DNA of 64,000 nucleotides from Spirochaeta thermophila DSM 6192 (GTDB taxonomy: Bacteria > Spirochaetota > Spirochaetia > Winmispirales > Winmispiraceae): positions 124,001-188,000 of the forward strand of contig NC_014484.1 in assembly GCF_000147075.1 (NCBI RefSeq). The letters run 5' to 3'. Of this stretch, positions 1-64,000 are shown piece by piece. The position numbers and the translations under genes were made by a program. Position 1 is the first letter of the stretch. The number at the start of each line of letters is the position of its first letter. The notes under the pieces were generated by a model that saw nothing but the letters and a program-made list of their open reading frames with translations, was not told the origin of the DNA and made no database searches.

Positions 1-385
1 TTTGCTGGGGTATGGAAACCCGGAGGGATCCCGTACCCTCGAGGGGGGAGACGATCTCTCTCGTCACACTCGCCCCTCCTGCCGCTGCCCACCCGGTGGG
101 TGGGTCACTCGCATCCTCGAAGTCGCCGTTGGGGAGGAGGTTGCAGGTGCGCAGCCTGTAGGCGTTCTCCCCGTCGTACTGGACCGAGGCCTCCTCCTCC
201 CACACCATGTAGGTGCCCGTCCCGTCGTCGGCCGTCCAGGCCGGGAAGGGGTGGTCTTCCAGGAGGTTCACGCCGTGGTAGGGGCCGAGGAAGTCGTGGA
301 GCGAACAGGAGCCCATCCCCACCAGGATGGCTCCCCCTATAAGGAGGAAAAGGTGTGGCATCGGAGCATGTCTCACACCCTTCAT
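1..385 (-). CDS. Lipoprotein with carbohydrate-binding-like N-terminus, 3' end missing
   Basis: This reading frame starts at an ATG at 385 on the minus strand and stays open to the window edge, giving 128 residues; its C-terminal part lies outside. The N-terminus has a short charged stretch, a hydrophobic segment and a cysteine in the context VGMGSC, a loose lipobox of the kind spirochaetes use, so export and lipid anchoring are likely. Around residues 90-105 is NGDFEDASDPPTGW, which resembles the opening strand of CBM4/9-like jelly-roll modules (NGxFE...GW). The start lies 1 base after the bcp stop, so both probably share a transcript. A second ATG at codon 9 is a possible alternative start. 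The role is not known; polysaccharide binding is only a suggestion from the motif. Confidence 0.7.
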   Translation of the reverse strand, partial: MKGVRHAPMPHLFLLIGGAILVGMGSCSLHDFLGPYHGVNLLEDHPFPAWTADDGTGTYMVWEEEASVQYDGENAYRLRTCNLLPNGDFEDASDPPTGWAAAGGASVTREIVSPLEGTGSLRVSIPQQ

Positions 386-386
386 T

Positions 387-851
387 CTACTCCATCCGGG
401 AGAGAATCTCCAACACCTCGCGCGCGTGCTCCTCGGGCCGCACGTCGGGGAACACGGCCCTGATCACGTCGTGCTCGTCGATGATGTAGGTGCACCGTCG
501 CACTCGTTCCTTCTCCTCGCCCTTCACCTTTCGGACGGTGAGGGCTCCATAGGCCCGGATCACCTTCTTCTCGGGGTCGCTCAGGAGGAAGAAGGGGAGG
601 TCGTACCTGGTCTTGAACGAGGCGTGGGAGCGCACCGAGTCGGGGCTTATCCCTATGACCACGGCCCCTGTGGCGAGGATGGTCTCGTACATATCCCTGA
701 AGCCGCAGGCCTCTTTGGTGCAGCCCGGGGTGTTGTCCCTGGGATAGAAGTAGATCACCTTCTTCTTGTCGGCAAAGTCGGAGAGGTCTCGCACCTCGCC
801 ATTGTCGTCGGGAAGGGTGAACGCAGGGGCTTTCTCTCCCTCTCGTAACAT
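387..851 (-). CDS. bcp: Thioredoxin-dependent peroxiredoxin, Bcp/PrxQ type
   Basis: The 154-residue product matches the normal length of Bcp/PrxQ enzymes, which reduce hydrogen and organic peroxides in the cytoplasm using thioredoxin. The peroxidatic cysteine is C44 in NTPGCTKEACGF, and a second cysteine five residues later (C49) is the usual resolving residue of this subgroup. The start ATG at 851 is preceded by CGGAGG at a good distance; longer frames extending upstream have no family support. It is divergent from the thioesterase gene, with 66 bases between. On the minus strand TTGGTA and TATCTT, 17 bases apart, could be its promoter. The lipoprotein gene follows after 1 base. A thioredoxin gene at 36.4 kb could supply electrons. 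Confidence 0.95.
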   Translation of the reverse strand: MLREGEKAPAFTLPDDNGEVRDLSDFADKKKVIYFYPRDNTPGCTKEACGFRDMYETILATGAVVIGISPDSVRSHASFKTRYDLPFFLLSDPEKKVIRAYGALTVRKVKGEEKERVRRCTYIIDEHDVIRAVFPDVRPEEHAREVLEILSRME

Positions 852-917
852 GCTAGCCTCCGTATATAAAGATATCGGTTTTTCGCAGGAATACCAAACA
901 CCACAGGACGTATAGTC

Positions 918-1625
918 ATGAAATACTCGGAACAGTTCGTGGTGCGATCGTACGAGGCATGCGGGAGGGGGTTTCTCAGGCCCGATGCGCTCGCAGGCTA
1001 TTTCCAGGAGACCGCGTGGAAGAGTGCGGAGGCGCTCGGATTCGGTTACCGTGCAGTGGTGGAGCACGGGTGGGCATGGGTCCTCTCGCGCCTCCTCGTG
1101 CGATACGAGCGCGTCCCCCGGTGGGGGGAGGAGGTGGTGGTGACGACCTGGCCCCGCCCCTCGGAGGGGATCTTCGCCTGCAGGGACTACCTGGTGGAAG
1201 ACGCGGAAGGAGGGGTGTGCATCCGGGCGACGAGCCGTTGGCTGCTCCTCGAGGCCGCCTCGCGGCGGCCGGTGAGGCCGGAGAGGCTGGTGCGGACCGG
1301 ACTTCTGGAGGAATCCGCGATCGAGGATGCGCCGCTCAAGCTGGGACCGCAGGGGGAGGTGGAGAGGGTGAGTGAGGTGATCGCCGGGTACCTGGACGTG
1401 GATCCCAACGGCCACGTGAACAACACGCGGTACATCGGCTGGTGTACCGCGGGCCTCGTGCTTCGGGGCGGGCGGCCCGAGACCTGGAGGGGGTACCACG
1501 TGAACTTCGTGGGAGAGGCCCACGAGGGGGATGTGTGCACCATATGGGTGGGCAATGGGGGGGTGGAGGTGAGGAAAGGGGATGTGGCGCTCGCGAGGAT
1601 GAGGGTGGAACCCGGTTCGCCGTGA
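918..1625 (+). CDS. Acyl-ACP thioesterase (FatA/FatB-like)
   Basis: The 235-residue protein hydrolyses acyl-ACP to free fatty acid and ACP, by family. It has the double hotdog layout: an N-terminal hotdog (about 1-130) with the long helix region around GYFQETAWKSAEALG, and a C-terminal hotdog carrying DPNGHVNNTRYIGW (about 155-170). In that segment the Asp, Asn and His positions correspond to catalytic residues of bacterial and plant acyl-ACP thioesterases. The start ATG at 918 has only a weak AGGA about 9 bases upstream. TATAGT lies immediately before the ATG, so either it is not the -10 box or the 5' end is unusual. It probably adjusts fatty-acid supply for lipids; the preferred chain length cannot be read from the sequence. 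Confidence 0.88.
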   Translation: MKYSEQFVVRSYEACGRGFLRPDALAGYFQETAWKSAEALGFGYRAVVEHGWAWVLSRLLVRYERVPRWGEEVVVTTWPRPSEGIFACRDYLVEDAEGGVCIRATSRWLLLEAASRRPVRPERLVRTGLLEESAIEDAPLKLGPQGEVERVSEVIAGYLDVDPNGHVNNTRYIGWCTAGLVLRGGRPETWRGYHVNFVGEAHEGDVCTIWVGNGGVEVRKGDVALARMRVEPGSP

Positions 1626-1667
1626 GAGATCGGTGGGGTTCTTCCCATGAGCATGGAATTTCCCCGT

Positions 1668-1682
1668 AGAATATAGTATTCT
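1668..1682. other. Small inverted repeat in intergenic region
   Basis: AGAATA-TAG-TATTCT lies 43 bases after the thioesterase stop in the 163-base gap before the next gene. It has no adjacent T tract on the plus strand, so it is a weak terminator candidate and could equally be a protein-binding palindrome. Nothing else in this gap is convincing; a very weak TTGATC/AGATAG pair near 1742-1770 might be a promoter for the chemoreceptor. Confidence 0.3.
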
Positions 1683-1788
1683 TTACCTGTTGCCTCAGGA
1701 AGAAGCTGATGCGATCGGCGGATGACCTTCCAGATCCATGGTTGATCCAACGACGAGAGAATCGAGATAGAGCACGAGGTTACGACGC

Positions 1789-3684
1789 ATGAGATTACGT
1801 ACCACGCTACTCTTCATCATCGGAACGCTCCTCGTGGGGAGCATCCTTTCCATCTTCATCTTCCGGGCGGGGATGCGGCGCCTTGAGGACGCCTCCGGGT
1901 TCGGTATCCAGATGGAACGGGCCATCGGCCAGTTCTACCAGTACAGCAACGCCGTGAGAATGACGATGAGCCAGGAGGCGGGCAGCACCACGCTCGTGCA
2001 ACTCATGTCACTCTGGGATCTCGCGGAGACCTCGTTCGAACGGGAGCTGTCCCTCCTCATCGCTCATCCGGGGAAGGCCCTCATGGACGAATCCCTCCAG
2101 AGCGAGGTCGAGGGATTGTACGGCCTCTGGAGGAACACCGTGGAGCGGATGAGGCCGACCAAGGAGACGGTGCGCGCGCTCTCGAAGGATCCCTCTCTCC
2201 CCGCTCAGTACAGACGAGGCCTCTACGTGCTCTACACCCGCCTCATCCTCGAAGAGGGGCAGGATGCCCGGGTGGCCGAGCTCCACGACACCATCACCGA
2301 GCTCCAGGACAACCTCAGGATCCTCGATAACCAGTTGGGGGCCGAGCTTCAGAGTCTGTCGGCCGTGGTGCAGGAGCGGGTGGTCCTCCTCATCCGGCAG
2401 ACGCAGGTCTCGGTGGTGGTGGCCATAGGTTTCGTCCTTCTTCTCGTGAGCCTGCTCATCGCGCGGATCCTGGTGGTCCTTTCCCGCCGCATCCGTCTGG
2501 TTGAACGCGTGCTCAACCAGGTGAACAACAGGGATCTCACGGTACGGGCCGACCTCAGGGGGAAGGACGAGTTCGCCGAGATGGCCTCCTACATCAACAC
2601 CGTGCTGGATGCGCTGCAGGCCTTCTTCTCCTCGGTTCGGGCGACGGTGGCCCATTTGAACGATCTCCGACTCACCTTCGCGCACACCTCGAGCCAGACC
2701 GTGGCCGCGGTGACCGAGATCAATCGGAACCTCGATTCCCTGAGCACCGCCTTCCGGCGCGTGCTCGACGAACAAGCCGGTCCGGCGGTGGAGGAGGTGG
2801 AAAAGATCCACCGGGCCATCGCCGAGCTCTCGCAGGTGGTCTCCCACCAGCGTGAGAACGTGGAGACCATCACGAGTTCCATCGAGGAGGTGAACGCCTC
2901 GATCCAGAACGTGACTCACCTTCTTGAGGAACGGATGGCGCGATTCGAGCAGGTGCGAGAGATGGTGCACCGTGGAGGAGATTTCCTCTCCTTGGCCAAC
3001 AGTGCGGTCCAGGAGATAGGTGCGGCGATCTCCAATGTCATGGAGATCATCGGGATCATCAACACCGTGGCAGCCCAGACCAATCTCCTCTCCCTCAACG
3101 CCGCCATCGAGAGCGCCCACGCAGGAGAGGCCGGGAGAGGGTTTGCGGTGGTGGCAGAGGAGATCAGGAAGCTTGCTGAGGCCACCGCGGGCTACGCTTC
3201 GCGGATTACCACCACCCTTCGGGAGATGCGCGATAAGGTAGAGGGTGCCACCCGCACGAGCCGTGAGAGCGTGCAGGTCTTCGACTCGGTGGTGAAGGAG
3301 ATCGACGAGTCCGTGCTCGCCCTCAACGAGGTGGTGGCGAGCGTGACGGAGATGGCGAAGGGGGGTGCGCAGGTCCTCGAGGGAAGCCAGGAGGTGTCAC
3401 GGGACGCCCGGCTCATCGACGAGCGGATGAAGGACGTCTCGCGTGGTGCCGACGTACTGCGAGGCTCCATCCAATCGGTGTACAGTCTCTCGGAGGACGT
3501 CCTTCGAGGGCTCACCGAGATAGAAGGGGGAGCGCGAGAGATACTCCAGGGCGCCTCGGAGATCGAACGACTTGCCCGAGGGACGTCCGAGTACGTGGAA
3601 CGTCTCTCCGGCATGCTGGGTGAGTACGTGCTCGAGGGGGGCGAGGACGATGCCTCTGGTGAGCGTGGTGATACCGGTCCATAA
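1789..3684 (+). CDS. Methyl-accepting chemotaxis protein with large extracytoplasmic domain
   Basis: This 631-residue transmembrane chemoreceptor has TM1 at about 6-25, an extracytoplasmic mostly helical sensor to about residue 203, TM2 at about 205-230, a HAMP domain to about 285 and a cytoplasmic signalling hairpin. The hairpin tip carries [20 protein letters not shown] followed by [15 protein letters not shown] (about 430-464), the highly conserved CheA/CheW contact region. The sensor helices contain no recognisable Cache motif; a four-helix bundle is possible. The ligand is unknown. The ATG at 1789 has GAGG about 10 bases upstream, a mediocre ribosome site. The 3' end overlaps the glycosyltransferase start by 35 bases, an unusually long overlap that implies coupled expression. 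Confidence 0.93.
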
Positions 3685-4534
3685 CAGGGCTTCCTTGCTG
3701 CAGGAAGCCCTCGCCTCCGTGGTACGCCAGACCTGGCGCGATCTGGAGGTGATCGTGGTCGACGACGGCTCCGAGGACGGGAGCGCCGAGGTGGGGGAGC
3801 GCTGGGGTGCCCGAGTGGTGAGGATGGCGCACTGCGGCCGGCCGGGGAAGGTGAGGAACGTGGGGGTGGAGCATGCGCGGGGAGCGCTCATCGCCTTTCT
3901 CGATTCTGACGATCTCTGGAAGCCTGAGAAACTCACCCGCCAGATGGCCCTATGGGAAGGGTGCGCACGGAAGGGGATTCCCCTCGTCCATACCCGCGAG
4001 GAGTGGATGAGGAAGGGGAGGATCATCTCGCAGGCGGGGCAGGTGCACAGACGGGAGGGGAATGTCTTCGCCTGGGCCGTGAAGAAGTGCATCATCGGTC
4101 CGTCCACGGTGCTCATGGAGCGGCGCGTCTTCGAGGACCTGGGCGGTTTCAGGGAAGACCTGGAGATCGCCGAGGATTACGAGCTCTGGCTCAGGCTCAC
4201 GGACAGGTGTCCCGTGGCCTACCTCGACGAGCCGGTGGTGGTGAAACGGGCGGGAGCCTGGGAACAGCTTTCGGAGAAGTACGGTCACATCGAGGTCTTC
4301 AGGATCATGGCCCTCAAGCCTCTCGTGGATGGGGACGTGTTCCTTCCCGAACACAGGGCGGTGGCCCGGGAGGAGCTCATACGCAAGTGCGAGGTGTACG
4401 CCCGGGGGGCTCGGAAGCGGGGGAGGATGGAGGAGGCGGAGCGTTTCCTCTCGTGCGCTGAGGCCTACAGGAGGGGAGAGAAGGGGGGCCCGGATCCCTG
4501 GTCATGTCCCGTCGAAGAATCCGACGTGCCGTGA
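3650..4534 (+). CDS. Family 2 glycosyltransferase
   Basis: The 294-residue protein begins directly with the GT-A fold, [18 protein letters not shown], followed by VDDGSEDGS and the metal/nucleotide motif FLDSDDLW near residue 85. These are hallmarks of GT2 enzymes that transfer sugars from nucleotide-sugar donors. EDYELWLRL near residue 180 matches the conserved [ED]DxxLW acceptor-site region. No membrane segment is seen, so it is probably cytoplasmic or membrane-associated, acting in glycan or glycolipid assembly. The ATG at 3650 lies inside the end of the chemoreceptor gene. The upstream in-frame extension has no family similarity. Its 3' end overlaps the convergent galU gene by 33 bases. 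Donor and acceptor are unknown. Confidence 0.9.
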
Positions 4535-5356
4535 GATCCATCGTTCCAAGGGTACCCGAAGGTCGTCCCTGGTGAGGGCGTACTCGAGGATCGCCTCGAG
4601 GTAGCCGGACGGTTCCCCGGTGTCGATCCGTTTCCCTTCCACGCGTGTGTGGACGACCTTCCCCTGGGCCATGAGACGGCGCAGGGCGTAGAGGTGGTAG
4701 TATTCCCCTCCGGTGTGTGCCTTCCACCCCTCTTCGAGGAGGGGGAACACGTCGGGCGTGAAGAGATACCTTCCGATGGAGACCTCGCGACTCGGTTCCG
4801 TGCCGGGTGCGGGTTTCTCCACCATGTCCTCCACGTGGATGCCGTCTTGGGCGAGCTTGAGCACACCGTAGCGGGAGAGGTCGGGCGGGTCGTGTATGCT
4901 CGCAAGGACACAGCAGCCCGTCTCCCGGTAGGTCCGGATGAGCTGAGCGGTGAGGGGCGGGTTCCCGAAGTGGAGGTCGTCGGGATAGGCCACCACGAAG
5001 GGCTCGTCACCGATGAAAGGTCTGGCACAGAGCAGGGCGTGACCCGTGCCCCTCATCTCCTGCTGGTGCACGATGAAGACGTGGGCCCGGGGTGGGGCGA
5101 TGCGGGCGAGGAGGTCCCGCTTCCCTGCCCGTTCCAGAGCGAGCTCGAGCTCGATCTCCCTGTCCAGGTAGTCCTCGAGGGCCTTCTTCCTGCGCGAGGA
5201 GATGACGAGGATCTCGTCGACACCGGATGCGGTGAACTCGTCTATGATGAACTGGAGGGAGGGGGTGTCGACGAGAGGGAGGAGTTCCTTGGGTACGGTC
5301 TTGGTGGCGGGGAGGAAGCGGGTGCCGTAGCCGGCCGCGACGATGACGCCTTTCAT
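4502..5356 (-). CDS. galU: UTP-glucose-1-phosphate uridylyltransferase
   Basis: The 284-residue enzyme makes UDP-glucose from UTP and glucose 1-phosphate. The N-terminus MKGVIVAAGYGTRFLPATK is the nucleotide-binding signature. KELLPLVDTPSLQFIIDE, VHQQEMRGTGHALLCA and EKPAPGTEPS follow in GalU order. The start ATG at 5356 fits family length; a longer upstream frame exists but is not supported. There is no Shine-Dalgarno site before this ATG. Instead an extended -10 box sits 7 bases upstream (see promoter entry), so the mRNA may be leaderless. The last 33 bases overlap antiparallel with the glycosyltransferase gene, which may use UDP-sugars. GalU most likely feeds envelope glycan synthesis. Confidence 0.94.
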   Translation of the reverse strand: MKGVIVAAGYGTRFLPATKTVPKELLPLVDTPSLQFIIDEFTASGVDEILVISSRRKKALEDYLDREIELELALERAGKRDLLARIAPPRAHVFIVHQQEMRGTGHALLCARPFIGDEPFVVAYPDDLHFGNPPLTAQLIRTYRETGCCVLASIHDPPDLSRYGVLKLAQDGIHVEDMVEKPAPGTEPSREVSIGRYLFTPDVFPLLEEGWKAHTGGEYYHLYALRRLMAQGKVVHTRVEGKRIDTGEPSGYLEAILEYALTRDDLRVPLERWISRHVGFFDGT

Positions 5357-5362
5357 GATGTG

Positions 5363-5392
5363 GTTATACCAGGTTGGACCGGGGGGACGCAA
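5363..5392 (-). promoter_or_regulatory. Extended -10 promoter for galU
   Basis: On the minus strand TTGCGT (5392-5387) and TATAAC (5368-5363) are separated by 18 bases, and TG precedes the -10 box in the extended position. The predicted transcription start, about 7 bases downstream, falls on the A of the galU ATG at 5356. Confidence 0.6.
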
Positions 5393-5484
5393 GTGCGTGT
5401 GGGAAATGGGGATGGAAAACTGGAAAGGGATCATGGGGTGTACTAGAATGGTGATAGTACCATGTCTCGACAAGGAGCCTTGCG

Positions 5485-6585
5485 GTGTCAGAGGGCCGTA
5501 TCCTGGTGGTGGAGGACGACATCCTCACGCTCTCGTTCCTCGTGAAGCTCTTCGAGCGGCGGGGGTTCGAGGTGGAAGGGGTGTCTTCGGGGGGAGAGGC
5601 GGTCCGGCGGGTGGAGGAACTCGAGGCGTTCGATCTCGTGCTCCTCGATATCGTCATGCCGGGCCTGAGCGGGGTGGAGGTGTGCGAGCTCATCAGGGAA
5701 CGGTATCCCATGTTCAGGTTGCCCGTCCTCTTCCTCACTGCCCTGGCTCAGCCGTCCGAGGTGGCGCGGGCCCTCGATGCCGGTGGGAACGACTACATCG
5801 TGAAACCGCCGCAGGAGGACGAGCTCTTCGCCCGGGTGCGGAACCTCATCCGGCTCAAACGGGCGGTGGAGGAGAACGAAGAGCTCCAGGAGCTCCTGAG
5901 GCTCAAGGAACGGCTCTTCAACCTGGTGGCTCACGACGTGAAGGTTCCCGCCTCGAGCATCCTCCAGGCGGCAGCCCTGCTCAGGGAAGGGGTTCCGCCG
6001 GGGCTTCGGCGGTATCTCTCGGGGATAGAGGATGCGGCACGTCGGATCCTGGACCTGGTGAAGGGGTTCCTGGGGTATGTGCGGGTGCGGCGTCTCGTGG
6101 ATCTGGAGAGAGGAGCGCCGGTGGACCTTTCGGTGCTCCTCCTCCAGGTGGTCCAGCGGTGGAAGGATCGGGCGAGGGCGAAGGGTGTGGGCGTGGCCTA
6201 TGGGTTCGATCGGGGGCGGCGCTGGACGGTGCAGGGCGATCCCCTGCTCCTCGAGGAGCTCATGGACAACCTGGTGGGCAATGCGGTGAAGTACACGTAT
6301 CCCGACACCCTGGTGCGGGTGATGCTGGAGGAGCGGGACGGCAGGGTGCGGTTCGCGGTGGCCGACGAGGGGCCGGGGGTGAAGGAGAGCGACAGGGAAC
6401 GGATATTCCAGGAGTTCGTGTCGCTTTCGAAGGAGGGGGGGATGGGGCTCGGGCTCGCGCTGGTGAAGGAGGTGGCACGGCTGCACGGGGCGCGGGTGGG
6501 GGTGGAGGATGCGGAGGGGGGTGGGGCGGTCTTCTGGGTGGAGTTCGAAGGGACGGTTGAGCGGGACCGAGAGGATGGGCTATGA
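5485..6585 (+). CDS. Soluble response regulator fused to histidine kinase
   Basis: The 366-residue cytoplasmic protein has the order receiver-kinase. The receiver domain (about 5-120) has phosphoacceptor D55 in LVLLDIVMPG and the conserved Lys in DYIVKPP. A short coiled linker leads to a HisKA-like helix with H150 in NLVAHDVKVP. The ATPase domain has an N-box (VGNAVKYTYPD), DEGPGV and GMGLGLALV. It should autophosphorylate and be controlled by phosphorylation of its own receiver from another kinase. The start is a GTG at 5485 with AAGGAG upstream; an earlier frame is unsupported. No transmembrane segment and no DNA-binding domain are present. The lipoprotein gene follows after 21 bases, suggesting cotranscription. 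Confidence 0.9.
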   Translation: MSEGRILVVEDDILTLSFLVKLFERRGFEVEGVSSGGEAVRRVEELEAFDLVLLDIVMPGLSGVEVCELIRERYPMFRLPVLFLTALAQPSEVARALDAGGNDYIVKPPQEDELFARVRNLIRLKRAVEENEELQELLRLKERLFNLVAHDVKVPASSILQAAALLREGVPPGLRRYLSGIEDAARRILDLVKGFLGYVRVRRLVDLERGAPVDLSVLLLQVVQRWKDRARAKGVGVAYGFDRGRRWTVQGDPLLLEELMDNLVGNAVKYTYPDTLVRVMLEERDGRVRFAVADEGPGVKESDRERIFQEFVSLSKEGGMGLGLALVKEVARLHGARVGVEDAEGGGAVFWVEFEGTVERDREDGL

Positions 6586-6606
6586 TCGGGGAAAGGAGGT
6601 GGCGGT

Positions 6607-7287
6607 GTGAAGAAGGTGCTGGGTCTCGTGATGCTCGGGGGGATGCTCGCCCTCGGGGGATGCAGGGTGGAGGTGGATCTGGTGCTGGGGGGCCAGGGGG
6701 CGCGGGGGGCGGGGAAGGTGGTGGTGGATCCCATCCTCCTCGCCTATTGGAAGGACCTCCAGGTGGAGGAAGCTCCCCTCTTCGATCTCGCACGTCTGCA
6801 GTCCACGGCCGCACGGTATCCGGGGTTTCGGTTCGTCTCGCTCGACCCCGAGGGGGAAGGGGTGCTCTCCTTCTCCTTCGAAGTGGAGGAGGTGCGCAGG
6901 TTCCTCGCCTCTCTGGGGAGGGATGAGGTGGCATCCGCGGGTACGAACAGGGGATTGACGATCAAAGCGGACAGGGATCTGTTCGTCTGGATCTTCTCGC
7001 TCGTACTGGGGGACGAGGAGACCGCCGAGCGGCTCCTCCCGCCTCCCGCACTTTCGCCTGAGGACATGCGGGCCTACTTCCACTGGGTCTTCGAGGAGTA
7101 CGCCACGCCGCACGAGGTGAATCTCATGTTGGACGGAGCCGCACTCGTGCTCAGGGTGAGTGCAGATGCCCCCGTGGCGGCGGTGAAGGGGGGCGTTCGG
7201 GAGGGACAGGATGCCGCGGTCTTCACGATTCCCTTCTTCCCCCTTCTCGCAGGAGAGGAGAGGGACTACGAGATCTCCTGGGAGTGA
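6607..7287 (+). CDS. Putative lipoprotein of unknown function
   Basis: The 226-residue product starts at a GTG at 6607 with AGGAGG just upstream. It opens with a typical lipoprotein signal: KK, a hydrophobic stretch, then LALGGC, so Cys19 is the likely lipidated residue. The mature part alternates beta-strand-like segments with charged loops (for example FRFVSLDPEGEGVLSFSFEVEEV around 77-100). I do not recognise a family. It directly follows the soluble receiver-kinase and is probably in the same transcript. Its 3' end lies 11 bases from the convergent dus gene. Location at the outer face of a membrane is inferred only from the lipobox. Confidence 0.75.
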   Translation: MKKVLGLVMLGGMLALGGCRVEVDLVLGGQGARGAGKVVVDPILLAYWKDLQVEEAPLFDLARLQSTAARYPGFRFVSLDPEGEGVLSFSFEVEEVRRFLASLGRDEVASAGTNRGLTIKADRDLFVWIFSLVLGDEETAERLLPPPALSPEDMRAYFHWVFEEYATPHEVNLMLDGAALVLRVSADAPVAAVKGGVREGQDAAVFTIPFFPLLAGEERDYEISWE

Positions 7288-7298
7288 CGTGCCGCCTG

Positions 7299-8303
7299 TC
7301 ATTCCTCCTCGTGGAGGATCTCTTCCGGATGCCGTTCGAAGTACGCGGATAGCAGGCGTTCGATCTCTGTGAGGGAATCGGCCTTGAGGATCGCGGAGAG
7401 GAGCGTGTGCCCGAAGAAGAGGTTCCTCGTGTAGTACCTGAAGAATCTCCTCGCCCTGGAGAGGTGGAACTCGGGGGGTTGGTGGCGGGAGAGAAGCTCC
7501 AGGAAGGAACGGGCGGCCTCCTCGAGATTCACGGTGAACGGTTCTCTCTCTCCTCGGTCCCGCGACCGGAGGTAGGCGAAGAACCACGGGGCCTGGACGG
7601 CCTTTCGTCCGATCATGATGCCTGCGAGGCCCGGTATCTCCTCCCTCCTCTTCCGGTACACATCGAAAGAGGTGATGTTTCCGTTTCCCACCACGGGTAT
7701 CGGGATCTCCTCGAGGAGGGGAGGGATGAGGTCCCAGCGTGCGGGCCGGTCGTGTTTCTCCTTGAGGCCCTTGGGGTGTACGGTGATGAAGGAGAGGCCC
7801 TGTCCCATGAGTCCCTGGAGGAAGGCGATGAATTCCTCGAGAGGGAGGGATTCCGGGATGCGGATCTTCACGGAGAGGGAGAGGTGAGGGGGAAGGACCC
7901 TGCGGACTTCCCCCACGAGGCGTACGGCCTCTTCTCCTCTGAGGAGCCATCCTGCACCGCCTCCCCGCTTGCGTATCTCAGGGGCGGCGCACCCCATGTT
8001 GATATCCACCCCCAGGATCGGGTACTCCGCGAGGATCCCGGCCGCCTGTACGAGGGAGTCCGTGTCGTAACCCACGAGCTGGACGATGGTGCGCGACGGG
8101 TCCGGAGAGAAGTCGAGATAGAAACGCTCGTAGGGTCCCTTCGAGAGGAGACCGGGAGCGCTTATCATCTCCGTGGCGTAGACGCTGCATCCTCCCCATG
8201 TGTGGAGGAGGGCCCTGAATCCGGAATGGGTGAGTTCCGCCATGGGTGCGAGGAAGAGGGGGAACTCCCCGTTAAGCGGGAACAGGGAAGGATTTGTTTG
8301 CAT
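7299..8303 (-). CDS. tRNA-dihydrouridine synthase family protein
   Basis: The 334-residue protein belongs to the FMN-dependent Dus family, which reduces specific uridines in tRNA using NADPH. Visible family marks are the N-terminal [20 protein letters not shown] (phosphate/FMN loop), QLVGYD, and [19 protein letters not shown], whose Cys is the catalytic acid. VVGNGNI and [14 protein letters not shown] lie in the C-terminal half of the barrel. Dus enzymes usually have SDP or NMGCP; here it is NMGCAAPE, a mild variation. The ATG at 8303 has GGGGG about 8 bases upstream. It is divergent from the chemoreceptor gene with 53 bases between. Which tRNA position it modifies cannot be told. Confidence 0.88.
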
Positions 8304-8326
8304 CTTGTCCCCCTTTCTGCTACTAT
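8298..8326 (+). promoter_or_regulatory. Candidate promoter for the chemoreceptor-cyclase pair
   Basis: TTGCAT and TACTAT are separated by 17 bases in the divergent gap. The -35 box lies inside the first codons of the opposing dus gene. Predicted transcription start is near 8333, leaving a short leader with AAGGAG before the ATG at 8357. On the minus strand TATAGT (8327-8322) could serve dus. Confidence 0.45.
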
Positions 8327-8356
8327 AAGAATTGTGACTTTAGTAAGGAGAAGGGA

Positions 8357-10546
8357 ATGCTGCAAGTAGGGCTGCTCGTTGCCGGTATCGTCCTTGGTGG
8401 GGGGATGGCCTTCTTCCTGCTCAAGGGGAGGATGGGGAAAGGGGTAGGGAACACGATGCGTCTTCTCTCGGTGGTGGAGGATGCCCTGGAGGAGATCTCT
8501 CAGGGGAATCTCGAGACATCGATCCGACTGTCGAGGGACGGGAATCTCAAGGCCACGCCCGGGCCTCTCAGGCCGATCCAGACCCGCCTCTTCAGGCTCG
8601 TCCGGGAGGTCAACAGGATCACCGGAGAGCCGCTCCACCGGATCTTCTATGTGGGGAGCGATCTGTTCCTGGAGGGTATTACCTGCGCAGAGGACATCGG
8701 CGGCAGACTCGGCGGGAGAGGCAAGGTGGCCCTCTTCGCCCGTTCTCCCCGCCACGTGGGAAACATGCTCAGGGTTCAGGGATTCCGGAACATCTCGGGC
8801 CTGAGGTTCCCCGATCTCGAGATCCTCGGTCCGTTCTTCACCGGGGGTACGGTGGAGGATGCCGTGAGGTCGGTTCGAGAGGTGCTTCGCGCGCATCCCG
8901 ACGTGGCGGCCCTCTATTGCGCAGACGAGACGTCGCCCGAAGGTGTGTGCAGGGCCGTGAAGGAGGCGGGGAGGAAGGATCTCTATCTCGTGGTACACGA
9001 ACTCAGGGATGCCCTCATCCCCTATTTCGAAGACGGGACCCTCGACGTGGCCATGGACCAGGATCTCTTCTTCCAGGGCTACAATACCGCGGTGCACCTC
9101 TTCAACTACGTTGTCCACTCCTGGAGGCCCGCCTCTTCGCACATCCCCACCACGGTGGACCGGGTGACCAAGGAGAACTTCCGGGATTTCTGGGAACCGG
9201 GCAAGGGGGTGAGGATCTCCAAGGAGCGTCTCGCGCGGAGGGCCGAGCCCATGGGACCGGCGGACAGGCCGGTGAAGATCCTGTTCATAGGAGACGAACG
9301 ATACGAGGTCTTCGAGCAGATCAAACAGGGGGTCTCCCAGGTGGCCGAGGTCCTCTCCGGCTACAACGCCGAGGTGGAGTGGGCGTGTCCTCCCGCCCAC
9401 CGGGTGAGGGGAGGGAAGATGCTCTCCGCATACGAGCTCATCCCCTACATCAAGGAAAAGATCGCCGAGACCTCTCCCGACGCCCTCGCGGTCACCGTGA
9501 AGGACCGCAGGATCTTTCCCTTCCTCAACCACCTGGCGCATGAGGGGCTCCCCATCGCCACGTACAACACCGAGCCTCTCACGGTTCGAGGGCTGCTCTA
9601 CGGCATCTCCGAGACCGCGCAGGATCTCTTCGGTCTCAGCACGGTGCTCGCACAGGGAACGGAGGAGTCGGATCTCGCCATGAGGGAGATCCAGAGCGCC
9701 ATCACCGAGGTCGCCGAGAGCGTGGAGTCGCAGCAATCCACGGTGCAGAAGGGTGCCGAGGCGGTCTCGCACCTCATGGGGTCCATCCAGCGTGTGAGGG
9801 AGGGCGTGGACAGACAGGTGGAGGCGGTGGATGCCTCCAGCGCCCTGCGCGGGGACCTGCGGGATGCGGTGCGTACCCTCGGCCACCAGGTGGACAGGCT
9901 CACCCATGTGAGGGAGAAGATGAGCGAGGTGGTGGGGAGGATGGAGGAACTGGGTGGGTTCTCCCAGACCATAGGAGAGGTGGTGGCTTCCATAGAGAAC
10001 GTGGCGGTGCGCACGAACCTCCTCGCCCTCAATGCAGCCATCGAGGCCGCACATGCGGGGGAGGCCGGGAAGGGTTTCGCCGTGGTGGCGGAAGAGGTGC
10101 GCAAGCTCGCCCAGCAGTCGGGGGTGGAGAGTTCCAGGATCGCGCAGATCGTCGCCCAGATACAGGAGCAGGTGGGCCTCACCTCGGCCTCCATGGAGGA
10201 ACTCTCCGGCGAGATACAGGAGCAGATGGGGAGTCTCTCGTCGCTCATGGAGAGCTTTCAGGTCCTCATCGGGAAGTTCCTCGATTCGGTGGAACGGGTC
10301 TCCGAAGTGATAGAGGAAAACAAGCGGCAGGCCGACCTTATGGATCGGGACGCCCAACAGGTGAACACCATGATAGACGAGGTGGTGGCGGTGAGCGAGC
10401 AGAACCGGGCGGCCACCGAAGAGGTCTCGGCCGCCATCCGGGAGCTTTTCGCCCAGATGGGGAGCATCCGGGACATGGCCCGTCAGCTCGCCGGTACGGC
10501 GCAAGCCCTGAAAGGTGCCATCGTCCAGTTCATGTCCTGGAGGTAG
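8357..10546 (+). CDS. Chemoreceptor with rearranged periplasmic-binding-protein fold
   Basis: The 729-residue protein has one N-terminal TM helix (about 3-20) followed by KGRMGK and a HAMP-like stretch ([16 protein letters not shown]). Residues about 80-290 resemble the second half of LacI/ribose-binding proteins: [10 protein letters not shown], then [20 protein letters not shown]. Residues about 312-430 resemble the first half of that family ([20 protein letters not shown], then [13 protein letters not shown]). The rest is a signalling hairpin with [20 protein letters not shown] at about 550-570. No second TM helix is seen, so the binding domains appear to face the cytoplasm. The ATG at 8357 is preceded by AAGGAG. 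It probably senses a sugar-like or nucleoside ligand. The cyclase gene follows 13 bases later. Confidence 0.88.
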
Positions 10547-10559
10547 GAGTGAGGTCCGC

Positions 10560-12221
10560 GTGAGCATACGGATAAAGGTGGTGCTCGTCATCATCCCCAT
10601 CCTCGTGCTTTCGCTCTTGATCGCAGGGCTCTCGTCATACTTCTTCGCCACATCCGGTATCACCAGGATCGCGAGGGAATTCCTCGGTTTCAAGGCCGAT
10701 GAGCTGGAGAAGTACATGCTCACACAGTGGCAGGTGCTGGTGGAGAGCGGACTCTCCGACAGGCCCGAGATGCGGGCTGCCACGCAGGAGGGGATGGCTT
10801 CGTTCGCCGCCACCCTCATAAGGAGTACCACTGAGCTCATCCTCGCCGTCGACGGCGACGGTGCGCTCGCCTTCTCCACTTCCCCGGTGGAGCTGACTCC
10901 GGAAGAGTGGGACACGATACGGGAGGTCTTCGAGACCGGGAGGGCGGAAGGGTTCTTCACCCTCAGGCTGGGGGATACGGAACGCGTGGGAAGGGGATTC
11001 TTCTTCGAACCCTTCTCCTGGTATGTGGTCCTCACCGAGGCGCGGACTACCTTCTACCAGGATGTGGAGAAGATCACCACCCAGACGATCTACATCGTGG
11101 CGGGAAGTATCCTGTTCGCCTCGCTCCTCGTGTTCTTCTTCGTGGGGTATCTCCTGCGCCCCCTCTCCCGGGTGGTCTCCACCATGCAGGGGATCATCGC
11201 ATCCACCGATCTCTCCCAGCGGGTGCCGGTGGAATACCACGACGAGATAGGTGAGCTCTCACACACCTTCAACCTCATGGTGGAGGGACTGGATCGGGCC
11301 TATACGAGCATCAAGAACTACGCCATGGAGGCGGTGGTCGCCAGACGCAACGAGATGAAGATCCGCAACATCTTCCAGAAGTACGTGCCGCAGGACATCA
11401 TCGACCAGTTCTTTGAGCATCCCGAATCCATGCTGGTGGGCGACAACCGGGTGCTCGCGGTGCTCTTCTCCGACATCCGAAGTTTTACGACTATCTCGGA
11501 GGGTATGCCTCCCGACGAACTGGTCGAGGCCCTCAACCGCTACTTTGCCCTCATGGTGGACATCATCACCGCCCGCAACGGGATCGTAGACAAGTACATA
11601 GGGGACGCCATCATGGCCTTCTTTGGTGCCCCGGTGAAGCGGCCGGACGACGGATACAACGCGGTGCTGGCTGCAATAGAGATGACGGAGAAGGTGAAGG
11701 AGTTCAATCAGCGGCAGATCGAGGAGGGGAAGCCCGAGTTCCGGATAGGGGTGGGGATCAACTACGGCCTGGTCACCGTGGGAAACATAGGGTGCGAGAA
11801 GAAGATGGACTACACGGTGATCGGGGACATGGTGAACCTCGCCTCCCGTCTGGAAGGACTCACGAAGTACTATCATCAGGAGATCGTCATATCGGAGAGC
11901 CTCTTCCGAAAGGTGGAGGGGAAGCTTCCGGTGAGGCTCCTCGATACCGTGGCGGTGAAGGGGAAACACCGGGGGGTGCGTATCTACACGGTGAAGCGAG
12001 AGCTCTCGCCACGGCAGGAGGAGATCTGGAAGCTGCACAACGAGGGGATGGAGCTCTACTATGCGAGGCGGTTCGACGAGGCAGCCGTGCTCTTCCAGCG
12101 GATCCTGGAGCTCGATCCCCAGGACTATCCCGCGCAGATGCTCTCCAGGCGGTGCAGGCTCTATGTCGTGGAACCGCCTCCTCCCGACTGGGACGGGGTG
12201 GAGAAGATGCTGGTGAAGTGA
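10560..12221 (+). CDS. Membrane-bound class III adenylate cyclase with TPR tail
   Basis: The 553-residue protein has TM1 (about 8-28), an extracytoplasmic single-Cache-like region, TM2 (about 178-200), HAMP, a cyclase homology domain (about 295-475) and a C-terminal TPR-like repeat (about 495-530). Metal-binding Asp residues lie in LFSDIRSF and in YIGDAIMAFFG. The Lys in DKYIGD and the Asp in KMDYTVIGD are the adenine-specifying pair. Asn and Arg in NLASRLE complete the active site, so cAMP is the expected product. The GTG at 10560, behind AGGTAGGAGTGAGG, fits best; the longer frame overlaps the receptor gene. It probably shares a transcript with the upstream receptor. Presence of a cAMP target protein was not seen in this window. 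Confidence 0.9.
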   Translation: MSIRIKVVLVIIPILVLSLLIAGLSSYFFATSGITRIAREFLGFKADELEKYMLTQWQVLVESGLSDRPEMRAATQEGMASFAATLIRSTTELILAVDGDGALAFSTSPVELTPEEWDTIREVFETGRAEGFFTLRLGDTERVGRGFFFEPFSWYVVLTEARTTFYQDVEKITTQTIYIVAGSILFASLLVFFFVGYLLRPLSRVVSTMQGIIASTDLSQRVPVEYHDEIGELSHTFNLMVEGLDRAYTSIKNYAMEAVVARRNEMKIRNIFQKYVPQDIIDQFFEHPESMLVGDNRVLAVLFSDIRSFTTISEGMPPDELVEALNRYFALMVDIITARNGIVDKYIGDAIMAFFGAPVKRPDDGYNAVLAAIEMTEKVKEFNQRQIEEGKPEFRIGVGINYGLVTVGNIGCEKKMDYTVIGDMVNLASRLEGLTKYYHQEIVISESLFRKVEGKLPVRLLDTVAVKGKHRGVRIYTVKRELSPRQEEIWKLHNEGMELYYARRFDEAAVLFQRILELDPQDYPAQMLSRRCRLYVVEPPPPDWDGVEKMLVK

Positions 12222-12240
12222 AAAATCAGAGAGAACGTAC

Positions 12241-12246
12241 TATACT
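12241..12246 (+). promoter_or_regulatory. -10 box upstream of the barrel/lipoprotein cluster
   Basis: TATACT lies 9 bases before the ATG at 12255 and 17 bases after a weak GTGAAA (12218-12223) that overlaps the end of the cyclase gene. A start at about 12253 would leave almost no leader, and no Shine-Dalgarno site is present. Confidence 0.4.
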
Positions 12247-12254
12247 TGAGTGTG

Positions 12255-13346
12255 ATGAGGATGCGTAAGGCCCTGCTGACGATGGTAGGGATGCTCTGGG
12301 GCGTGTCCGTCCTCTCCGCCGTGCCCCAGGTCAGGCTCGAAGAGCCCGTCGTGGAGGAGCTGGACTTGTCCCCGGAACTCGTGGTGAAGGCCCTCGTCGC
12401 TTCGCTGGAGGCGAGGGAGGTGCTGGTGGAGGATGATGCGGGTTACGTGCTCACGACGAGGGTGTGGGGCGGAGGGAGACGGGGCGTGATCGCGTTCCGG
12501 CTCTACGTGGAGAAAGGAGAGACGAGGAGTCTCGTGGCGGCCGTGGTGGCCTCCTTCCCTCTCAACCTCTCCTTCTACGCCGAGGTGGACAGGGCCGTTG
12601 AGGATCTCCTGCACCGGTGGCTGAGCCGTTTTCCGGAGGTGGCTGCCCCTGAAGATGCGGTCTTCCCGGTGGAGGTGAGGGGACCGGACGAGGGTGCGGT
12701 GGTGAAGGTAGGGGATGTGGTGCTCGGGACCATCGAGGAGGGGGTGCTCGTGGGGGATCCGTTCAGGGTGGTGCTGGGAAGCAGGGTGAAGCTCACCGTG
12801 GAGAAGGAGGGCTACTTCCCGAGGGATGTGGAGGTGGTGATCGAGGAGAGTCCCGTGGTGGTGGAGCTCCCCCCCCTTCTCCGACAGCATCGCTTCGAGG
12901 TGGGGCTCTTCAGCACGCTCGGCCAGCTGAAAGGGGCGGGGGTGGAGGCACGGTGGTACGCCCTGCCGGATCAGGTCTTCGCAGGGCTCAGGGAGTACGT
13001 CTATGGAGAGGGAGGCGGCCGGTGGTGGATGCCCGAGGTGGTGTTCCGCAGCCAGACCGAGGTGGTGGCCGGGGCGTACCTCGTGGGAGGGGTGAGCTCG
13101 GCCGTGCGGCTGTGGATGGAGACTGGTATCGGAGGGTACCTCTCGTTCGTGGAGGGGATGCCGTTCGATCTCTACTACCACCTCATCGGGCTGGGGGTGG
13201 AGTGGGTGGTGAGGCCCGGATGGGCCCTGTATGCACGCACGGGGTACGACTATGCCGCGGGCACCGGGCTTCTGCCCCAGGGCGGGCTCTTTCTGTATCC
13301 CAAGGGAGGGCCTGCACTTTCTGTGGGAGTAGGTTACCGATGGTAG
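12255..13346 (+). CDS. Secreted protein with PEGA-like domain and barrel-like C-terminus
   Basis: The 363-residue product begins with a signal peptide (RMRKALLTMVGMLWG, cleavage near LSA). An N-terminal alpha/beta domain runs to about 130. A PEGA-like segment with KLTVEKEGYFPRDVEV follows at about 175-200. The C-terminal half alternates Gly- and aromatic-rich strands and ends ALSVGVGYRW, with a terminal aromatic residue as in outer-membrane barrels. I do not recognise a named family. Starts at TTG 12246, GTG 12252 or ATG 12261 are also possible; none has a Shine-Dalgarno site. The next gene overlaps by 7 bases. It forms the first member of a barrel/lipoprotein pair repeated once downstream. 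Outer-membrane location is an inference. Confidence 0.7.
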   Translation: MRMRKALLTMVGMLWGVSVLSAVPQVRLEEPVVEELDLSPELVVKALVASLEAREVLVEDDAGYVLTTRVWGGGRRGVIAFRLYVEKGETRSLVAAVVASFPLNLSFYAEVDRAVEDLLHRWLSRFPEVAAPEDAVFPVEVRGPDEGAVVKVGDVVLGTIEEGVLVGDPFRVVLGSRVKLTVEKEGYFPRDVEVVIEESPVVVELPPLLRQHRFEVGLFSTLGQLKGAGVEARWYALPDQVFAGLREYVYGEGGGRWWMPEVVFRSQTEVVAGAYLVGGVSSAVRLWMETGIGGYLSFVEGMPFDLYYHLIGLGVEWVVRPGWALYARTGYDYAAGTGLLPQGGLFLYPKGGPALSVGVGYRW

Positions 13347-14299
13347 GACGCGCACGTTCCATAGCATGGGGGCTCCTGGTCTCCTTCCTGCTCGGGACGG
13401 CCTGCTCGCTCTTTGAGCTTTCCCGGTTTCCGTTCTACGACCGGTGGGCCGAGGAGGGCGTGGACCTCGGGGCGTACCTGGAGGACTTTGGTGCCACTCC
13501 GTTCTATGAACACTACGAGGCGGTCTTCACGGTATCGGACGGGCCCTCTTCGAGGTATGTCGTGCTCGGGATACGAGAGAAGAACGGGATGAGGGGCAGG
13601 CTCTTCGTGATGGACGGATCGCTCCGCATCAGACGGGTGCTGGATGCCGAGGATGTGGAGGAGCCCGAGCGGTTCTACGGGAGGCCCTTCGTGGATGCCT
13701 CGGACAAGGTGGTGTTCGGGGACTACTGGATCGATCCCGAGGGGAGCGGGGATCCCGAGCTGATCCAGGGGGGGACGTACCTGGAAGGGAAGCGGTTCTG
13801 GGGGGAAGAGGGAGGGAGCCTCTACAACTACAGGCTATGGGGGGACGGTACCGATCTCCACATAGAGGTGTGCGCTGAGAACTGGGGGGCTTCCACCACG
13901 TATACCATGTCATTCGACTGGGATGTACGAGAGGGATGGAGGGTGAAGGACCGCGTCGTCCTGGAGTGCGAGAAGGAGGGGGAGCGCCGTTTTCTCATAC
14001 TGCCGTTCGATTCGTATACCTCATGGACCTCTCCTCTGTTCGACAACTATCCATGGTTTCCCCTTCCCTTCGAGGGCTACGACGGTGCGGTCTCGGTGAC
14101 CGAGGAGGGTATCCTCGTCTCGAAGTGGGAGGAGGACGTGCGCATCCACGAGCGGTACAACATTGAAGGTGAGTTCGTGGACTCTGCCGAGATGCCGTGG
14201 GACTACGAGGTGTTCTGGGCCTATGCCCCCACGGGCGATGCCCTCTACGTCTTCGATCCCGTGCTCAAGAAGGTCTTCAGGGGGCCGGTGTGGTGGTGA
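13340..14299 (+). CDS. Putative lipoprotein, paired with upstream barrel-like protein
   Basis: The 319-residue product carries a lipoprotein signal (ARSIAWGLLVSFLLGTAC), so Cys22 or so is the anchor. The mature protein is rich in short beta strands and aromatic residues (YDRWAEEG, RYVVLGIREKNG, DYWIDPEG), with repeated blade-like segments that suggest a propeller. No family is recognised. The ATG at 13340 overlaps the end of the previous gene by 7 bases; a longer in-frame extension is in the shadow of that gene. Its stop overlaps the next start in a GTGA arrangement, so the four genes are translationally linked. Confidence 0.7.
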   Translation: MVGRARSIAWGLLVSFLLGTACSLFELSRFPFYDRWAEEGVDLGAYLEDFGATPFYEHYEAVFTVSDGPSSRYVVLGIREKNGMRGRLFVMDGSLRIRRVLDAEDVEEPERFYGRPFVDASDKVVFGDYWIDPEGSGDPELIQGGTYLEGKRFWGEEGGSLYNYRLWGDGTDLHIEVCAENWGASTTYTMSFDWDVREGWRVKDRVVLECEKEGERRFLILPFDSYTSWTSPLFDNYPWFPLPFEGYDGAVSVTEEGILVSKWEEDVRIHERYNIEGEFVDSAEMPWDYEVFWAYAPTGDALYVFDPVLKKVFRGPVWW

Positions 14300-15471
14300 G
14301 AGACGGACTTCGCCGGCTGGGTGCGGTGGTTCTCTTCTGTGTGCTGGCCGGCGGTATGTGGGGACAGACGGTGCGGGTGGCCGTCTACGCCGATCCCGAG
14401 GTGCACGAAGCCCCCATCTGGTACGAGGAGACGCTCGCGCTTCTCACCTCCTACTCATGGGTGGCAGTCGAGGAGGCCGGTTCTCTTCCTCCCGGCTGGC
14501 GTGACGATGCGAAGCGACGGGGGGTCTCGGCGGCGCTCCTCATCACCGCGGAAGATGACGCCCTCCGCTACCGCGCCTACCGGTTCGACACGGAGGAAGA
14601 GGTCTTCGACTTTCGAGTGGATACGGCCGTCTCTTCTCCCCTGGTGGTGAAGGCCCGGCTCTCTCCCCTCAAGGAAGCCCTGGACGGACTCGATGCCCGC
14701 TTCAGGGGTGTGCATGACCTGGCCACGAAGGGTGAGGGGATGCTCGTCGTGGAGGCGGTGCCGGGGACGCTTCTCGAGGGGATCTTCACCGATCCGGTGG
14801 AGGTGGGGGAGGAGGGGGTGATACGGTTCAGGTTGCCCGCTCCTTCCACCTACGTGGTGAGGGGGCTCCGGGAGGGCTATACCACCGAGGAGACGGTGGC
14901 CGTGCTGCGGGTGGGGGAGGAGACGAGGGTGGTGCTTCCTCAGGAGCGGGTCGTGGGGGTGGTCACCGGCGTGAACCTCCAGTATTTCCAGTTTCCCGGG
15001 TGGTCGATCATGTACGAGGTGGTCCCCGACTGGTTCTCGGCGGGAGGGGGGGTGGATTGGTACGGTGTGGGGCTCTACCTCCCCGAGCGTCCGTGGGAGA
15101 GCGACCGGCAGGCGGGCTTCGTCTCCTTTGCCCTCATCGAGCCCTGGATCGGCCTGCGGACCACCTTCATTCGCTGGAGGAGCGGGGTATCCCTCTTCGG
15201 TGCTATGCGCGTGTTCCTCCGGGTGGTGTACCCCGAGGGGTTATGGGGGATCGATCCGGTGGCTCCGGGTGGTGTGGTCCTCGGAAGCGGGATCAGGTTG
15301 CCGCTTTCCCGAAGGTGGGCGATGGTGGTGGAAGGGGGCCTCTCCGCCTACATGACGAAGAATCGACTGTTGTTCTACGAGATGTTGGGGGAAGAGGCGG
15401 AACAGGCGGAGGACATCGCCAGGAGTATCTTCCGGCCGGGGATGAAGGCCGGGGTGGAGGTGACATGGTGA
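14296..15471 (+). CDS. Second secreted barrel-like protein of the cluster
   Basis: About 391 residues from the GTG at 14296 that overlaps the previous stop (GTG at 14290 or 14293 are alternatives). A signal peptide is evident (RRLGAVVLFCVLAGGMWGQ). An N-terminal alpha/beta domain reaches about 135. A PEGA-like stretch follows (YVVRGLREGYTTEETVAV, about 190-210). The C-terminal half has many short aromatic strands and ends GVEVTW. The domain order matches the gene at 12255, so the two look like ancient duplicates although their sequences differ strongly. The next gene overlaps by 7 bases. Function unknown; an outer-membrane or surface role is inferred. Confidence 0.68.
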   Translation: MRDGLRRLGAVVLFCVLAGGMWGQTVRVAVYADPEVHEAPIWYEETLALLTSYSWVAVEEAGSLPPGWRDDAKRRGVSAALLITAEDDALRYRAYRFDTEEEVFDFRVDTAVSSPLVVKARLSPLKEALDGLDARFRGVHDLATKGEGMLVVEAVPGTLLEGIFTDPVEVGEEGVIRFRLPAPSTYVVRGLREGYTTEETVAVLRVGEETRVVLPQERVVGVVTGVNLQYFQFPGWSIMYEVVPDWFSAGGGVDWYGVGLYLPERPWESDRQAGFVSFALIEPWIGLRTTFIRWRSGVSLFGAMRVFLRVVYPEGLWGIDPVAPGGVVLGSGIRLPLSRRWAMVVEGGLSAYMTKNRLLFYEMLGEEAEQAEDIARSIFRPGMKAGVEVTW

Positions 15472-16499
15472 CGGATCGGCACCGGGTATCGGCAGCTCTT
15501 TTCTCATTCCTGGTGATCACGGGGTGTATGCTTCCGCCGTACGACGAGGATCTCCTCCTCACCCTCTTTGTCCTCGATGGAAGACTGGAGAAGGTAGGGG
15601 AGACGGGGGTCGTGGGGGTCCTCTGGGATTCCTCCTACGAGGACCTCGCATACTTTCCGGAACGGGATGCGATCGAGAGGGGGGTGGTCCTGATGAGGGG
15701 GCGCGACCATGCACAGGTGAGGTGGATCTCAGGGAAAAAGAACCTCATGGACCAGGGTGTGCCTCCGGGGGTGGCTCGGGTGGTGATGGGTTCCTCCAAC
15801 GAGGAGCAGGCGCAGGCGTTCCTCCTCTACTACGATGGAGGAGGATGGTGGATCATGCCGGGAGAAAGGAATGGGGAGGGAGTCTCCTGGGGGAATCCCG
15901 AATCCCTCTCTTCCCTCTTCCCATCCGCAGGTGTTGTCGTGTACGGGGCGTTCGCCTCCTTCCAGGGGTCCCCTTCGGAACCGCTGTACGTCGCCCTCCT
16001 CTCCGGGGATGGAGCTGGCACCTACTACGAGCATGTGGCCACCGGGAGTGTGTGGGGGCTTTCTCCCTACGATGTGAACCTGGACTTGAGAGAGCTTGGT
16101 TCGTCGGGTATATCCCTTTCAAGGGTGTCCGGACCAGGAGTCTACCTCTTCGACGTGTTTCGATATGAGAGCTTCTTCCTGGGGCCGGGAGCTTCCTCTC
16201 TCCATGTGTGGTACGAGGAAGAAGGTGCGCTCCGAGAGAGGGATGTGCCGGTTGAGGGTGTGCCGCTTGAGGTGACGCCCTCGGGGTATCTCCTCACCTA
16301 TGAGGAATCGACCGGCGAGTTCCTCGTCTACGATTCCGCGTTCTCGCTCAAGGATCGGTTCTCAGCCGGACGTCTCTCACCTGCAGGGTGGTACGAGTGG
16401 GAGGGGAAGGAGGTCTTCTTCTTCTCCCTTCCCCACATCCTCCAGACGAAAGAGGGGGCTGCAGCCTTCTTCGAGGTATACGCCTATCCACTTGAGTGA
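15465..16499 (+). CDS. Second lipoprotein of the cluster
   Basis: The 344-residue product has a signal with LFSFLVITGC, giving a lipidated Cys near residue 19. The mature part begins MLPPYDEDLLLTLFVLDGRLEKV and continues with strand-rich, blade-like repeats (VWGLSPYDVNLDL, SSLHVWYEEEG, EFLVYDSAFSLKDRF). This resembles the overall texture of the lipoprotein at 13340. No family is recognised. The ATG at 15465 lies inside the previous stop region (ATGGTGA), so expression is coupled. The stop is only 4 bases from the end of the convergent coiled-coil gene, and no hairpin terminator is seen between them. Confidence 0.68.
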   Translation: MVTDRHRVSAALFSFLVITGCMLPPYDEDLLLTLFVLDGRLEKVGETGVVGVLWDSSYEDLAYFPERDAIERGVVLMRGRDHAQVRWISGKKNLMDQGVPPGVARVVMGSSNEEQAQAFLLYYDGGGWWIMPGERNGEGVSWGNPESLSSLFPSAGVVVYGAFASFQGSPSEPLYVALLSGDGAGTYYEHVATGSVWGLSPYDVNLDLRELGSSGISLSRVSGPGVYLFDVFRYESFFLGPGASSLHVWYEEEGALRERDVPVEGVPLEVTPSGYLLTYEESTGEFLVYDSAFSLKDRFSAGRLSPAGWYEWEGKEVFFFSLPHILQTKEGAAAFFEVYAYPLE

Positions 16500-16503
16500 T
16501 CGA

Positions 16504-18900
16504 TCATTTCCCCAGGAGGATTTTGAGCGCCTGGATCACCTCTCTGAGGAGAGAACCCTCCTCTGCCTCTTGTGCCTGCTCCTCCAGGAAATCGAGCCTC
16601 TCCTCACGCGAGGGGAGCACAGTGAGTGCCTCCACCAGGTCGATTACCTCGAGGAGTGCTGCCTCCCTTCCCGCCTTCTCGAAGGCCCGGTCGTACTCCT
16701 TGATCCGGGTGAGGAGTCCCGGAAAGGTGGCTTCCACCTCCGAAGAACCGAGGAACGCGTCGAGATATGACTTCGCCTCCACCCTCCCCTGCTCGCCGTA
16801 GCGGCTCAGGAGCTGATCCTCGCTCCGGGCATAGGAGGCATAGCCCCGACTCAGAGCCTCGAGTCGAGCCTCGGCTTCCTCGAGGGTTTCGATCCTGGCT
16901 TTGAGGGATGCGAGTTCCTCGTCCGTAGTGGCAGGTGGGCGTGCTTCGAGCTCTTCCTGTGCTGCTGCGAGTTGCCGGGTCAGTTCCTGGATCTTCACGG
17001 TGAGGGTGTCGTTCTCCTGGGTGAGCCGCTCTATCTCCCTTTGGAGCTGTGCTTCCTCTTCCGGCGGGAGGGTAGGCGTCTCCCGGGCCATGCGATCGCG
17101 TTCTTCCCTGAGGCGGGTGTTTTCGGATCTGAGTGCTTCGATCTGTTCTTCCAGGGACGAGATCTGCTCCATGAACCGGGCGGCCTCTCTCTCGTGGGCC
17201 GTGTCCTCCTGTTCCACCTGCCTGTTGTACGCCCGCATACTGCGGGTGAGACCCTCGAAGGCCTGCCTCCCCGCAGGTGTCCGGGAGAGACGGGAGAGGA
17301 TACGGGCATAGGCTTCCATGGCCGAGGGATAGTCTCCTTCGGCCTCCCGGCTCCGGGCCTGGGTGAGGAGGGTGGAGGCGGCATCCTCTCCTTCCCTCTC
17401 CACGCGGGCGAGGGCCGTGCGCCCCCCTATGTCGAGGAGCGAAGATACGAGGGCCTCCCTCCGGGAGGCGGGAAGCGGGAGATAGGTGAGGGCTTCCCTG
17501 TAGGCTGCGAGGGCCTCCTGATGGGATCCCCGCCGGTAGGCATCCTCCGCACGGGAGAGGGCGCTGGTGAGGGCCTCCCTACGGCGGGCTTCTTCCTCGC
17601 TCACCATCTGGAGGAGATACTCGTGACTCTCCTTGACGGCCGGGATCGCATCGAGCGCGGCGGTGTAGAGCTCCTCGGCCCTTGCCGTATCCCCGGAAGA
17701 GAGGGCCGTACGGGCCTGGGCGACGAGGTCCTCGATCCTCGAGAGGAGTCGGCTCTGGGCGAGGAGGGTGGCGGTGTCGAGGCGGGCCTGCTGTTCCTGC
17801 TCGATGAGCCTGGAGAGGGTCTCGGTAATGAAGAGGTCGATCTGCCTTCTGCCCGAGAGGGGGGTGAGTGCTGCGACCCGAGGCTGCGTGAGGAGGTCCT
17901 GAAGCGCGGTGAGGAGTTCGCGTGCCCGGCCGTACTCCTGGTTTTGGATGGCAGACCTGATCTCCCGGTAGAGGCCCAGGATCTGGTTCTCCACGGCCCG
18001 CGCCTCTTCCTCCATGCGGGAGAGACGTCCGAGTTCGGCCCTGGCCTCCTCGAGTGCGGTCTGCGCCTCCCTCGTCTGAGCCTGGAGGGCCTCGGTTCGG
18101 GCCTCGTACTGCCTCCGTAGTTCGGCCTCGCGCCGCTGGAACTCGGTCTGGAGGGTCTCCCGCTCCTGTGTGAGGCGGGTGAGGGTAGCCTGGTACTCCT
18201 CCCGGAGGCGGGTGATGGTCTCGAGGAGTCGCTGCCTTTCCTCCTCCGCCTCCTCCCTGAACCGGGCGAGTTCCTGCTCGAATTCCTGCTGCTTCTGGGC
18301 TTCGAACTCGGCAAGTCTGGTCTCTATCTGTTCCTCAGGTACACCGGCGGCCTGAAGGCGCTCTCTTTCCTTTGCCAGTTCAAGGGAGAGTTGCTCCCGG
18401 AGCTGGATCTCTTTCTCCCTGATGCGCTCCTCCATCTCGGTCTGGAGCTGTTCCTGCTGAGCCTGCAGTTCCTGAAGCCGTTTCTGGATTGAAGCGATCT
18501 CCTGCTCCTTTGCCCTGAGCTTCTCCTGGGCTTCCCGCTGGATCTCCTGGATGAGACGGGCCTCCACGGCGTTGATGGTTCCCCTGCCCGAGGCGATTTT
18601 CTCCTGCTCCTGTGTGGTGAGGTATCGGAAGCCGATGAAGGCGCCCGCGATGGCGAGGAGTGCCAACACATTGATGAGGAGCGGAAGGAACACTCCTCTT
18701 TTTCTCGCAGTGATACGGAAGGTGGTCTCGTCGACCCGGATACGCTCCTTTTCGACGATCTCCTCTATCTCTTTGAGGATTTCTTGCTCTTCCTCTTTGT
18801 TGAGAGTCGGTCGTCTTGTCTCCGAAGGACCGGTTTCCTCCATGATGATGAAGCCACCTTCCGCCCTATAGCGTTTCGCCCGTTCGAGAAGCCCGCCCAC
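16504..18900 (-). CDS. Membrane-anchored coiled-coil/TPR protein
   Basis: The 798-residue protein has a charged N-terminal cytoplasmic segment (about 1-68), one TM helix (VFLPLLINVLALLAIAGAFI, about 70-92) and then a very long Glu/Gln/Arg-rich coiled coil (about 95-320). TPR-like helices follow (AYRRGSHQEALAAYREAL, EGDYPSAMEAYARIL), then another coiled coil and a helical C-terminus. The start is a GTG at 18900 with GGGAG upstream; an internal ATG at codon 20 is an alternative. By topology the coiled coil would lie in the periplasm. No enzyme motif is seen. Such a long rod suggests a structural or spacer role in the envelope, but this is inference. It lies 120 bases downstream of a chemoreceptor gene on the same strand. 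Confidence 0.8.
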   Translation of the reverse strand: MGGLLERAKRYRAEGGFIIMEETGPSETRRPTLNKEEEQEILKEIEEIVEKERIRVDETTFRITARKRGVFLPLLINVLALLAIAGAFIGFRYLTTQEQEKIASGRGTINAVEARLIQEIQREAQEKLRAKEQEIASIQKRLQELQAQQEQLQTEMEERIREKEIQLREQLSLELAKERERLQAAGVPEEQIETRLAEFEAQKQQEFEQELARFREEAEEERQRLLETITRLREEYQATLTRLTQERETLQTEFQRREAELRRQYEARTEALQAQTREAQTALEEARAELGRLSRMEEEARAVENQILGLYREIRSAIQNQEYGRARELLTALQDLLTQPRVAALTPLSGRRQIDLFITETLSRLIEQEQQARLDTATLLAQSRLLSRIEDLVAQARTALSSGDTARAEELYTAALDAIPAVKESHEYLLQMVSEEEARRREALTSALSRAEDAYRRGSHQEALAAYREALTYLPLPASRREALVSSLLDIGGRTALARVEREGEDAASTLLTQARSREAEGDYPSAMEAYARILSRLSRTPAGRQAFEGLTRSMRAYNRQVEQEDTAHEREAARFMEQISSLEEQIEALRSENTRLREERDRMARETPTLPPEEEAQLQREIERLTQENDTLTVKIQELTRQLAAAQEELEARPPATTDEELASLKARIETLEEAEARLEALSRGYASYARSEDQLLSRYGEQGRVEAKSYLDAFLGSSEVEATFPGLLTRIKEYDRAFEKAGREAALLEVIDLVEALTVLPSREERLDFLEEQAQEAEEGSLLREVIQALKILLGK

Positions 18901-19020
18901 GTCCTACTCCCTCGTTTCTTCGTGGATTCCTCTCACTCTCTACGGTGAAGAGTTCTGGTGTTCTCCATGTTCTCATCGGGAGACAGCTCCTTATTCTTCA
19001 GAGTACTCACCCTTCCTTCC

Positions 19021-20625
19021 TCAGAAGTCCTTGAAGTCGTCGAGGGGGAGCGTCTCCTCGGGGCGTATGATCTCGACGTCCTTGTGGTCGTGGGGATCCC
19101 TTGGTGGGGGTGTGGTCCGGGGCGGTGTCTTGGCGGGGGGACGGTCCTTCTCGGTGTGGTGTTCGCCGTCCGCGTGGGCGGCGGCGGCGGCGCGGGCGCC
19201 GTTCACGATGCGGTTGAGGACCACCACGACCTCACGGAGCTGTTCCACCTGGGAGAGGAGCTCCTCACCGGCACTGGCCGTCTCCTCGGAGGAGGCGGCC
19301 GTCCCCTGTACCACGGTGTTGACCTGGGAGATGGCCTTGGTGACCTGGGAGACACCCCTGGACTGTTCCTTGAAGGCGGTGGTGATCTCGTCGAGGAGGA
19401 CGTTGACCTTGCCGGCGAGGGTGCTCACCTTGAGGGCGCTCTCCTTGACGGTGGAGAGTTTCTCCTGGCCGGAGTCTATGCTGTCGACCACGGTCTCGAT
19501 GAGCTCGGTGGTCTCCTTTGCGGCCTCGGCGCTCTTCTGGGCGAGGGACTTGACCTGCTCGGCGACCACGGCGAAGCCCCTGCCGGCCTCACCGGCCCTG
19601 GCGGCCTCCACGGCGGCGTTGAGGGCGAGGATGCTCGTCTGGAAGGCGATGTCGTCGATGACCTTGTTGATCTTGACGATCTTTCTGGCGTTCTCGCTTA
19701 TGAGGGTCATGGCGTTCTGGAGTTCCTCGGTCTGCCGGGTGGAGAGGCCGGCGCTCTCGTTGGTCTCCTTCATGAGGAGCTCTGCCTCGGTGACGGTCTT
19801 GGTGTTGGACTCGATGATGGACTGGAGTTCCTCCATGTTGCTGGTGATCTCCTCGACCGAGCTTGCGAGCTCGCTCGCGCCGCTGGAGAGTTCCTGGCTG
19901 GAGGAGGAGACCTGGGTGGCGGCCGATTCGAGCTGGTTGGAGGAGGCGAGGAGGTTGCCGCTCACGTTGGTGATGGGGAGGGAGATGCTCCGCGCCATGA
20001 GGATGGCAAGACCGAGGGAGATGGCCACGATGACGGCGATGGAGACGAGGATGAGGTTGAAGAGGGCCCCGGTCTCGGCCTCCACGTCGTCGAGGTAGAT
20101 CCCGCTCCCTATGATCCAGTCCCACGGCTCGAACAGCTTCACGTACGAGATCTTGGGTACGGGGTTGTCGAAACCCGGTTTGGGCCACATGTAGTCCACG
20201 AATCCGGCACCCTTCTCGTTACACACCTTCACCATCTCCATAAAGAGCTTCTTGCCGTTGGGATCTTCGTAATCGGAGAGGTCGGTACCTTCCAGTTCAG
20301 GTTTGTAGGGGTGCATCACCATGTAGGGACGGGTGTCGTTTATCCAGAAGTACTCTTCTTGCTCGTAGCGTAACTGTCGCACAAGCTCCTTCGCGCGCTC
20401 CTGCGCCTCCTGTGTGGAAAACACTCCCTCTTGGGCCTTTTGTGCGTAAAACACAAGCACGCCATAGGCCACTTCGACCACGTGTCGGGTCTTGAGGTAT
20501 TTCTCCGCGTAGAGGTCCTTCCTCACCTCCGGATAGACGTAGAGCAGCACGAAGAGCGAGTAGAGCACGATGATGATGAGGGCGATGAGGATGATCTTGT
20601 AGGACAGTCTCAGGTTCTTGAGCAT
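19021..20625 (-). CDS. Methyl-accepting chemotaxis protein with single Cache domain
   Basis: The 534-residue receptor has TM1 (about 9-30), an extracytoplasmic Cache domain of the sCache_2 type with [20 protein letters not shown] and [15 protein letters not shown]2 (about 190-213), and a signalling hairpin. The hairpin tip is [20 protein letters not shown] then [17 protein letters not shown]. sCache_2 receptors often bind small carboxylates; the ligand here is unknown. A His/Pro-rich linker leads to the C-terminal end LDDFKDF, whose last five residues (DFKDF) resemble the xWxxF tether that binds CheR/CheB. The ATG at 20625 has GGAGGAGG upstream and is preferred over an earlier in-frame ATG. 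It is divergent from pyk. The 120 bases downstream, before the next gene, hold nothing I can identify. Confidence 0.93.
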
Positions 20626-20790
20626 GGGCCGCCTCCTCCTGGTGTGCGGGAGGTTCTCATACATGGACCCCCATAATCTATTGTTTTACATGACTCGGGA
20701 GATTTCAATAGAAGATGACGAGAAAACGATATTTTCTTTTCACTGGAATTGTGATACAACACCTGGGATCATACTGACCGGGAGCCGGCC

Positions 20791-22215
20791 ATGAGAAAGA
20801 ATACCAAGATCATAGCGACGATCTCCGACAGTCGGTGCGACTTCTCCTTCATCAAAGCCCTCATCGAGGAAGGGGTGGACGCGTTCAGGCTCAACACCGC
20901 GCACCAGACACCCGAGACGAGCAAACGGGTGGTGGATGCGATCCGCAAGGTCTCATCCCATGTGGCGATCGTGCTCGATACCAAGGGCCCCGAGGTGAGA
21001 ACACGGCTCGGTGGGGCCCCGCTCGAGGTGCAGGAGGGAGATGTGGTATGGGTGGGGGGTGAACCTGTTGAGGATGCCCCCTGGTTCTCCACCTCGTACG
21101 AGCGGTTCGTCGAGGATGTGCCGGAAGGGGCGAGACTCCTCATCGACGACGGGGAGATCGGCCTCCTGGTGGAGGAGCGGAAGGCAGGTCGGCTGGTATG
21201 CAGGGTGGAGAACGAAGGGGTGGTCAAGGACAAGAAGAGCATCAACGTCCCGGGCGTGCACCTCTCGCTTCCGGCGCTCACCGGCAAGGACAGGGAATAC
21301 GTACGCTTCGCCGTGGAAGAAGGGGTGGACTACATCGCTCATTCCTTCGTGCGCAGCCGGGAGGATGTGGAGGAGGTGAGAGAGGCCCTCGAGAGGGCGG
21401 GAGGGGATGCCGGCACGGTGGGGATCATCGCCAAGATCGAGAACCGGGAGGGGGTGGACCACGCCGAGGGTATCCTCGACACATGTGACGGGCTCATGAT
21501 CGCGCGGGGAGACCTGGGGATAGAGATACCGGCCGAGGAGGTCCCGGCGATCCAGAAGAGGCTCATACGTCTGTGCATGGAGCGGGCGAAGCCGGTGATC
21601 ACCGCCACCCAGCTTCTCCACTCCATGATAGAGAACCCCCGGCCGACCAGGGCCGAGGTGACGGACATCGCCACCGCGGTGCTCGACGGTACGGACGCCC
21701 TCATGCTCAGCGGAGAGACTGCGTACGGCAAGTACCCCGTGGAGGCGGTGAAGACCATGGTGCGAGTGGCCTCCACGGCCGAGAAGATGAGGCCCGAGCT
21801 CCCTGAACACGACATCGTAGGCTATACCAACCCTGTGCGCTACTTCCTCTCGCAGGTGGCCATGAAGGCGAGCTACCGGCTTCCCATCGCGGCCATCATC
21901 GTGCATACCTACACCGGGAGGACCGCGAGGCTGGTGTCCTCTTTCAGGGGCAAGACACCGGTGTATGTCTTCTGCCATGATTCCCGCGTGGCCCGAAGGC
22001 TGGCCCTCTCGTATGGGGTGTACCCCCGGGTGATAGAACTTCCCGAGAGCACCGACGAGCTGGTGAAGGAGAGCATCTCCTCTCTCCTCACGGAAGGGGA
22101 TGTCCGTCCCGAGGATCTGGTGTTGATCCTCGCAGGATCCCCGCCGCATCAGAGCAACAGCTCGAACTTCCTGGAGATCAATACCGTCGCCACCTATCTC
22201 AAGGAGCGGGGATAG
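20791..22215 (+). CDS. pyk: Pyruvate kinase
   Basis: The 474-residue enzyme converts phosphoenolpyruvate and ADP to pyruvate and ATP. Motifs in order are MRKNTKIIATISDSR, FRLNTAH, VLDTKGPEVRT, the catalytic Lys in IIAKIENREG, ARGDLGIEIPAEEVP and MLSGETAYGKYPVEAV, with the usual C-terminal domain. The K+-site segment normally reads RxNFSH; here it is RLNTAH, so the Ser ligand is Ala, while D and T of DTKGPE are kept. A GGGAG precedes the ATG at 20791. The 165-base gap upstream is AT-rich (around 20725-20760) and probably carries the divergent promoters for pyk and the receptor, but no single pair of boxes is clearly best. Confidence 0.95.
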   Translation: MRKNTKIIATISDSRCDFSFIKALIEEGVDAFRLNTAHQTPETSKRVVDAIRKVSSHVAIVLDTKGPEVRTRLGGAPLEVQEGDVVWVGGEPVEDAPWFSTSYERFVEDVPEGARLLIDDGEIGLLVEERKAGRLVCRVENEGVVKDKKSINVPGVHLSLPALTGKDREYVRFAVEEGVDYIAHSFVRSREDVEEVREALERAGGDAGTVGIIAKIENREGVDHAEGILDTCDGLMIARGDLGIEIPAEEVPAIQKRLIRLCMERAKPVITATQLLHSMIENPRPTRAEVTDIATAVLDGTDALMLSGETAYGKYPVEAVKTMVRVASTAEKMRPELPEHDIVGYTNPVRYFLSQVAMKASYRLPIAAIIVHTYTGRTARLVSSFRGKTPVYVFCHDSRVARRLALSYGVYPRVIELPESTDELVKESISSLLTEGDVRPEDLVLILAGSPPHQSNSSNFLEINTVATYLKERG

Positions 22216-22265
22216 GGGCGCCTCGCCTTCACAAGACTCGAAGATCCTTACACTGAGGAGCAGGT

Positions 22266-24566
22266 ATGCTTTCCCAGAGAGAGCTCAAGCGGACCATGCG
22301 CTATTCCCTCCTGAGTGGGGTGGCGTTCGTCTTCTGGTTCCAGGTGTGTTCCCCTCAGTCGCTCTTCAACGTGTTCATAAAGAATCATCTTGGGGCAGGG
22401 GCGAGCGGCCTGGGTCTCCTCATCGCGGTCATCTCCATGATGGGGGTGCTTCAGATCTTCGCGGTGCCCCTCTTCAACATGGTGAAGACGCCGAAATGGT
22501 TGTGGCTCATCACCCATGTCATCCATCGGCTTCACAGCTTCGTGCTCGCCGGTGTGGCCTTCTCCGTGGCATCGGGGGGCGACAAGGAGACGGGGTTCTG
22601 GATCATTGTCGTGACCATGGGGGTGAGCTGGGCCCTCACCAACCTCACGGGTTCAGGGTGGTGGTCCTGGATGGCGGATCTCTTCCCCGAGGAGATCCGG
22701 GCGGAGTTCTTCGGAAAACGTTCCGCCCTTTCCAATGTGGTGAACATGATCTGGTTCTTCGCGGTGAGTCTTTCGCTCGATCTGGTTCCCGAGGAGGGTG
22801 TCTTTCTCTTCTGGGGTGTGGTGTTCATCATCGGTGGGATAGGGGGGCTCGCGGACATCCTCTTCCATCTGCCCATGCCGGCGAGATCCCATGAGCGGGA
22901 GCAGGGTGTCGGTTTCAAGGGGCTGTGGGAACCTCTCAAGGACGAGCGCTTCAGGCCCTTCCTCTTCGTCATAGGGACCGTCCTCTTCGCCGTGAACCTC
23001 TCGATGCCCTTCCTGTCCCCCTATATCGTGGATCCGCGGCACGTGGGGGCCCCCAACTTCTGGCTGGGGATCCAGTTCATACTCTTCCAGATCACCTGGG
23101 TGCTCACCGCACCCCTCTGGGGGCTCTCCATGGACCGGTTCGGGAGGAAACCGGCGGTGGTGCTCGGCGTCCTGGGACGTCTCTCGTGGGTGGGGTTCCT
23201 GTTCCTCTCGCCGACGAACTACCAGGTGATCATCCCCCTCGCTTCCATCGTGACCGGCATCTTCGGCCCCCCGCTTTGGGACGGTATGCAACAGATGATG
23301 CTCTCTCTCGCCCCTGAGCGGGGAAGGGTCTCCTACGTGGCCTGGTTCTGGCTCGTGTGGGGTGTGGCATCGGCGGGAGGATCGGCGCTGGGCGGCGTGA
23401 TAAGCGATGCCGTGGATGCAGCCTCCTTCTCCATCCGGGGGGTGGGGCCGGTGGACGGGTTCCAGGTGGTGCTCTCGCTCTCGTTGTTCCTGTGTGCCGT
23501 GGCCCTCATGGTGCTCATGGGTATCGAAGAAGGGAAGGGCAAGACGGCCCGGTATGTCCTCGCCCGGCTCGCCAACCCGGGGGTGGTCCGGACCTACGTG
23601 AACATGGGTATCATCCGCGGATCCGCCCCCTCCGAGCGTGTGGTCTCGGCCCTGAGGGCGGTGAACGAGCGAGACAGCCTCCTCCTGGAGGAGGTGAAGG
23701 CGCGGCTCAACGACCCCGACGAGGAAGTGCGGCGTGAGGCGATACAGGCGCTCGCCAGACTGCGGGCCTCCTCGGCCGTGGACCTGCTCGTCTCCCACCT
23801 CCGTGACGACTCCTCCTCCCTCAGGGTGGAGGCGGCCCGGGCCCTGGGGGCGATCGGTGACCCGCGGGCCATCCCGGCGCTCATCGAGGGGCTCACTTCT
23901 TCTTCCCCGGAGCTCCAGCTCGCCTGTACCTATGCCCTGGGGGAGATAGGGGGCGAGGAGGCCGCAGGCGTGCTCCTCTCCACCCTCAAGGACGAGGAGT
24001 CGCCCGAGCATCTTAAGGTCTCGGGGGCCACGGCCGCGGCGAAACTGGGTGTGCTGGAGGCGGCATGGGAGATCATTCCTCTCATGCACCGTTCTCCGAA
24101 TCGCGTACTCAAGACACAGCTCGCCATCGCCCTCGCGAACCTCCTCGGGAGACCGGGGGAGTTCTACCGACTGGTGACCGGGGGTGAACAGGAAGAGGTG
24201 CGGGAGAGGATGCTCCGATCGCTCCCTGCCCAATGCAGCAGACTCCTCTTCAGGATGGGCCTTCCTTCGAAGGAGGTGGAGACGATCCGGAAGGGGATCA
24301 CGGAAGCGGTCGACCTCTTCCTCGAGGGGAGGAAGGAGGAGTGCAGGGAGACCCTCGGAGAGGTGGGCAAGAGGCTCGTCCTCCTGTGTGCAGAGGCGAG
24401 GAACGTAGAAGAGGGCACGGTGTTCGAAAAGGCCTGCCGGCTGGATCAGCGCCTCGGCGTGTGGTGGTGGCTCCTCAAGAAGGCCCGGGAGACCGACGAT
24501 CCAGGGCAGCTGGAACTCGATCTTCTCGTCCTCCTCTACGCCCTCGGGGTGATGGAGATCCCGTGA
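22266..24566 (+). CDS. Major facilitator transporter fused to HEAT-repeat domain
   Basis: The 766-residue protein has an MFS-like membrane part (about 15-425) with multiple hydrophobic helices and the loop motif MDRFGRKPAVVLG near residue 290. A soluble C-terminal part (about 460-760) starts with HEAT/PBS-lyase-type helical repeats: LNDPDEEVRREAIQALARL, LRDDSSSLRVEAARALGAIG, PRAIPALIEGL. The substrate is unknown. HEAT repeats usually bind proteins, so the tail may couple transport to a partner. The ATG at 22266 has GAGGAG at good spacing. It follows pyk by 50 bases with no obvious terminator and could be cotranscribed. A frameshift is not needed to explain the fusion, since repeats continue in frame from the last membrane segment. 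Confidence 0.86.
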   Translation: MLSQRELKRTMRYSLLSGVAFVFWFQVCSPQSLFNVFIKNHLGAGASGLGLLIAVISMMGVLQIFAVPLFNMVKTPKWLWLITHVIHRLHSFVLAGVAFSVASGGDKETGFWIIVVTMGVSWALTNLTGSGWWSWMADLFPEEIRAEFFGKRSALSNVVNMIWFFAVSLSLDLVPEEGVFLFWGVVFIIGGIGGLADILFHLPMPARSHEREQGVGFKGLWEPLKDERFRPFLFVIGTVLFAVNLSMPFLSPYIVDPRHVGAPNFWLGIQFILFQITWVLTAPLWGLSMDRFGRKPAVVLGVLGRLSWVGFLFLSPTNYQVIIPLASIVTGIFGPPLWDGMQQMMLSLAPERGRVSYVAWFWLVWGVASAGGSALGGVISDAVDAASFSIRGVGPVDGFQVVLSLSLFLCAVALMVLMGIEEGKGKTARYVLARLANPGVVRTYVNMGIIRGSAPSERVVSALRAVNERDSLLLEEVKARLNDPDEEVRREAIQALARLRASSAVDLLVSHLRDDSSSLRVEAARALGAIGDPRAIPALIEGLTSSSPELQLACTYALGEIGGEEAAGVLLSTLKDEESPEHLKVSGATAAAKLGVLEAAWEIIPLMHRSPNRVLKTQLAIALANLLGRPGEFYRLVTGGEQEEVRERMLRSLPAQCSRLLFRMGLPSKEVETIRKGITEAVDLFLEGRKEECRETLGEVGKRLVLLCAEARNVEEGTVFEKACRLDQRLGVWWWLLKKARETDDPGQLELDLLVLLYALGVMEIP

Positions 24567-24614
24567 TCCCTTGAGGGGCTCAGCGAAAAAGTGCGGACAT
24601 TCCCCCCTGTTTCC

Positions 24615-24643
24615 TTGAATTTCACGAGGGAGGCTACCATACT
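24615..24643 (+). promoter_or_regulatory. Candidate promoter of the chemotaxis operon
   Basis: TTGAAT and CATACT are spaced 17 bases apart; the predicted transcription start is about 24650. This favours the GTG at 24673, with AGGGGG upstream, over the GTG at 24649 as start of cheA. Confidence 0.5.
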
Positions 24644-24672
24644 GTATAGTGTCGGGCAGCCAGGGGGTGAGA

Positions 24673-26883
24673 GTGAAGGCTCTTCTGAAGAACCTGAAGA
24701 CGTTGGAACGGTGTCTCTCCTCGTATGTTCCAGGGGATGTGATCGCACTCGCCGAGATCCGGGAGCTCCTCGGTGAGGTCCGGAGGGAGTTCGAGAGGAC
24801 CCCTTCGCTCAAGAAACTCGAAGGCGTGCTCGCTACCTTTCTCCAGATCTCGGACCGGCTCGCCTCGGATCCGGGGTTGGAGGCCGGCTTCGTGGAGCTC
24901 CTCTCGGGGGTGGTGGGTGATCTCATCCTCTTCTTCACGAGGAAGATCGAGGCGAAGACCTTCGCGGCCCACCTCAGATCCTTCATCCCTCGACTCAAGG
25001 AGATGCTCTCCTCCTCAGCCCCACGGGAGGAGAAGGGGCGTCCCCGGTATCCCTCCGATTACTTCGACGCCCTCGTGGACGACGACCGGCTTCTCTCGCA
25101 GTTCTTCCACGAGGCGTCCGACCACCTCAACGAGGCCCAGTACACGCTCCTCGATCTCGAGTACGATCCCACGAACAAGGAACTCGTCAACGACATTTTC
25201 CGGAACTTCCATACGATCAAGGGGTCTTCCGCGTTCCTCGGCCTCAGGAACATAGAGGAGGTCAGTCACAGTATAGAGGATCTCTTCGTCCTCGTGCGCG
25301 ATGACAAGATCTTTCTCTCTCGGGATCTCATCGATGTGGTGTTCTACGGGATAGAACTCATCAGGGTGTTGCTCGACATCATGGAGACCTCCGGATTCGA
25401 ACGGGAGAAGATGACCCAGGCATTCCTCCAGGTGGATATCTTCACCTACCTCCACCTCATGGAGCGTATACTCACGGAATATACGGTGAAGAAGATCGGC
25501 GAGATCCTCCAGGAGGAGGGGAAGCTGAAGCCCGAAGACCTCCACGTGCTCCTTGAGCGTCAGGAGAAGGGAGGGGGAGAACGGATGCCCCTGGGGAAAC
25601 TCGCTGTTGAGGAGCGGCTCGTGATGCCGGAGGACGTGGTGGGGGCCCTCAAGAAACAGCAGGATCAGCGGGCCAAGGCGAGACGGCTGGGATACGTGAA
25701 GGTCTCCAACGAGAAGCTCAACATGCTCATCGATCTGGTGGGGGAGCTGGTGATCCATCAATCGATGCTCCAGCAACACCTTCTGGCAGAGGAGGACAGG
25801 GAGCGGCTCGACAGGACGCTCACGAGCCTGGAGACGACCACCTCGACCATCAAGAACCTGGTCCTCTCACTCGGCATGCTCCCCATGGGCGATCTCTTCA
25901 ACCGGCTCAGGGTGGCCATACGGCATACCGCGGAGGAGCTCGGCAAGGCGATCATCGTGGACACCGAGGGAGAGGAGACGGAACTCGACAGGAACATGCT
26001 GGAGGTGCTCTACGACCCCCTGCTCCACCTCGTGCGGAACGCCGTGGATCACGGTATCGAATCCCCCGAGGAACGGGAGAAGGCGGGGAAGCTCAGGGTC
26101 GGCAAGATCTCCCTGCGCGCGGAACACCGGGGGAGCGGCATCCAGATCGTGGTGGAGGACGACGGACGGGGTATCGACCGCAAGAAGGTGGTGGAGAAGG
26201 CCCTGCTCCTCGGCCTCGTCCGCAAGGAGGATGCGGGGCGGATGAGCGAGAAGGAGGTCTACGACCTCCTCTTCCTTCCAGGGTTCTCCACCAAGGAACG
26301 GGTGGACACCACCTCGGGCAGGGGGGTGGGGATGGACGTGGTGAAGAAGAATCTCGAGTCCATCCACGGCAGGGTCGAGGTGGAGAGCGAAGAGGGGAAG
26401 TTCACCCGATTCATCATCGGACTTCCCCTCACCCTGGCCATCATCGACGGACTCGTCACGGTGATCGGGAAGAATCGGTACATCTTCCCCTTCGGGGCGG
26501 TGGAGGAGATCGCCGTGATACCCCGGGACCGACTCCGTATGGAGGAGGAGCAGAACGCCACCCTCCTGTTCCATCGGGGGCGGCACATCCCCGTGCTCTT
26601 CTCCCATCGCATCCTAGGAGAGGAGAGGCACGAAGAAGGGGATTCCTTCCTCGGGGTCCTCGTGCTCCACGAGCGTTCCTCCTACTGCGTGGTGGTGGAC
26701 GAGATCGTGGGAAAGCAGGAGGTGGTGATCAAGAATCTGGGGGGATTGCTCTCCGGTTATCGCTATCTCTCTGGTGGTACCATATTCGGGGACGGGAGTA
26801 TAGGTTTCGTCCTCGACATCCAGGGATTGATAGAAGAGGCGGAGGCCAGATCGGCGGCCAAGACGGTATTGAGGGAGGTGTGA
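24673..26883 (+). CDS. cheA: Chemotaxis histidine kinase CheA with atypical N-terminus
   Basis: About 736 residues. Residues 1-135 form a helical extension absent from usual CheA. The HPt domain follows, with H180 in FRNFHTIKGSSAFLG. The usual CheY/CheB-binding P2 region is replaced by two similar helical units, KKIGEILQEEGKLKPEDL and MPLGKLAVEERLVMPEDV, which resemble MshEN-type modules. Then come the dimerisation domain, the ATPase domain (LVRNAVDHGIE, DDGRGID, GRGVGMDVV) and the CheW-like domain. CheA phosphorylates CheY and CheB in response to receptors. The GTG at 24673 is chosen because of AGGGGG upstream; GTG 24649 or 24667 are alternatives. cheY follows without a gap (TGA then ATG). 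Confidence 0.94.
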   Translation: MKALLKNLKTLERCLSSYVPGDVIALAEIRELLGEVRREFERTPSLKKLEGVLATFLQISDRLASDPGLEAGFVELLSGVVGDLILFFTRKIEAKTFAAHLRSFIPRLKEMLSSSAPREEKGRPRYPSDYFDALVDDDRLLSQFFHEASDHLNEAQYTLLDLEYDPTNKELVNDIFRNFHTIKGSSAFLGLRNIEEVSHSIEDLFVLVRDDKIFLSRDLIDVVFYGIELIRVLLDIMETSGFEREKMTQAFLQVDIFTYLHLMERILTEYTVKKIGEILQEEGKLKPEDLHVLLERQEKGGGERMPLGKLAVEERLVMPEDVVGALKKQQDQRAKARRLGYVKVSNEKLNMLIDLVGELVIHQSMLQQHLLAEEDRERLDRTLTSLETTTSTIKNLVLSLGMLPMGDLFNRLRVAIRHTAEELGKAIIVDTEGEETELDRNMLEVLYDPLLHLVRNAVDHGIESPEEREKAGKLRVGKISLRAEHRGSGIQIVVEDDGRGIDRKKVVEKALLLGLVRKEDAGRMSEKEVYDLLFLPGFSTKERVDTTSGRGVGMDVVKKNLESIHGRVEVESEEGKFTRFIIGLPLTLAIIDGLVTVIGKNRYIFPFGAVEEIAVIPRDRLRMEEEQNATLLFHRGRHIPVLFSHRILGEERHEEGDSFLGVLVLHERSSYCVVVDEIVGKQEVVIKNLGGLLSGYRYLSGGTIFGDGSIGFVLDIQGLIEEAEARSAAKTVLREV

Positions 26884-27249
26884 ATGAAACACATCATGGT
26901 GGTGGACGACTCGGAGGTCATCCTCAGGATCGTGAGTCAGACACTCCAGATGCATGGGTATTCCCAGATACTCACGGCATCCAACGGAAAGGATGCCCTG
27001 CCTATCATCAAGGAACACCTGGGCAAGATCGCGCTCTATATCTTCGATGTGAACATGCCGGAGATGGACGGTCTCTCCCTCCTCAAGGAGGTGAGGGCCC
27101 TGGACAAGACCACGCCCATCATCATGCTCACCACGGAGACCGACAAAGAGAAGATCATAGCTGCCAGGGAGTCCGGTGCCACCGGATGGATCATAAAGCC
27201 TTTCGAGGGCGAGAAGTTCATCAAGGTGGTGAAGATGTACCTCGGGTAA
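26884..27249 (+). CDS. cheY: Chemotaxis response regulator CheY
   Basis: The 121-residue single receiver domain has the acidic pair in MVVDDSEV, phosphoacceptor D55 in YIFDVNMPEMDG, the Thr in IIMLTTET and the Lys in WIIKPFEG. There is no output domain, as expected for a CheY that binds the flagellar switch. It starts on the base after the cheA stop, so translation is coupled and the stoichiometry with CheA is likely fixed. Length and motifs are ordinary. Confidence 0.96.
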   Translation: MKHIMVVDDSEVILRIVSQTLQMHGYSQILTASNGKDALPIIKEHLGKIALYIFDVNMPEMDGLSLLKEVRALDKTTPIIMLTTETDKEKIIAARESGATGWIIKPFEGEKFIKVVKMYLG

Positions 27250-27266
27250 TCTGAAGAGGAGGCCCT

Positions 27267-27788
27267 ATGGCTGATCCGGTTCTCAACAAGTATCTGCTCT
27301 TTTCCCTCGGGGAGGAACACTACGGGATCCCCATCGCCAAGGTCCAGGAGGTGGTACGATACATCCCCATCACCAGGTTGCACGACACCTCCCGCTTCCT
27401 CAAGGGGGTGGTCAATCTCAGGGGAAGGATCGTGCCGATCATAGATCTGAGGCTCAAGTTCGGCTTCGAGGAGAGACCCTACACGGATCGGACGGTCTTC
27501 ATCGTGGTGGAGGTCTTGAGTCCCCGCAGTCCCTACCTGGTCGGCCTCGCCGTCGATGCGGTGGAGGACGTGGTGGAGATACCGGATACACGGGTGGAGA
27601 AGATGCCCAGCGTAGGGGGCAAGATGAAGTCGCACTACCTCTACGGGCTGGTGCAGCTGGATGACCGACTCGTCCTCCTCCTCAATCTCGAGGAGATCCT
27701 GAGCACCGAAGAAGTAGTGAAGATCTCGGAGAAGGTGGAGCCCCAGAAGGTCTCACCGGAACCCTCTCCCTCCCAGCGTAAGGGATAA
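27267..27788 (+). CDS. cheW: Chemotaxis coupling protein CheW
   Basis: The 173-residue protein is a single CheW domain (about 5-145) with YLLFSLGEEHYGIPIAKVQEV, GVVNLRGRIVPIIDLR and VGLAVDAVEDVVEI, which match the family closely. It links CheA to chemoreceptors. The last 25 residues are a charged, Pro/Ser-rich tail. GAGGAGG precedes the ATG by a good distance. The degenerate receptor gene follows after 2 bases. Confidence 0.96.
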   Translation: MADPVLNKYLLFSLGEEHYGIPIAKVQEVVRYIPITRLHDTSRFLKGVVNLRGRIVPIIDLRLKFGFEERPYTDRTVFIVVEVLSPRSPYLVGLAVDAVEDVVEIPDTRVEKMPSVGGKMKSHYLYGLVQLDDRLVLLLNLEEILSTEEVVKISEKVEPQKVSPEPSPSQRKG

Positions 27789-27790
27789 GC

Positions 27791-29368
27791 ATGAAACGAA
27801 CGAGCTCCTGGTTCGCCTCGATCCGTGCACTCACCGTCCTCGCTGAAGTAGGGCTTGTCGCTTCTCTGTTGCTACTCGTGATGATGCAGGTGTTCGACAT
27901 GGAGGGATGGACGTTTCTCCCCCTCCTCCTCGTGGTGCTTTTCGTCCTCCTCGGCCTCGTGGTTTTCCTGAGGAGGGAGCGGCGCTACATAGTGGAGTTG
28001 GAACAGGTGGTAGAGCACACCATCGATGCCTATCGGGGTGTCTCCCTCCAGCTTCTCCTCGCGATCGGCGACATCTACAGGGACATGCTCTCCCTTCAAG
28101 AGGAGTACCTCTCTCCTCTGCCTGCCGAGGTCGAGGAGTCCCGGTCCATGTTGGATAGGGTGTTCTCCTCAGAGACCGAGTTCGCGAAGCTCATAGAGGA
28201 GGAACGGAAGAGGATCGATGGCCTCAAAGGAGTCGATCTCAAGAAGCTCCTCCGCGGCGTGGCGGGATTCGAAGTGATCAGCCGACGGTACATCCTCGCC
28301 TCCCTGGTGATACTGGGGACAGTCGTAAAGAAGATGAAGGAGGTGATCTCGGAGAAGCTCGAGCTCTCCAGGAGCATGTCCCGCGGGCTGGTGGAGGTCT
28401 CCATCGTCCACGACCTCATAAAACGGTGGGACGAGCTGTCGGATCAGCTCATCGTGAAGGAGGTCTCCCAGAGCTTCCAGGAGATCGCGCCGATGCGGGA
28501 GATGCTGGAGAAGACCCTCAAGGTCCTCGCCGGGGACATCCCCGAGATGAAACGCCAACAGGAGGAGGCGAGGGAGTTCCTCCTCCTCCAGAGGAGGAGG
28601 CTCGAGGAATTCTTCGAAGTGATGGAGAAGGTGAAGTACGAGTTCTCTCTCAGCATGGAGCGGTACTTCGATGAACTCAAGGGTATCCCTTCTGTGGTGA
28701 AAGAGATCTCAGAGATTGCGGAGAACGTGAAGATGGTCTCGTTCAAACTGAGCATCGAGGCGAGCAAGGCGGGGGACAGGAGCTTCACCCTCATCGCCAG
28801 GGAACTCAGGACCCTCTCCGAGAAGGTGTCCCTCTTCGCAAAGGAGATCACAGGGAGGGTGAGCCTCACCACCCAGACCGTGGAGAAAGAGAGGAGGATC
28901 CAACTCGAGAAACTTGAGGAACTCGAACGGATCATGGGGGAATCGAGTTCCCTCACCCAGGAGCTTGATCGATACGACGAGAGCGTCCGCAGGATCTCGG
29001 ATTCGTTCGAGATGCAGCTCAAGCGTATCGGCAACATCGAAGAGTACGGGCGTGAGGCGAACCGGCTCCTCATGCGGTTCTTCGAGATCGCCCAGCAACT
29101 GGTGATCGTCCAGGAGGAGTTGCTCCACCGGGATGCCTTTGTCGAGGAGCTCATGCAGGGTCTCCAGAAACACCTCGAGGACTTCGTCTCCCGTGAGGAG
29201 AGTTACAGGGAGAACAAGGAGGTGGTGAGGGCCATCCTCGAGCGACTCAAATCGAGGATCACGACCAAGCGGGAACGTCTCCTCCTCAAGGATTTCTACA
29301 GGAAGTTCCTGGGAGAGGAATGGGAAGAGGATGTCTCACCCACGGACGACTCCATCATCATCTTCTAG
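27791..29368 (+). CDS. Degenerate chemoreceptor-like protein in the che operon
   Basis: The 525-residue protein has two adjacent TM helices (about 13-35 and 40-63) with almost no extracytoplasmic loop, so it probably does not sense external ligands directly. The rest is long helical coiled coil. Near residues 310-360 the segment ISEIAENVKMVSFKLSIEAS then KAGDRSFTLIARELRTLSEK follows the pattern of the receptor tip ([20 protein letters not shown]...), but most hallmark residues are replaced, including the invariant Glu/Ala/Gly run. It lies between cheW and cheR with gaps of 2 and 9 bases. It could be a modified receptor tuned to a special CheW/CheA array, or a structural array protein. The C-terminus is acidic and ends SIIIF. 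Confidence 0.75.
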   Translation: MKRTSSWFASIRALTVLAEVGLVASLLLLVMMQVFDMEGWTFLPLLLVVLFVLLGLVVFLRRERRYIVELEQVVEHTIDAYRGVSLQLLLAIGDIYRDMLSLQEEYLSPLPAEVEESRSMLDRVFSSETEFAKLIEEERKRIDGLKGVDLKKLLRGVAGFEVISRRYILASLVILGTVVKKMKEVISEKLELSRSMSRGLVEVSIVHDLIKRWDELSDQLIVKEVSQSFQEIAPMREMLEKTLKVLAGDIPEMKRQQEEAREFLLLQRRRLEEFFEVMEKVKYEFSLSMERYFDELKGIPSVVKEISEIAENVKMVSFKLSIEASKAGDRSFTLIARELRTLSEKVSLFAKEITGRVSLTTQTVEKERRIQLEKLEELERIMGESSSLTQELDRYDESVRRISDSFEMQLKRIGNIEEYGREANRLLMRFFEIAQQLVIVQEELLHRDAFVEELMQGLQKHLEDFVSREESYRENKEVVRAILERLKSRITTKRERLLLKDFYRKFLGEEWEEDVSPTDDSIIIF

Positions 29369-29377
29369 GGGAAGATG

Positions 29378-30190
29378 ATGTCCGCCCTCTCTCCCTCGAT
29401 GTTCACCCGGCTTTCCGGGCTCTTCTACGAGATCACCGGGATACGGCTCAAGGAGTACAAGCGGTATCTCCTCGAATACCGCCTCATGCGGCTCGTGGGG
29501 CCTGATCGGAGGTTCTCCTCGTTCGAGGAGCTCTACGAGGCGCTCCGCGAGGACCACACGGGGGAGCTCAGGGGGCTCTTCGTCCACCTCCTCACCACGA
29601 ACTACACCTACTTCTTCCGTGAGTCCCTGCACTTCCCGGTGGTACGTGAGTATCTCCAGGGAAGAGGCAGGGAGGAACCCTATGTGAGGATATGGAGCGC
29701 GGGGTGCGCCACCGGAGAGGAGACGTACAGTATCGCCATGGTGGTGAGGGATGCCCTCCCCGATGTGGATGCGCGGGATCTCAAGATCCTGGGTACGGAC
29801 ATCTCGCCCGAGGTCTTGTACGTGGCGCATGCTGGTGTCTATCCGCTGAGGAAAATCCAGTCGTCTCCGTACGACCATCTCCTCGCGCGCTACTGCAGGT
29901 TCGACGAGAGGGAGGGTATCCTCGAGGTGAAGGATGAGGTGAAGAGGCTGGTGACGTTCAGGCGCCTCAACCTCATGGACCCCTATCCGTTCAGACGCAT
30001 GTTCGATGTGGTGTTCCTCCGGAATGTGCTCATCTATTTCGACCTCCCCGAGAAGGAGCGGATCCTCTCGAAGGTCTACGACGTGGTGAAACCGGAAGGG
30101 TATCTCATCCTGGGCCTCTCGGAGAGCCTCGTGGGTGTGCGCCACCGGTTTCTTCACCTCAAGGCTTCCATCTACACCAAGAGGGGGTGA
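29378..30190 (+). CDS. cheR: Chemoreceptor glutamate methyltransferase CheR
   Basis: The 270-residue enzyme methylates glutamates on chemoreceptors using S-adenosylmethionine. It has the N-terminal helical domain (about 5-75) and the Rossmann methyltransferase domain with RIWSAGCATGEETYSIAM (SAM binding), GTDISPEVLYVAHAG and VFLRNVLIYFD. An adjacent ATG at 29375 is an alternative start; AGGGGA spacing favours 29378. No TPR extension is seen. It stands in the che operon, 1 base before cheD. Confidence 0.95.
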   Translation: MSALSPSMFTRLSGLFYEITGIRLKEYKRYLLEYRLMRLVGPDRRFSSFEELYEALREDHTGELRGLFVHLLTTNYTYFFRESLHFPVVREYLQGRGREEPYVRIWSAGCATGEETYSIAMVVRDALPDVDARDLKILGTDISPEVLYVAHAGVYPLRKIQSSPYDHLLARYCRFDEREGILEVKDEVKRLVTFRRLNLMDPYPFRRMFDVVFLRNVLIYFDLPEKERILSKVYDVVKPEGYLILGLSESLVGVRHRFLHLKASIYTKRG

Positions 30191-30191
30191 T

Positions 30192-30680
30192 ATGCACGAG
30201 TACTTCCTGCATCCCGGAGAGCTTATCTTCTCCCGACGCCACATGCTCGTAAAGACCGTGCTGGGGTCATGTGTGGCGGTGTGCCTCCACGACAAGGTGC
30301 AGCGTATAGGGGGGATGTGCCACTACCTCCTCCCCGTGGCCCCCACGGACGAACAGCGGAGCACCAAGTACGGTGACGTGGCCATACGGGTCTTGCTCTC
30401 GAAGTTCCTGGGGAAGGCGGGATCCCGGAAGGAGGATCTGCTGGCCTCGGTGATAGGCGGGGCGTTCGTGGTCTTCGACGAGCGGGAGATCTTCTTCGTG
30501 GGTGACAGGAACGTGGAGGTCGCACTCAGGCTGCTCAAGGAGCATGGCGTCTATGTGCTCCAGATGAACACGGGCGGGGACTACGGGAGGAGGGTCCTCT
30601 TTGAACCTCACACCAACAGGCTGGTCGTCGAACAGATAAAGGGCGTGACCGTGGATGATCTCTACAACCCGGAGGCGTGA
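30192..30680 (+). CDS. cheD: Chemoreceptor glutamine deamidase CheD
   Basis: The 162-residue protein has the CheD core with TVLGSCVAVCLHD (catalytic Cys), GGMCHYLLP (catalytic His) and the conserved TGGDYGRRVLFEPHTNRL C-terminal segment. CheD deamidates specific glutamines in receptors to create methylation sites and in many bacteria interacts with CheC. No cheC or cheX gene is in this window. The ATG at 30192 lies within the GGTGATATG context after cheR; a longer in-frame extension overlaps cheR and is unlikely. Confidence 0.95.
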   Translation: MHEYFLHPGELIFSRRHMLVKTVLGSCVAVCLHDKVQRIGGMCHYLLPVAPTDEQRSTKYGDVAIRVLLSKFLGKAGSRKEDLLASVIGGAFVVFDEREIFFVGDRNVEVALRLLKEHGVYVLQMNTGGDYGRRVLFEPHTNRLVVEQIKGVTVDDLYNPEA

Positions 30681-30683
30681 CTC

Positions 30684-31751
30684 ATGAGCGAGAAGATCCG
30701 CGTGCTGGTGGTGGACGACTCGGCGATCGTGAGGGAGGTCCTCTCACGGCTCATAGGGGGGGCTCCTGACATGGAGCTCGCGGGGACCGCCCCGGATCCC
30801 TTCATCGCGAGGGACAAGATCCTCAGGACGAACCCCGATGTCCTCACCCTTGACATCGAGATGCCTCGTCTGGACGGGCTCTCGTTCCTCGAGCGGCTCA
30901 TGCACTACCGCCCCCTCCCGGTGGTCGTGGTGAGCTCGGTGACCACTAAGGACTCGACGGCGGTGGTGAGGGCTCTGGAGCTGGGGGCCTTCGACGTGGT
31001 GAACAAGCCGGGGGACAGTACGAGCGTGGGGGAGGTGGGTGAGCAGATCCTCGAGAAGATCCGTGCGGCCTACAGGTACAGGGATCAGTTCATCGGCAAG
31101 TGGCGCCTCCTCAAGGAGAAGGGGGCGAGATCAGGTCCTCCTGCCCACCATCTCTCGGTGGTGGAGACCACCGAGAAGCTCGTAGTGCTGGGTGCCTCCA
31201 CCGGCGGCACGGTGGCGTTGGAGGAGGTGCTCTCCCGGCTCCCGAGGGGGATGCCGCCTGTGGTGGTGGTGCAGCACATGCCGCCGGTGTTCACCGCCCA
31301 GTTCGCGCGACGGCTGGACGAGCTCTGCACGCTGCGGGTGAAGGAGGCCGAGGATGGGGAGCGTCTCGAGAAGGGAACAGTGTACATCGCACCGGGTGGG
31401 TACCACCTCGTCCTGGAACGGCGGGGCGAGTTCCTCTACGTGCGTCTCACCCGGGACGAGAAGGTGAACTTCCAGCGTCCCTCGGTCGACGTGCTCTTCG
31501 AGTCTGCGGCGGAAGTGGCCGGGAAGAACACCCTTGGTGTGCTTCTCACCGGGATGGGCAAGGACGGGGCGGAGGGACTCCTGAGGATAAAGGAGGCGGG
31601 GGGGCACACCATCGCACAGGACGAGGCCTCTTCGATCGTGTGGGGGATGCCGAGGGTTGCGGTGGAGATGGGGGCAGCGAAGGAGGTCCTCCCTCTGGAT
31701 CGGATCGCCGAGCGGATGGTGAAGGTCGTCTCGTCAGAGGGCGGGGGATGA
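30684..31751 (+). CDS. cheB: Chemotaxis methylesterase/glutaminase CheB
   Basis: The 355-residue protein has an N-terminal receiver domain with the phosphoacceptor Asp in [13 protein letters not shown] and a C-terminal methylesterase domain. The catalytic triad is visible as Ser in [11 protein letters not shown], His in [10 protein letters not shown] and Asp in [13 protein letters not shown]. It removes methyl groups from receptors after phosphorylation by CheA. It is the last gene of the che operon. The 55 bases before leuC contain a T-rich stretch after GCCGAGGCTC, only a weak terminator candidate, and an extended -10-like TGATATGTT that could be a leuC promoter. Confidence 0.95.
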
Positions 31752-31806
31752 TAGCCGAGGCTCAGCATTTTTGATATGTTTAGTCATAAAAAGGGAAGGA
31801 GTGACC

Positions 31807-33210
31807 ATGGCCGGGAAGACCCTCTTTCAAAAGGTGTGGGAGGCACACGTGGTGGATCGACTGCCCACGGGGCAGTACCAGCTCTTCATCGGGCTCCATC
31901 TCCTCCACGAGGTGACGAGCCCCCAGGCGTTCGCGGCCCTGAGGGAGAAGGGGCTCAAGGTGGCGTTCCCCGAGCGCACCTTCGCCACGGTGGATCACAT
32001 CGTTCCCACCCACGACCAGGGGCGGCCCTTCGTGGATCCACAGGCGGAACGCATGATGCAGGAGCTCGAGAAGAACGTGCGCGAGTTCGGCATCAGGTTC
32101 TTCAACCTGGAGAGCGGACGTCAGGGGATCGTCCATGTGATAGGGCCGGAGCTCGGTCTCACCCAGCCCGGTATGACCATCGCGTGCGGCGATTCGCATA
32201 CCTCGACGCATGGGGCCTTCGGCTCGCTCGGATTCGGTATCGGCACGAGTCAGATCCGTGATGTGCTCGCCACGGGTACCCTCGCCATGGAGCCGCTCAA
32301 GGTGAGGAAGATAGAGGTGAACGGGCGGCTCGGTCCGGGGGTGACGCCGAAGGACGTGATCCTCTTCATCATCAACCGGCTCGGTGTGAAGGGGGGTATA
32401 GGGTACGCCTATGAGTATGCAGGGGATGTCTTCGAGGACATGGAGATGGACGGTCGGATGACGGTGTGCAACATGTCGATAGAGGGTGGGGCGAGGATCG
32501 GATACGTGAACCCCGATGAGAAGACCTTTGCCTATCTCAAAGGCAGGGAGTTCGCTCCCAGGGGAGAGGCGTGGGACAGGGCCGTGGCCTACTGGAGGAG
32601 TGTGGCCTCTGATCCGGATGCGGTCTACGATGACGTGGTGGTCTTCGATGCTGCCGAGATCGCGCCCATGGTGACGTGGGGGATCACGCCGGGGCAGAGT
32701 GTGCCCGTGGACGGCGTGCTCCCGGATCCGGCGGCCCTGCCCGAGAGCGAGCGGGAGATCGCCGAGCTGGCGTACCGCCATATGGGATTCAGGCCGGGCA
32801 TGCGGATCCTCGGCACCAGGATCGACGTGGCCTTCGTGGGGAGCTGTACGAACGGCCGGATCTCCGACCTCAGGGCCGCGGCGGAACTGGTGAGGGGCAA
32901 GAAGGTGGCGCCTCATGTCCGGGCCTTCGTGGTGCCGGGATCGATGCAGGTGAAGCGGCAAGCCGAGGAGGAAGGGCTTCACGAGATCTTCATGGATGCC
33001 GGATTCGAGTGGCGTGGGGCCGGATGCTCGATCTGTCTGGGGATGAACCTCGACAGGCTCGAGGGCGACCAGATCAGCGCGAGCTCAAGCAACCGGAACT
33101 TCATCGGCCGTCAGGGGAGTCCCAAGGGGCGCACCCTGCTCATGTCCCCGCAGATGGTGGCTGCTGCGGCCATCGCAGGGGAGGTAGTGGATATACGAGA
33201 GGTAGGATAG
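31807..33210 (+). CDS. leuC: 3-isopropylmalate dehydratase, large subunit
   Basis: The 467-residue subunit is a full-length bacterial-type LeuC. With LeuD it isomerises 2-isopropylmalate to 3-isopropylmalate in leucine synthesis. The iron-sulfur ligands are visible: Cys in [12 protein letters not shown] and the pair in [23 protein letters not shown] and [15 protein letters not shown] are substrate-site segments. AAGGAG sits before the ATG at 31807; a longer frame starting at 31771 is less likely. leuD follows after 9 bases. No leuA or leuB is in the window. Confidence 0.96.
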
Positions 33211-33219
33211 GAGAGCCTT

Positions 33220-33816
33220 ATGACGAACATCATCCGCATAGCGGGTACCATGGTGCCGGTTCGTGGGAACGACATCGATACCGACAGGATCATCCCGGCC
33301 CGGTATCTCAAGGAGATCACCTTCGAGAGGATGGGTGAGTACGCCTTCTACGACGAGCGTTTCGGAGAGGACGGCACGCCCACGGACCATCCGTTCAACC
33401 GCTACGCAGGGGCGAGCATCCTCGTGGCGAACGCCAACTTCGGATGCGGGTCGAGCAGAGAACACGCTGCCCAGGCGGTGATGCGCTGGGGGATCCGGGC
33501 GATCGTGGCCGAGTCGTACGGGGAGATCTTCGCGGGCAACTGCACCATGATAGGGGTTCCACCGGTCGTGGCCTCGCAGGAGGTGGTGGAGGCCCTCCAG
33601 ACCCTCGCCGAGGCACGCCCCGAGGCCCGGGTGGAGATCGACCTCGAGGAGATGGTGGTGCGGGGAGAGGGCTTTTCCTACCCCGTCTCCATGCCCGAGG
33701 GAAGGAGGGAGGCCTTCCTGAAGGGGTATTGGGATTCCACGGCCCTGCTCCTGAGCAACATCGAGAAGACCCGGAAGGTGGCGGCGGGCCTTTCCTATGT
33801 GAGGGGTTTCGAGTAA
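33220..33816 (+). CDS. leuD: 3-isopropylmalate dehydratase, small subunit
   Basis: The 198-residue subunit has the length of proteobacterial-type LeuD. DIDTDRIIPARYLKEI at about 17-32 and NFGCGSSREHAAQA near residue 73 are family signatures around the substrate-binding loop. It completes isopropylmalate isomerase with the adjacent leuC product. The ATG at 33220 has GGAGAG upstream. A small imperfect hairpin (CCGAT...ATCGG, about 33831-33846) lies in the 53-base gap before the next gene. Confidence 0.96.
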   Translation: MTNIIRIAGTMVPVRGNDIDTDRIIPARYLKEITFERMGEYAFYDERFGEDGTPTDHPFNRYAGASILVANANFGCGSSREHAAQAVMRWGIRAIVAESYGEIFAGNCTMIGVPPVVASQEVVEALQTLAEARPEARVEIDLEEMVVRGEGFSYPVSMPEGRREAFLKGYWDSTALLLSNIEKTRKVAAGLSYVRGFE

Positions 33817-33869
33817 GCTTTTCGGGCCGATACGTGCATCGGTCGAATCCGAAGAAGAAGGAGTACTCA

Positions 33870-34991
33870 GTGCGTTTCCTCACTATGGGTATCCACGACG
33901 AACGTCTCGTAAAGCCCGCGCGGGCCGTGGTGCAGGAGAGTCTCGGCGTGAAGGCTGGTGAACGGGTCCTCATCGTGACCAATCCGGGGGCGGAGATCTT
34001 CCGCATCGCCTCTGCGGTCTACGATGCAGCGGCAGAGCTGGGGGCACGGCCGGTCCTCGTGGTGCAGCCCAGGAAGACGAGTCTCGACTACGCAGAGGAT
34101 GCGGTGATAGAGGCCCTCGCGAGCGAGCCGGAGGTCTTCTGCTCCCTTTCTGAGGAGAAGCTCGGTAAGGACAGACGGGGGCTCTCCCGGCCGTACGTCT
34201 GGGAGGGCAAGGAGTACGACCACATACACGGCTTCCTCCGCGAGGGGAAGAAGGTGATGAGGAGCTTCTGGTCTCCTTCGCTCACCCTCGATACCTTCCT
34301 GAGGACGGTGGACATCGACTACGAGGCCCTCGCCTCGGTATGCCGGAAGGTGAAGGCGCGACTCGAAGGTGCCGTGGAGGTGCACGTCACCTCACCTTCG
34401 GGCACCGATCTGCGGTTCTCGGTGGAGGGACGCACCCCGTTTCTCGACGACGGGCTCTTCAGGGAGCCGGGTGAGGGGGGTAACCTCCCGGCGGGTGAGG
34501 TCTTCGTCTCGCCTGTGGTGGGTTCGGCCGAGGGGATGGTCGCATTCGACGGGAGCATCGCCCTTGCGGAGGGCATCGCCATCCCCTCCACCCCGGTGCG
34601 GGTGACGTTCGAGGAGGGGTATGTCGTCTCGGTGGAAGGGGAGGACGAGGCGGCGGAGCTCCTCTCGGCTTCCCTCGAGGCAGGCAAGAAGCGGGCCCTG
34701 GCCTTCGAGCAGGAGGGGTTGCTCCCTCGGGGGCAGGGGGAGGTCTACGCGAGAAACGCGCGGCATCTCGGTGAGTTCGGAATAGGGCTCAACGAGAAGG
34801 CACGGATCGTGGGCAACATGCTCGAGGACGAGAAGGTCTACGGCACGTGTCATTTCGCCATAGGAAGCAACTACGACGAGGATGCGAAGGCCCTCATCCA
34901 CCTGGATGCCCTGGTGAAGAATCCTACCATCAGGGTGAGACGGGACTCCTCCTGGGAGGTCTTGATGGAGGAAGGGACGCTCGTCGGTTAG
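33870..34991 (+). CDS. M29-type metallo-aminopeptidase
   Basis: About 373 residues. The order of motifs fits the aminopeptidase T/PepS (M29) family: ERVLIVTNPGAEI near the start, PAGEVFVSPVVGSAEG, FDGSIALAEG, ARHLGEFGIGLNEKA and YGTCHFAIGSNYDED. The conserved acidic and His residues in these segments bind two metal ions. The enzyme removes N-terminal residues from peptides in the cytoplasm. The start is a GTG at 33870 with AAGGAG 7 bases upstream; the ATG at 33885 is too far from that site. It follows leuCD and may share their transcript, perhaps for leucine recycling. Its stop overlaps the convergent gene by 4 bases. Confidence 0.86.
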   Translation: MRFLTMGIHDERLVKPARAVVQESLGVKAGERVLIVTNPGAEIFRIASAVYDAAAELGARPVLVVQPRKTSLDYAEDAVIEALASEPEVFCSLSEEKLGKDRRGLSRPYVWEGKEYDHIHGFLREGKKVMRSFWSPSLTLDTFLRTVDIDYEALASVCRKVKARLEGAVEVHVTSPSGTDLRFSVEGRTPFLDDGLFREPGEGGNLPAGEVFVSPVVGSAEGMVAFDGSIALAEGIAIPSTPVRVTFEEGYVVSVEGEDEAAELLSASLEAGKKRALAFEQEGLLPRGQGEVYARNARHLGEFGIGLNEKARIVGNMLEDEKVYGTCHFAIGSNYDEDAKALIHLDALVKNPTIRVRRDSSWEVLMEEGTLVG

Positions 34992-36250
34992 CGGGGGAGG
35001 GGGCCCTCCCCGTGTTCCTCTCTTCCCGGTGGCAGGTACTCGACCCAATCGATCGACGTCCTCGAGCGAACCGTCACCTTGAAGGTGCCGAGAGGTGTCT
35101 CGATCACCTCTCCCGACTCGGGGAGGGTGCCGCGTACTTCCGTGAGATAACCGGCGACCGTGGAGGCATCCGGTTTTTCCTCCAGATCGAGCTCGAAGGT
35201 CTCCAGCAGGAGGTAGAGAGGGGCCTTCCCCGCGACCTTGTACCAGCCGTGTGGGAGGCGCCGGAGGGGGGTCTCCTCCTTTTGCTCGTTCTCGTCGTAG
35301 AGTTCTCCCACGATCTCCTCGATGATGTCCTCGGTGGTTACGAGACCGGCGAGGCCTCCGTATTCGTCGAGTACGATGGCCATCTTGTGTTGCGCCTTGG
35401 TGAGGGCGGTGAAGGCGTTGTAGATCCGCATGGTCTCGGGGAGGAAGAGGGGGGTGACGGCGAGTCTGAAGAGGGGGGTGTCTGCCTTTCCCTCTGCGTG
35501 AGCCTTGAGGAGATCCCTGAGGTGCACGATTCCGCTGATGTCCTCGGGGTTCTGGTGGTAGAGGGGGATTCGCGAGAAGGGTCGCGCGAGGACGTGAGGG
35601 AGGGCTTCCCCCACGGTGAGTGCCTGAGGAAGGCTGAAGATGCGTGTCCTGTGGGTCATGATGGTGTGGAGGGTGGCCTCGCTGAAGCGTATGATACGCC
35701 GCATCATGCGGGTCTTGTAGGGTTCGATGGCACCGGTGCTGTGGGCGAGGGAGAGGGTGTGGAGTATGGCCTCTTCGGTGAGCGGTGGTTGTTCGTTCCG
35801 AGGAAGGAGGATGCGGGTGATGCCGGAGAGGATCCAGATCACGGGCCTGAAGGCGAACGAGAGTATCCAGAGGATGCGGACGGTGTGGAGCGCGATGAAG
35901 GTGTTGTGGTGGAAGGCGAGGCGCTTGGGCAGGATCTCCGAGAAGAGAAGGACCACCATGGTGAGTACCCCTGTGGAGAGTCCCACCGCGGTACTCCCTG
36001 CGAGCCGGATGGTGAGGGTGGTGGTGAAGGCGGAGGCGCTGAGGTTCGCGAGGTTGTTTCCGATGAGGACCGTGGTGAGGAAGATGTCGGGCTGGGAGAG
36101 CATCTTCTCTATGAGGTGTCCCTTCTTCGGGGCCTTTTTCTTGAGCGTCTGGATATCCACGAAGGAGAGGGAGGTGAAGGCCGTTTCGGTCCCCGAGAAG
36201 AATGCCGAGAGAAAGAGGAGAAAGGCGAGGACCAGGAGGGGTACGATCAT
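34988..36250 (-). CDS. CNNM/CorC-type membrane protein with CBS domains
   Basis: The 420-residue protein has the DUF21 (CNNM) membrane domain (about 1-180) with FSGTETAFTSLSFVDI, TVLIGNNLANL and FSEILPKRLAFHHN. Two CBS motifs follow (about 200-320; IPLYHQNPEDISGIVHLRDL and IVLDEYGGLAGLVTTEDIIEEIVGE). A CorC-type C-terminal domain ends the protein (about 340-412). Such proteins act in Mg2+ export or metal resistance, by family. The ATG at 36250 has AAGGAG upstream and overlaps the stop of the small ORF before it (ATGA). Its 3' end overlaps the aminopeptidase stop by 4 bases in a convergent layout. Confidence 0.9.
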   Translation of the reverse strand: MIVPLLVLAFLLFLSAFFSGTETAFTSLSFVDIQTLKKKAPKKGHLIEKMLSQPDIFLTTVLIGNNLANLSASAFTTTLTIRLAGSTAVGLSTGVLTMVVLLFSEILPKRLAFHHNTFIALHTVRILWILSFAFRPVIWILSGITRILLPRNEQPPLTEEAILHTLSLAHSTGAIEPYKTRMMRRIIRFSEATLHTIMTHRTRIFSLPQALTVGEALPHVLARPFSRIPLYHQNPEDISGIVHLRDLLKAHAEGKADTPLFRLAVTPLFLPETMRIYNAFTALTKAQHKMAIVLDEYGGLAGLVTTEDIIEEIVGELYDENEQKEETPLRRLPHGWYKVAGKAPLYLLLETFELDLEEKPDASTVAGYLTEVRGTLPESGEVIETPLGTFKVTVRSRTSIDWVEYLPPGREEHGEGPLPR

Positions 36251-36405
36251 ACCTGTGCTCCTTCTCGATGCACGGACGTGTTGTGGGAGGTATGCGCTTT
36301 CTTCGGGGGAAGAAGGTAATAGGTATGTGGGAAGGGGCTGTCGGATAAGGCCACCTTCACGGGGAAGGCAGCCTGTCTTCGTGGGTAAGGGTCGTCGTCT
36401 TCCAT
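36247..36405 (-). CDS. Small 52-residue ORF coupled to the CNNM gene
   Basis: A complete frame of 52 codons fills what would otherwise be an empty gap between thioredoxin and the CNNM gene. It begins ATG at 36405 with AGGGAG 4 bases upstream and ends TGA, overlapping the next ATG as ATGA. The product begins MEDDDPYPRRQAAFPVKVAL and is rich in Pro, His and Ser. It contains no membrane segment and no cysteine. I do not recognise a family. Ribosome site, coupling and spacing all support translation. It could be a leader for translational coupling only, or a real small partner of the neighbouring proteins. Confidence 0.6.
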   Translation of the reverse strand: MEDDDPYPRRQAAFPVKVALSDSPFPHTYYLLPPKKAHTSHNTSVHREGAQV

Positions 36406-36432
36406 GGCGCTCCCTGAGACCTCAGGGGTGCA

Positions 36433-36789
36433 TCATTCCACGTGGAGCACTTCTTTGATGGCCTGATCGAAGACTTCCCGAGGGATGGCGCCCACGGCGA
36501 GCTGAGGTTGTTCTTCCACAGGGATGAAGAGAATGGAAGGGATGCTCTGAATGCCGAAGACCATCGCCAGTTCCTGTTCTTCGTCGGTGTTCACCTTGTA
36601 GACCACGAGCTTGCCTTCGTACTCGTCGGCGATTTCTTCCAGGATGGGCGCCACCATCTTGCAGGGGCCGCACCAGTCGGCATAGAAGTCGATGATGGCG
36701 GGAACCTCTCCTTTATACTTCCATTCGGTCTCGTTCTCGTAGTCGAAGACCTTTTCCTTGAAGTCTTCGGTGGTAAGTTTGTGTGTCAT
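36433..36789 (-). CDS. trxA: Thioredoxin
   Basis: The 118-residue protein has the redox site ADWCGPCKMVAP and the cis-Pro segment QSIPSILFIP. It is a small cytoplasmic disulfide reductant; Bcp at the start of the window is a plausible client. The ATG at 36789 has GAGG upstream; a TTG one codon earlier is less likely. No signal peptide is present. The N-terminal segment of about 25 residues before the core is slightly longer than in E. coli thioredoxin. The 24-27 base gaps to both neighbours suggest membership in the same minus-strand operon. Confidence 0.94.
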   Translation of the reverse strand: MTHKLTTEDFKEKVFDYENETEWKYKGEVPAIIDFYADWCGPCKMVAPILEEIADEYEGKLVVYKVNTDEEQELAMVFGIQSIPSILFIPVEEQPQLAVGAIPREVFDQAIKEVLHVE

Positions 36790-36816
36790 CAAGCACCTCT
36801 ACATAAAGTATTTCTT

Positions 36817-37491
36817 TCAATATAGCATAGAAGAGGCGCGCCGTCCACTCAAGAGGGCGCCGAGTGCGCGGCGGGCGGATCGGGTGGCGTGTTCGAGTAT
36901 GTCTTCCACCGGGAGGATGGAGGGGGCGTGGGAGATGATGAAGTCTGAGGTCTCCTTCCACTGGGAGGCGCTGAGCCTGATGGCGGGGTAGTGCTCGGTG
37001 TGAGGGGTGTCCCCCATGGTGATGGAGAGGATGGCGGCGGGGGGGACCTCCAGGAGGCCGTCTTCGTTCCACCATGCGGCGAGAGGGGGGAGGGTGGGGT
37101 CCGAGAAGTCGTAGCCTGCACGTACGGTGAGGTCGACCACGATGAAGTCGTAGGGGAAGAGGTAGAAGGGGTGCCCCAGGCGATCGAGGAAGTCGTAGAC
37201 TTCCATGTTGGCCGTCTCGTCCGGGGTGAGGGGCTCTCCTGAGGCGGCTTTTCGCGTGAGGGTGCGGTAGACCGAGGGGGTGGTGCCGGCGGGGAGGAAG
37301 TCGTGGGGGAAGACGATCTTCACGGTGTACTCGGTGGTGACGAGGAGGGAGAGCTCGCGTTCCGAGAGGAACTGTGGGGTGCTGCCGTCGATCGATGGCG
37401 GTGTGTCGAGGCGGAAGCGGAGGAGGACGAGGGTGACGGCGAGGAGGATGACGACGATCGCCATGGGGAGGGCAAGGAGGATCCGTTTCAT
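36817..37491 (-). CDS. Membrane-anchored DUF4230-like protein
   Basis: The 224-residue protein has one N-terminal TM helix (about 3-24, LLALPMAIVVILLAVTLVLL) and an exported body. The segment LSLLVTTEYTVKIVFPHDF and VVDLTVRAGYDFSDPTLPP follow the pattern of its upstream neighbour (TYEYTYRDIIYIED ... YHIQAGIDLSTLTI) and of DUF4230 proteins. The C-terminal helix ends RALGALLSGRRASSMLY. The start ATG at 37491 overlaps the preceding stop (ATGA), so the pair is cotranslated. Function is not known for this family. DUF4230 membership is a judgement by eye. Confidence 0.65.
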   Translation of the reverse strand: MKRILLALPMAIVVILLAVTLVLLRFRLDTPPSIDGSTPQFLSERELSLLVTTEYTVKIVFPHDFLPAGTTPSVYRTLTRKAASGEPLTPDETANMEVYDFLDRLGHPFYLFPYDFIVVDLTVRAGYDFSDPTLPPLAAWWNEDGLLEVPPAAILSITMGDTPHTEHYPAIRLSASQWKETSDFIISHAPSILPVEDILEHATRSARRALGALLSGRRASSMLY

Positions 37492-38042
37492 CCTTCGGGG
37501 CCTCCGCTCTCGATGTGCCACTCGATGGTGGTATAGCCCGCTTCACGGAGGAATTCCTCCACGAGGAGGTGGCCTCTGGTCTGGGCCTTCTCCAGGAGTC
37601 CTTGCGAGATGGCCAGCTGTTCCACGGCCGGTTTCCTCCGGTTGATCTCCTCGAGGAGGCGGGGATGAGGGTAGGTGTTGGGGGCTCCGAAGTACTCGTG
37701 GATCGCGCGCTCGTCGGCGTCGATGGAGAGGATGCGGGCGGGTTCGTGGGTGATGATGAGGTGCCCGGGGTCGGTGGGGTGCCGGGTGATGGTGAGGGTG
37801 GAGAGGTCTATGCCGGCCTGGATGTGGTAGACGATGGAGAAGAGGAGCGGGTGGTCGACTTTGAAGAGTCGGGCGAGCCAGTTCGGGTCTTCTATGTAGA
37901 TGATGTCCCTGTAGGTGTATTCGTAGGTCCCGAGGAGGAGTACTTCCTTGATGTGGTATGCGATCCGTTCGGGTGGGGGTGGGGAGGGTCTGCAGGTGGA
38001 CAGGAGGAGAAGGAGGAGTGCGAACGGGAGGAGAGGTTTCAT
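37488..38042 (-). CDS. DUF4230-like lipoprotein
   Basis: The 184-residue product has a lipoprotein signal (FALLLLLLSTC). The body contains LLLGTYEYTYRDIIYIED and FSIVYHIQAGIDLSTLTI, typical of DUF4230: a Tyr-rich strand followed by a GIDLS strand. The next gene is a divergent paralogue starting in the stop codon of this one. It is the first gene of a probable operon with thioredoxin, the small ORF and the CNNM protein. The start ATG at 38042 has AAGGGGG immediately upstream and a TATACT box ending 9 bases away. Confidence 0.7.
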   Translation of the reverse strand: MKPLLPFALLLLLLSTCRPSPPPPERIAYHIKEVLLLGTYEYTYRDIIYIEDPNWLARLFKVDHPLLFSIVYHIQAGIDLSTLTITRHPTDPGHLIITHEPARILSIDADERAIHEYFGAPNTYPHPRLLEEINRRKPAVEQLAISQGLLEKAQTRGHLLVEEFLREAGYTTIEWHIESGGPEG

Positions 38043-38050
38043 CCCCCTTC

Positions 38051-38056
38051 AGTATA
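38051..38056 (-). promoter_or_regulatory. -10 box for the DUF4230-trx-CNNM operon
   Basis: TATACT on the minus strand lies 9 bases before the ATG at 38042. No good -35 element was found at 16-18 bases, so the assignment is tentative. The divergent hisA side has its own TATACT at 38110-38115. Confidence 0.35.
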
Positions 38057-38109
38057 CCCTAAAATCGGGATTTGTGGAGGGGTGTGTGTATTTTTCTGCG
38101 CGAATGGCG

Positions 38110-38115
38110 TATACT
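38110..38115 (+). promoter_or_regulatory. -10 box upstream of hisA
   Basis: TATACT lies 40 bases before the chosen hisA start at 38155. A clear -35 hexamer is not visible at the right distance (TGTATT at 38087-38092 is weak). Confidence 0.35.
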
Positions 38116-38154
38116 CCTTGGGTAAAGGGATATCCTATGCGGGAGGGTTCACGG

Positions 38155-38916
38155 ATGTGGTGTGTGCCTGCAATCGATGTGCTGGAAGGTCGGGGGGTGC
38201 GGCTCCTGCAGGGGGACTATGGGCGGGTGACGGTGTACGACGAGGATCCCGTGGCCCGCGTGCGGGCCTTCGTGGAGGCGGGGGCGAGGAGGGTCCATGT
38301 GGTGGATCTGGATGCGGCGAGGGGGAGGGGGGACAATCGGGGGGTGATCGCTCGGATGGTGAGAGCGGCGGGGGAGGGTGTAGTGGTGGAGGTGGGTGGA
38401 GGGGTGCGTACGGAGAGGGACGTGGAGGAGCTCCTCTCGGTCGGGGCGGGGGCCTTGGTGGTGGGGACGGTGTTGGTGCGGGATCCGGGGCGTGTGGAGC
38501 GGTGGGTGCGGGAGTACGGGAGGGTGTTCTGGGCGGGGATCGATGCGAGGGACGGGGTGGTGAGGGTGCAGGGGTGGGAGGAGGAGGGGGGTGTGGAGGA
38601 TGTGGCTCTCGCGGGGAGGGCGAGGGACCTGGGGTTGTGCGGGGTGATCTACACCAATATCGCACGGGACGGGATGCTCTCAGGGCCCGATGTGGAGGGT
38701 GCACAGCGGGTGGGTGAGGCGGCGGGGCTCCCGGTGGTGGTTTCGGGAGGGGTCGGGGGGGTGGAGGATGTGCGGCGGGTGGCCGCGGAGGGGGGGAGGT
38801 GGGTGCGCGGGGTGATCCTGGGGAAGGCGGTCTACGAGGGGAGGGTGGACCTGCCTGCGCTCTTCCGGGAGTTCCCGCAGGGGGATCTCGTCCGACTCGA
38901 GGGGAGGATGATGTGA
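38155..38916 (+). CDS. hisA: Phosphoribosylformimino-AICAR ribotide isomerase
   Basis: The 253-residue TIM-barrel enzyme performs the Amadori isomerisation in histidine synthesis. VPAIDVLEGRGVRLLQGDY contains the first catalytic Asp and TNIARDGMLSGPD the second. VEVGGGVRTERDVEELL and VVSGGVGGVEDV are the two phosphate-binding loops. The ATG at 38155 is chosen because GGGAGGG lies at good spacing and the product then begins like other HisA proteins; an ATG at 38137 would add six residues. Codons are unusually G-rich. The hisIE gene overlaps its stop by 4 bases. Other his genes are not in this window. Confidence 0.92.
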   Translation: MWCVPAIDVLEGRGVRLLQGDYGRVTVYDEDPVARVRAFVEAGARRVHVVDLDAARGRGDNRGVIARMVRAAGEGVVVEVGGGVRTERDVEELLSVGAGALVVGTVLVRDPGRVERWVREYGRVFWAGIDARDGVVRVQGWEEEGGVEDVALAGRARDLGLCGVIYTNIARDGMLSGPDVEGAQRVGEAAGLPVVVSGGVGGVEDVRRVAAEGGRWVRGVILGKAVYEGRVDLPALFREFPQGDLVRLEGRMM

Positions 38917-39482
38917 CGCACAAGAGCGAGACCAAGGAGGCGTTCGTGAAAGAGGCGGTGTTCCCTGCAGTGTGTGTGGACGGGGAGGGGCGGGTGGTGG
39001 GGGCGGTGCTCCAGAACGAGAAGGCGAGGGACAAGAGTCTCGAGCAGAAGGAGGTCTGGATGGTCCACCCGGCGACGGGGCGGGTGGTGCCGGCGGGGAT
39101 GGGGCCGGTGGTGCGGGTGGTGCAGGAGGATGGGTGGGTGCGGGTGGTGGTGAGGGGCAAGGGGAGCGGGGAGGTGCAGGGGGAGGAGGGGGTGGTGCGG
39201 GCGGATGAGGGGGGGGTGTTGGAGCGGCTCGAGGGGGTGGTGCGGGCGAGGCGGAGCGCCATGCCTGAGGGATCGTATACCACCCATCTGTTCTCGTCCG
39301 GAGGGGAGAAGATACGGAAGAAGACCGGAGAGGAGGCGATCGAGCTCCTTCTCGCACCCTCCCGGGACAGGATCGTCTATGAGGCGGCCGACTTCCTGTA
39401 CCATCTCATGGTGCTCCTGGTATGGGAAGGGATCCCGTTTCGGGACGTGCTGGAAGAGCTCTCCCGCCGGTTCGATCAGTGA
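38913..39482 (+). CDS. hisE: HisIE-like protein with degenerate HisI half
   Basis: The 189-residue protein starts at a GTG (38913) overlapping the hisA stop. The C-terminal half (about 100-188) is a phosphoribosyl-ATP pyrophosphatase: SYTTHLFSSGGEKIRKKTGEEAIE, then RIVYEAADFLYHLMVLL. These carry the metal-binding Glu/Asp residues of HisE. The N-terminal half (about 10-60) begins FPAVCVDGEGRVVGAVLQNEKA, which resembles the first strands of HisI. It then lacks the SRSR/WxKG segments and the metal-binding cysteine cluster that HisI needs. The two halves are joined by a low-complexity Gly/Glu/Val linker encoded by G runs. HisE activity is likely; HisI activity is doubtful. Confidence 0.82.
   Translation: MTHKSETKEAFVKEAVFPAVCVDGEGRVVGAVLQNEKARDKSLEQKEVWMVHPATGRVVPAGMGPVVRVVQEDGWVRVVVRGKGSGEVQGEEGVVRADEGGVLERLEGVVRARRSAMPEGSYTTHLFSSGGEKIRKKTGEEAIELLLAPSRDRIVYEAADFLYHLMVLLVWEGIPFRDVLEELSRRFDQ
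39131..39220 (+). other. G-run tract inside the hisIE linker
   Basis: The coding strand contains many closely spaced runs of three to eight G, ending in GATGAGGGGGGGG around 39205-39217. It encodes the low-complexity linker between the HisI-like and HisE domains and has the spacing needed for a G-quadruplex. Confidence 0.5.
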
Positions 39483-39488
39483 GGTGAT

Positions 39489-40628
39489 ATGAGGTCCTCC
39501 GTCCTCCGGTACGTGATGGTCGTCCTCGTGCTTCTCGTCGTGGTGGCCGGAGGGGTCTGGATCGCCTCCTCCGGTTCTGGTCGGCGGGTCTATACCGTGG
39601 GTGTCCTGCTCCCCCTGGGAGATCGAGAGCTCGCCCCCATCGGAAGGAGGATAAAGGCCCTCGTGGAACGCTTCTCCGAGGAGGTGGTGGAGCCGGAGGA
39701 GCTTCCCTGGCGGCTTCGTTTCGAGTTCCTCGATACCGGTGGGGATCCGGCGCAGGTGATCCGGACGATGAGATCGCTCCTTCTCTCGGGGAAGGACGTG
39801 GTTGCCTTCATCGGTCCTCACATCTCCCGGACGGCCATCCCTGCCGGAGGGGTGGCGGAGAGCCTGGGTATACCCCTCATCGCCCCGATCGCCACCCATC
39901 CGGCGGTGGTGGGAGGACGGCAGTATGTCTTCAGGCTGGTGGCTTCCGACGAGTTCCAGGCCAGGGTCCTCTGCAGGTATGCGTATGAACGGCTCGGAGT
40001 CAGACGGATGGGGGTCCTCTTCGATGGGGCCGACGACTACAGCAGGGATATGGCCGCTCAGATCTCCCGCATCTTCCCCGTCATGGGGGGTGAGGTGGTG
40101 GTGGAGGGGTTCGTCTCGGAGGAGGAGCGGCGTGAGGCCCTCGAGAGGCTCGTGGGGCACGAGCCCGAGGGGGTCGTGCTTCCCCTCTTCAGGGAGCAGC
40201 TCGTCCTGGCCGCGGGAGAGCTCGAAGCGGCGGGGTATACCGGGTCCTTGCTCGGCCCGGATTCGTGGGGTACGCTCACCCCCGAGGACAGGATCTCCGG
40301 ATACTGGGTGACCCACTGGGATTTCACGTTCAACGACAGTCCTTCCTCCCGATTCCTCGAGCGGTTTCTCGCCGAGAGAGGAGAGGAACCGGACGTGTAC
40401 GTATACTTCTGCGACGCCCTCTTCTTTCTTTGGGAGAGTGTGAAGGGGCTGGATCTCCTCTCCCCTGAGGAGGTGCGGAATGCGTTGACGATGAAGAGGG
40501 GGTTCGTCGGGGCGTTGGGTTCGTGCGTGTTCCTGGAGGACGGGGAGCCCTGGAGACACCTGTACGTGATGGAACGGCTGCCCGGAGGGAGGACGGTGGT
40601 GAGAGATTCGCTGGACCCTGTGGAGTAG
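39489..40628 (+). CDS. Membrane-anchored periplasmic-binding protein, type I
   Basis: The 379-residue product has an N-terminal TM helix (about 6-28) without a lipobox, then a type I periplasmic-binding fold as in branched-chain amino-acid receptors. Visible are YTVGVLLPLGDRELAPIG, LRFEFLDTGGDPAQVIRTM, VAFIGPHISRTAIPAGGVAE, IAPIATHPAVVGGRQYVFRL and RMGVLFDGADDYSRDMAAQI. The start ATG at 39489 has GAGGTGA upstream. No ABC permease or ATPase is adjacent; instead a membrane sensor gene follows after 2 bases. A role as a ligand-binding partner of that sensor is the likeliest reading. Ligand unknown. Confidence 0.8.
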   Translation: MRSSVLRYVMVVLVLLVVVAGGVWIASSGSGRRVYTVGVLLPLGDRELAPIGRRIKALVERFSEEVVEPEELPWRLRFEFLDTGGDPAQVIRTMRSLLLSGKDVVAFIGPHISRTAIPAGGVAESLGIPLIAPIATHPAVVGGRQYVFRLVASDEFQARVLCRYAYERLGVRRMGVLFDGADDYSRDMAAQISRIFPVMGGEVVVEGFVSEEERREALERLVGHEPEGVVLPLFREQLVLAAGELEAAGYTGSLLGPDSWGTLTPEDRISGYWVTHWDFTFNDSPSSRFLERFLAERGEEPDVYVYFCDALFFLWESVKGLDLLSPEEVRNALTMKRGFVGALGSCVFLEDGEPWRHLYVMERLPGGRTVVRDSLDPVE

Positions 40629-40630
40629 TG

Positions 40631-42172
40631 ATGAGGGGAGGAAGGTTCCACCTCGTGGTGGTCACGGGTGTGCTCCTCCTCATCCACGCGGGGGGACTCT
40701 TTCTCGTGGTGGAGACCGCCAAGAGCGGGGTACAGCGGGATCTCCGGCAGGAGCTCGATCGGGCCCACGAGGTGGCCGCCCTCTGGCGTGAGGGGGCTCT
40801 CGCCGCGGTGGAGGTGCTGGCGGCTCATCCCGCGGTGAGGGCGGTCCTTCTCGAGGAGGGATCCCCCTCCGACCTGATCCCTTTCCTGGAGGATCTCCTC
40901 GGACGCGTTCCTCTCTTCGAGCGTGTGTGTGTGCTTTCTCCTCTGGGCGATGCGCGTGTTTCGATTCCGGCCGGAGACCTCCCGTTCTGGAGGGAGCCTT
41001 TCTTCAGGAGGGCTTCCTCGAAGGCGGAGCGTCCGGTGTGGGAGGGAGTCTACCTCTCTCCCGTGTTCCTCTCGCACAAGGCCGTGGTGTGGATGAGGAG
41101 CCGGGGAGGGGCTCTCCTGGTGGTCTACCTCTCTCTGGATGATCTCGAGGAGAGGCTCCACCGCGTGGGATCCCATGTGGTGCTGCTCGATGGGTTCGGA
41201 ACTCCTCTCGAGGAGGAGCTCCTGGAGGAGCGCTTCCTCTCTATCCTACGCCGAGGGGATGGGGGTGTGGGGAGGATGCGGTATCAGGGGAGGTCGTGGT
41301 ACTACGGGATTTCCTGGATGGATGAGGTGGGTCTCTTTTTCGTGGCGATGCGTCCGGCCTCTATTGTGTTTCCTCCGCTCTTCTTGTTCCTGTGGGGTGT
41401 GCTCGCCGTGGGTGGCTACCTTGCGATCCTCCTGAGCGTGAAGGCCGGGGAGGGACGCGTGAGGGCCACGATCGATACGGTGTCCCGATCCAAGGGAGAG
41501 GATCTCTCCCTGTTGGGATTGACGGCCGATGTGGTTTCCAACCTCTTCACCGGTATGTACGGAATGGTGAAGACGATGCTGGGGGAGCTCGCACAGAGGG
41601 GAGGGGATGTGGCCGAGAGGGGCGTGGTCCTCGCCCGTGAGCTTGCGAAGGCCCGTGCCTTTGCGCACCAGGTCCGGATCCTCTCCAGGGGGGAGCCCGG
41701 GGATGTGGGGGTATGGACGGTGGTGAGCCTCATTGCACTGGTGGGGGAACGTCTGGGTGAGGATCTGGTCCGGAGGTTGGATGTGATTTCGGATCCCTCC
41801 CTTTCCTTCAGGGGAAGCCGGGAGCATGCAGCGATCGCCTTGGAGAATGTCGTGCGTGTGCTGTTCTCCTTCGACGAGGATGCGTTCGTGGTGTGCAGGA
41901 CCACACGGAGGGTCCTCAGCGGGGGAGAGTACACGATGATTTCGCTCTATACCCCGGCAGGGCCCGAGGGTTTCGCCTCCTCCTTTGGGGGTAGGCCCAT
42001 GGAGGGGGTGGATACCGGGCTCCAGGACCCAGGCATCCTCCTCGCGGAGAGAGTTCTCTCCTTGCAGGGCGGGTTTCTTGGATTCAGGGGAGTGGCGGGA
42101 GGGCTCCTGTGTGAGATGGCGCTTCCTGCCGGTGAGGATGTTCCCGGGAGCCGGGGTAGGCAGAAAGGGTGA
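40631..42172 (+). CDS. Membrane sensor protein with degenerate kinase-like output
   Basis: The 513-residue protein has TM1 (about 7-25), an extracytoplasmic Cache-like domain (about 30-235; ERVCVLSPLGDARVSIPAGD) and TM2 (about 240-265). The cytoplasmic part has a helical hairpin with no HisKA-type His-Glu motif. A C-terminal alpha/beta region follows, with ALENVVRVLFSF where a kinase N-box would be, but no DxGxG or GxGLG motif was found. It may be an inactive kinase that signals through partner contacts. The ATG at 40631 is 2 bases after the binding-protein stop. No cognate response regulator is adjacent; tkt follows after a control region. Confidence 0.65.
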   Translation: MRGGRFHLVVVTGVLLLIHAGGLFLVVETAKSGVQRDLRQELDRAHEVAALWREGALAAVEVLAAHPAVRAVLLEEGSPSDLIPFLEDLLGRVPLFERVCVLSPLGDARVSIPAGDLPFWREPFFRRASSKAERPVWEGVYLSPVFLSHKAVVWMRSRGGALLVVYLSLDDLEERLHRVGSHVVLLDGFGTPLEEELLEERFLSILRRGDGGVGRMRYQGRSWYYGISWMDEVGLFFVAMRPASIVFPPLFLFLWGVLAVGGYLAILLSVKAGEGRVRATIDTVSRSKGEDLSLLGLTADVVSNLFTGMYGMVKTMLGELAQRGGDVAERGVVLARELAKARAFAHQVRILSRGEPGDVGVWTVVSLIALVGERLGEDLVRRLDVISDPSLSFRGSREHAAIALENVVRVLFSFDEDAFVVCRTTRRVLSGGEYTMISLYTPAGPEGFASSFGGRPMEGVDTGLQDPGILLAERVLSLQGGFLGFRGVAGGLLCEMALPAGEDVPGSRGRQKG

Positions 42173-42184
42173 ATAGGTGTATCA

Positions 42185-42239
42185 TTGTGGAAGGAGTTTT
42201 TAAATGCTGATTATAAATCAGCACTGCCCTATTCCACAA
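42185..42239. promoter_or_regulatory. Nested inverted repeats in the tkt leader
   Basis: An outer pair TTGTGGAA (42185-42192) and TTCCACAA (42232-42239) encloses an inner palindrome TGCTGATTATAAATCAGCA (42205-42223, 8-base arms and a 3-base centre). All arms match perfectly. The inner palindrome sits over an AT-rich TTATAAA that could be part of a promoter. It may be an operator or an RNA hairpin controlling transketolase. The AAAGGAG of tkt lies just downstream. Confidence 0.55.
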
Positions 42240-42255
42240 ACCGAAAGGAGTCCGT

Positions 42256-44226
42256 ATGGACAGGAAAGCTCTGGAGAAGATAGCGCTCTCGGTACGTAGT
42301 CTCTCCATGGACGCGGTGGAGGCGGCCAAGTCGGGACATCCTGGTCTTCCTCTGGGTGCGGCAGAGATAGGTGCGGTGCTCTTCGGGGAGGTGCTCAGGC
42401 TCTCGCCTCATGATCCGGCCTGGATCAACCGGGATCGGTTCGTCCTCTCGGCAGGTCATGGTTCCATGTGGCTCTACTCCCTCCTCCACCTCGCCGGTTT
42501 CGATCTCCCCTTGGACGAGATCAAACGGTTCCGCCAGCTCGGTTCCAAGACGCCGGGGCATCCGGAGTACGGTCACACGGCCGGGGTGGAGACCACCACG
42601 GGCCCGCTCGGGCAAGGGTTTGCGAACGCGGTGGGCATGGCCATCGCGCAGGAGATGCTCGCCGCCAGGTTCAACACTCCGGAGTTCCCTCTCATCGATC
42701 ACTACGTGTACGCCCTCGCAGGCGACGGGTGTCTCATGGAGGGGGTGAGTGCAGAGGCCGCCTCTCTCGCGGGGCACCTCAAGCTCGGCAGGCTCATCGT
42801 GTTCTACGATTCGAACCGTATCACCATAGAGGGTGAGACCGACCTCGCCTTCACCGAGGATGTGGGTGCTCGTTTCAGTGCGTACGGCTGGCAGGTCTTG
42901 GAAGGCGACGGGTACGACATGGAGGGGATCCTCTCCCTCGTCGAGAAGGCGAAGGCCGAACGGGAACGCCCGACGCTCATCATCCTTCACACCACGATCG
43001 GGAAAGGCGCTCCGAACAAGGCCGGCTCCCACGAGGTGCACGGCGCTCCGTTGGGGCCCGAGGAGGTGAAGGCCTCGAAACGGAGGCTGGGGATCCCCGA
43101 GGACGTGCAGTTCTACGTGGCACCCGAGGCCTACGCCTACTTCGAGGAGCGACGGAAGGCCTGGAGGGGGGAGTACGACAGGTGGCAGCGGATGTTCTCC
43201 GAGTGGGCGCGCACGTACCCCGAGAAGAAGGCGGAATGGGACAGGTTCTTCGGCCCGGTCGATCTCTCGAAGGTGAGCTTCCCCTCTTTCGAGCGTGGGA
43301 GCAAGGTGGCGACCAGAAAGGCGAGCGGGGAGGTGCTCAAGGCCCTTGCCGCAGGTGTCCCGAACCTGGTGGGCGGGTCCGCGGATCTCGCGCCGTCCAA
43401 CAACACGGCCCTCCCCGGATATGGGGACTTCAGTGTCGAGGATCGTACGGGGAGGACCCTCCACTACGGGGTGAGGGAGCACGCCATGGGGGCCGTGGCG
43501 AACGGTATCGCCCTCTATGGGGGCCTCCGCACCTTCTGCGCCACCTTCCTGGTCTTTTCAGACTACATGCGTCCCCCCATCAGGCTCGCCGCCCTCATGG
43601 GGCTCCCCGTGACGTACGTCTTCACCCACGACTCGATCTTCGTCGGAGAGGACGGCCCGACCCACCAGCCGGTGGAGCACCTGGCCTCCCTCCGTGCCAT
43701 TCCCAACCTCCTGGTGCTGAGGCCGGGGGATGCGGAGGAGACGGTGTTGGCCTGGAGGCTCGCCATGGAGAGCTCCTCCACCCCGGTGGTGCTCGCCCTC
43801 TCACGGCAGGGACTGCCCGTCTACGAGAAGCCTGCAGCCTGGGAAGAGGACGCACGGCGTGGGGCTTACGTGGTGAAGGACTGCGAGGGCACCCCCGATG
43901 TGGTGGTGGTGGCCACCGGGTCCGAGGTCTCGCTCGCCCTTGCGGCCGCAGGAGAGGCGGAAGGAAGGCGGGTCAGGGTGGTCTCCATGCTTTCGAGGGA
44001 GCTCTTCCTCTCACAGGACGAAGCCTTCCGGGAGAGGATCGTTCCCCGCGATGTGAGGACCGTGGTGGTGGAAGCCGGTGTGGCCCTCGGATGGGAGGGG
44101 TTCGTCGCCCGGAGGGACGACCTCGTCACCCTGGATCGATTCGGCTTGTCCGGTCCCGGGGGCCAGGTGGCCGAGGCGCTCGGCCTCTCGAAGGAGCGGG
44201 TGAAACAGAGGATCATGGGGCAGTGA
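42256..44226 (+). CDS. tkt: Transketolase
   Basis: The 656-residue TPP- and Mg-dependent enzyme exchanges two-carbon units between pentose and triose phosphates. Motifs are [46 protein letters not shown], the TPP motif [20 protein letters not shown]...DSNRI, and [19 protein letters not shown]. Length is normal for the bacterial single-chain form. AAAGGAG precedes the ATG. A strong terminator follows 10 bases after the stop. It is paired with xylB, which points to pentose catabolism. Confidence 0.96.
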
Positions 44227-44236
44227 GAGACGTCGA

Positions 44237-44261
44237 CCGCCCGGTTTCCGGGCGGTTTTTT
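44237..44261 (+). terminator. Rho-independent terminator after tkt
   Basis: CCGCCCGG-TTT-CCGGGCGG forms a perfect 8-base-pair stem with a 3-base loop, followed directly by six T. Confidence 0.92.
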
Positions 44262-44293
44262 CGTGGGGGATAGTGTACGAGTCTTTTTAAAAG

Positions 44294-44305
44294 GTTTTGC
44301 AAAAC
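44294..44305. promoter_or_regulatory. Operator-like palindrome upstream of xylB
   Basis: GTTTTGCAAAAC is a perfect 12-base palindrome covering the -35 element of the xylB promoter. A repressor bound here would block RNA polymerase. The centre TTGCAA resembles sites of LacI/ROK-type sugar regulators, but no regulator gene is adjacent. Confidence 0.55.
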
Positions 44306-44325
44306 ACGGGAGAGTGTGCTAGTAT
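44297..44325 (+). promoter_or_regulatory. Promoter of xylB
   Basis: TTGCAA (44297-44302) and TAGTAT (44320-44325) are separated by exactly 17 bases, with the predicted transcription start near 44332 and AAAGGAG at 44344-44350. Confidence 0.65.
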
Positions 44326-44356
44326 GTGAGTATCACCTTTACGAAAGGAGTTGGTC

Positions 44357-45859
44357 ATGGCATACCTTCTCGGATTCGATGTGGGAAGCTCTTCCATAAA
44401 GGCCTCTCTCCTGGATGCGGAGACGGGAAAGAGGGTGGCCCAGGCCGTCTCTCCGCAGGTTGAACTGGAGATCAAGGCGCTGAAACCGGGGTGGGCCGAG
44501 CAGAGCCCCCTCACCTGGTGGGAACACGTGAAGCGGGCCGCGGCCATGGTGAGGGAGCAGGCCCCCTCCGGGATGGCCCAGGTGGCGGGTATCGGGATCT
44601 CCTACCAGATGCACGGGCTCGTGACGTTGGACAGGGAGGGGAGGCCGCTCCGTGATGCCATCATCTGGTGTGACAGCAGGGCCGTGCCCTATGGGGAGAA
44701 GGCCTTCAGAGCGCTCGGACCCGAGCGATGTCTCGCCGAGTTGCTCAACTCGCCCGGCAATTTCACGGCCGCGAAGCTCGCGTGGGTGAAGGAGCATGAA
44801 CCCGATGTCTTTGAGAGGATCTGGAAGATCATGCTCCCCGGGGACTACATCGCGTACCGTTTCACGGGGAGGGTGGCGACCACCCCTTCGGGGTTGAGCG
44901 AAGGTATCCTCTGGGACGTGAAGGATGACGGACCCGCCCGCTTCCTCATGGAGTACTTCGGCTTCCCCGAGGATATCCTGCCCGAGGTGGTACCCTCGTT
45001 CTCCGATCAGGGGCGCGTCCTCAAGGAGGTGGCCGAGGAACTGGGGATTCCCGCGGGGGTCCCCGTGGCCTACCGGGCGGGGGACCAGCCGAACAACGCC
45101 TTCTCCCTGGCGGTGCTCAATCCGGGAGAGGCGGCCGCCACGGCGGGTACTTCGGGGGTGGTCTACGGCGTGACCGACCGACCGGCCTATGATACCCGAT
45201 CCCGTGTGAACACCTTCGTCCACGTGAACCACGGGAAAACCCATCCCCGTTACGGGGTGCTCCTCTGCCTCAACGGTACGGGGATCCTCAACCGGTGGGT
45301 CAAGCAACAGGCGGTGGATCTCGACGATCGTACGGTGGGCTACGAGGTCCTCAACGAGTGGGCCTCCCGGGTGCCCGTGGGGAGCGAGGGGGTGGTGATC
45401 CTGCCGTACGGGAACGGGGCGGAACGGACCCTGGAGAACAGGGACATCGGGGGCTCGATCCATCACCTCAACTTCAACATACACCGGCGGGAGCATCTCC
45501 TCAGGGCCGCACAGGAGGGGATCGTCTTCGCCCTTGCGTATGGCATGGAGATCATGGAGGAGATGGGGATGCCCACCGAGGTGGTACGCGCCGGGCATGC
45601 GAACATGTTCCTGAGCCCCCTCTTCAGGGAGGCCTTTGCGAACACCACGGGTGCGAGAATAGAGTTGTTCGATACGGATGGTTCGGAAGGTGCGGCGAGG
45701 GGTGCGGGCGTGGGTGTCGGGATCTACTCCAGGCCGGAGGAGGCCTACGTGGGGCTCTCCCGGAAGGGGGAGGTCTCGCCGGAGCCGGACCTCATGGAGC
45801 GATACCGCGAGGCCTACGAACGGTGGAAGGAGACCCTCCGCACCGTGTTGGGCGGGTAG
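44357..45859 (+). CDS. xylB: FGGY-family sugar kinase, probably xylulokinase
   Basis: The 500-residue kinase has the ATPase phosphate-1 motif YLLGFDVGSSSIKASLLD, GISYQMHGLVTLD, IIWCDSR, the catalytic Asp in RAGDQPNNAFS, and GTSGVVYGV. The His in YQMHG fits xylulokinases (QMHG) better than glycerol kinases. It phosphorylates xylulose, making the substrate for transketolase. The ATG at 44357 is chosen from AAAGGAG spacing; a TTG two codons earlier is less likely. Substrate specificity is inferred from motif and from neighbouring tkt. No xylose isomerase gene is adjacent. Confidence 0.88.
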   Translation: MAYLLGFDVGSSSIKASLLDAETGKRVAQAVSPQVELEIKALKPGWAEQSPLTWWEHVKRAAAMVREQAPSGMAQVAGIGISYQMHGLVTLDREGRPLRDAIIWCDSRAVPYGEKAFRALGPERCLAELLNSPGNFTAAKLAWVKEHEPDVFERIWKIMLPGDYIAYRFTGRVATTPSGLSEGILWDVKDDGPARFLMEYFGFPEDILPEVVPSFSDQGRVLKEVAEELGIPAGVPVAYRAGDQPNNAFSLAVLNPGEAAATAGTSGVVYGVTDRPAYDTRSRVNTFVHVNHGKTHPRYGVLLCLNGTGILNRWVKQQAVDLDDRTVGYEVLNEWASRVPVGSEGVVILPYGNGAERTLENRDIGGSIHHLNFNIHRREHLLRAAQEGIVFALAYGMEIMEEMGMPTEVVRAGHANMFLSPLFREAFANTTGARIELFDTDGSEGAARGAGVGVGIYSRPEEAYVGLSRKGEVSPEPDLMERYREAYERWKETLRTVLGG

Positions 45860-45879
45860 GTGAGTCGGACCATGCGCGG

Positions 45880-45900
45880 GAGGGGCCGCACCGGCCCCTC
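45880..45900. terminator. Hairpin between convergent genes
   Basis: GAGGGGCCG-CAC-CGGCCCCTC is a perfect 9-base-pair stem with a 3-base loop in the 58-base gap between xylB and the opposing gene. There is no long T tract on either side, so it is a probable but weak bidirectional terminator. Confidence 0.5.
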
Positions 45901-45917
45901 TTCCCGTGTGGGGAGGA

Positions 45918-47738
45918 TCAGTAGGTGACGAGGATCCGCTCCCTCTGCTCCCTGTGCCGGTACTTCACGTAGAGGGTCTCGTTCCCGGGGGTATAGTACG
46001 CACCCATGGGATAGATCTCGAACACCGGGGTGGTACGCCAGGTGAGTCTGAGTATCTCGAGCCGGGTGTAGGGGCGGACGCCCTGGATCACCATGTGATG
46101 GATCCACCCTTCCGGGAACTCGAACTCCATGAGCAGTTCCGTCTCTGAGACCGAGATCCGGGGAAACTCGAGGATGGTCCACACCCACCCTGTGAGATCT
46201 TCCCCCTGCAGGAGGGGGACGATGTGAGGAAGGGGGGCGTCGGGCATCACGAAGGGGTAGACTTCTTCGGGGAAGACGATCCCTTCCCTCTGCCGGGGGT
46301 CGTCCACCGGGAAGGAGGCGGGAAGGGTACCCGAGGGCCCCACGAGTTTGAGCGAGGAGACGTAGAGGTCGCGGGAGACTTCCTCCATGAGGGGGTCTCC
46401 CCTCCGTGCGCCCTCCATGGAGAGGATGGCTGCGGCGGCCAGGGAGAGCCGGATGTCGGCCCGTCCGCCGCTCGCCACGAAGAGTCCCTCGTCGGTGAGG
46501 GTGAGTGCGGGGTAGAGGACGGTGTCGAAGAGAGGCTCGATGGGTGTCGTATCGAGGAGCGCGGGGGAGGATCGCCGGACGCGGTGGAAGAGCCGGAGGA
46601 GTTCGAGCGCCTGGGCAGGAGAGAGACGTTCCGGATCGAGGGACGAGAGGAGTCCCTGCACCCGGGAGAGCCATCTCCCGCTTCCCCCGAGGGTCCGGCT
46701 CATGACGAGCAGGTCGTAGAGATCGGGTATCGTGTGGAGCGGGGAGGGTGCGCCGGGGGAGAGCGAGTCGAGGTAGGCCTCGAGGAGGTCGTCCAGGTCC
46801 TGGAAGAAGGCCTCGGAGGTGCGTTGGAGATCTCCCAGATAGGGATTCGAGAGAAAGGTGAAGGCCGCAGGATGTGCCTCCCTCATACGGGCGAGGGTGT
46901 CCACCACGTCCGGGAAGGTGTTCCTGCGTATGGACTCCGCAGCATACGCGATCACCGTCTCCTCATGGATCCCTCGTTCCGTCTCGTAGTTCCAGACGAG
47001 CCGGTCCGGGAGGAGACGCGACTGCCAGCCCTTGTAGGCCGAGTCCACGAACTGCTGGATGGCCGCGGCGACCTGGCGCGGGGTGATGGACCTGTTCTGA
47101 CTCCGGTACCAGAAGGCGAAGACCGCTTTCCCTCCCGAGGGCGCGCCGAGGGTGAGCGTTCCGTTCCCGTCCCGGGAGAGCCCCACCTCGAGTATCCGCT
47201 GTTCGAGGAGGATGCGGGAGGTTCCGGGAAGGGAGAGGTAGTACTGGTCGTCCCCCGAGGGGTTGAGGGCGAGTATCGGAAGGTCTTCGGCGACCTGCGC
47301 CTTGAGGCCACCGGAGAGGGAGAAGGGTATGGTGAGCCTGGTCATCCGCGGTGGAGCGCTGAGGACGATGCGAAGGGAGTCTCCGACCGAAGGAATGATC
47401 CGGATCCGGACCCCTTCCGAGGCCTCGATGGTGAGTTCGTCGGAGGACCCGGTGAAGGCGAGGGGTACCACGGGGAGTTTCCCGCCGGAATCGGTGGAAG
47501 CTTCCAGTGGTGTTTTCCGCGAAAAGCGAAGGGAGAGACCGTGGTAGTCAATACGCACCTCCTCGAGTATGGATACCCCTTCCGGTCCCGGTACCTCGCG
47601 GGTGTGGACGGTGAGACCGTGCCAGGAGGAGGTGAGCACCCTGCCTCCCGAGAAGGAGAGGAGGACGACGAGGAAGAGGAGGAAGAGATAGCCGACAGGG
47701 AGGAGGAGACGGTACCACGTTCTTTTGACCTCGATCAT
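45918..47738 (-). CDS. Large membrane-anchored exported protein of unknown function
   Basis: The 606-residue protein has one N-terminal TM helix (about 8-30, LLLPVGYLFLLFLVVLLSF). A beta-rich domain follows (about 35-230), then a long helical domain (about 250-480) with WNYETERGIHEETVIAYAAES, and a C-terminal beta-rich end with ILVTY. I recognise no family or enzyme motif. By topology most of it is outside the cytoplasm. The ATG at 47738 is chosen because it coincides with the start point of a consensus promoter; an in-frame ATG at 47747 lies inside the -10 box. It is alone on its strand between convergent xylB and a divergent TPR lipoprotein. Confidence 0.75.
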   Translation of the reverse strand: MIEVKRTWYRLLLPVGYLFLLFLVVLLSFSGGRVLTSSWHGLTVHTREVPGPEGVSILEEVRIDYHGLSLRFSRKTPLEASTDSGGKLPVVPLAFTGSSDELTIEASEGVRIRIIPSVGDSLRIVLSAPPRMTRLTIPFSLSGGLKAQVAEDLPILALNPSGDDQYYLSLPGTSRILLEQRILEVGLSRDGNGTLTLGAPSGGKAVFAFWYRSQNRSITPRQVAAAIQQFVDSAYKGWQSRLLPDRLVWNYETERGIHEETVIAYAAESIRRNTFPDVVDTLARMREAHPAAFTFLSNPYLGDLQRTSEAFFQDLDDLLEAYLDSLSPGAPSPLHTIPDLYDLLVMSRTLGGSGRWLSRVQGLLSSLDPERLSPAQALELLRLFHRVRRSSPALLDTTPIEPLFDTVLYPALTLTDEGLFVASGGRADIRLSLAAAAILSMEGARRGDPLMEEVSRDLYVSSLKLVGPSGTLPASFPVDDPRQREGIVFPEEVYPFVMPDAPLPHIVPLLQGEDLTGWVWTILEFPRISVSETELLMEFEFPEGWIHHMVIQGVRPYTRLEILRLTWRTTPVFEIYPMGAYYTPGNETLYVKYRHREQRERILVTY

Positions 47739-47745
47739 CGGCCGC

Positions 47746-47774
47746 ATTCTAACAACAGGGAGGTGGAATGTCAA
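47746..47774 (-). promoter_or_regulatory. Near-consensus promoter, probably giving a leaderless mRNA
   Basis: On the minus strand TTGACA (47774-47769) and TAGAAT (47751-47746) are separated by 17 bases. The expected start lies 7-8 bases downstream, on the ATG at 47738. No Shine-Dalgarno site is present. Confidence 0.7.
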
Positions 47775-47806
47775 AGAGGACCGGTGTGTGAAGGGGAAGT
47801 GACTCC

Positions 47807-47835
47807 TTGCACCTCGTGAGGGGCTCGGGTAAAGT
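47807..47835 (+). promoter_or_regulatory. Promoter of the TPR-DHH-TraB-YdcF gene group
   Basis: TTGCAC (47807-47812) and TAAAGT (47830-47835) with a 17-base spacer lie before the ATG at 47856, which has GGGAGG upstream. Confidence 0.55.
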
Positions 47836-47855
47836 TGTGGGCGCGGGAGGTACCG

Positions 47856-49220
47856 ATGAGACTGCGGATCGTTCCGGTCTGCGCGGCGTCGTTTCTGGTG
47901 ATGATCTCGATGGGCTGCAGGACGACACAGCCCGGTGAGACCGTGCTGCCCGAGGAGGAGTTCCCCTATCAGGCGATCAGCTACTTCGTGGAACTCGGCA
48001 GGCCCGAGGACGCCATCAGGGCCTTCGAGGAGGCCTCCGCCCGTGCCCCGGAGGATCCCGAGACCCGGCTCCTCTACGTGAACCTCCTCCTCATGGCGGG
48101 GAAGGAGACGGAGGCCGAGGCGGAGCTCTCGAAGATCCTCGAGGAGTACCCCGACCACGTGGGTGCCCTCTACACCCTCGCCCTCCTCGAGGGTGCCCGG
48201 GGCAGGGAAGAGGAACACCGACGTCTCCTCGAGCGCATCCTGGTCCTGGATCCCCACCACACGGGTGCGAGAGCCGCGCTCGGCGAGCTCCTTCTCTCGA
48301 AGAAACAGTACGCACGGGCCGAGAAGGAGTTCACCACGGTTCTCGAGCAAGATCCCGGGGACCTGGTGGCCCTCGTAGGACTCGGCAACGTGTACCTCAG
48401 GACCAGGAAGGCCGAGAAGGCGGCCGAAGTGCTCACCCGGGCGATCCAGGAGGCCCCCGACTATCCTTTCGCCTATGCCGACAGGGCGAGGGCCTGGCAG
48501 ATGCTGGATGAGCCCGAGAAGGCGGAGCGGGACATCTCACGGGCGATCGAACTCGACCCGGGGTTCTCATGGCACTACTACGACCGCGCGAGGATCCTCA
48601 TCTCGGAGGGACAGATGGATCGGGCCCTGGAGGATCTCTCACGCGCGATCCTCCTGGATCCTTCCAATTTTCTCGCCTATGTCTACAGGGCGAGGATATA
48701 CGACGGCAAGGGCATGATGAAGGAGGCCTGCAGCGACTATGCCCGGGCCCTGGAGCTCAGGCCGGACTACTATTACATCTACGTCCCTTACGCGGTGAGT
48801 CTCTACCATGAAAAGGACTACCGAGGGGCTGCGGGGTACTTCGACAAGGGGTTCGATGCGTACCCCTCCGAATACCCTCTGATCCTCCTTGCGGCCACGG
48901 CCTACAAACGCGCCGGGGACGACCGGATGATGCGGGACTATCTCACCCGGAGGATGCCTCAGATCCCCCGGGACTCCATCTACTACTTCGTGGCGCGTTA
49001 CTACCTCGAGGGGAAGGGTGACAGCCTGGTCCTCACCAGGCTTCGGGACATAGCGGACAAGGTCGAGAGGACGAGGGTGTACTTCTTCCTGGGGATCATG
49101 GCCGAAGAGGAGGGCCATCCCCGGCTCGCCCAGACCTACTTCACCGAGGTGGCGGACAACCCCTCCCTCCGGGCGATCGAGGGAAGGATGGCGTCGTGGG
49201 AGATGGAGAAGTACCGATGA
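47856..49220 (+). CDS. TPR-repeat lipoprotein
   Basis: The 454-residue product has a lipoprotein signal (FLVMISMGC) and then at least eight tetratricopeptide repeats. Clear ones are AISYFVELGRPEDAIRAFEE, KKQYARAEKEFTTVLEQDPG, RTRKAEKAAEVLTRAIQEAP and LDEPEKAERDISRAIELDPG. TPR proteins scaffold other proteins; this one would do so at the membrane outside the cytoplasm. GGGAGG precedes the ATG at 47856. The stop overlaps the DHH gene start (ATGA), implying coupled translation. Confidence 0.88.
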   Translation: MRLRIVPVCAASFLVMISMGCRTTQPGETVLPEEEFPYQAISYFVELGRPEDAIRAFEEASARAPEDPETRLLYVNLLLMAGKETEAEAELSKILEEYPDHVGALYTLALLEGARGREEEHRRLLERILVLDPHHTGARAALGELLLSKKQYARAEKEFTTVLEQDPGDLVALVGLGNVYLRTRKAEKAAEVLTRAIQEAPDYPFAYADRARAWQMLDEPEKAERDISRAIELDPGFSWHYYDRARILISEGQMDRALEDLSRAILLDPSNFLAYVYRARIYDGKGMMKEACSDYARALELRPDYYYIYVPYAVSLYHEKDYRGAAGYFDKGFDAYPSEYPLILLAATAYKRAGDDRMMRDYLTRRMPQIPRDSIYYFVARYYLEGKGDSLVLTRLRDIADKVERTRVYFFLGIMAEEEGHPRLAQTYFTEVADNPSLRAIEGRMASWEMEKYR

Positions 49221-50179
49221 GGGTGTCCGAGCTCCTGGACGTGCTCGTTCCGGGTGTGCCGGTGTGCGTCCTGGTGCACGACTATCCCGACCATGATGCG
49301 GTGGCCTCGGCTGCAGGACTGGTGTGGCTCCTTTCGCGGAGGGGGTGGGAGGCGCAGGTGGTCTACAGGGGGATGCTGGAGAGTGAGTCGCTCAAGGAAG
49401 CGCTCTCCCGCTATCCCGTGCCGCTTTCGTCCCTCGACGGGGTGGACGAGACGAGTGTCCAGTTCGTGGTGGTGGACGGGTTCTATGGAAGCGGCCACGT
49501 GCCCTCCGTGGGCGGGAAGGTGATGGGAGTGATCGACCACCACGAACCGGAGGCGTTTCCCCCGCCTGAGGGGATTCCCTTCGTGGATGTGAGGCCTTCG
49601 TACGGGGCGTGCGCCTCCATCGTGTACGAGTATCTCCGGGATCTCGACCTCTCCCCCCCCTCCTGGCTCGCGACGTTCCTCATGCTCGCCATCCTCATGG
49701 ACACCGAGTTCCTGGCAAGGGGTGTCTCGCCTGCGGAGATGGACGCCCTCGCCGGGCTCTACAGGATGGGGGATCTCTCCGAGGCGACGGGTATCCTTTC
49801 CAATTCGCTCGTGATCGAGGACCTTCCTGTGCTCTCCGGGATGTGGCGCAGGCTCGAGTTGTCTCCTCCGGGGGGCTTCGTGTTCGTGGATGGGCCGGCG
49901 AGGAGCGAGGTCATGGCGGTCATGGGGGACCTCATCCTCCGGTTCAGGGAGATCACCTGCGTCTTCCTCTGTGCGAGGGATGGGGACGGCTACAGGATCT
50001 CGGTGAGGAGCGAGGACGGGCGGCTGCCGGCCTGGATGGTGGTACGCCGGGTGCTCGAGGGGTATGGTGTGGGAGGAGGACACGTCCACATGGGTGGGGG
50101 ACGGGTGGATGCAGGGGTGTGGCCGGGCGAGAAGGTGATGAGGGAGCGATTCATATCGGTGGTAAAGGAGTTGGTATGA
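49217..50179 (+). CDS. DHH-family phosphoesterase
   Basis: The 320-residue cytoplasmic protein has the DHH layout: VHDYPDHDAVASAAGL (metal-binding His/Asp motif), FVVVDGFYG, and GVIDHHEPEAF. The C-terminal DHHA1 domain has GGGHVHMGGGRVD, the substrate-binding glycine/His motif. This is the architecture of NrnA-type nano-RNases and pAp phosphatases, and of some cyclic dinucleotide phosphodiesterases. Which of these it is cannot be decided from sequence alone. It overlaps the TPR gene before and the TraB gene after by 4 bases each. Confidence 0.88.
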   Translation: MRVSELLDVLVPGVPVCVLVHDYPDHDAVASAAGLVWLLSRRGWEAQVVYRGMLESESLKEALSRYPVPLSSLDGVDETSVQFVVVDGFYGSGHVPSVGGKVMGVIDHHEPEAFPPPEGIPFVDVRPSYGACASIVYEYLRDLDLSPPSWLATFLMLAILMDTEFLARGVSPAEMDALAGLYRMGDLSEATGILSNSLVIEDLPVLSGMWRRLELSPPGGFVFVDGPARSEVMAVMGDLILRFREITCVFLCARDGDGYRISVRSEDGRLPAWMVVRRVLEGYGVGGGHVHMGGGRVDAGVWPGEKVMRERFISVVKELV

Positions 50180-51369
50180 GCGATGTGCACACGACGGATA
50201 CGGTGAAGCGGTTGGTCTTCGCCGACAGGGAGATCATTCTGGTGGGCACGGCGCACGTCTCGAAACAGAGCGTGGAGGATGTGCGGGTGGTGATCAGGGA
50301 GGAAGCGCCGGACGGGGTGTGTGTGGAGATCGATCCACAGCGCCTTTCCGTCCTGAGGCAGGAGGAGAGGTGGACGAACCTCGATGTCTATCGGGTGCTC
50401 CGGGAGGGGAGGGGGTTCATGCTCCTGGCCAACCTGGTCCTCTCCTCGTTCCAGCGGAGGATTGGGCTCGAGACCGGGGTGAAGCCGGGGGAGGAGATGA
50501 AGGCTGCGGTGGAGAGCGCCGAGGAGCTGGGAATACCGTACCACACGTGCGACAGGGATGTGCAGGTGACCCTGCGAAGGGCCTGGGCGCGGACTTCCTT
50601 GTGGGGGAGGGCGAAGTTGCTCGCCGCTCTCCTGGCTTCCGCATTCGAGGACGAGAAGATATCGGCCGACGAGGTGGAACGGCTCAAGCGGACCGACGCC
50701 CTCCAGGCCATGATGGAGGAGCTTGCCTCCTACCTCCCCGAGGTCAAGGAGGTGCTCATCGACGAACGGGACGTGTACCTGGCGCGGAGGATATGGGAGA
50801 GTCCGGGGCGGAAGCTGGTGGCGGTGGTGGGGGCGGGGCACCTGGAGGGGGTCGTGCGCCACCTCGAGCGGTGCGCCGCAGGCGATGAGGGGGTGGCGTT
50901 CGGGGATCTGGAGACGGTTCCTCCTTCCGGAAGGGCGGGGAGGGTGGTGGGGTGGCTTATCCCGGCGGTGGTGGTGGGGCTCATCGCGGGCGGGGTGGTG
51001 CGACATGGCTGGGAAGGTGGTCTGCGTATGTTCCTCCTGTGGGTGGGGGTGAACGGGGGGCTCGCGGGGTTGGGGACGATCCTGGCGGGCGGTCATCCGC
51101 TCACCATACTCGCCGGGGTTCTCTCCGCACCGTTCACCTCGATGACACCCGTGGTGGGGGTGGGGCTGGTCACAGGCCTGGTGGAGGCCTCGCTCCGCAG
51201 GCCTCGGGTGGGCGATCTCGAGCGGCTCAACGAGGATATCGCCTCCTGGAAGGGGTTCTTCCGGAATAGGGTCACTCGTATCCTCCTGGTGTTCTTCTTC
51301 TCTTCCGTGGGAAGCGTGATAGGGACCTTCGTGGGTATCCCTTGGCTCGCTTCGTTCCTGGGGGGATGA
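50176..51369 (+). CDS. TraB/PrgY-family membrane protein
   Basis: The 397-residue protein has the TraB core (about 12-230) with ILVGTAHVSKQSVEDV and its partner motif VVGAGHLEGVVRHL; the paired GTAH and GxGH motifs are the putative metal site of this metalloprotease-like family. A Trp/Arg-rich middle (RAWARTSLWGRAK) is also typical. Residues about 255-390 form about four TM helices. PrgY-like proteins reduce peptide pheromone activity in enterococci; the role here is unknown. The ATG at 50176 overlaps the DHH stop by 4 bases. Confidence 0.88.
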   Translation: MSDVHTTDTVKRLVFADREIILVGTAHVSKQSVEDVRVVIREEAPDGVCVEIDPQRLSVLRQEERWTNLDVYRVLREGRGFMLLANLVLSSFQRRIGLETGVKPGEEMKAAVESAEELGIPYHTCDRDVQVTLRRAWARTSLWGRAKLLAALLASAFEDEKISADEVERLKRTDALQAMMEELASYLPEVKEVLIDERDVYLARRIWESPGRKLVAVVGAGHLEGVVRHLERCAAGDEGVAFGDLETVPPSGRAGRVVGWLIPAVVVGLIAGGVVRHGWEGGLRMFLLWVGVNGGLAGLGTILAGGHPLTILAGVLSAPFTSMTPVVGVGLVTGLVEASLRRPRVGDLERLNEDIASWKGFFRNRVTRILLVFFFSSVGSVIGTFVGIPWLASFLGG

Positions 51370-51370
51370 G

Positions 51371-52120
51371 GTGCGTTTCCTCCTCTCCAAGTTCGTGGGG
51401 ACGCTCCTCGTGCCTCCGGGGCTGTGGGTGGTCTTCGCCCTGCTCGTGGGGGTGGTCTCTCTTCGCCGGGGCTCCCGACGGGGGGCCGTCGCGGCCTGGG
51501 TGTTCGCGGGGTTCCTCTACCTGGGGAACACGCACCTGGTCGAGCACCTCCTCCTCGCACCGCTCGAGCGGGCCTTCCCGGTGTGGGATGGCGGGGGCGG
51601 GGTGCGCTACGTGGTGGTGCTGGGGGGAGGGGCACAGGCGGGGACCCCGGCCGGGGATGTGCCGGGGGTGGTGACACTCGCGCGGTTGTGGGGCGGGCTG
51701 CGGTACGCCCGGATGCTCGGGGTGCCGCTCGTGCTCGCGGGGGGGAGTGTGTGGGATGAGGGGAAGAGCGAGGGGGAGATGATGGCGGATCTGGTACGGG
51801 AGCTCGGGTGGGAGGAGGTGGTGGTGGAGGGGGAGAGCAGGACGACGTGGGAGAATGCCCGCAACACGGCCCGTATGGTGGGAAGGGGGCCCGTGCTCCT
51901 CGTGACCTCGGCCTATCACATGCAGCGGGCGGTGTGGTGTTTCAGGGCCCAGGGGGTGGAGGTGATCCCCGCGCCGGTGGACTTTCGGGATGAGCGGCCC
52001 GCCCACTGGATCTTCTACCTGGGGATCTCCGCCGAGGCGGCCAGGGATGTACAGGCGGCCCTCAGGGAATACGTCGGCATGGTCTGGTACCGGGTCGCCT
52101 ATGGGGCCGGGCTTCCTTGA
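51371..52120 (+). CDS. YdcF/ElyC-like membrane protein (DUF218)
   Basis: The 249-residue protein has two N-terminal TM helices (about 12-32 and 38-58) and a DUF218 domain. In that domain YVVVLGGGAQ, LVLAGGSVWDEGKSEGEMM, ESRTTWENARNTARMV and VLLVTSAYHMQRAVWCF follow the family order. ElyC/SanA/YdcF proteins have roles in envelope biogenesis. The start is a GTG one base after the TraB stop, so the genes are cotranscribed. Coding is G-rich, as in radA and hisA. Confidence 0.85.
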   Translation: MRFLLSKFVGTLLVPPGLWVVFALLVGVVSLRRGSRRGAVAAWVFAGFLYLGNTHLVEHLLLAPLERAFPVWDGGGGVRYVVVLGGGAQAGTPAGDVPGVVTLARLWGGLRYARMLGVPLVLAGGSVWDEGKSEGEMMADLVRELGWEEVVVEGESRTTWENARNTARMVGRGPVLLVTSAYHMQRAVWCFRAQGVEVIPAPVDFRDERPAHWIFYLGISAEAARDVQAALREYVGMVWYRVAYGAGLP

Positions 52121-52145
52121 CCTCGGAGAGGGGTCCTACTACCAT
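52117..52145 (+). promoter_or_regulatory. Candidate promoter of the hybrid kinase gene
   Basis: TTGACC (52117-52122) overlaps the stop of the previous gene; TACCAT follows after 17 bases. The expected start is at or next to the GTG at 52152. AAGG touches the GTG, too close to act as a ribosome site. Confidence 0.45.
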
Positions 52146-52151
52146 TAAGGG

Positions 52152-54407
52152 GTGAAATCCCTCGTCTCTCTCATCTCGAGTCAGAGACTCAAGCAGTATC
52201 TCTTCGGACTCCCCCTCCTGGAGGAGGAGCTCCTTCGGGGTGAGCGTTTCATCAACAGGGCCAGGGTAGGGGTCACCTTGCTCCTCGGGGTGGCCCTCCT
52301 CGGGTATGTGGCGCTTCAGGGCTACGTGCTTCCAAGGGTGCATGGCTACGGTGCCGTGCTCCTTCTTCTCTCGGTGCTCCACATCATCTGGGTGGAATGG
52401 CGGATTCGGGGGAAAAAGATCGAGCACATAGGGTACATCTCGATCAGTATCGATACCGTGCTGGTCTCGGGGGCCTTCCTCGTCTTCGTGCTCAGGTTCC
52501 CCTTCGTCTCGCTCATCACTTTGCTCTACGTGATGTATTTCGGGATGATCTTCTCCTCGCTCGCACGGTACAGCCCGCTCTCGACGGTATACGCCGGTGT
52601 GTGCGGGGCGGTGGGGTTCTCGGTGGTGGGTTTCGTCCTCCGCGAGAGTGGAAGCGTGGGAGAGGGGGCGCCGTACTTCTCGTTCCTCCTGGATCCGGTG
52701 GGCATCGTGGCGGGAGGGGCCGTGCTCCTCTTCTACAGTGGTCTCGGGGCCGCGTATCTCGTGACGGTGATCGACTTCATCGCCAAGGCGGCCCGTTCCG
52801 AGATCCAGCTGAAGAAGAGCGAGGAGCGGCTCGAGGGTATCGTGCAGAACATCCCGGGGGTCATCCTCCAGCTCGAGATGAGCGTCTCGGGCAACATCTA
52901 CTATACCTACATAAGCGATCAGGCCCGCGAGATCTTCGGAGAGAAGGTGGACCGGATACTCCAGAACCCCTTCGCCACCCTGCGGTTCATGCCGAAGGAG
53001 AAGCTCAGGGCCATCGTCCATACCATCCGGAACTTGGATCGGATCTCGGTGCCGTTGGGATGGGATGTGCGGCTTCGGACGAGGAGGGGGCATCGATGGT
53101 TCAGGGTCACGGTGTCGGTGACGCCCTCGGCCGAGGGGACGTTCTATCTCAACGCGATCATCCTGGATACCGAGGAGATCCATGCCTATCAGGAGCGACT
53201 CAAGGAGGCGAAGGAGGAGGCGGAGCGGGCCAACAGGGCGAAGAGTGCGTTCCTCGCCACGATGAGCCACGAGCTCCGTACACCTCTCAACGGGATCATA
53301 GGGATGAGCGAGCTGCTCATGTCGAGCGGGCTTTCGGGCGAGCTGGTCGAGTACGCGCGGACCATCCAGACTGCGGGTGAGAACCTGTTGGCCCTCATCA
53401 ACGATATCCTCGATATTTCGCAGCTCGAGTCCGGGAAGCTCAAGGTGGAACGACGACCGTGCGATCTCAAGGCCGTGCTCCTCCACGTGTACAAGACGCT
53501 CTATCCTCAGACTATCCACAAGAACCTCAGGTTCGTGCTGGAGGTGGCTTCCGAGATTCCGGCGGTGGTGATCTCGGACGAGGCGCGGCTCTCCCAGGTG
53601 CTCTTCAACTTGGTGGGGAACGCCATCAAGTTCACGAGCCGGGGGGAGGTGGTGCTGCGGGTGTGGATGGAGGAGGAAGAGGGTCGGGCGGAGCTCGTCT
53701 TCCAGGTGCGGGATACGGGGATCGGGATCCCTAGGGAGGAGCTCCCCCGGGTGTTCGAACGATTCCACCAAGTGGATCAGGGTGTCACGCGCCGTTTCCA
53801 GGGCTCGGGGCTGGGGTTGTCGATCGCCAAGGATCTAGTGGAGCTCATGGGGGGGAGGATCGATGTGGAGAGCGAGGAGGGGAAGGGGTCGTGTTTCACG
53901 GTGAGGATTCCTTTCCAGGTGCCGGTGTCCTCCGCCCGGGTCCTCCCGTTCGTGAGGGATGGGCTCGAGGAACAGGTGGAGTGGCGGGGGAGTCTGGGGG
54001 AGGAGGTGGTGGAGGACGAGGAGCCGGGTGGGTTCTGGGTGCTCGTGGCCGACGACAACGAGGCGAACAGGGTCCTCCTCCACAGGATGTTCTCGCGGAT
54101 GGGAGGACGGGTGGTGACGGTGGAGAACGGGAAGGAGGCGGTGGAGCGGGTGCGGGAGCGGCCGTTCGACCTGGTGGTGCTCGACTACCACATGCCGGTG
54201 ATGGACGGGGTGACGGCCGCAGGGGTGATGCGTCGGGAGGGGTCGGTGGGGGAGGGGGTGCTCGTGGTACTCACGGGTCAGGCGCTCGCGGAGGACAAGG
54301 AGTTCTTCATGAGGGAAGCGTTCGACGATATGCTGCTCAAGCCGGTGCGCCTGGAGGATCTCAGGCGGCTGGTGGAGAGGTGGGTGAAGGGGAGGAAACG
54401 GACGTGA
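52152..54407 (+). CDS. Membrane hybrid histidine kinase with PAS and receiver domains
   Basis: The 751-residue protein has about six TM helices in residues 40-215, a PAS-like domain (about 230-345; RLEGIVQNIPGVILQLEM), and a HisKA domain with H373 in FLATMSHELRTPLNGIIG. The ATPase domain has LVGNAIKFTSRGE, DTGIGIP and GSGLGLSIAKDL. The C-terminal receiver has DDNEANR, D678 in LVVLDYHMPVMDG and the Lys in LLKPVRLED. It should autophosphorylate and pass phosphate to its own receiver. The membrane part gives no ligand clue. Start is a GTG at 52152. radA follows after 10 bases. Confidence 0.92.
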   Translation: MKSLVSLISSQRLKQYLFGLPLLEEELLRGERFINRARVGVTLLLGVALLGYVALQGYVLPRVHGYGAVLLLLSVLHIIWVEWRIRGKKIEHIGYISISIDTVLVSGAFLVFVLRFPFVSLITLLYVMYFGMIFSSLARYSPLSTVYAGVCGAVGFSVVGFVLRESGSVGEGAPYFSFLLDPVGIVAGGAVLLFYSGLGAAYLVTVIDFIAKAARSEIQLKKSEERLEGIVQNIPGVILQLEMSVSGNIYYTYISDQAREIFGEKVDRILQNPFATLRFMPKEKLRAIVHTIRNLDRISVPLGWDVRLRTRRGHRWFRVTVSVTPSAEGTFYLNAIILDTEEIHAYQERLKEAKEEAERANRAKSAFLATMSHELRTPLNGIIGMSELLMSSGLSGELVEYARTIQTAGENLLALINDILDISQLESGKLKVERRPCDLKAVLLHVYKTLYPQTIHKNLRFVLEVASEIPAVVISDEARLSQVLFNLVGNAIKFTSRGEVVLRVWMEEEEGRAELVFQVRDTGIGIPREELPRVFERFHQVDQGVTRRFQGSGLGLSIAKDLVELMGGRIDVESEEGKGSCFTVRIPFQVPVSSARVLPFVRDGLEEQVEWRGSLGEEVVEDEEPGGFWVLVADDNEANRVLLHRMFSRMGGRVVTVENGKEAVERVRERPFDLVVLDYHMPVMDGVTAAGVMRREGSVGEGVLVVLTGQALAEDKEFFMREAFDDMLLKPVRLEDLRRLVERWVKGRKRT

Positions 54408-54417
54408 GGGGGGTGGT

Positions 54418-55761
54418 ATGGGCAAGGGGGTGAAGTCGAGGTTCGTGTGCACGGAGTGCGGGTACGAGGTGTCGAAGTGGGTGGGGAAGTGTCCGGGATG
54501 CGGTGCGTGGAACAGTATGGTGGAGGAGGTGCGGGGTAGGGGGAGGGAACGGGGGGAGCGGAGGGCAGGATCGGGTGTGATGCGGCTCCCGGAGGTGGTG
54601 GCGCAGGGTGAGGAGCGGATCGTGACGGGGGTGGGGGAGTTCGACAGGGTGCTGGGGGGTGGGTTGGTACGGGGTTCGGTGGTGCTGGTGGGGGGGGAGC
54701 CGGGGGTCGGCAAGTCCACGCTCGTGCTCCAGGTGGCGGCGCGTCTCGCAGGGGGGGTGAAGGTGGTGTACGCGGCGGGGGAGGAGTCGGTGGGGCAGGT
54801 GGCGGCGCGGGCGGCGCGGCTGGGGTGCGGGAAGGCCGAGGTGGAGCTTGCGGCGGAGACGCAGGTGGAGAGCCTCGAGGCGCTCCTCAGGCAGCGGAGG
54901 GCGGACGTGGTGGTGGTGGATTCGCTCCAGATGCTCTACTCGCCCCAGATGGGGAGCGCACCGGGGACGGTGAACCAGCTCAAGTTCTGCGCCTACGAGC
55001 TCGCGCAGTGGGCGAGGGAGCAGGGGGGGGTGGTGCTGCTGGTGGCGCACGTGACCAAGGAGGGGGTGATCGCAGGGCCCAAGCAGGTGGAGCACATGGT
55101 GGACACGGTGCTCTACGTGGAGGCGGCCGAACACAACCTTCGGATCCTCAGGGGGGTGAAAAACAGGTTCGGATCGGTGGATGAGATAGGGGTGTTCGAG
55201 ATGACGGGGAAGGGGTTGGTGGAGGTGGCGGAGGTGAGCAGGCTCTTCCTGGTGCAGCGGGAAGGCGGGGTGCCGCCTGGGGTGGTGGTGGCGCCGGTGG
55301 TGGAGGGGTCGAGGGCCTTCCTGGTGGAGATACAGGCCCTCACGGTGCCGGCGAAGTCGGGGGTCTCGCGGGTCTATGCGGGGAGCATCGAGCCGGCGCG
55401 GGTTTCCCGGGTGGCGGCGGTGCTGGAGAAGCATGTGGGGGTCCAGTTCGGAAGTCAGGATCTCTACGTGAATGTGGCGGGGGGGCTTCGGGTGCAGGAG
55501 GTGGGGGTGGAACTGCCGCTCGCCATGGCCCTCTACTCGGCGCGCACCGGGCTCGCGGTGCCGGCCGGGCTGGTGGTGGTGGGGGAGCTGTCGCTCGCAG
55601 GGGAGGTGAGGGCGGTGCGGGACCTGCGCAGGCGGGTGCGGACCGCGAGGGAGCTGGGCTTCGAGCGGGTGGTGAGTCCGCCGGGTGACGGGGCGGACCC
55701 CCTCCTGGTGGTGAGGAACGTGAAGGAGGCGGTGCGGGCGGTGTTCGGGGCAGGGGGGTGA
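54418..55761 (+). CDS. radA: DNA repair protein RadA (Sms)
   Basis: The 447-residue protein has the N-terminal zinc finger CTECGYEVSKWVGKCPGCG, the Walker A motif GGEPGVGKST, the RadA signature KNRFGSVDEIGVFEM and the C-terminal Lon-protease-like domain. RadA promotes branch migration and processing of recombination intermediates. Coding is very G-rich. It lies 10 bases after the hybrid kinase gene and convergent to thiC, only 4 bases apart. Confidence 0.95.
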   Translation: MGKGVKSRFVCTECGYEVSKWVGKCPGCGAWNSMVEEVRGRGRERGERRAGSGVMRLPEVVAQGEERIVTGVGEFDRVLGGGLVRGSVVLVGGEPGVGKSTLVLQVAARLAGGVKVVYAAGEESVGQVAARAARLGCGKAEVELAAETQVESLEALLRQRRADVVVVDSLQMLYSPQMGSAPGTVNQLKFCAYELAQWAREQGGVVLLVAHVTKEGVIAGPKQVEHMVDTVLYVEAAEHNLRILRGVKNRFGSVDEIGVFEMTGKGLVEVAEVSRLFLVQREGGVPPGVVVAPVVEGSRAFLVEIQALTVPAKSGVSRVYAGSIEPARVSRVAAVLEKHVGVQFGSQDLYVNVAGGLRVQEVGVELPLAMALYSARTGLAVPAGLVVVGELSLAGEVRAVRDLRRRVRTARELGFERVVSPPGDGADPLLVVRNVKEAVRAVFGAGG

Positions 55762-55765
55762 GGGA

Positions 55766-57040
55766 TCAGGGGCGGGGGGCCGCCTCCTGCATGCGCTTGA
55801 TCGAGCACATCCTCCCGCACATGGTGCACACACGGGGATCCCCGGGCACCGACTCGGCCCGCATCCTGGAGGGCTTTTCCGAGTCGAGGGCCTCCTTCAT
55901 CATGGCATCCCAGTCGAGCCTTCCCCTTGCCTCACTCATGCGCCTGTCCCATGCCTCTGCCCCGGGGATCCCCTTGGCGAGGTCGGCGGCGTGGGCTGCG
56001 ATCCGGGCCGCGATGATCCCCTCCCGCACGTCCTCGAGGGTGGGGAGTCTGACGTGCTCGGCCGGGGTCACGTAGCAGAGGAAGTCGGCGCCGAACCAGG
56101 CGGCGAGGGCGCCCCCTATGGCCGATGTGATGTGGTCGTAACCCGGGGCCACGTCCGTGACCACGGGGCCGAGCACGTAGAAGGGAGCGCCGTGGCAGAG
56201 CTTCTTCTGGAGGAGGATGTTCGCCTCTATCTCGGGGAGTCGCATGTGCCCCGGGCCTTCCACCATCACCTGTACGCCGGCCTTCCGCGCCCGCTTCACG
56301 AGTCTCCCCAGGGTGATGAGTTCCTGGATCTGGAGGCTGTCGGTCGCGTCATGGACCGCCCCGGGCCTGCATGCGTCGCCCAGGCTGATGGTCACGTCGT
56401 ACTCCCTGCAGATGTCGAGCACCCGATCGAAGCAGGCGTAGAAGGGGTTCTCCTCCCCCGTCTTCCTCATCCATTCCGCGATGAGGGAACCACCGCGGGA
56501 GACCACGGGCATGATCCTCTCCCCCTCTTCCAGGAAGTCGAGGCACTCCCGGGTGATGCCTGCGTGGAGGGTGACGAAGTCCACACCGTCCTCGGCGTGG
56601 CGCGCGAGCATAGAGAGGAAATCGTCGGCGGTGAGGTCCTCGAGACTCTTGCCCATGCCCTCCGCGTCATAGATCGGGACCGTTCCCACGGGAAGCCTGG
56701 TTCGGGCGATGAGCGCCTTCCTGAACGGTCGCGTGTCCCCCTCGCAGCTCAGATCCATGAGTGCGTTCGCTCCCAGCCGTTCGGCGAGTTCTGCCTTGGC
56801 GAACTCCACCTCGTGGTTCCGGCAGTCGGGGGATATGCCGAGGTTCACGTTCACCTTGGTGCGCAGTCCCCTGCCTATTCCACAGGCCGAAAGACCGCTA
56901 TGGTTCCTGTTGGCGGGGATCACCACTGCGCCCTCGGCCACCAGGGCCCGGATCTCCTCAGGAGTACGTCCCTCTTTCCGGGCTACTTCTTCCATCTGTG
57001 AGGTGATGATGCCCTTCCGGGCCGCTTCCAGCTGGGTCAT
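55766..57040 (-). CDS. thiC: Phosphomethylpyrimidine synthase ThiC
   Basis: The 424-residue enzyme is the short form of ThiC. It converts AIR to HMP phosphate using a [4Fe-4S] cluster and [53 protein letters not shown] and the C-terminal cluster motif CTMCGRMC are family signatures. The start ATG at 57040 overlaps the thiE stop (ATGA); the same frame continues upstream as an unrelated shadow of thiE. It is the last gene of the thiamine operon. Confidence 0.96.
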
Positions 57041-58188
57041 AGCTCCTCCTCTCCTGTAGGTCGTCTCTGATCGGTAGGCGCCTCCTGCCTGGCGAGCACC
57101 GCCTCCCATTCCCTCACCCACCTCGGCGCAGGGGCCCTCCCCCTCCACCCTTCCACCCGCTCCCGCACCCTCCGCACCTTCCCCCTCACATCCTCCGCCC
57201 CCACGATCTCCGTCACCATGGCCACGCACCGCGCCCCCAGCTCGCACACCGCATCCAGGTTGTGCTCCTTTATCCCGCCTATCGCCACCCAGGGGATCCT
57301 CACCTCCCTGCTCGCGTAGGCCACGTACTCCAAGCCCACCGGGGCGCACACATCCTTCTTCGTACTGGTGGGGAAGACCGGCCCCACCCCGATGTAGTCC
57401 ACCACCCCCCGCTCCACCGCCGCCTGCGCCTGGGCAGGCCCGTGCGTGGAGAGCCCCACCACCATCCCCGGCCCCACCACCCTCCGCACCTCCTCCACCG
57501 GCCAGTCGTCCTGTCCCACGTGCACCCCGTCCGCCTCCACCATGAGGGCCAGCTCCACGTGGTCGTTCACCACGAAGAGCGCGCCGTACTCCCGGCAGAG
57601 CTCCCTGAGCGCCCGCGCCTCCTCGTACATCGCCCGGTACGACTTCTCCTTCTCCCGGTACTGCACGATCCGCGCCCCCCCCTCGAGCGCCTCCCTCATC
57701 ACACGCAGGTTCCCCCTCCCCCGGGAGTACTCCTCCGCCGTGATCGCGTACACCCCCCCGTCGAAGGCCCTCGCCACCCGCACCCGCCTGAGCCACCCCG
57801 CGAGCCGCCCCTCCACCTCGTACATCCCGTACCGCACCTCCTCGCACACCCCCGCCTCCCGCTCCAGCCCCATGCTCCGCAGCGCCTCCTCCATGCTCCG
57901 CAGCGCCTCCTCCACCCTCGCACAGTTCCCCCGCACCAGCCCCTCGAGCCCCTCCCTCCCATCCCCCCGCACCCCCATCCCCTTCCCCACATCCCCCTCC
58001 ACATCCCTCGCCCCTGCCATGAGCCCCTCCCGCTCCCGGAGCACCCCCCGCACCCGGTGCCGCATCCCCTTGAGCCGTTCCGCGAGCGGCCCGTCGTTCC
58101 ACACGAACCGCGCCACATCCTCCAGCACCCGAAGCCCCTCGGCCGCCCTGTTCCAGTTCGCATCGAGCATCCGGTAGAGCCCCCTCAT
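57037..58188 (-). CDS. thiE: ThiD2-ThiE fusion, thiamine-phosphate synthase
   Basis: The 383-residue protein has two parts. Residues 1-140 begin [20 protein letters not shown] and [20 protein letters not shown], the pattern of the ThiD2 domain, an alternative HMP-phosphate kinase often fused to ThiE. Residues about 150-360 are Thi[64 protein letters not shown] and [12 protein letters not shown]. Together they phosphorylate HMP-P and join it to the thiazole phosphate. The ATG at 58188 has GGAGGA upstream. It overlaps both thiF and thiC by 4 bases. An EEALRSM repeat near residue 95 comes from a 21-base tandem duplication. Confidence 0.9.
57871..57912. repeat. Two exact 21-base tandem copies inside thiD2
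   Basis: CATGCTCCGCAGCGCCTCCTC occurs twice in direct succession (57871-57891 and 57892-57912), adding seven codons (EEALRSM) in frame to the ThiD2 part of the fusion protein. Confidence 0.9.
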
Positions 58189-58889
58189 ACATCCTCCCAC
58201 AACCTCGTATGGCCGAGCACGAACGAGACCACCGCATCCGCCTCCATGGACGCCGCCACCCACACCCGTGGGGCCAGCGGCGGCACCCCTTCCCCCACCT
58301 CGCGCACCCCGTCGCCCACCACCACCCAGCCCTCCCCCACCTCTCGCACCCGCACCTCATCCACCGCCCCCCAGCCCGCCACCCCCGAGGCGCTCACCAG
58401 CAGGTACGGCGCCCACACCCTTCCCCGCGGGCCACCCCCTGCCTCCTGCCGCCTGCGCACCTCCTCGGCCACCATCCGCTTCACCTCAGCCCCGTCCACC
58501 GCCTCCACCAGGACCTCGCACCCCCTGAAGACCCGCTCCAGCTCCTCCGCCGATCGCACCTCCAGCCGGTGACCCTCCACCTCCACCTCGGGATTGATCC
58601 GCCTGAGGTTCTCCCCCAGCGCCTCCACCTTGGCCCGCCCCACCTGATCGACGAAGTAGAACTGCCGGTTGAGGTTGGAGGCCTCCACCACATCCGGATC
58701 TGCCACCACCAAGTGCCGCACCCCGGTCCGCACCAACGCCTGCGCCGCCATGGACCCCAGCCCTCCCGCCCCCAGGATCCCCACCCGCACCCTTGCGAGC
58801 ACCCCCCGCTCCCGGGGCCCCAGATACCGGGAGAGCCCCTCCTCGAAGACCCGAGCCGCCGGTTCACCCACCGTCCCCTGCTTTCTCAT
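58185..58889 (-). CDS. thiF: ThiS adenylyltransferase ThiF
   Basis: The 234-residue E1-like enzyme activates the C-terminus of ThiS with [24 protein letters not shown] is the nucleotide loop; [17 protein letters not shown] carries the conserved Asp and Arg; [12 protein letters not shown] follows. The CxxC zinc motifs of E. coli ThiF are not seen, as in other short ThiF proteins. The ATG at 58889 overlaps the thiH stop by 4 bases, and the stop overlaps the thiE start. Coding is strongly G-rich. Confidence 0.9.
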
Positions 58890-60013
58890 CGCCCACCTCC
58901 TACCCCCGCGAGCCCCTCCACCCAGTTCTGGAAGACCGGCTGGAACCCCCGCGCCCTGATCGCCTCGCACACCTCCCGCACCCCGCGGGTGTCGGCCACC
59001 TCGAACTGCCCCTCCTCTGCGCGCGTCGCATGCCCACCCACCGCCGTCACCGAGGCCGCCGACATCCTCGTGACACCCAATCCGATGAGGTGATCCCGCA
59101 CGAAGGCCCGCTCCCGCGTGGAGAGCGAGATCCCGCAGTGGGGGGCGAAGAGCCTATGGGCGAGTATCGCCTGCACCAGATCGCGCTCGCCCGCAGGATG
59201 CGGAGCAGTGAACCCGCCCACGCACGGGCGGAGCCTCGGCAGTGAGACCCCCACCTCCACCTCGGGGAACACCCTCGAAAGGTACCTCGCATGGAGGGCC
59301 GTGAAGAAGGTCTCCCTGCGCCATTCGCCAAGCCCGAGCAGGGCCCCCACCGTGATCGCCCGCATCCCGGCCCGCGCAGCCCGCTCCGGGGCGAGGAGTC
59401 GGTAGTCATAACGGGCCTTGGGTCCGCCCGGATGGAACCGGGGATACTCCTCTGGGTGATACACCTCCTGGTAGAGGGTGAGGTAGTCCACCCCGGCCTG
59501 GATGAGCCTCCGGTACTCATCCTCCTCGAGGGGGTAGATCTCTATCCCCACCGAGGGGAAGAGCCGCGTGAGGATCCGCACCGCCTCCTCGATGTAGGCC
59601 ACCGGGGTTCGACGCCGATCCTCCCCCGTGAGGAGCAGCACGTCCCTGAACCCCTGACGCGCGATGGCCTCCGCCTCCCGCTCGATCTCCTCGAACGACA
59701 GCTGCCTCCTCTGTACCGGGGCCCCGGCGTGGAACCCGCAGTACACACACCGGTTCACGCAGTAGTTGCTCACGTAGAGCGGGGTATAGAGCGAGATGAC
59801 CCGGCCGAAGTGTTGCACAGTGAGACGCCTCGCCTTCACAGCCATGGCCTCGAGGAAGGGCACGGCCGCAGGCGAGAGGAGCACGAGGAGGTCCTCGGGC
59901 GAGAGCGCACCCTCCTTTGCGAGCACCACCTCCACCCGGGAAGGCCTCACCCGGGCGAAGAAGCCCTCGAAATCGAAGTCCTTCCACTCATTGATCACGC
60001 CGAGCACGCTCAT
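58886..60013 (-). CDS. thiH: 2-iminoacetate synthase ThiH
   Basis: The 375-residue radical-SAM enzyme cleaves tyrosine to dehydroglycine for thiazole synthesis. The cluster motif is [10 protein letters not shown] (Cx3Cx2C), preceded by [11 protein letters not shown]. Further ThiH marks are [36 protein letters not shown] and [13 protein letters not shown]. ThiH is the oxygen-independent route, unlike ThiO, which fits an anaerobe. It overlaps thiG and thiF by 4 bases each. Confidence 0.95.
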
Positions 60014-60795
60014 GTGGGCTGCTCCAGCTCCTGGAGGAACCCGGTGAGCGGTGAGGAGGCCTCCGCATACTCCCGTACCGGACCGAGCCCTGCGAGGAAG
60101 GCCCGGCGCCCTGCCTCCACCGCGAGGGCGAAGGCCCGCGCCATCCCGACCGGATCCCCTGCGGTGGCGATGGCCGTATTCACCAGGACCGCCGCACACC
60201 CCATCTCCATGGCCGCCGCTGCCTCCGACGGCTTCCCGATTCCCGCATCCACGATGATGGGTACCTCCAGCTCCTCTACCAGCATCCGGATGAGCTCGGC
60301 GGTCTTGAGCCCCCTGTTGCTCCCTATGGGCGCACCGAGGGGCATCACCGCAGCCGCCCCTGCATCCTGGAGCTTCCTCCCTATCACCAGATCCGGGAGC
60401 ACGTAGGGCAGGACCACGAACCCCTCTTTCACCAGGATCTCGGTTGCCCGGAGCGTCTCCTGATTGTCGGGCATGAGATAGACCTGATCGGGCACGATCT
60501 CGACCTTCACCCAGTTCCCGCACCCCGCCGCCCTCGCCAGCCGGGCGATCCGCACCGCCTCCTCTGCGCACCGGGCGCCCGAGGTGTTGGGCATCACCAC
60601 CACACCCTTCGGGATGTAGGAGAGCACATTGTCTTCGGGGTTCGCCAGGTTCACCCGTCGCAGGGCCACGGTCACCACCTGGGCCCCGCTCTCGGCGATG
60701 ACCCGAGGGATGAGCCGCCGGTCGGGGAACTTGCCGGTACCCAGCACGAGCCTGCTTTCGAGACTCGTGCCGCCTATGACGAGGGAATCGTCCAT
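60010..60795 (-). CDS. thiG: Thiazole synthase ThiG
   Basis: The 261-residue TIM-barrel enzyme makes the thiazole ring from DXP, dehydroglycine and ThiS thiocarboxylate. [37 protein letters not shown], the catalytic Lys in [10 protein letters not shown] and [13 protein letters not shown] are family marks. The ATG at 60795 shares one base with the thiS stop (TGATG); a TTG one codon earlier is less likely. It should work as a complex with ThiS. Confidence 0.96.
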
Positions 60796-60992
60796 CAACC
60801 GCCTCCCACGAACGAGATGATCTCGACCCGCATCCCCTCGGAGAGAGGGGTGCGCTCGAACTCCTCTCGGGGGACGATCCTGCCCTCGAGTTCCACGACT
60901 ACGCGTTCAGGGAGGATCCCTCTCTCCTCGAGCAGACCTCCCACCGTGGTGGCCCCGGTCTCAAGCCGTTCACCGTTCACGATGAGCCTCAT
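60795..60992 (-). CDS. thiS: Sulfur carrier protein ThiS
   Basis: The 65-residue ubiquitin-fold protein begins [20 protein letters not shown] and ends ISFVGGG. The C-terminal Gly-Gly is the site adenylated by ThiF and converted to thiocarboxylate. GGGAGG lies 6 bases before the ATG at 60992; a longer frame upstream runs into the riboswitch leader and is unlikely. It is the first gene of the thi operon. Confidence 0.93.
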
Positions 60993-61028
60993 GTGCGCCT
61001 CCCGACGGTGCAGGGGAAAGGGGGGAAA

Positions 61029-61056
61029 CAAAAAAGGGCATACCGTAGGGTATGCC
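61029..61056 (-). terminator. Intrinsic terminator of the thi leader
   Basis: On the minus strand GGGCATACC and GGTATGCCC form a perfect 9-base-pair stem with a 4-base loop, followed by six T. It ends about 36 bases before thiS and is the expression platform of the TPP riboswitch. Confidence 0.9.
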
Positions 61057-61106
61057 CTGCTTCTGGTCGAAGGACGTCCGCGTACTCGAGTGCGCGGTCA
61101 TACTCC

Positions 61107-61207
61107 GGCCGAAGTTCCCTACGGTGGGATTACCCACGTCAGGTTCGAAGGGTAAGGGCCCCGCCCTTTCTCAGCCCGGCCTCATGCCGAGCACCCCCAC
61201 TTCAGCC
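61107..61207 (-). promoter_or_regulatory. TPP riboswitch (thi-box) aptamer
   Basis: The minus strand contains the thi-box hallmarks in order: GGGGTGCT, GGGCTGAGAAAGGG (CTGAGA at 61174-61169), ACCCTT, ACCTGA (61144-61139), GGGTAAT and CGTAGGGAA. The closing P1 helix can form between GGCTGAAGT (61207-61199) and ACTTCGGCC (61115-61107). TPP binding would allow the downstream terminator to form and stop transcription of thiS-thiG-thiH-thiF-thiE-thiC. ACCGTAGGG in the aptamer (61125-61117) is exactly complementary to CCCTACGGT (61049-61041) in the terminator, giving a ready antiterminator when TPP is absent. Confidence 0.95.
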
Positions 61208-61233
61208 CTGCACTCTCAAAGATCGTCGGAGAC

Positions 61234-61262
61234 AGTATACACCCGCCTCCCTCAACTGTCCA
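61234..61262 (-). promoter_or_regulatory. Promoter of the thi operon
   Basis: On the minus strand TGGACA (61262-61257) and TATACT (61239-61234) are spaced 17 bases apart. The -35 box overlaps the end of serA. Start is predicted near 61227, just before the riboswitch. Confidence 0.7.
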
Positions 61263-62445
61263 GAGGTGAGAATTCCTTCGGCCTCAGCACTCGCACCATG
61301 ATCACCCCCTCGATCTGAGAGAGGTCCTCGGAGATGTCGGAGGGGACCTCCCCGTCCACGTCGATGATGTTGTAGGCGATGTTCCCCTTGTGTTTGTTGA
61401 TCATGTCGCTTATGTTGATGCGGGCGCTGCCCAGCACGCCCGTGATCTGCCTCACCATGTCGGGGATGTTCCGGTTCGCGATGAGGATCCGTGTATCCCC
61501 GCTCACGTCGAGCTGGCAGGTGGGGAAGTTCACCGAGTTCCTGATATTCCCCCTCTCCAGGAAGTCACGGAGCTGCTGGACTGCCATGATCGCACAGTTC
61601 TCCTCGGCCTCGGGTGTGGAGGCACCCAGGTGGGGGATGGGGATCACGTTCTCACAACGGAGAAGCTCTGCCTCGGGGAAGTCTGTCACGTATCTGTCCA
61701 CTATCCCCTCCTCGATGGCCCTGAGGATGTCCCTGTTGTTCACCAACCCGCCGCGGGCGAAGTTGAGGATCTTCACCCCCCGCTTCATCATGCGGAACTT
61801 CTCGTAGTTGAGCATCCCCCGGGTGTCGTCGTTGAGCGGCACGTGCAGGGTGATGTAGTCCGCCTCCCTGATGAGCTTCTCCAGGGTCTCGGCCCGCTGG
61901 ACCTTGCTCGAGAGCCCCCAGGCCGCCTCCACCGAGATGTAGGGGTCGTAGCCTATCACCTCCATCTCGAGGGACACGGCCGCGTTCGCCACCATCACCC
62001 CGATGGAACCGAGGCCGATCACCCCCAGCTTCTTGCCCTTGATCTCGGGCCCCGTGAACCGTGATTTCTCCTTCTCCACCAGCTCGGACACCCTGTCGCC
62101 CTCATCCGCGATCGAGCGCACCCACTCCACGGCCCTGATGATCTTGCGGGAGGCGATGAGCAGGCCCGCGATCACGAGCTCCTTCACGCTGTTCGCATTG
62201 GCGCCCGGTGTGTTGAAGACCACGATTCCCCGTTCGGTACACCTTTCCACAGGAATGTTGTTCACCCCAGCCCCTGCCCGTGCGATGGCGAGCACCGAAG
62301 AGGGGATCTCCATCTGGTGCATGTCAGCACTCCGCACGAGGATGGCGTCCGGGTGGGTGAACTCGGAAGCCACCTCATAGAGGTCGCGCGGAAAGATCTC
62401 GAGCCCCTTGGGAGAGATCTTGTTGAGCGTCTGGATCTTGAACAT
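61252..62445 (-). CDS. serA: D-3-phosphoglycerate dehydrogenase
   Basis: The 397-residue enzyme oxidises 3-phosphoglycerate in the first step of serine synthesis. It has the NAD-binding loop GVIGLGSIGVMVANAAV, the Arg in LNFARGGLVNNRD, the His in IPHLGASTPEAEENCA, and a C-terminal ACT domain (about 325-395; ILIANRNIPDMVRQITGVLG) for feedback control. NTPGANANSVKELV is also typical. The ATG at 62445 shares a base with the serC stop (TGATG); a GTG one codon earlier is possible. Confidence 0.94.
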   Translation of the reverse strand: MFKIQTLNKISPKGLEIFPRDLYEVASEFTHPDAILVRSADMHQMEIPSSVLAIARAGAGVNNIPVERCTERGIVVFNTPGANANSVKELVIAGLLIASRKIIRAVEWVRSIADEGDRVSELVEKEKSRFTGPEIKGKKLGVIGLGSIGVMVANAAVSLEMEVIGYDPYISVEAAWGLSSKVQRAETLEKLIREADYITLHVPLNDDTRGMLNYEKFRMMKRGVKILNFARGGLVNNRDILRAIEEGIVDRYVTDFPEAELLRCENVIPIPHLGASTPEAEENCAIMAVQQLRDFLERGNIRNSVNFPTCQLDVSGDTRILIANRNIPDMVRQITGVLGSARINISDMINKHKGNIAYNIIDVDGEVPSDISEDLSQIEGVIMVRVLRPKEFSPLDS

Positions 62446-63536
62446 CACCGCCTCCTTCCATACCGTCGTTCGAAGTCCTTCATGAAGGCCACCAGTGCCT
62501 CCACTCCTTCTTTGGGCATGGCATTGTAGATGCTCGCCCTCAGTCCTCCCACGCTCCTGTGCCCTTTGAGGTTCACCAGCCCTCGCTCCTCGGCCTCCTC
62601 GAGGAAGGTGGCGGTGAGCTCCTCGGTGGGGAGGAAGAAGGGGACGTTCATGAGCGAGCGGTAGGCAGGCTCCACCTTGGTGGTGAACAGATCGGACTCG
62701 TCGAGGAAGCGGTAGAGGAGCTCCGCCTTCTCAAGGTTCCGCTCGTACATGGCCTGGACACCCCCCTGGCGTTCCACCCACTCGAGCACGAGACCCACCA
62801 TGTAGATGGCGTAGCACGGCGGGGTGTTGTAGAGGGACCGCTTCTCCACGTGGATGTCGTACCGGAGCATGGTGGGTGTGTGCGGGAGGTGTCCGCCCAC
62901 CAGGTCCTTCCGGATGATCACCACGGTCACCCCGGCCGGCCCCAGGTTCTTCTGCGCCCCTGCGTAGTAGATCCCGAAGGACCGGATGTCCACCGGCTCG
63001 GAGAGGATGTGGGATGAGGCGTCGGCCACGAGGGGCGCATCCCCTGTCGCCGGCAGCGAGGTGTAACGGGTGCCGTAGATCGTGTTGTTGGTGGTGATGT
63101 GGAGATAGGAGAGCCCTTCGGGAAGGGGCGGGATCTCGGGGATAGTGGTGTAGCCCCTGTCGGCCGAGGAGGCGACCACCTCTACCTCGCCGAACAGCCC
63201 CGCCTCCTTGATCGCGCGGCTCGACCAGTGTCCTGTGTCCACGTACCCCCCCTTCCCCGTGCGCCCCATGAGGTTCATGGGCACCATGGCGAACTGGAGC
63301 GAGGCGCCGCCCTGCAGGAAGAGGACCGCGTAGTCGTCCGGGATGTCCAAGAGCCTGCGGAGCCGCTCCTCGGTCCCGCCTATGATCCGCTCGAAGGCCT
63401 TTGAGCGGTGTGACATCTCCATCACCGACATCCCCGCGTCGCGGTAGACGAGCATCTCGTCGGCTGCCTTCTTGAGCACCTCCTCGGGAAGGACCGAGGG
63501 GCCCGCAGAGAAGTTGTACACGCGTTCGAGTCTCAT
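62445..63536 (-). CDS. serC: Phosphoserine aminotransferase
   Basis: The 363-residue PLP enzyme converts 3-phosphohydroxypyruvate to phosphoserine. VYNFSAGPSVLPEEVL is the N-terminal signature; SVMEMSHRSKAF, FLQGGASLQFAMVPMNL and the Lys in YYAGAQKNLGPAGV (PLP Schiff base) are conserved. It lies between rex and serA with 4-base and 1-base overlaps, so serine synthesis and the redox regulator are cotranslated. Confidence 0.95.
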   Translation of the reverse strand: MRLERVYNFSAGPSVLPEEVLKKAADEMLVYRDAGMSVMEMSHRSKAFERIIGGTEERLRRLLDIPDDYAVLFLQGGASLQFAMVPMNLMGRTGKGGYVDTGHWSSRAIKEAGLFGEVEVVASSADRGYTTIPEIPPLPEGLSYLHITTNNTIYGTRYTSLPATGDAPLVADASSHILSEPVDIRSFGIYYAGAQKNLGPAGVTVVIIRKDLVGGHLPHTPTMLRYDIHVEKRSLYNTPPCYAIYMVGLVLEWVERQGGVQAMYERNLEKAELLYRFLDESDLFTTKVEPAYRSLMNVPFFLPTEELTATFLEEAEERGLVNLKGHRSVGGLRASIYNAMPKEGVEALVAFMKDFERRYGRRR

Positions 63537-64000
63537 CGGAGTGCTCCTTTCGTGGGATGGTCGCCCGCCATAAGGAGGGCGGAGAGCACGCGCATCTCTG
63601 CGCGCAGCGATATGGCACGCACCCATACCCCTTCCTCCCGGGGGATGGGCCGTGAGGTGAAATTGACGATCCCGCGTATCCCGCCCGCCCTGAGGCGCTC
63701 CACCGAGGTGTCCACCGACTCGGGAGGCACGGCGAGGATACCCACCTCTATCCCTTCGCGGCGCACCACCTCGGGGATGCGGAAGGCGGGATAGAGCGGG
63801 ATGGGGGTGGAGATGAGCTCGAGCCGGTTGGTGTTGCTGTCGAAGCCCGCGATAAGCTCGTACTCGGGAAGGGCCTGCTCGCTGTAGTGGAGGAGGGCGC
63901 TCCCGAGCCGGCCGAGGCCCACGATGCACGCCCTTCTGCGGGTCTGAAGACCAAAGGCCGTGGTGAGGAGGGAGAGGAGGGCCTCCACCGGATACCCGCG
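63533..64000 (-). CDS. rex: Redox-sensing repressor Rex, 5' end missing
   Basis: The frame is open to the window edge and begins RGYPVEALLSLLTTAFGLQ, which aligns with the junction between the winged helix and the NADH-binding domain of Rex. The Rossmann motif CIVGLGRLGSALLHY, FDSNTNRL, ILAVPPESVDTSVERL and GIVNFTSRPI are Rex-like. The DNA-binding part lies outside the window. Rex senses the NADH/NAD ratio and controls fermentation and redox genes. Its last codon overlaps the serC start by 4 bases. Confidence 0.85.
   Translation of the reverse strand, partial: RGYPVEALLSLLTTAFGLQTRRRACIVGLGRLGSALLHYSEQALPEYELIAGFDSNTNRLELISTPIPLYPAFRIPEVVRREGIEVGILAVPPESVDTSVERLRAGGIRGIVNFTSRPIPREEGVWVRAISLRAEMRVLSALLMAGDHPTKGALR

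Follow-up and report, generated by a model that had tools for sequence, protein, structure and literature searches.

A conserved spirochaete gene island of predicted barrel proteins, lipoproteins and a membrane cyclase suggests an envelope-spanning signal machine

Four overlapping genes of Spirochaeta thermophila DSM 6192, encoding in alternation predicted outer-membrane barrel proteins (A1 and A2) and lipoproteins (B1 and B2), form part of a conserved gene island together with an inner-membrane class III cyclase (CYC) and a convergently transcribed coiled-coil membrane protein (DN). The reading we prefer, to which we assign a probability of roughly 0.4, is that the A and B products would form an outer-membrane complex working with the neighbouring cyclase as a trans-envelope module. 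The anatomy of this system (the gene set and its linkage, the A1/A2 paralogy, the lipoprotein signals, the predicted folds of A1 and B1, the cyclase domains and the single transmembrane segment of DN) was computed and is well supported; we infer the signalling step.

The window analysed is a stretch of 64,000 nucleotides from a genome consisting of one contig of 2,472,645 bases. A preliminary description had covered positions 12255-16499, which are only the middle part of the island, and had missed the wider island with its cyclase and coiled-coil membrane protein. The features, in window coordinates, are as follows.

10560-12221, + strand: CYC, class III adenylate/guanylate cyclase of the inner membrane, directly upstream of A1
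12255-13346, + strand: A1, 363 residues, signal peptide, EGY at residues 185-187, ending in GYRW
12882-13343, + strand: predicted A1 barrel domain, residues 210-363 of the AlphaFold2 model
13340-14299, + strand: B1, 319 residues, lipobox-like LLGTAC, C-terminal WW
14296-15471, + strand: A2, 391 residues, GTG start, signal peptide, EGY within REGYTTEE, ending in EVTW
15465-16499, + strand: B2, 344 residues, strand-rich lipoprotein with VITGC near the N-terminus
16504-18900, - strand: DN, convergent gene for a single-pass coiled-coil/TPR membrane protein

The reading frames of A1, B1, A2 and B2 are all open at these coordinates on the same strand, and searches of Pfam and NCBIfam with their products gave no match at E values up to 1. 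The A1/B1, B1/A2 and A2/B2 junctions overlap by 7, 4 and 7 bases, respectively, which suggests translational coupling of the four genes. The earlier statement that all starts overlap the preceding stop applies to these three internal junctions but not to A1, which starts 33 bases past the CYC stop at 12221. A promoter-like site (GTGAAA, 17 nt, TATACT) was seen at 12218-12246 on the + strand, immediately 5' of A1, and the barrels may therefore lack co-transcription with the cyclase. The promoter scan gave five sites versus 1.5 in shuffled sequences, above expectation, and the terminator scan nine versus 8.6, close to the shuffles. A methyl-accepting chemotaxis protein is encoded at 8294-10546 (+ strand), 13 bases upstream of the CYC start; it carries a PF13407 periplasmic-binding-protein-like domain before the signalling domain and, by eye, one N-terminal hydrophobic segment, and a close copy (98.8% identity) is present in one relative (G001). 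A pyruvate kinase gene lies near CYC at 20791-22215 of the window and likewise beside CYC in a second relative (G002, locus L076), where the A-B unit has moved.

The common layout claimed for A1 and A2 (signal peptide, EGY and terminal Trp) was confirmed from the translations, with the signal peptides judged by eye. The AlphaFold2 model of A1, computed from 36 aligned sequences, had a mean pLDDT of 85.9 and a pTM of 0.65, with most of the barrel above 92. It comprises a TolB-D1/CsgG/PelC-like alpha/beta domain (residues ~22-125), a PEGA-like segment (~136-204) and an eight-stranded barrel (210-363; strands 214-222, 228-237, 241-252, 263-277, 284-297, 304-320, 323-334 and 354-362), so that the barrel proposed in the preliminary description is also obtained by structure prediction. 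By VIA alignment, the barrel matched that of OprF with a Z score of 17.6 (129 residues, 2.2 Å), OmpA with 16.1, NspA with 15.8 and OmpW with 15.4, while the N-terminal domain matched a DUF330 protein (Z 11.5), PelC (11.0), CsgG (10.9) and TolB D1 (~10). A1 is thus a predicted member of the small eight-stranded outer-membrane barrels of the OmpA/OmpW type; the structure matches of A1, like those of B1 below, speak to fold and not to function. Both A1 and A2 would reside in the outer membrane. The C-terminal residue is Trp or Tyr in 21 of the 36 A1 family members and Trp or Phe in 10 of 31 A2 family members, with Leu in 12 more. By homology to A1, A2 probably shares its architecture, from the signal peptide and alpha/beta domain through the PEGA-like segment to a barrel-like C-terminus. 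When solved structures were searched with the profiles of A1, A2 and B2, no clear sequence relative emerged. The PEGA model PF08308 matched neither A1 nor A2 of the window and was matched by two of the 36 A1 family members (best E value 5.6e-4). A PEGA-domain protein of Treponema pallidum is listed among its known and predicted outer-membrane proteins (PMC10600179) and has no known kinship to the unit. A SusC/SusD-type uptake complex was set aside on the strand number of A1, which is eight and not 22.

OmpA and OprF resemble A1 in barrel fold (Z 16-18) and in carrying a soluble domain on the same chain. They differ in that the extra domains of A1 are N-terminal and TolB-D1/CsgG- and PEGA-like, whereas the soluble domain of OmpA/OprF is the C-terminal, peptidoglycan-binding OmpA domain. 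The eight-stranded barrel is likewise common to A1 and to OmpW, OprG and NspA (Z ~13-16), and TP0126, TP0479, TP0698 and TP0733 of T. pallidum (PMC8407342) are eight-stranded barrels like A1 but consist of this single domain. These likenesses bear on a different explanation, in which the island is an uptake or surface-binding unit: the barrels would be OmpW-like channels and the lipoproteins their binding or capping partners, with the cyclase co-regulated or acting as a nutrient reporter and physically uncoupled. The matches of the A1 barrel indeed include OmpW, OprG and CarO besides OmpA, and published models show the single-domain T. pallidum barrels, which have no known kinship to the unit, as narrow channels (PMC8407342). 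Relative to such single-domain barrels, however, the A proteins add two periplasmic domains, the TolB-D1/CsgG-like domain and the PEGA-like segment, and they occur as two paralogues alternating with lipoproteins. We consider an uptake unit rather unlikely, also in view of the gene-order data described below.

Comparison of the A1 and A2 family profiles gave an alignment of 335 columns with a probability of 99.2% and an E value of 6.6e-20 (1.3e-18 when repeated with larger alignments). A1 and A2 formed one group each, with 100/100 support, in a tree built from 67 sequences; the duplication is therefore older than the sampled lineages. Judged by their sequences, A1 and A2 are ancient full-length paralogues. 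A recent tandem duplication was rejected, as BLAST detected no similarity between A1 and A2 or between B1 and B2 and the A1 and A2 groups are fully separate. When 393 genomes of the phylum were searched with the A1 profile, full-length matches were confined to the class of the window organism; those in other classes covered mainly the first ~160 positions, and three of these proteins, read individually, begin with a similar alpha/beta region and become rich in strands towards the C-terminus. Neither the A1 nor the A2 profile had a match in one genome of the set (G105). In a genome from another class (G196, locus L206) two adjoining genes each encode an alpha/beta start and a strand-rich C-terminus, with PEGA and B genes undetected.

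The genes following each barrel had been described as lipoprotein genes, and the alignments agree: the lipobox cysteine is invariant in 32 aligned B1 sequences (Cys22) and in 16 aligned B2 sequences (Cys21). The strict lipobox pattern fits 29 of the 32 B1 proteins, the LLGTAC of the window lying slightly outside the consensus, and 31 of the 32 end in WW. The B1 model (32 aligned sequences; mean pLDDT 82.7, pTM 0.80) has lower confidence in parts. Its best structural match was the Brat NHL propeller (Z 15.9, 247 residues, 4.2 Å); NHL and TolB propellers together gave Z scores of 12.4-15.9, the TolB propellers 12.4-12.9, and many other propellers matched too. B1 is therefore taken as a lipoprotein with a predicted beta-propeller. 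For B2, Pfam, NCBIfam and PDB sequence searches returned no clear match. Kinship of B1 and B2 went undetected: profile comparison gave 2% probability, later 50% over only 44 columns, and the two profiles had no common matches across the collected loci. Common ancestry of B1 and B2 thus found no support in BLAST, profile comparisons or common matches, though the two may share a propeller fold. Of the duplicated two-gene unit put forward in the preliminary description, the barrel half thus stands, in that the barrels are duplicates; a duplication of whole barrel-lipoprotein pairs is unproven.

An outer-membrane barrel combined with a propeller lipoprotein, encoded by overlapping genes, could also be read as a unit for outer-membrane assembly or for export of lipoproteins to the surface, with the propeller lipoproteins serving as BamB-like helpers of small barrels. 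This is highly improbable: eight strands are too few for a BamA-type insertase, which was rejected since the A1 model contains no POTRA region, and the neighbouring cyclase would be left unexplained.

The start of CYC was set by alignment of seven orthologues (53-64% identity). The protein matches PF00211 (E 6.4e-24, 85.0 bits against a cut-off of 21.9) and the HAMP model PF00672 (E 5.7e-10, 39.8 bits against a cut-off of 25), and is arranged as transmembrane segments, a periplasmic sensor of ~140 residues, HAMP, the cyclase domain and a short TPR-like tail. The sensor region is well conserved across the aligned orthologues; it has no Pfam match, and its profile found no solved relative in the PDB. 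DN has one hydrophobic segment only, with a cytoplasmic N-terminus, which would place its long coiled-coil/TPR region in the periplasm. Its matches to TPR models are weak. Homologues of DN were found with a coiled-coil query, so that scores may be inflated; we argue that they are genuine because the transmembrane motif K-x-G-x(3)-P-L-x-V/I-N is conserved in those listed (62 genes neighbouring CYC or the unit were collected) and their position is conserved too.

These properties of DN allow a Tol-Pal-style role in envelope maintenance, with A supplying a TolB-D1-like domain plus barrel, B a propeller lipoprotein and DN a TolA/CpoB-type bridge, the cyclase being regulator or regulated. Both folds of TolB (which acts with Pal), the D1 alpha/beta domain and the propeller, are found among the products of the unit, with the scores given above. 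DN has a transmembrane anchor, a coiled coil and TPR and may resemble TolA/CpoB, and the genome contains one ExbD/TolR-type gene. TolB_N (PF04052) had no match in the genome at E 0.001, while it did match in four of 41 genomes searched and in the controls, E. coli among them. On the other hand, TolB-D1 and propeller folds are common, B1 scores nearer to NHL propellers than to TolB, and the ExbD gene is far from the unit. TolB moreover carries both domains in one chain, whereas here they are on separate chains, the D1-like domain of A1 being fused to a barrel and the B1 propeller lipidated. On these grounds a Tol-Pal equivalent is judged improbable.

The search for the same unit in other spirochaetes, proposed in the preliminary description, was productive: the order A1-B1-A2-B2 recurs in dozens of genomes. 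When 60 relatives were searched with single sequences, A1 turned up in 12 genomes and A2 in 10, several times on one contig within a few kilobases of each other; such searches recognised B1 and B2 only in the closest three relatives. In the loci read directly, the order was A1-B1-A2-B2 and the B genes encode lipoproteins; in seven of these loci the gene preceding A1 is a cyclase of ~550 residues. Because the order and the lipobox cysteine recur in dozens of other spirochaete genomes, the A-B-A-B arrangement is not attributable to chance.

Further loci were collected from a species-level genome collection with the cyclase as bait (best 80 of 154 relatives; start codons in relatives chosen by script), which biases them towards cyclase-linked units. 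Downstream sequence reached 1.5 kb or more at 64 of these cyclase loci; A1 adjoins the cyclase in 40 of them, another island member (mostly DN alone) is within reach in 23 and none in one. In most loci with A1 next to CYC and enough contig, B1-A2-(B2) comes next and a convergent DN last; the commonest layouts were CYC-A1-B1-A2-DN (10 loci) and CYC-A1-B1-A2-B2-DN (nine loci), both with DN convergent. Whole genomes supplied additional instances of this linkage. The barrel-lipoprotein pairing of the preliminary description does not hold strictly everywhere: the orders CYC-A1-A2, A1-B1-B1 and A1-A2-B2-B1 occur, and many A2 genes have no detectable adjacent B2. One locus has the order CYC-DN-A1-A2-B2-B1 (L155), two have DN between CYC and an inverted unit (L108, L135), one has two B1 genes with A2 absent (L152) and two have B2 upstream of CYC on the opposite strand (L143, L168). 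Two loci (L138, L174) come from metagenome bins labelled Borreliella garinii and Treponema denticola; these names look wrong, as the sequences place among uncultured spirochaetes.

DN was nearby in 15 of the 17 cyclase loci scored as being without the barrel unit, a score that depends on flank length and profile sensitivity; CYC and DN accordingly look like the core pair. On the cyclase tree the label 'unit' needs four changes, compared with 15.3 in shuffles, indicating that the association of cyclase and unit is mostly inherited. Units away from the cyclase were revealed by the phylum profile search and by five genomes (G002, G007, G013, G017 and G036). The unit is ~90 kb from the cyclase in G002, and G007 has an A-B-A-B run at a large distance from it, whose B genes show lipobox motifs but have diverged beyond the reach of the profiles; the unit can thus exist without adjacency. 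In G013 the unit is present twice, on separate contigs (L034, L035), the second copy with a B2-like fragment just upstream of A1. That the A-B set can stand apart from the cyclase favours the uptake unit considered above, but a co-regulated transporter would not need to be kept with CYC and DN time and again as the genes rearrange. The content of CYC, DN, A and B kept despite rearrangement (L155, L108 and L135) counts instead for a joint module.

In the trans-envelope module that we prefer, the A proteins would be outer-membrane barrels whose TolB-D1-like and PEGA-like domains lie in the periplasm, and B1 and B2 would dock as partners held by lipid anchors. From its anchor in the inner membrane, DN would span the periplasm by its coiled coil and might act as a bridge. 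When a ligand, a load or envelope damage changes the outer membrane, this could be relayed to the sensor that the HAMP-cyclase has in the periplasm and alter cyclic-nucleotide synthesis, and the product could be read by cNMP-binding proteins, for which the genome has seven domain matches. The link between unit and cyclase is genomic only; the physical contacts, the direction of the signal and its stimulus are put forward as we would expect them. The most specific form of the proposal, a new kind of spirochaete trans-envelope signalling in which two barrels with TolB-like periplasmic domains and two lipoproteins, one or both of them propellers, control the cyclase together with an inner-membrane coiled-coil protein, is tentative and on balance doubtful.

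Control of an inner-membrane sensor by an envelope lipoprotein, as proposed here, has parallels in RcsF-Rcs and QseG-QseE (PMC11709261, PMC6075780). The output proposed here differs, being a HAMP-linked class III cyclase and not a phosphorelay or histidine kinase. In Leptospira kobayashii, light-driven cyclic-nucleotide synthesis is reported to change motility (PMC9043183).

No gene set of such composition was found described in the open-licence literature, and the conserved linkage suggests an undescribed envelope-spanning signal machine. Domains and likely partners can now be proposed for four families that have no Pfam or NCBIfam match. To our knowledge, how spirochaetes sense the state of their own unusual outer membrane is largely unknown. 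If the proposal is true, barrels and lipoproteins encoded beside a membrane cyclase would offer a concrete way, open to experiment, for the cell surface to feed into cyclic-nucleotide signalling.
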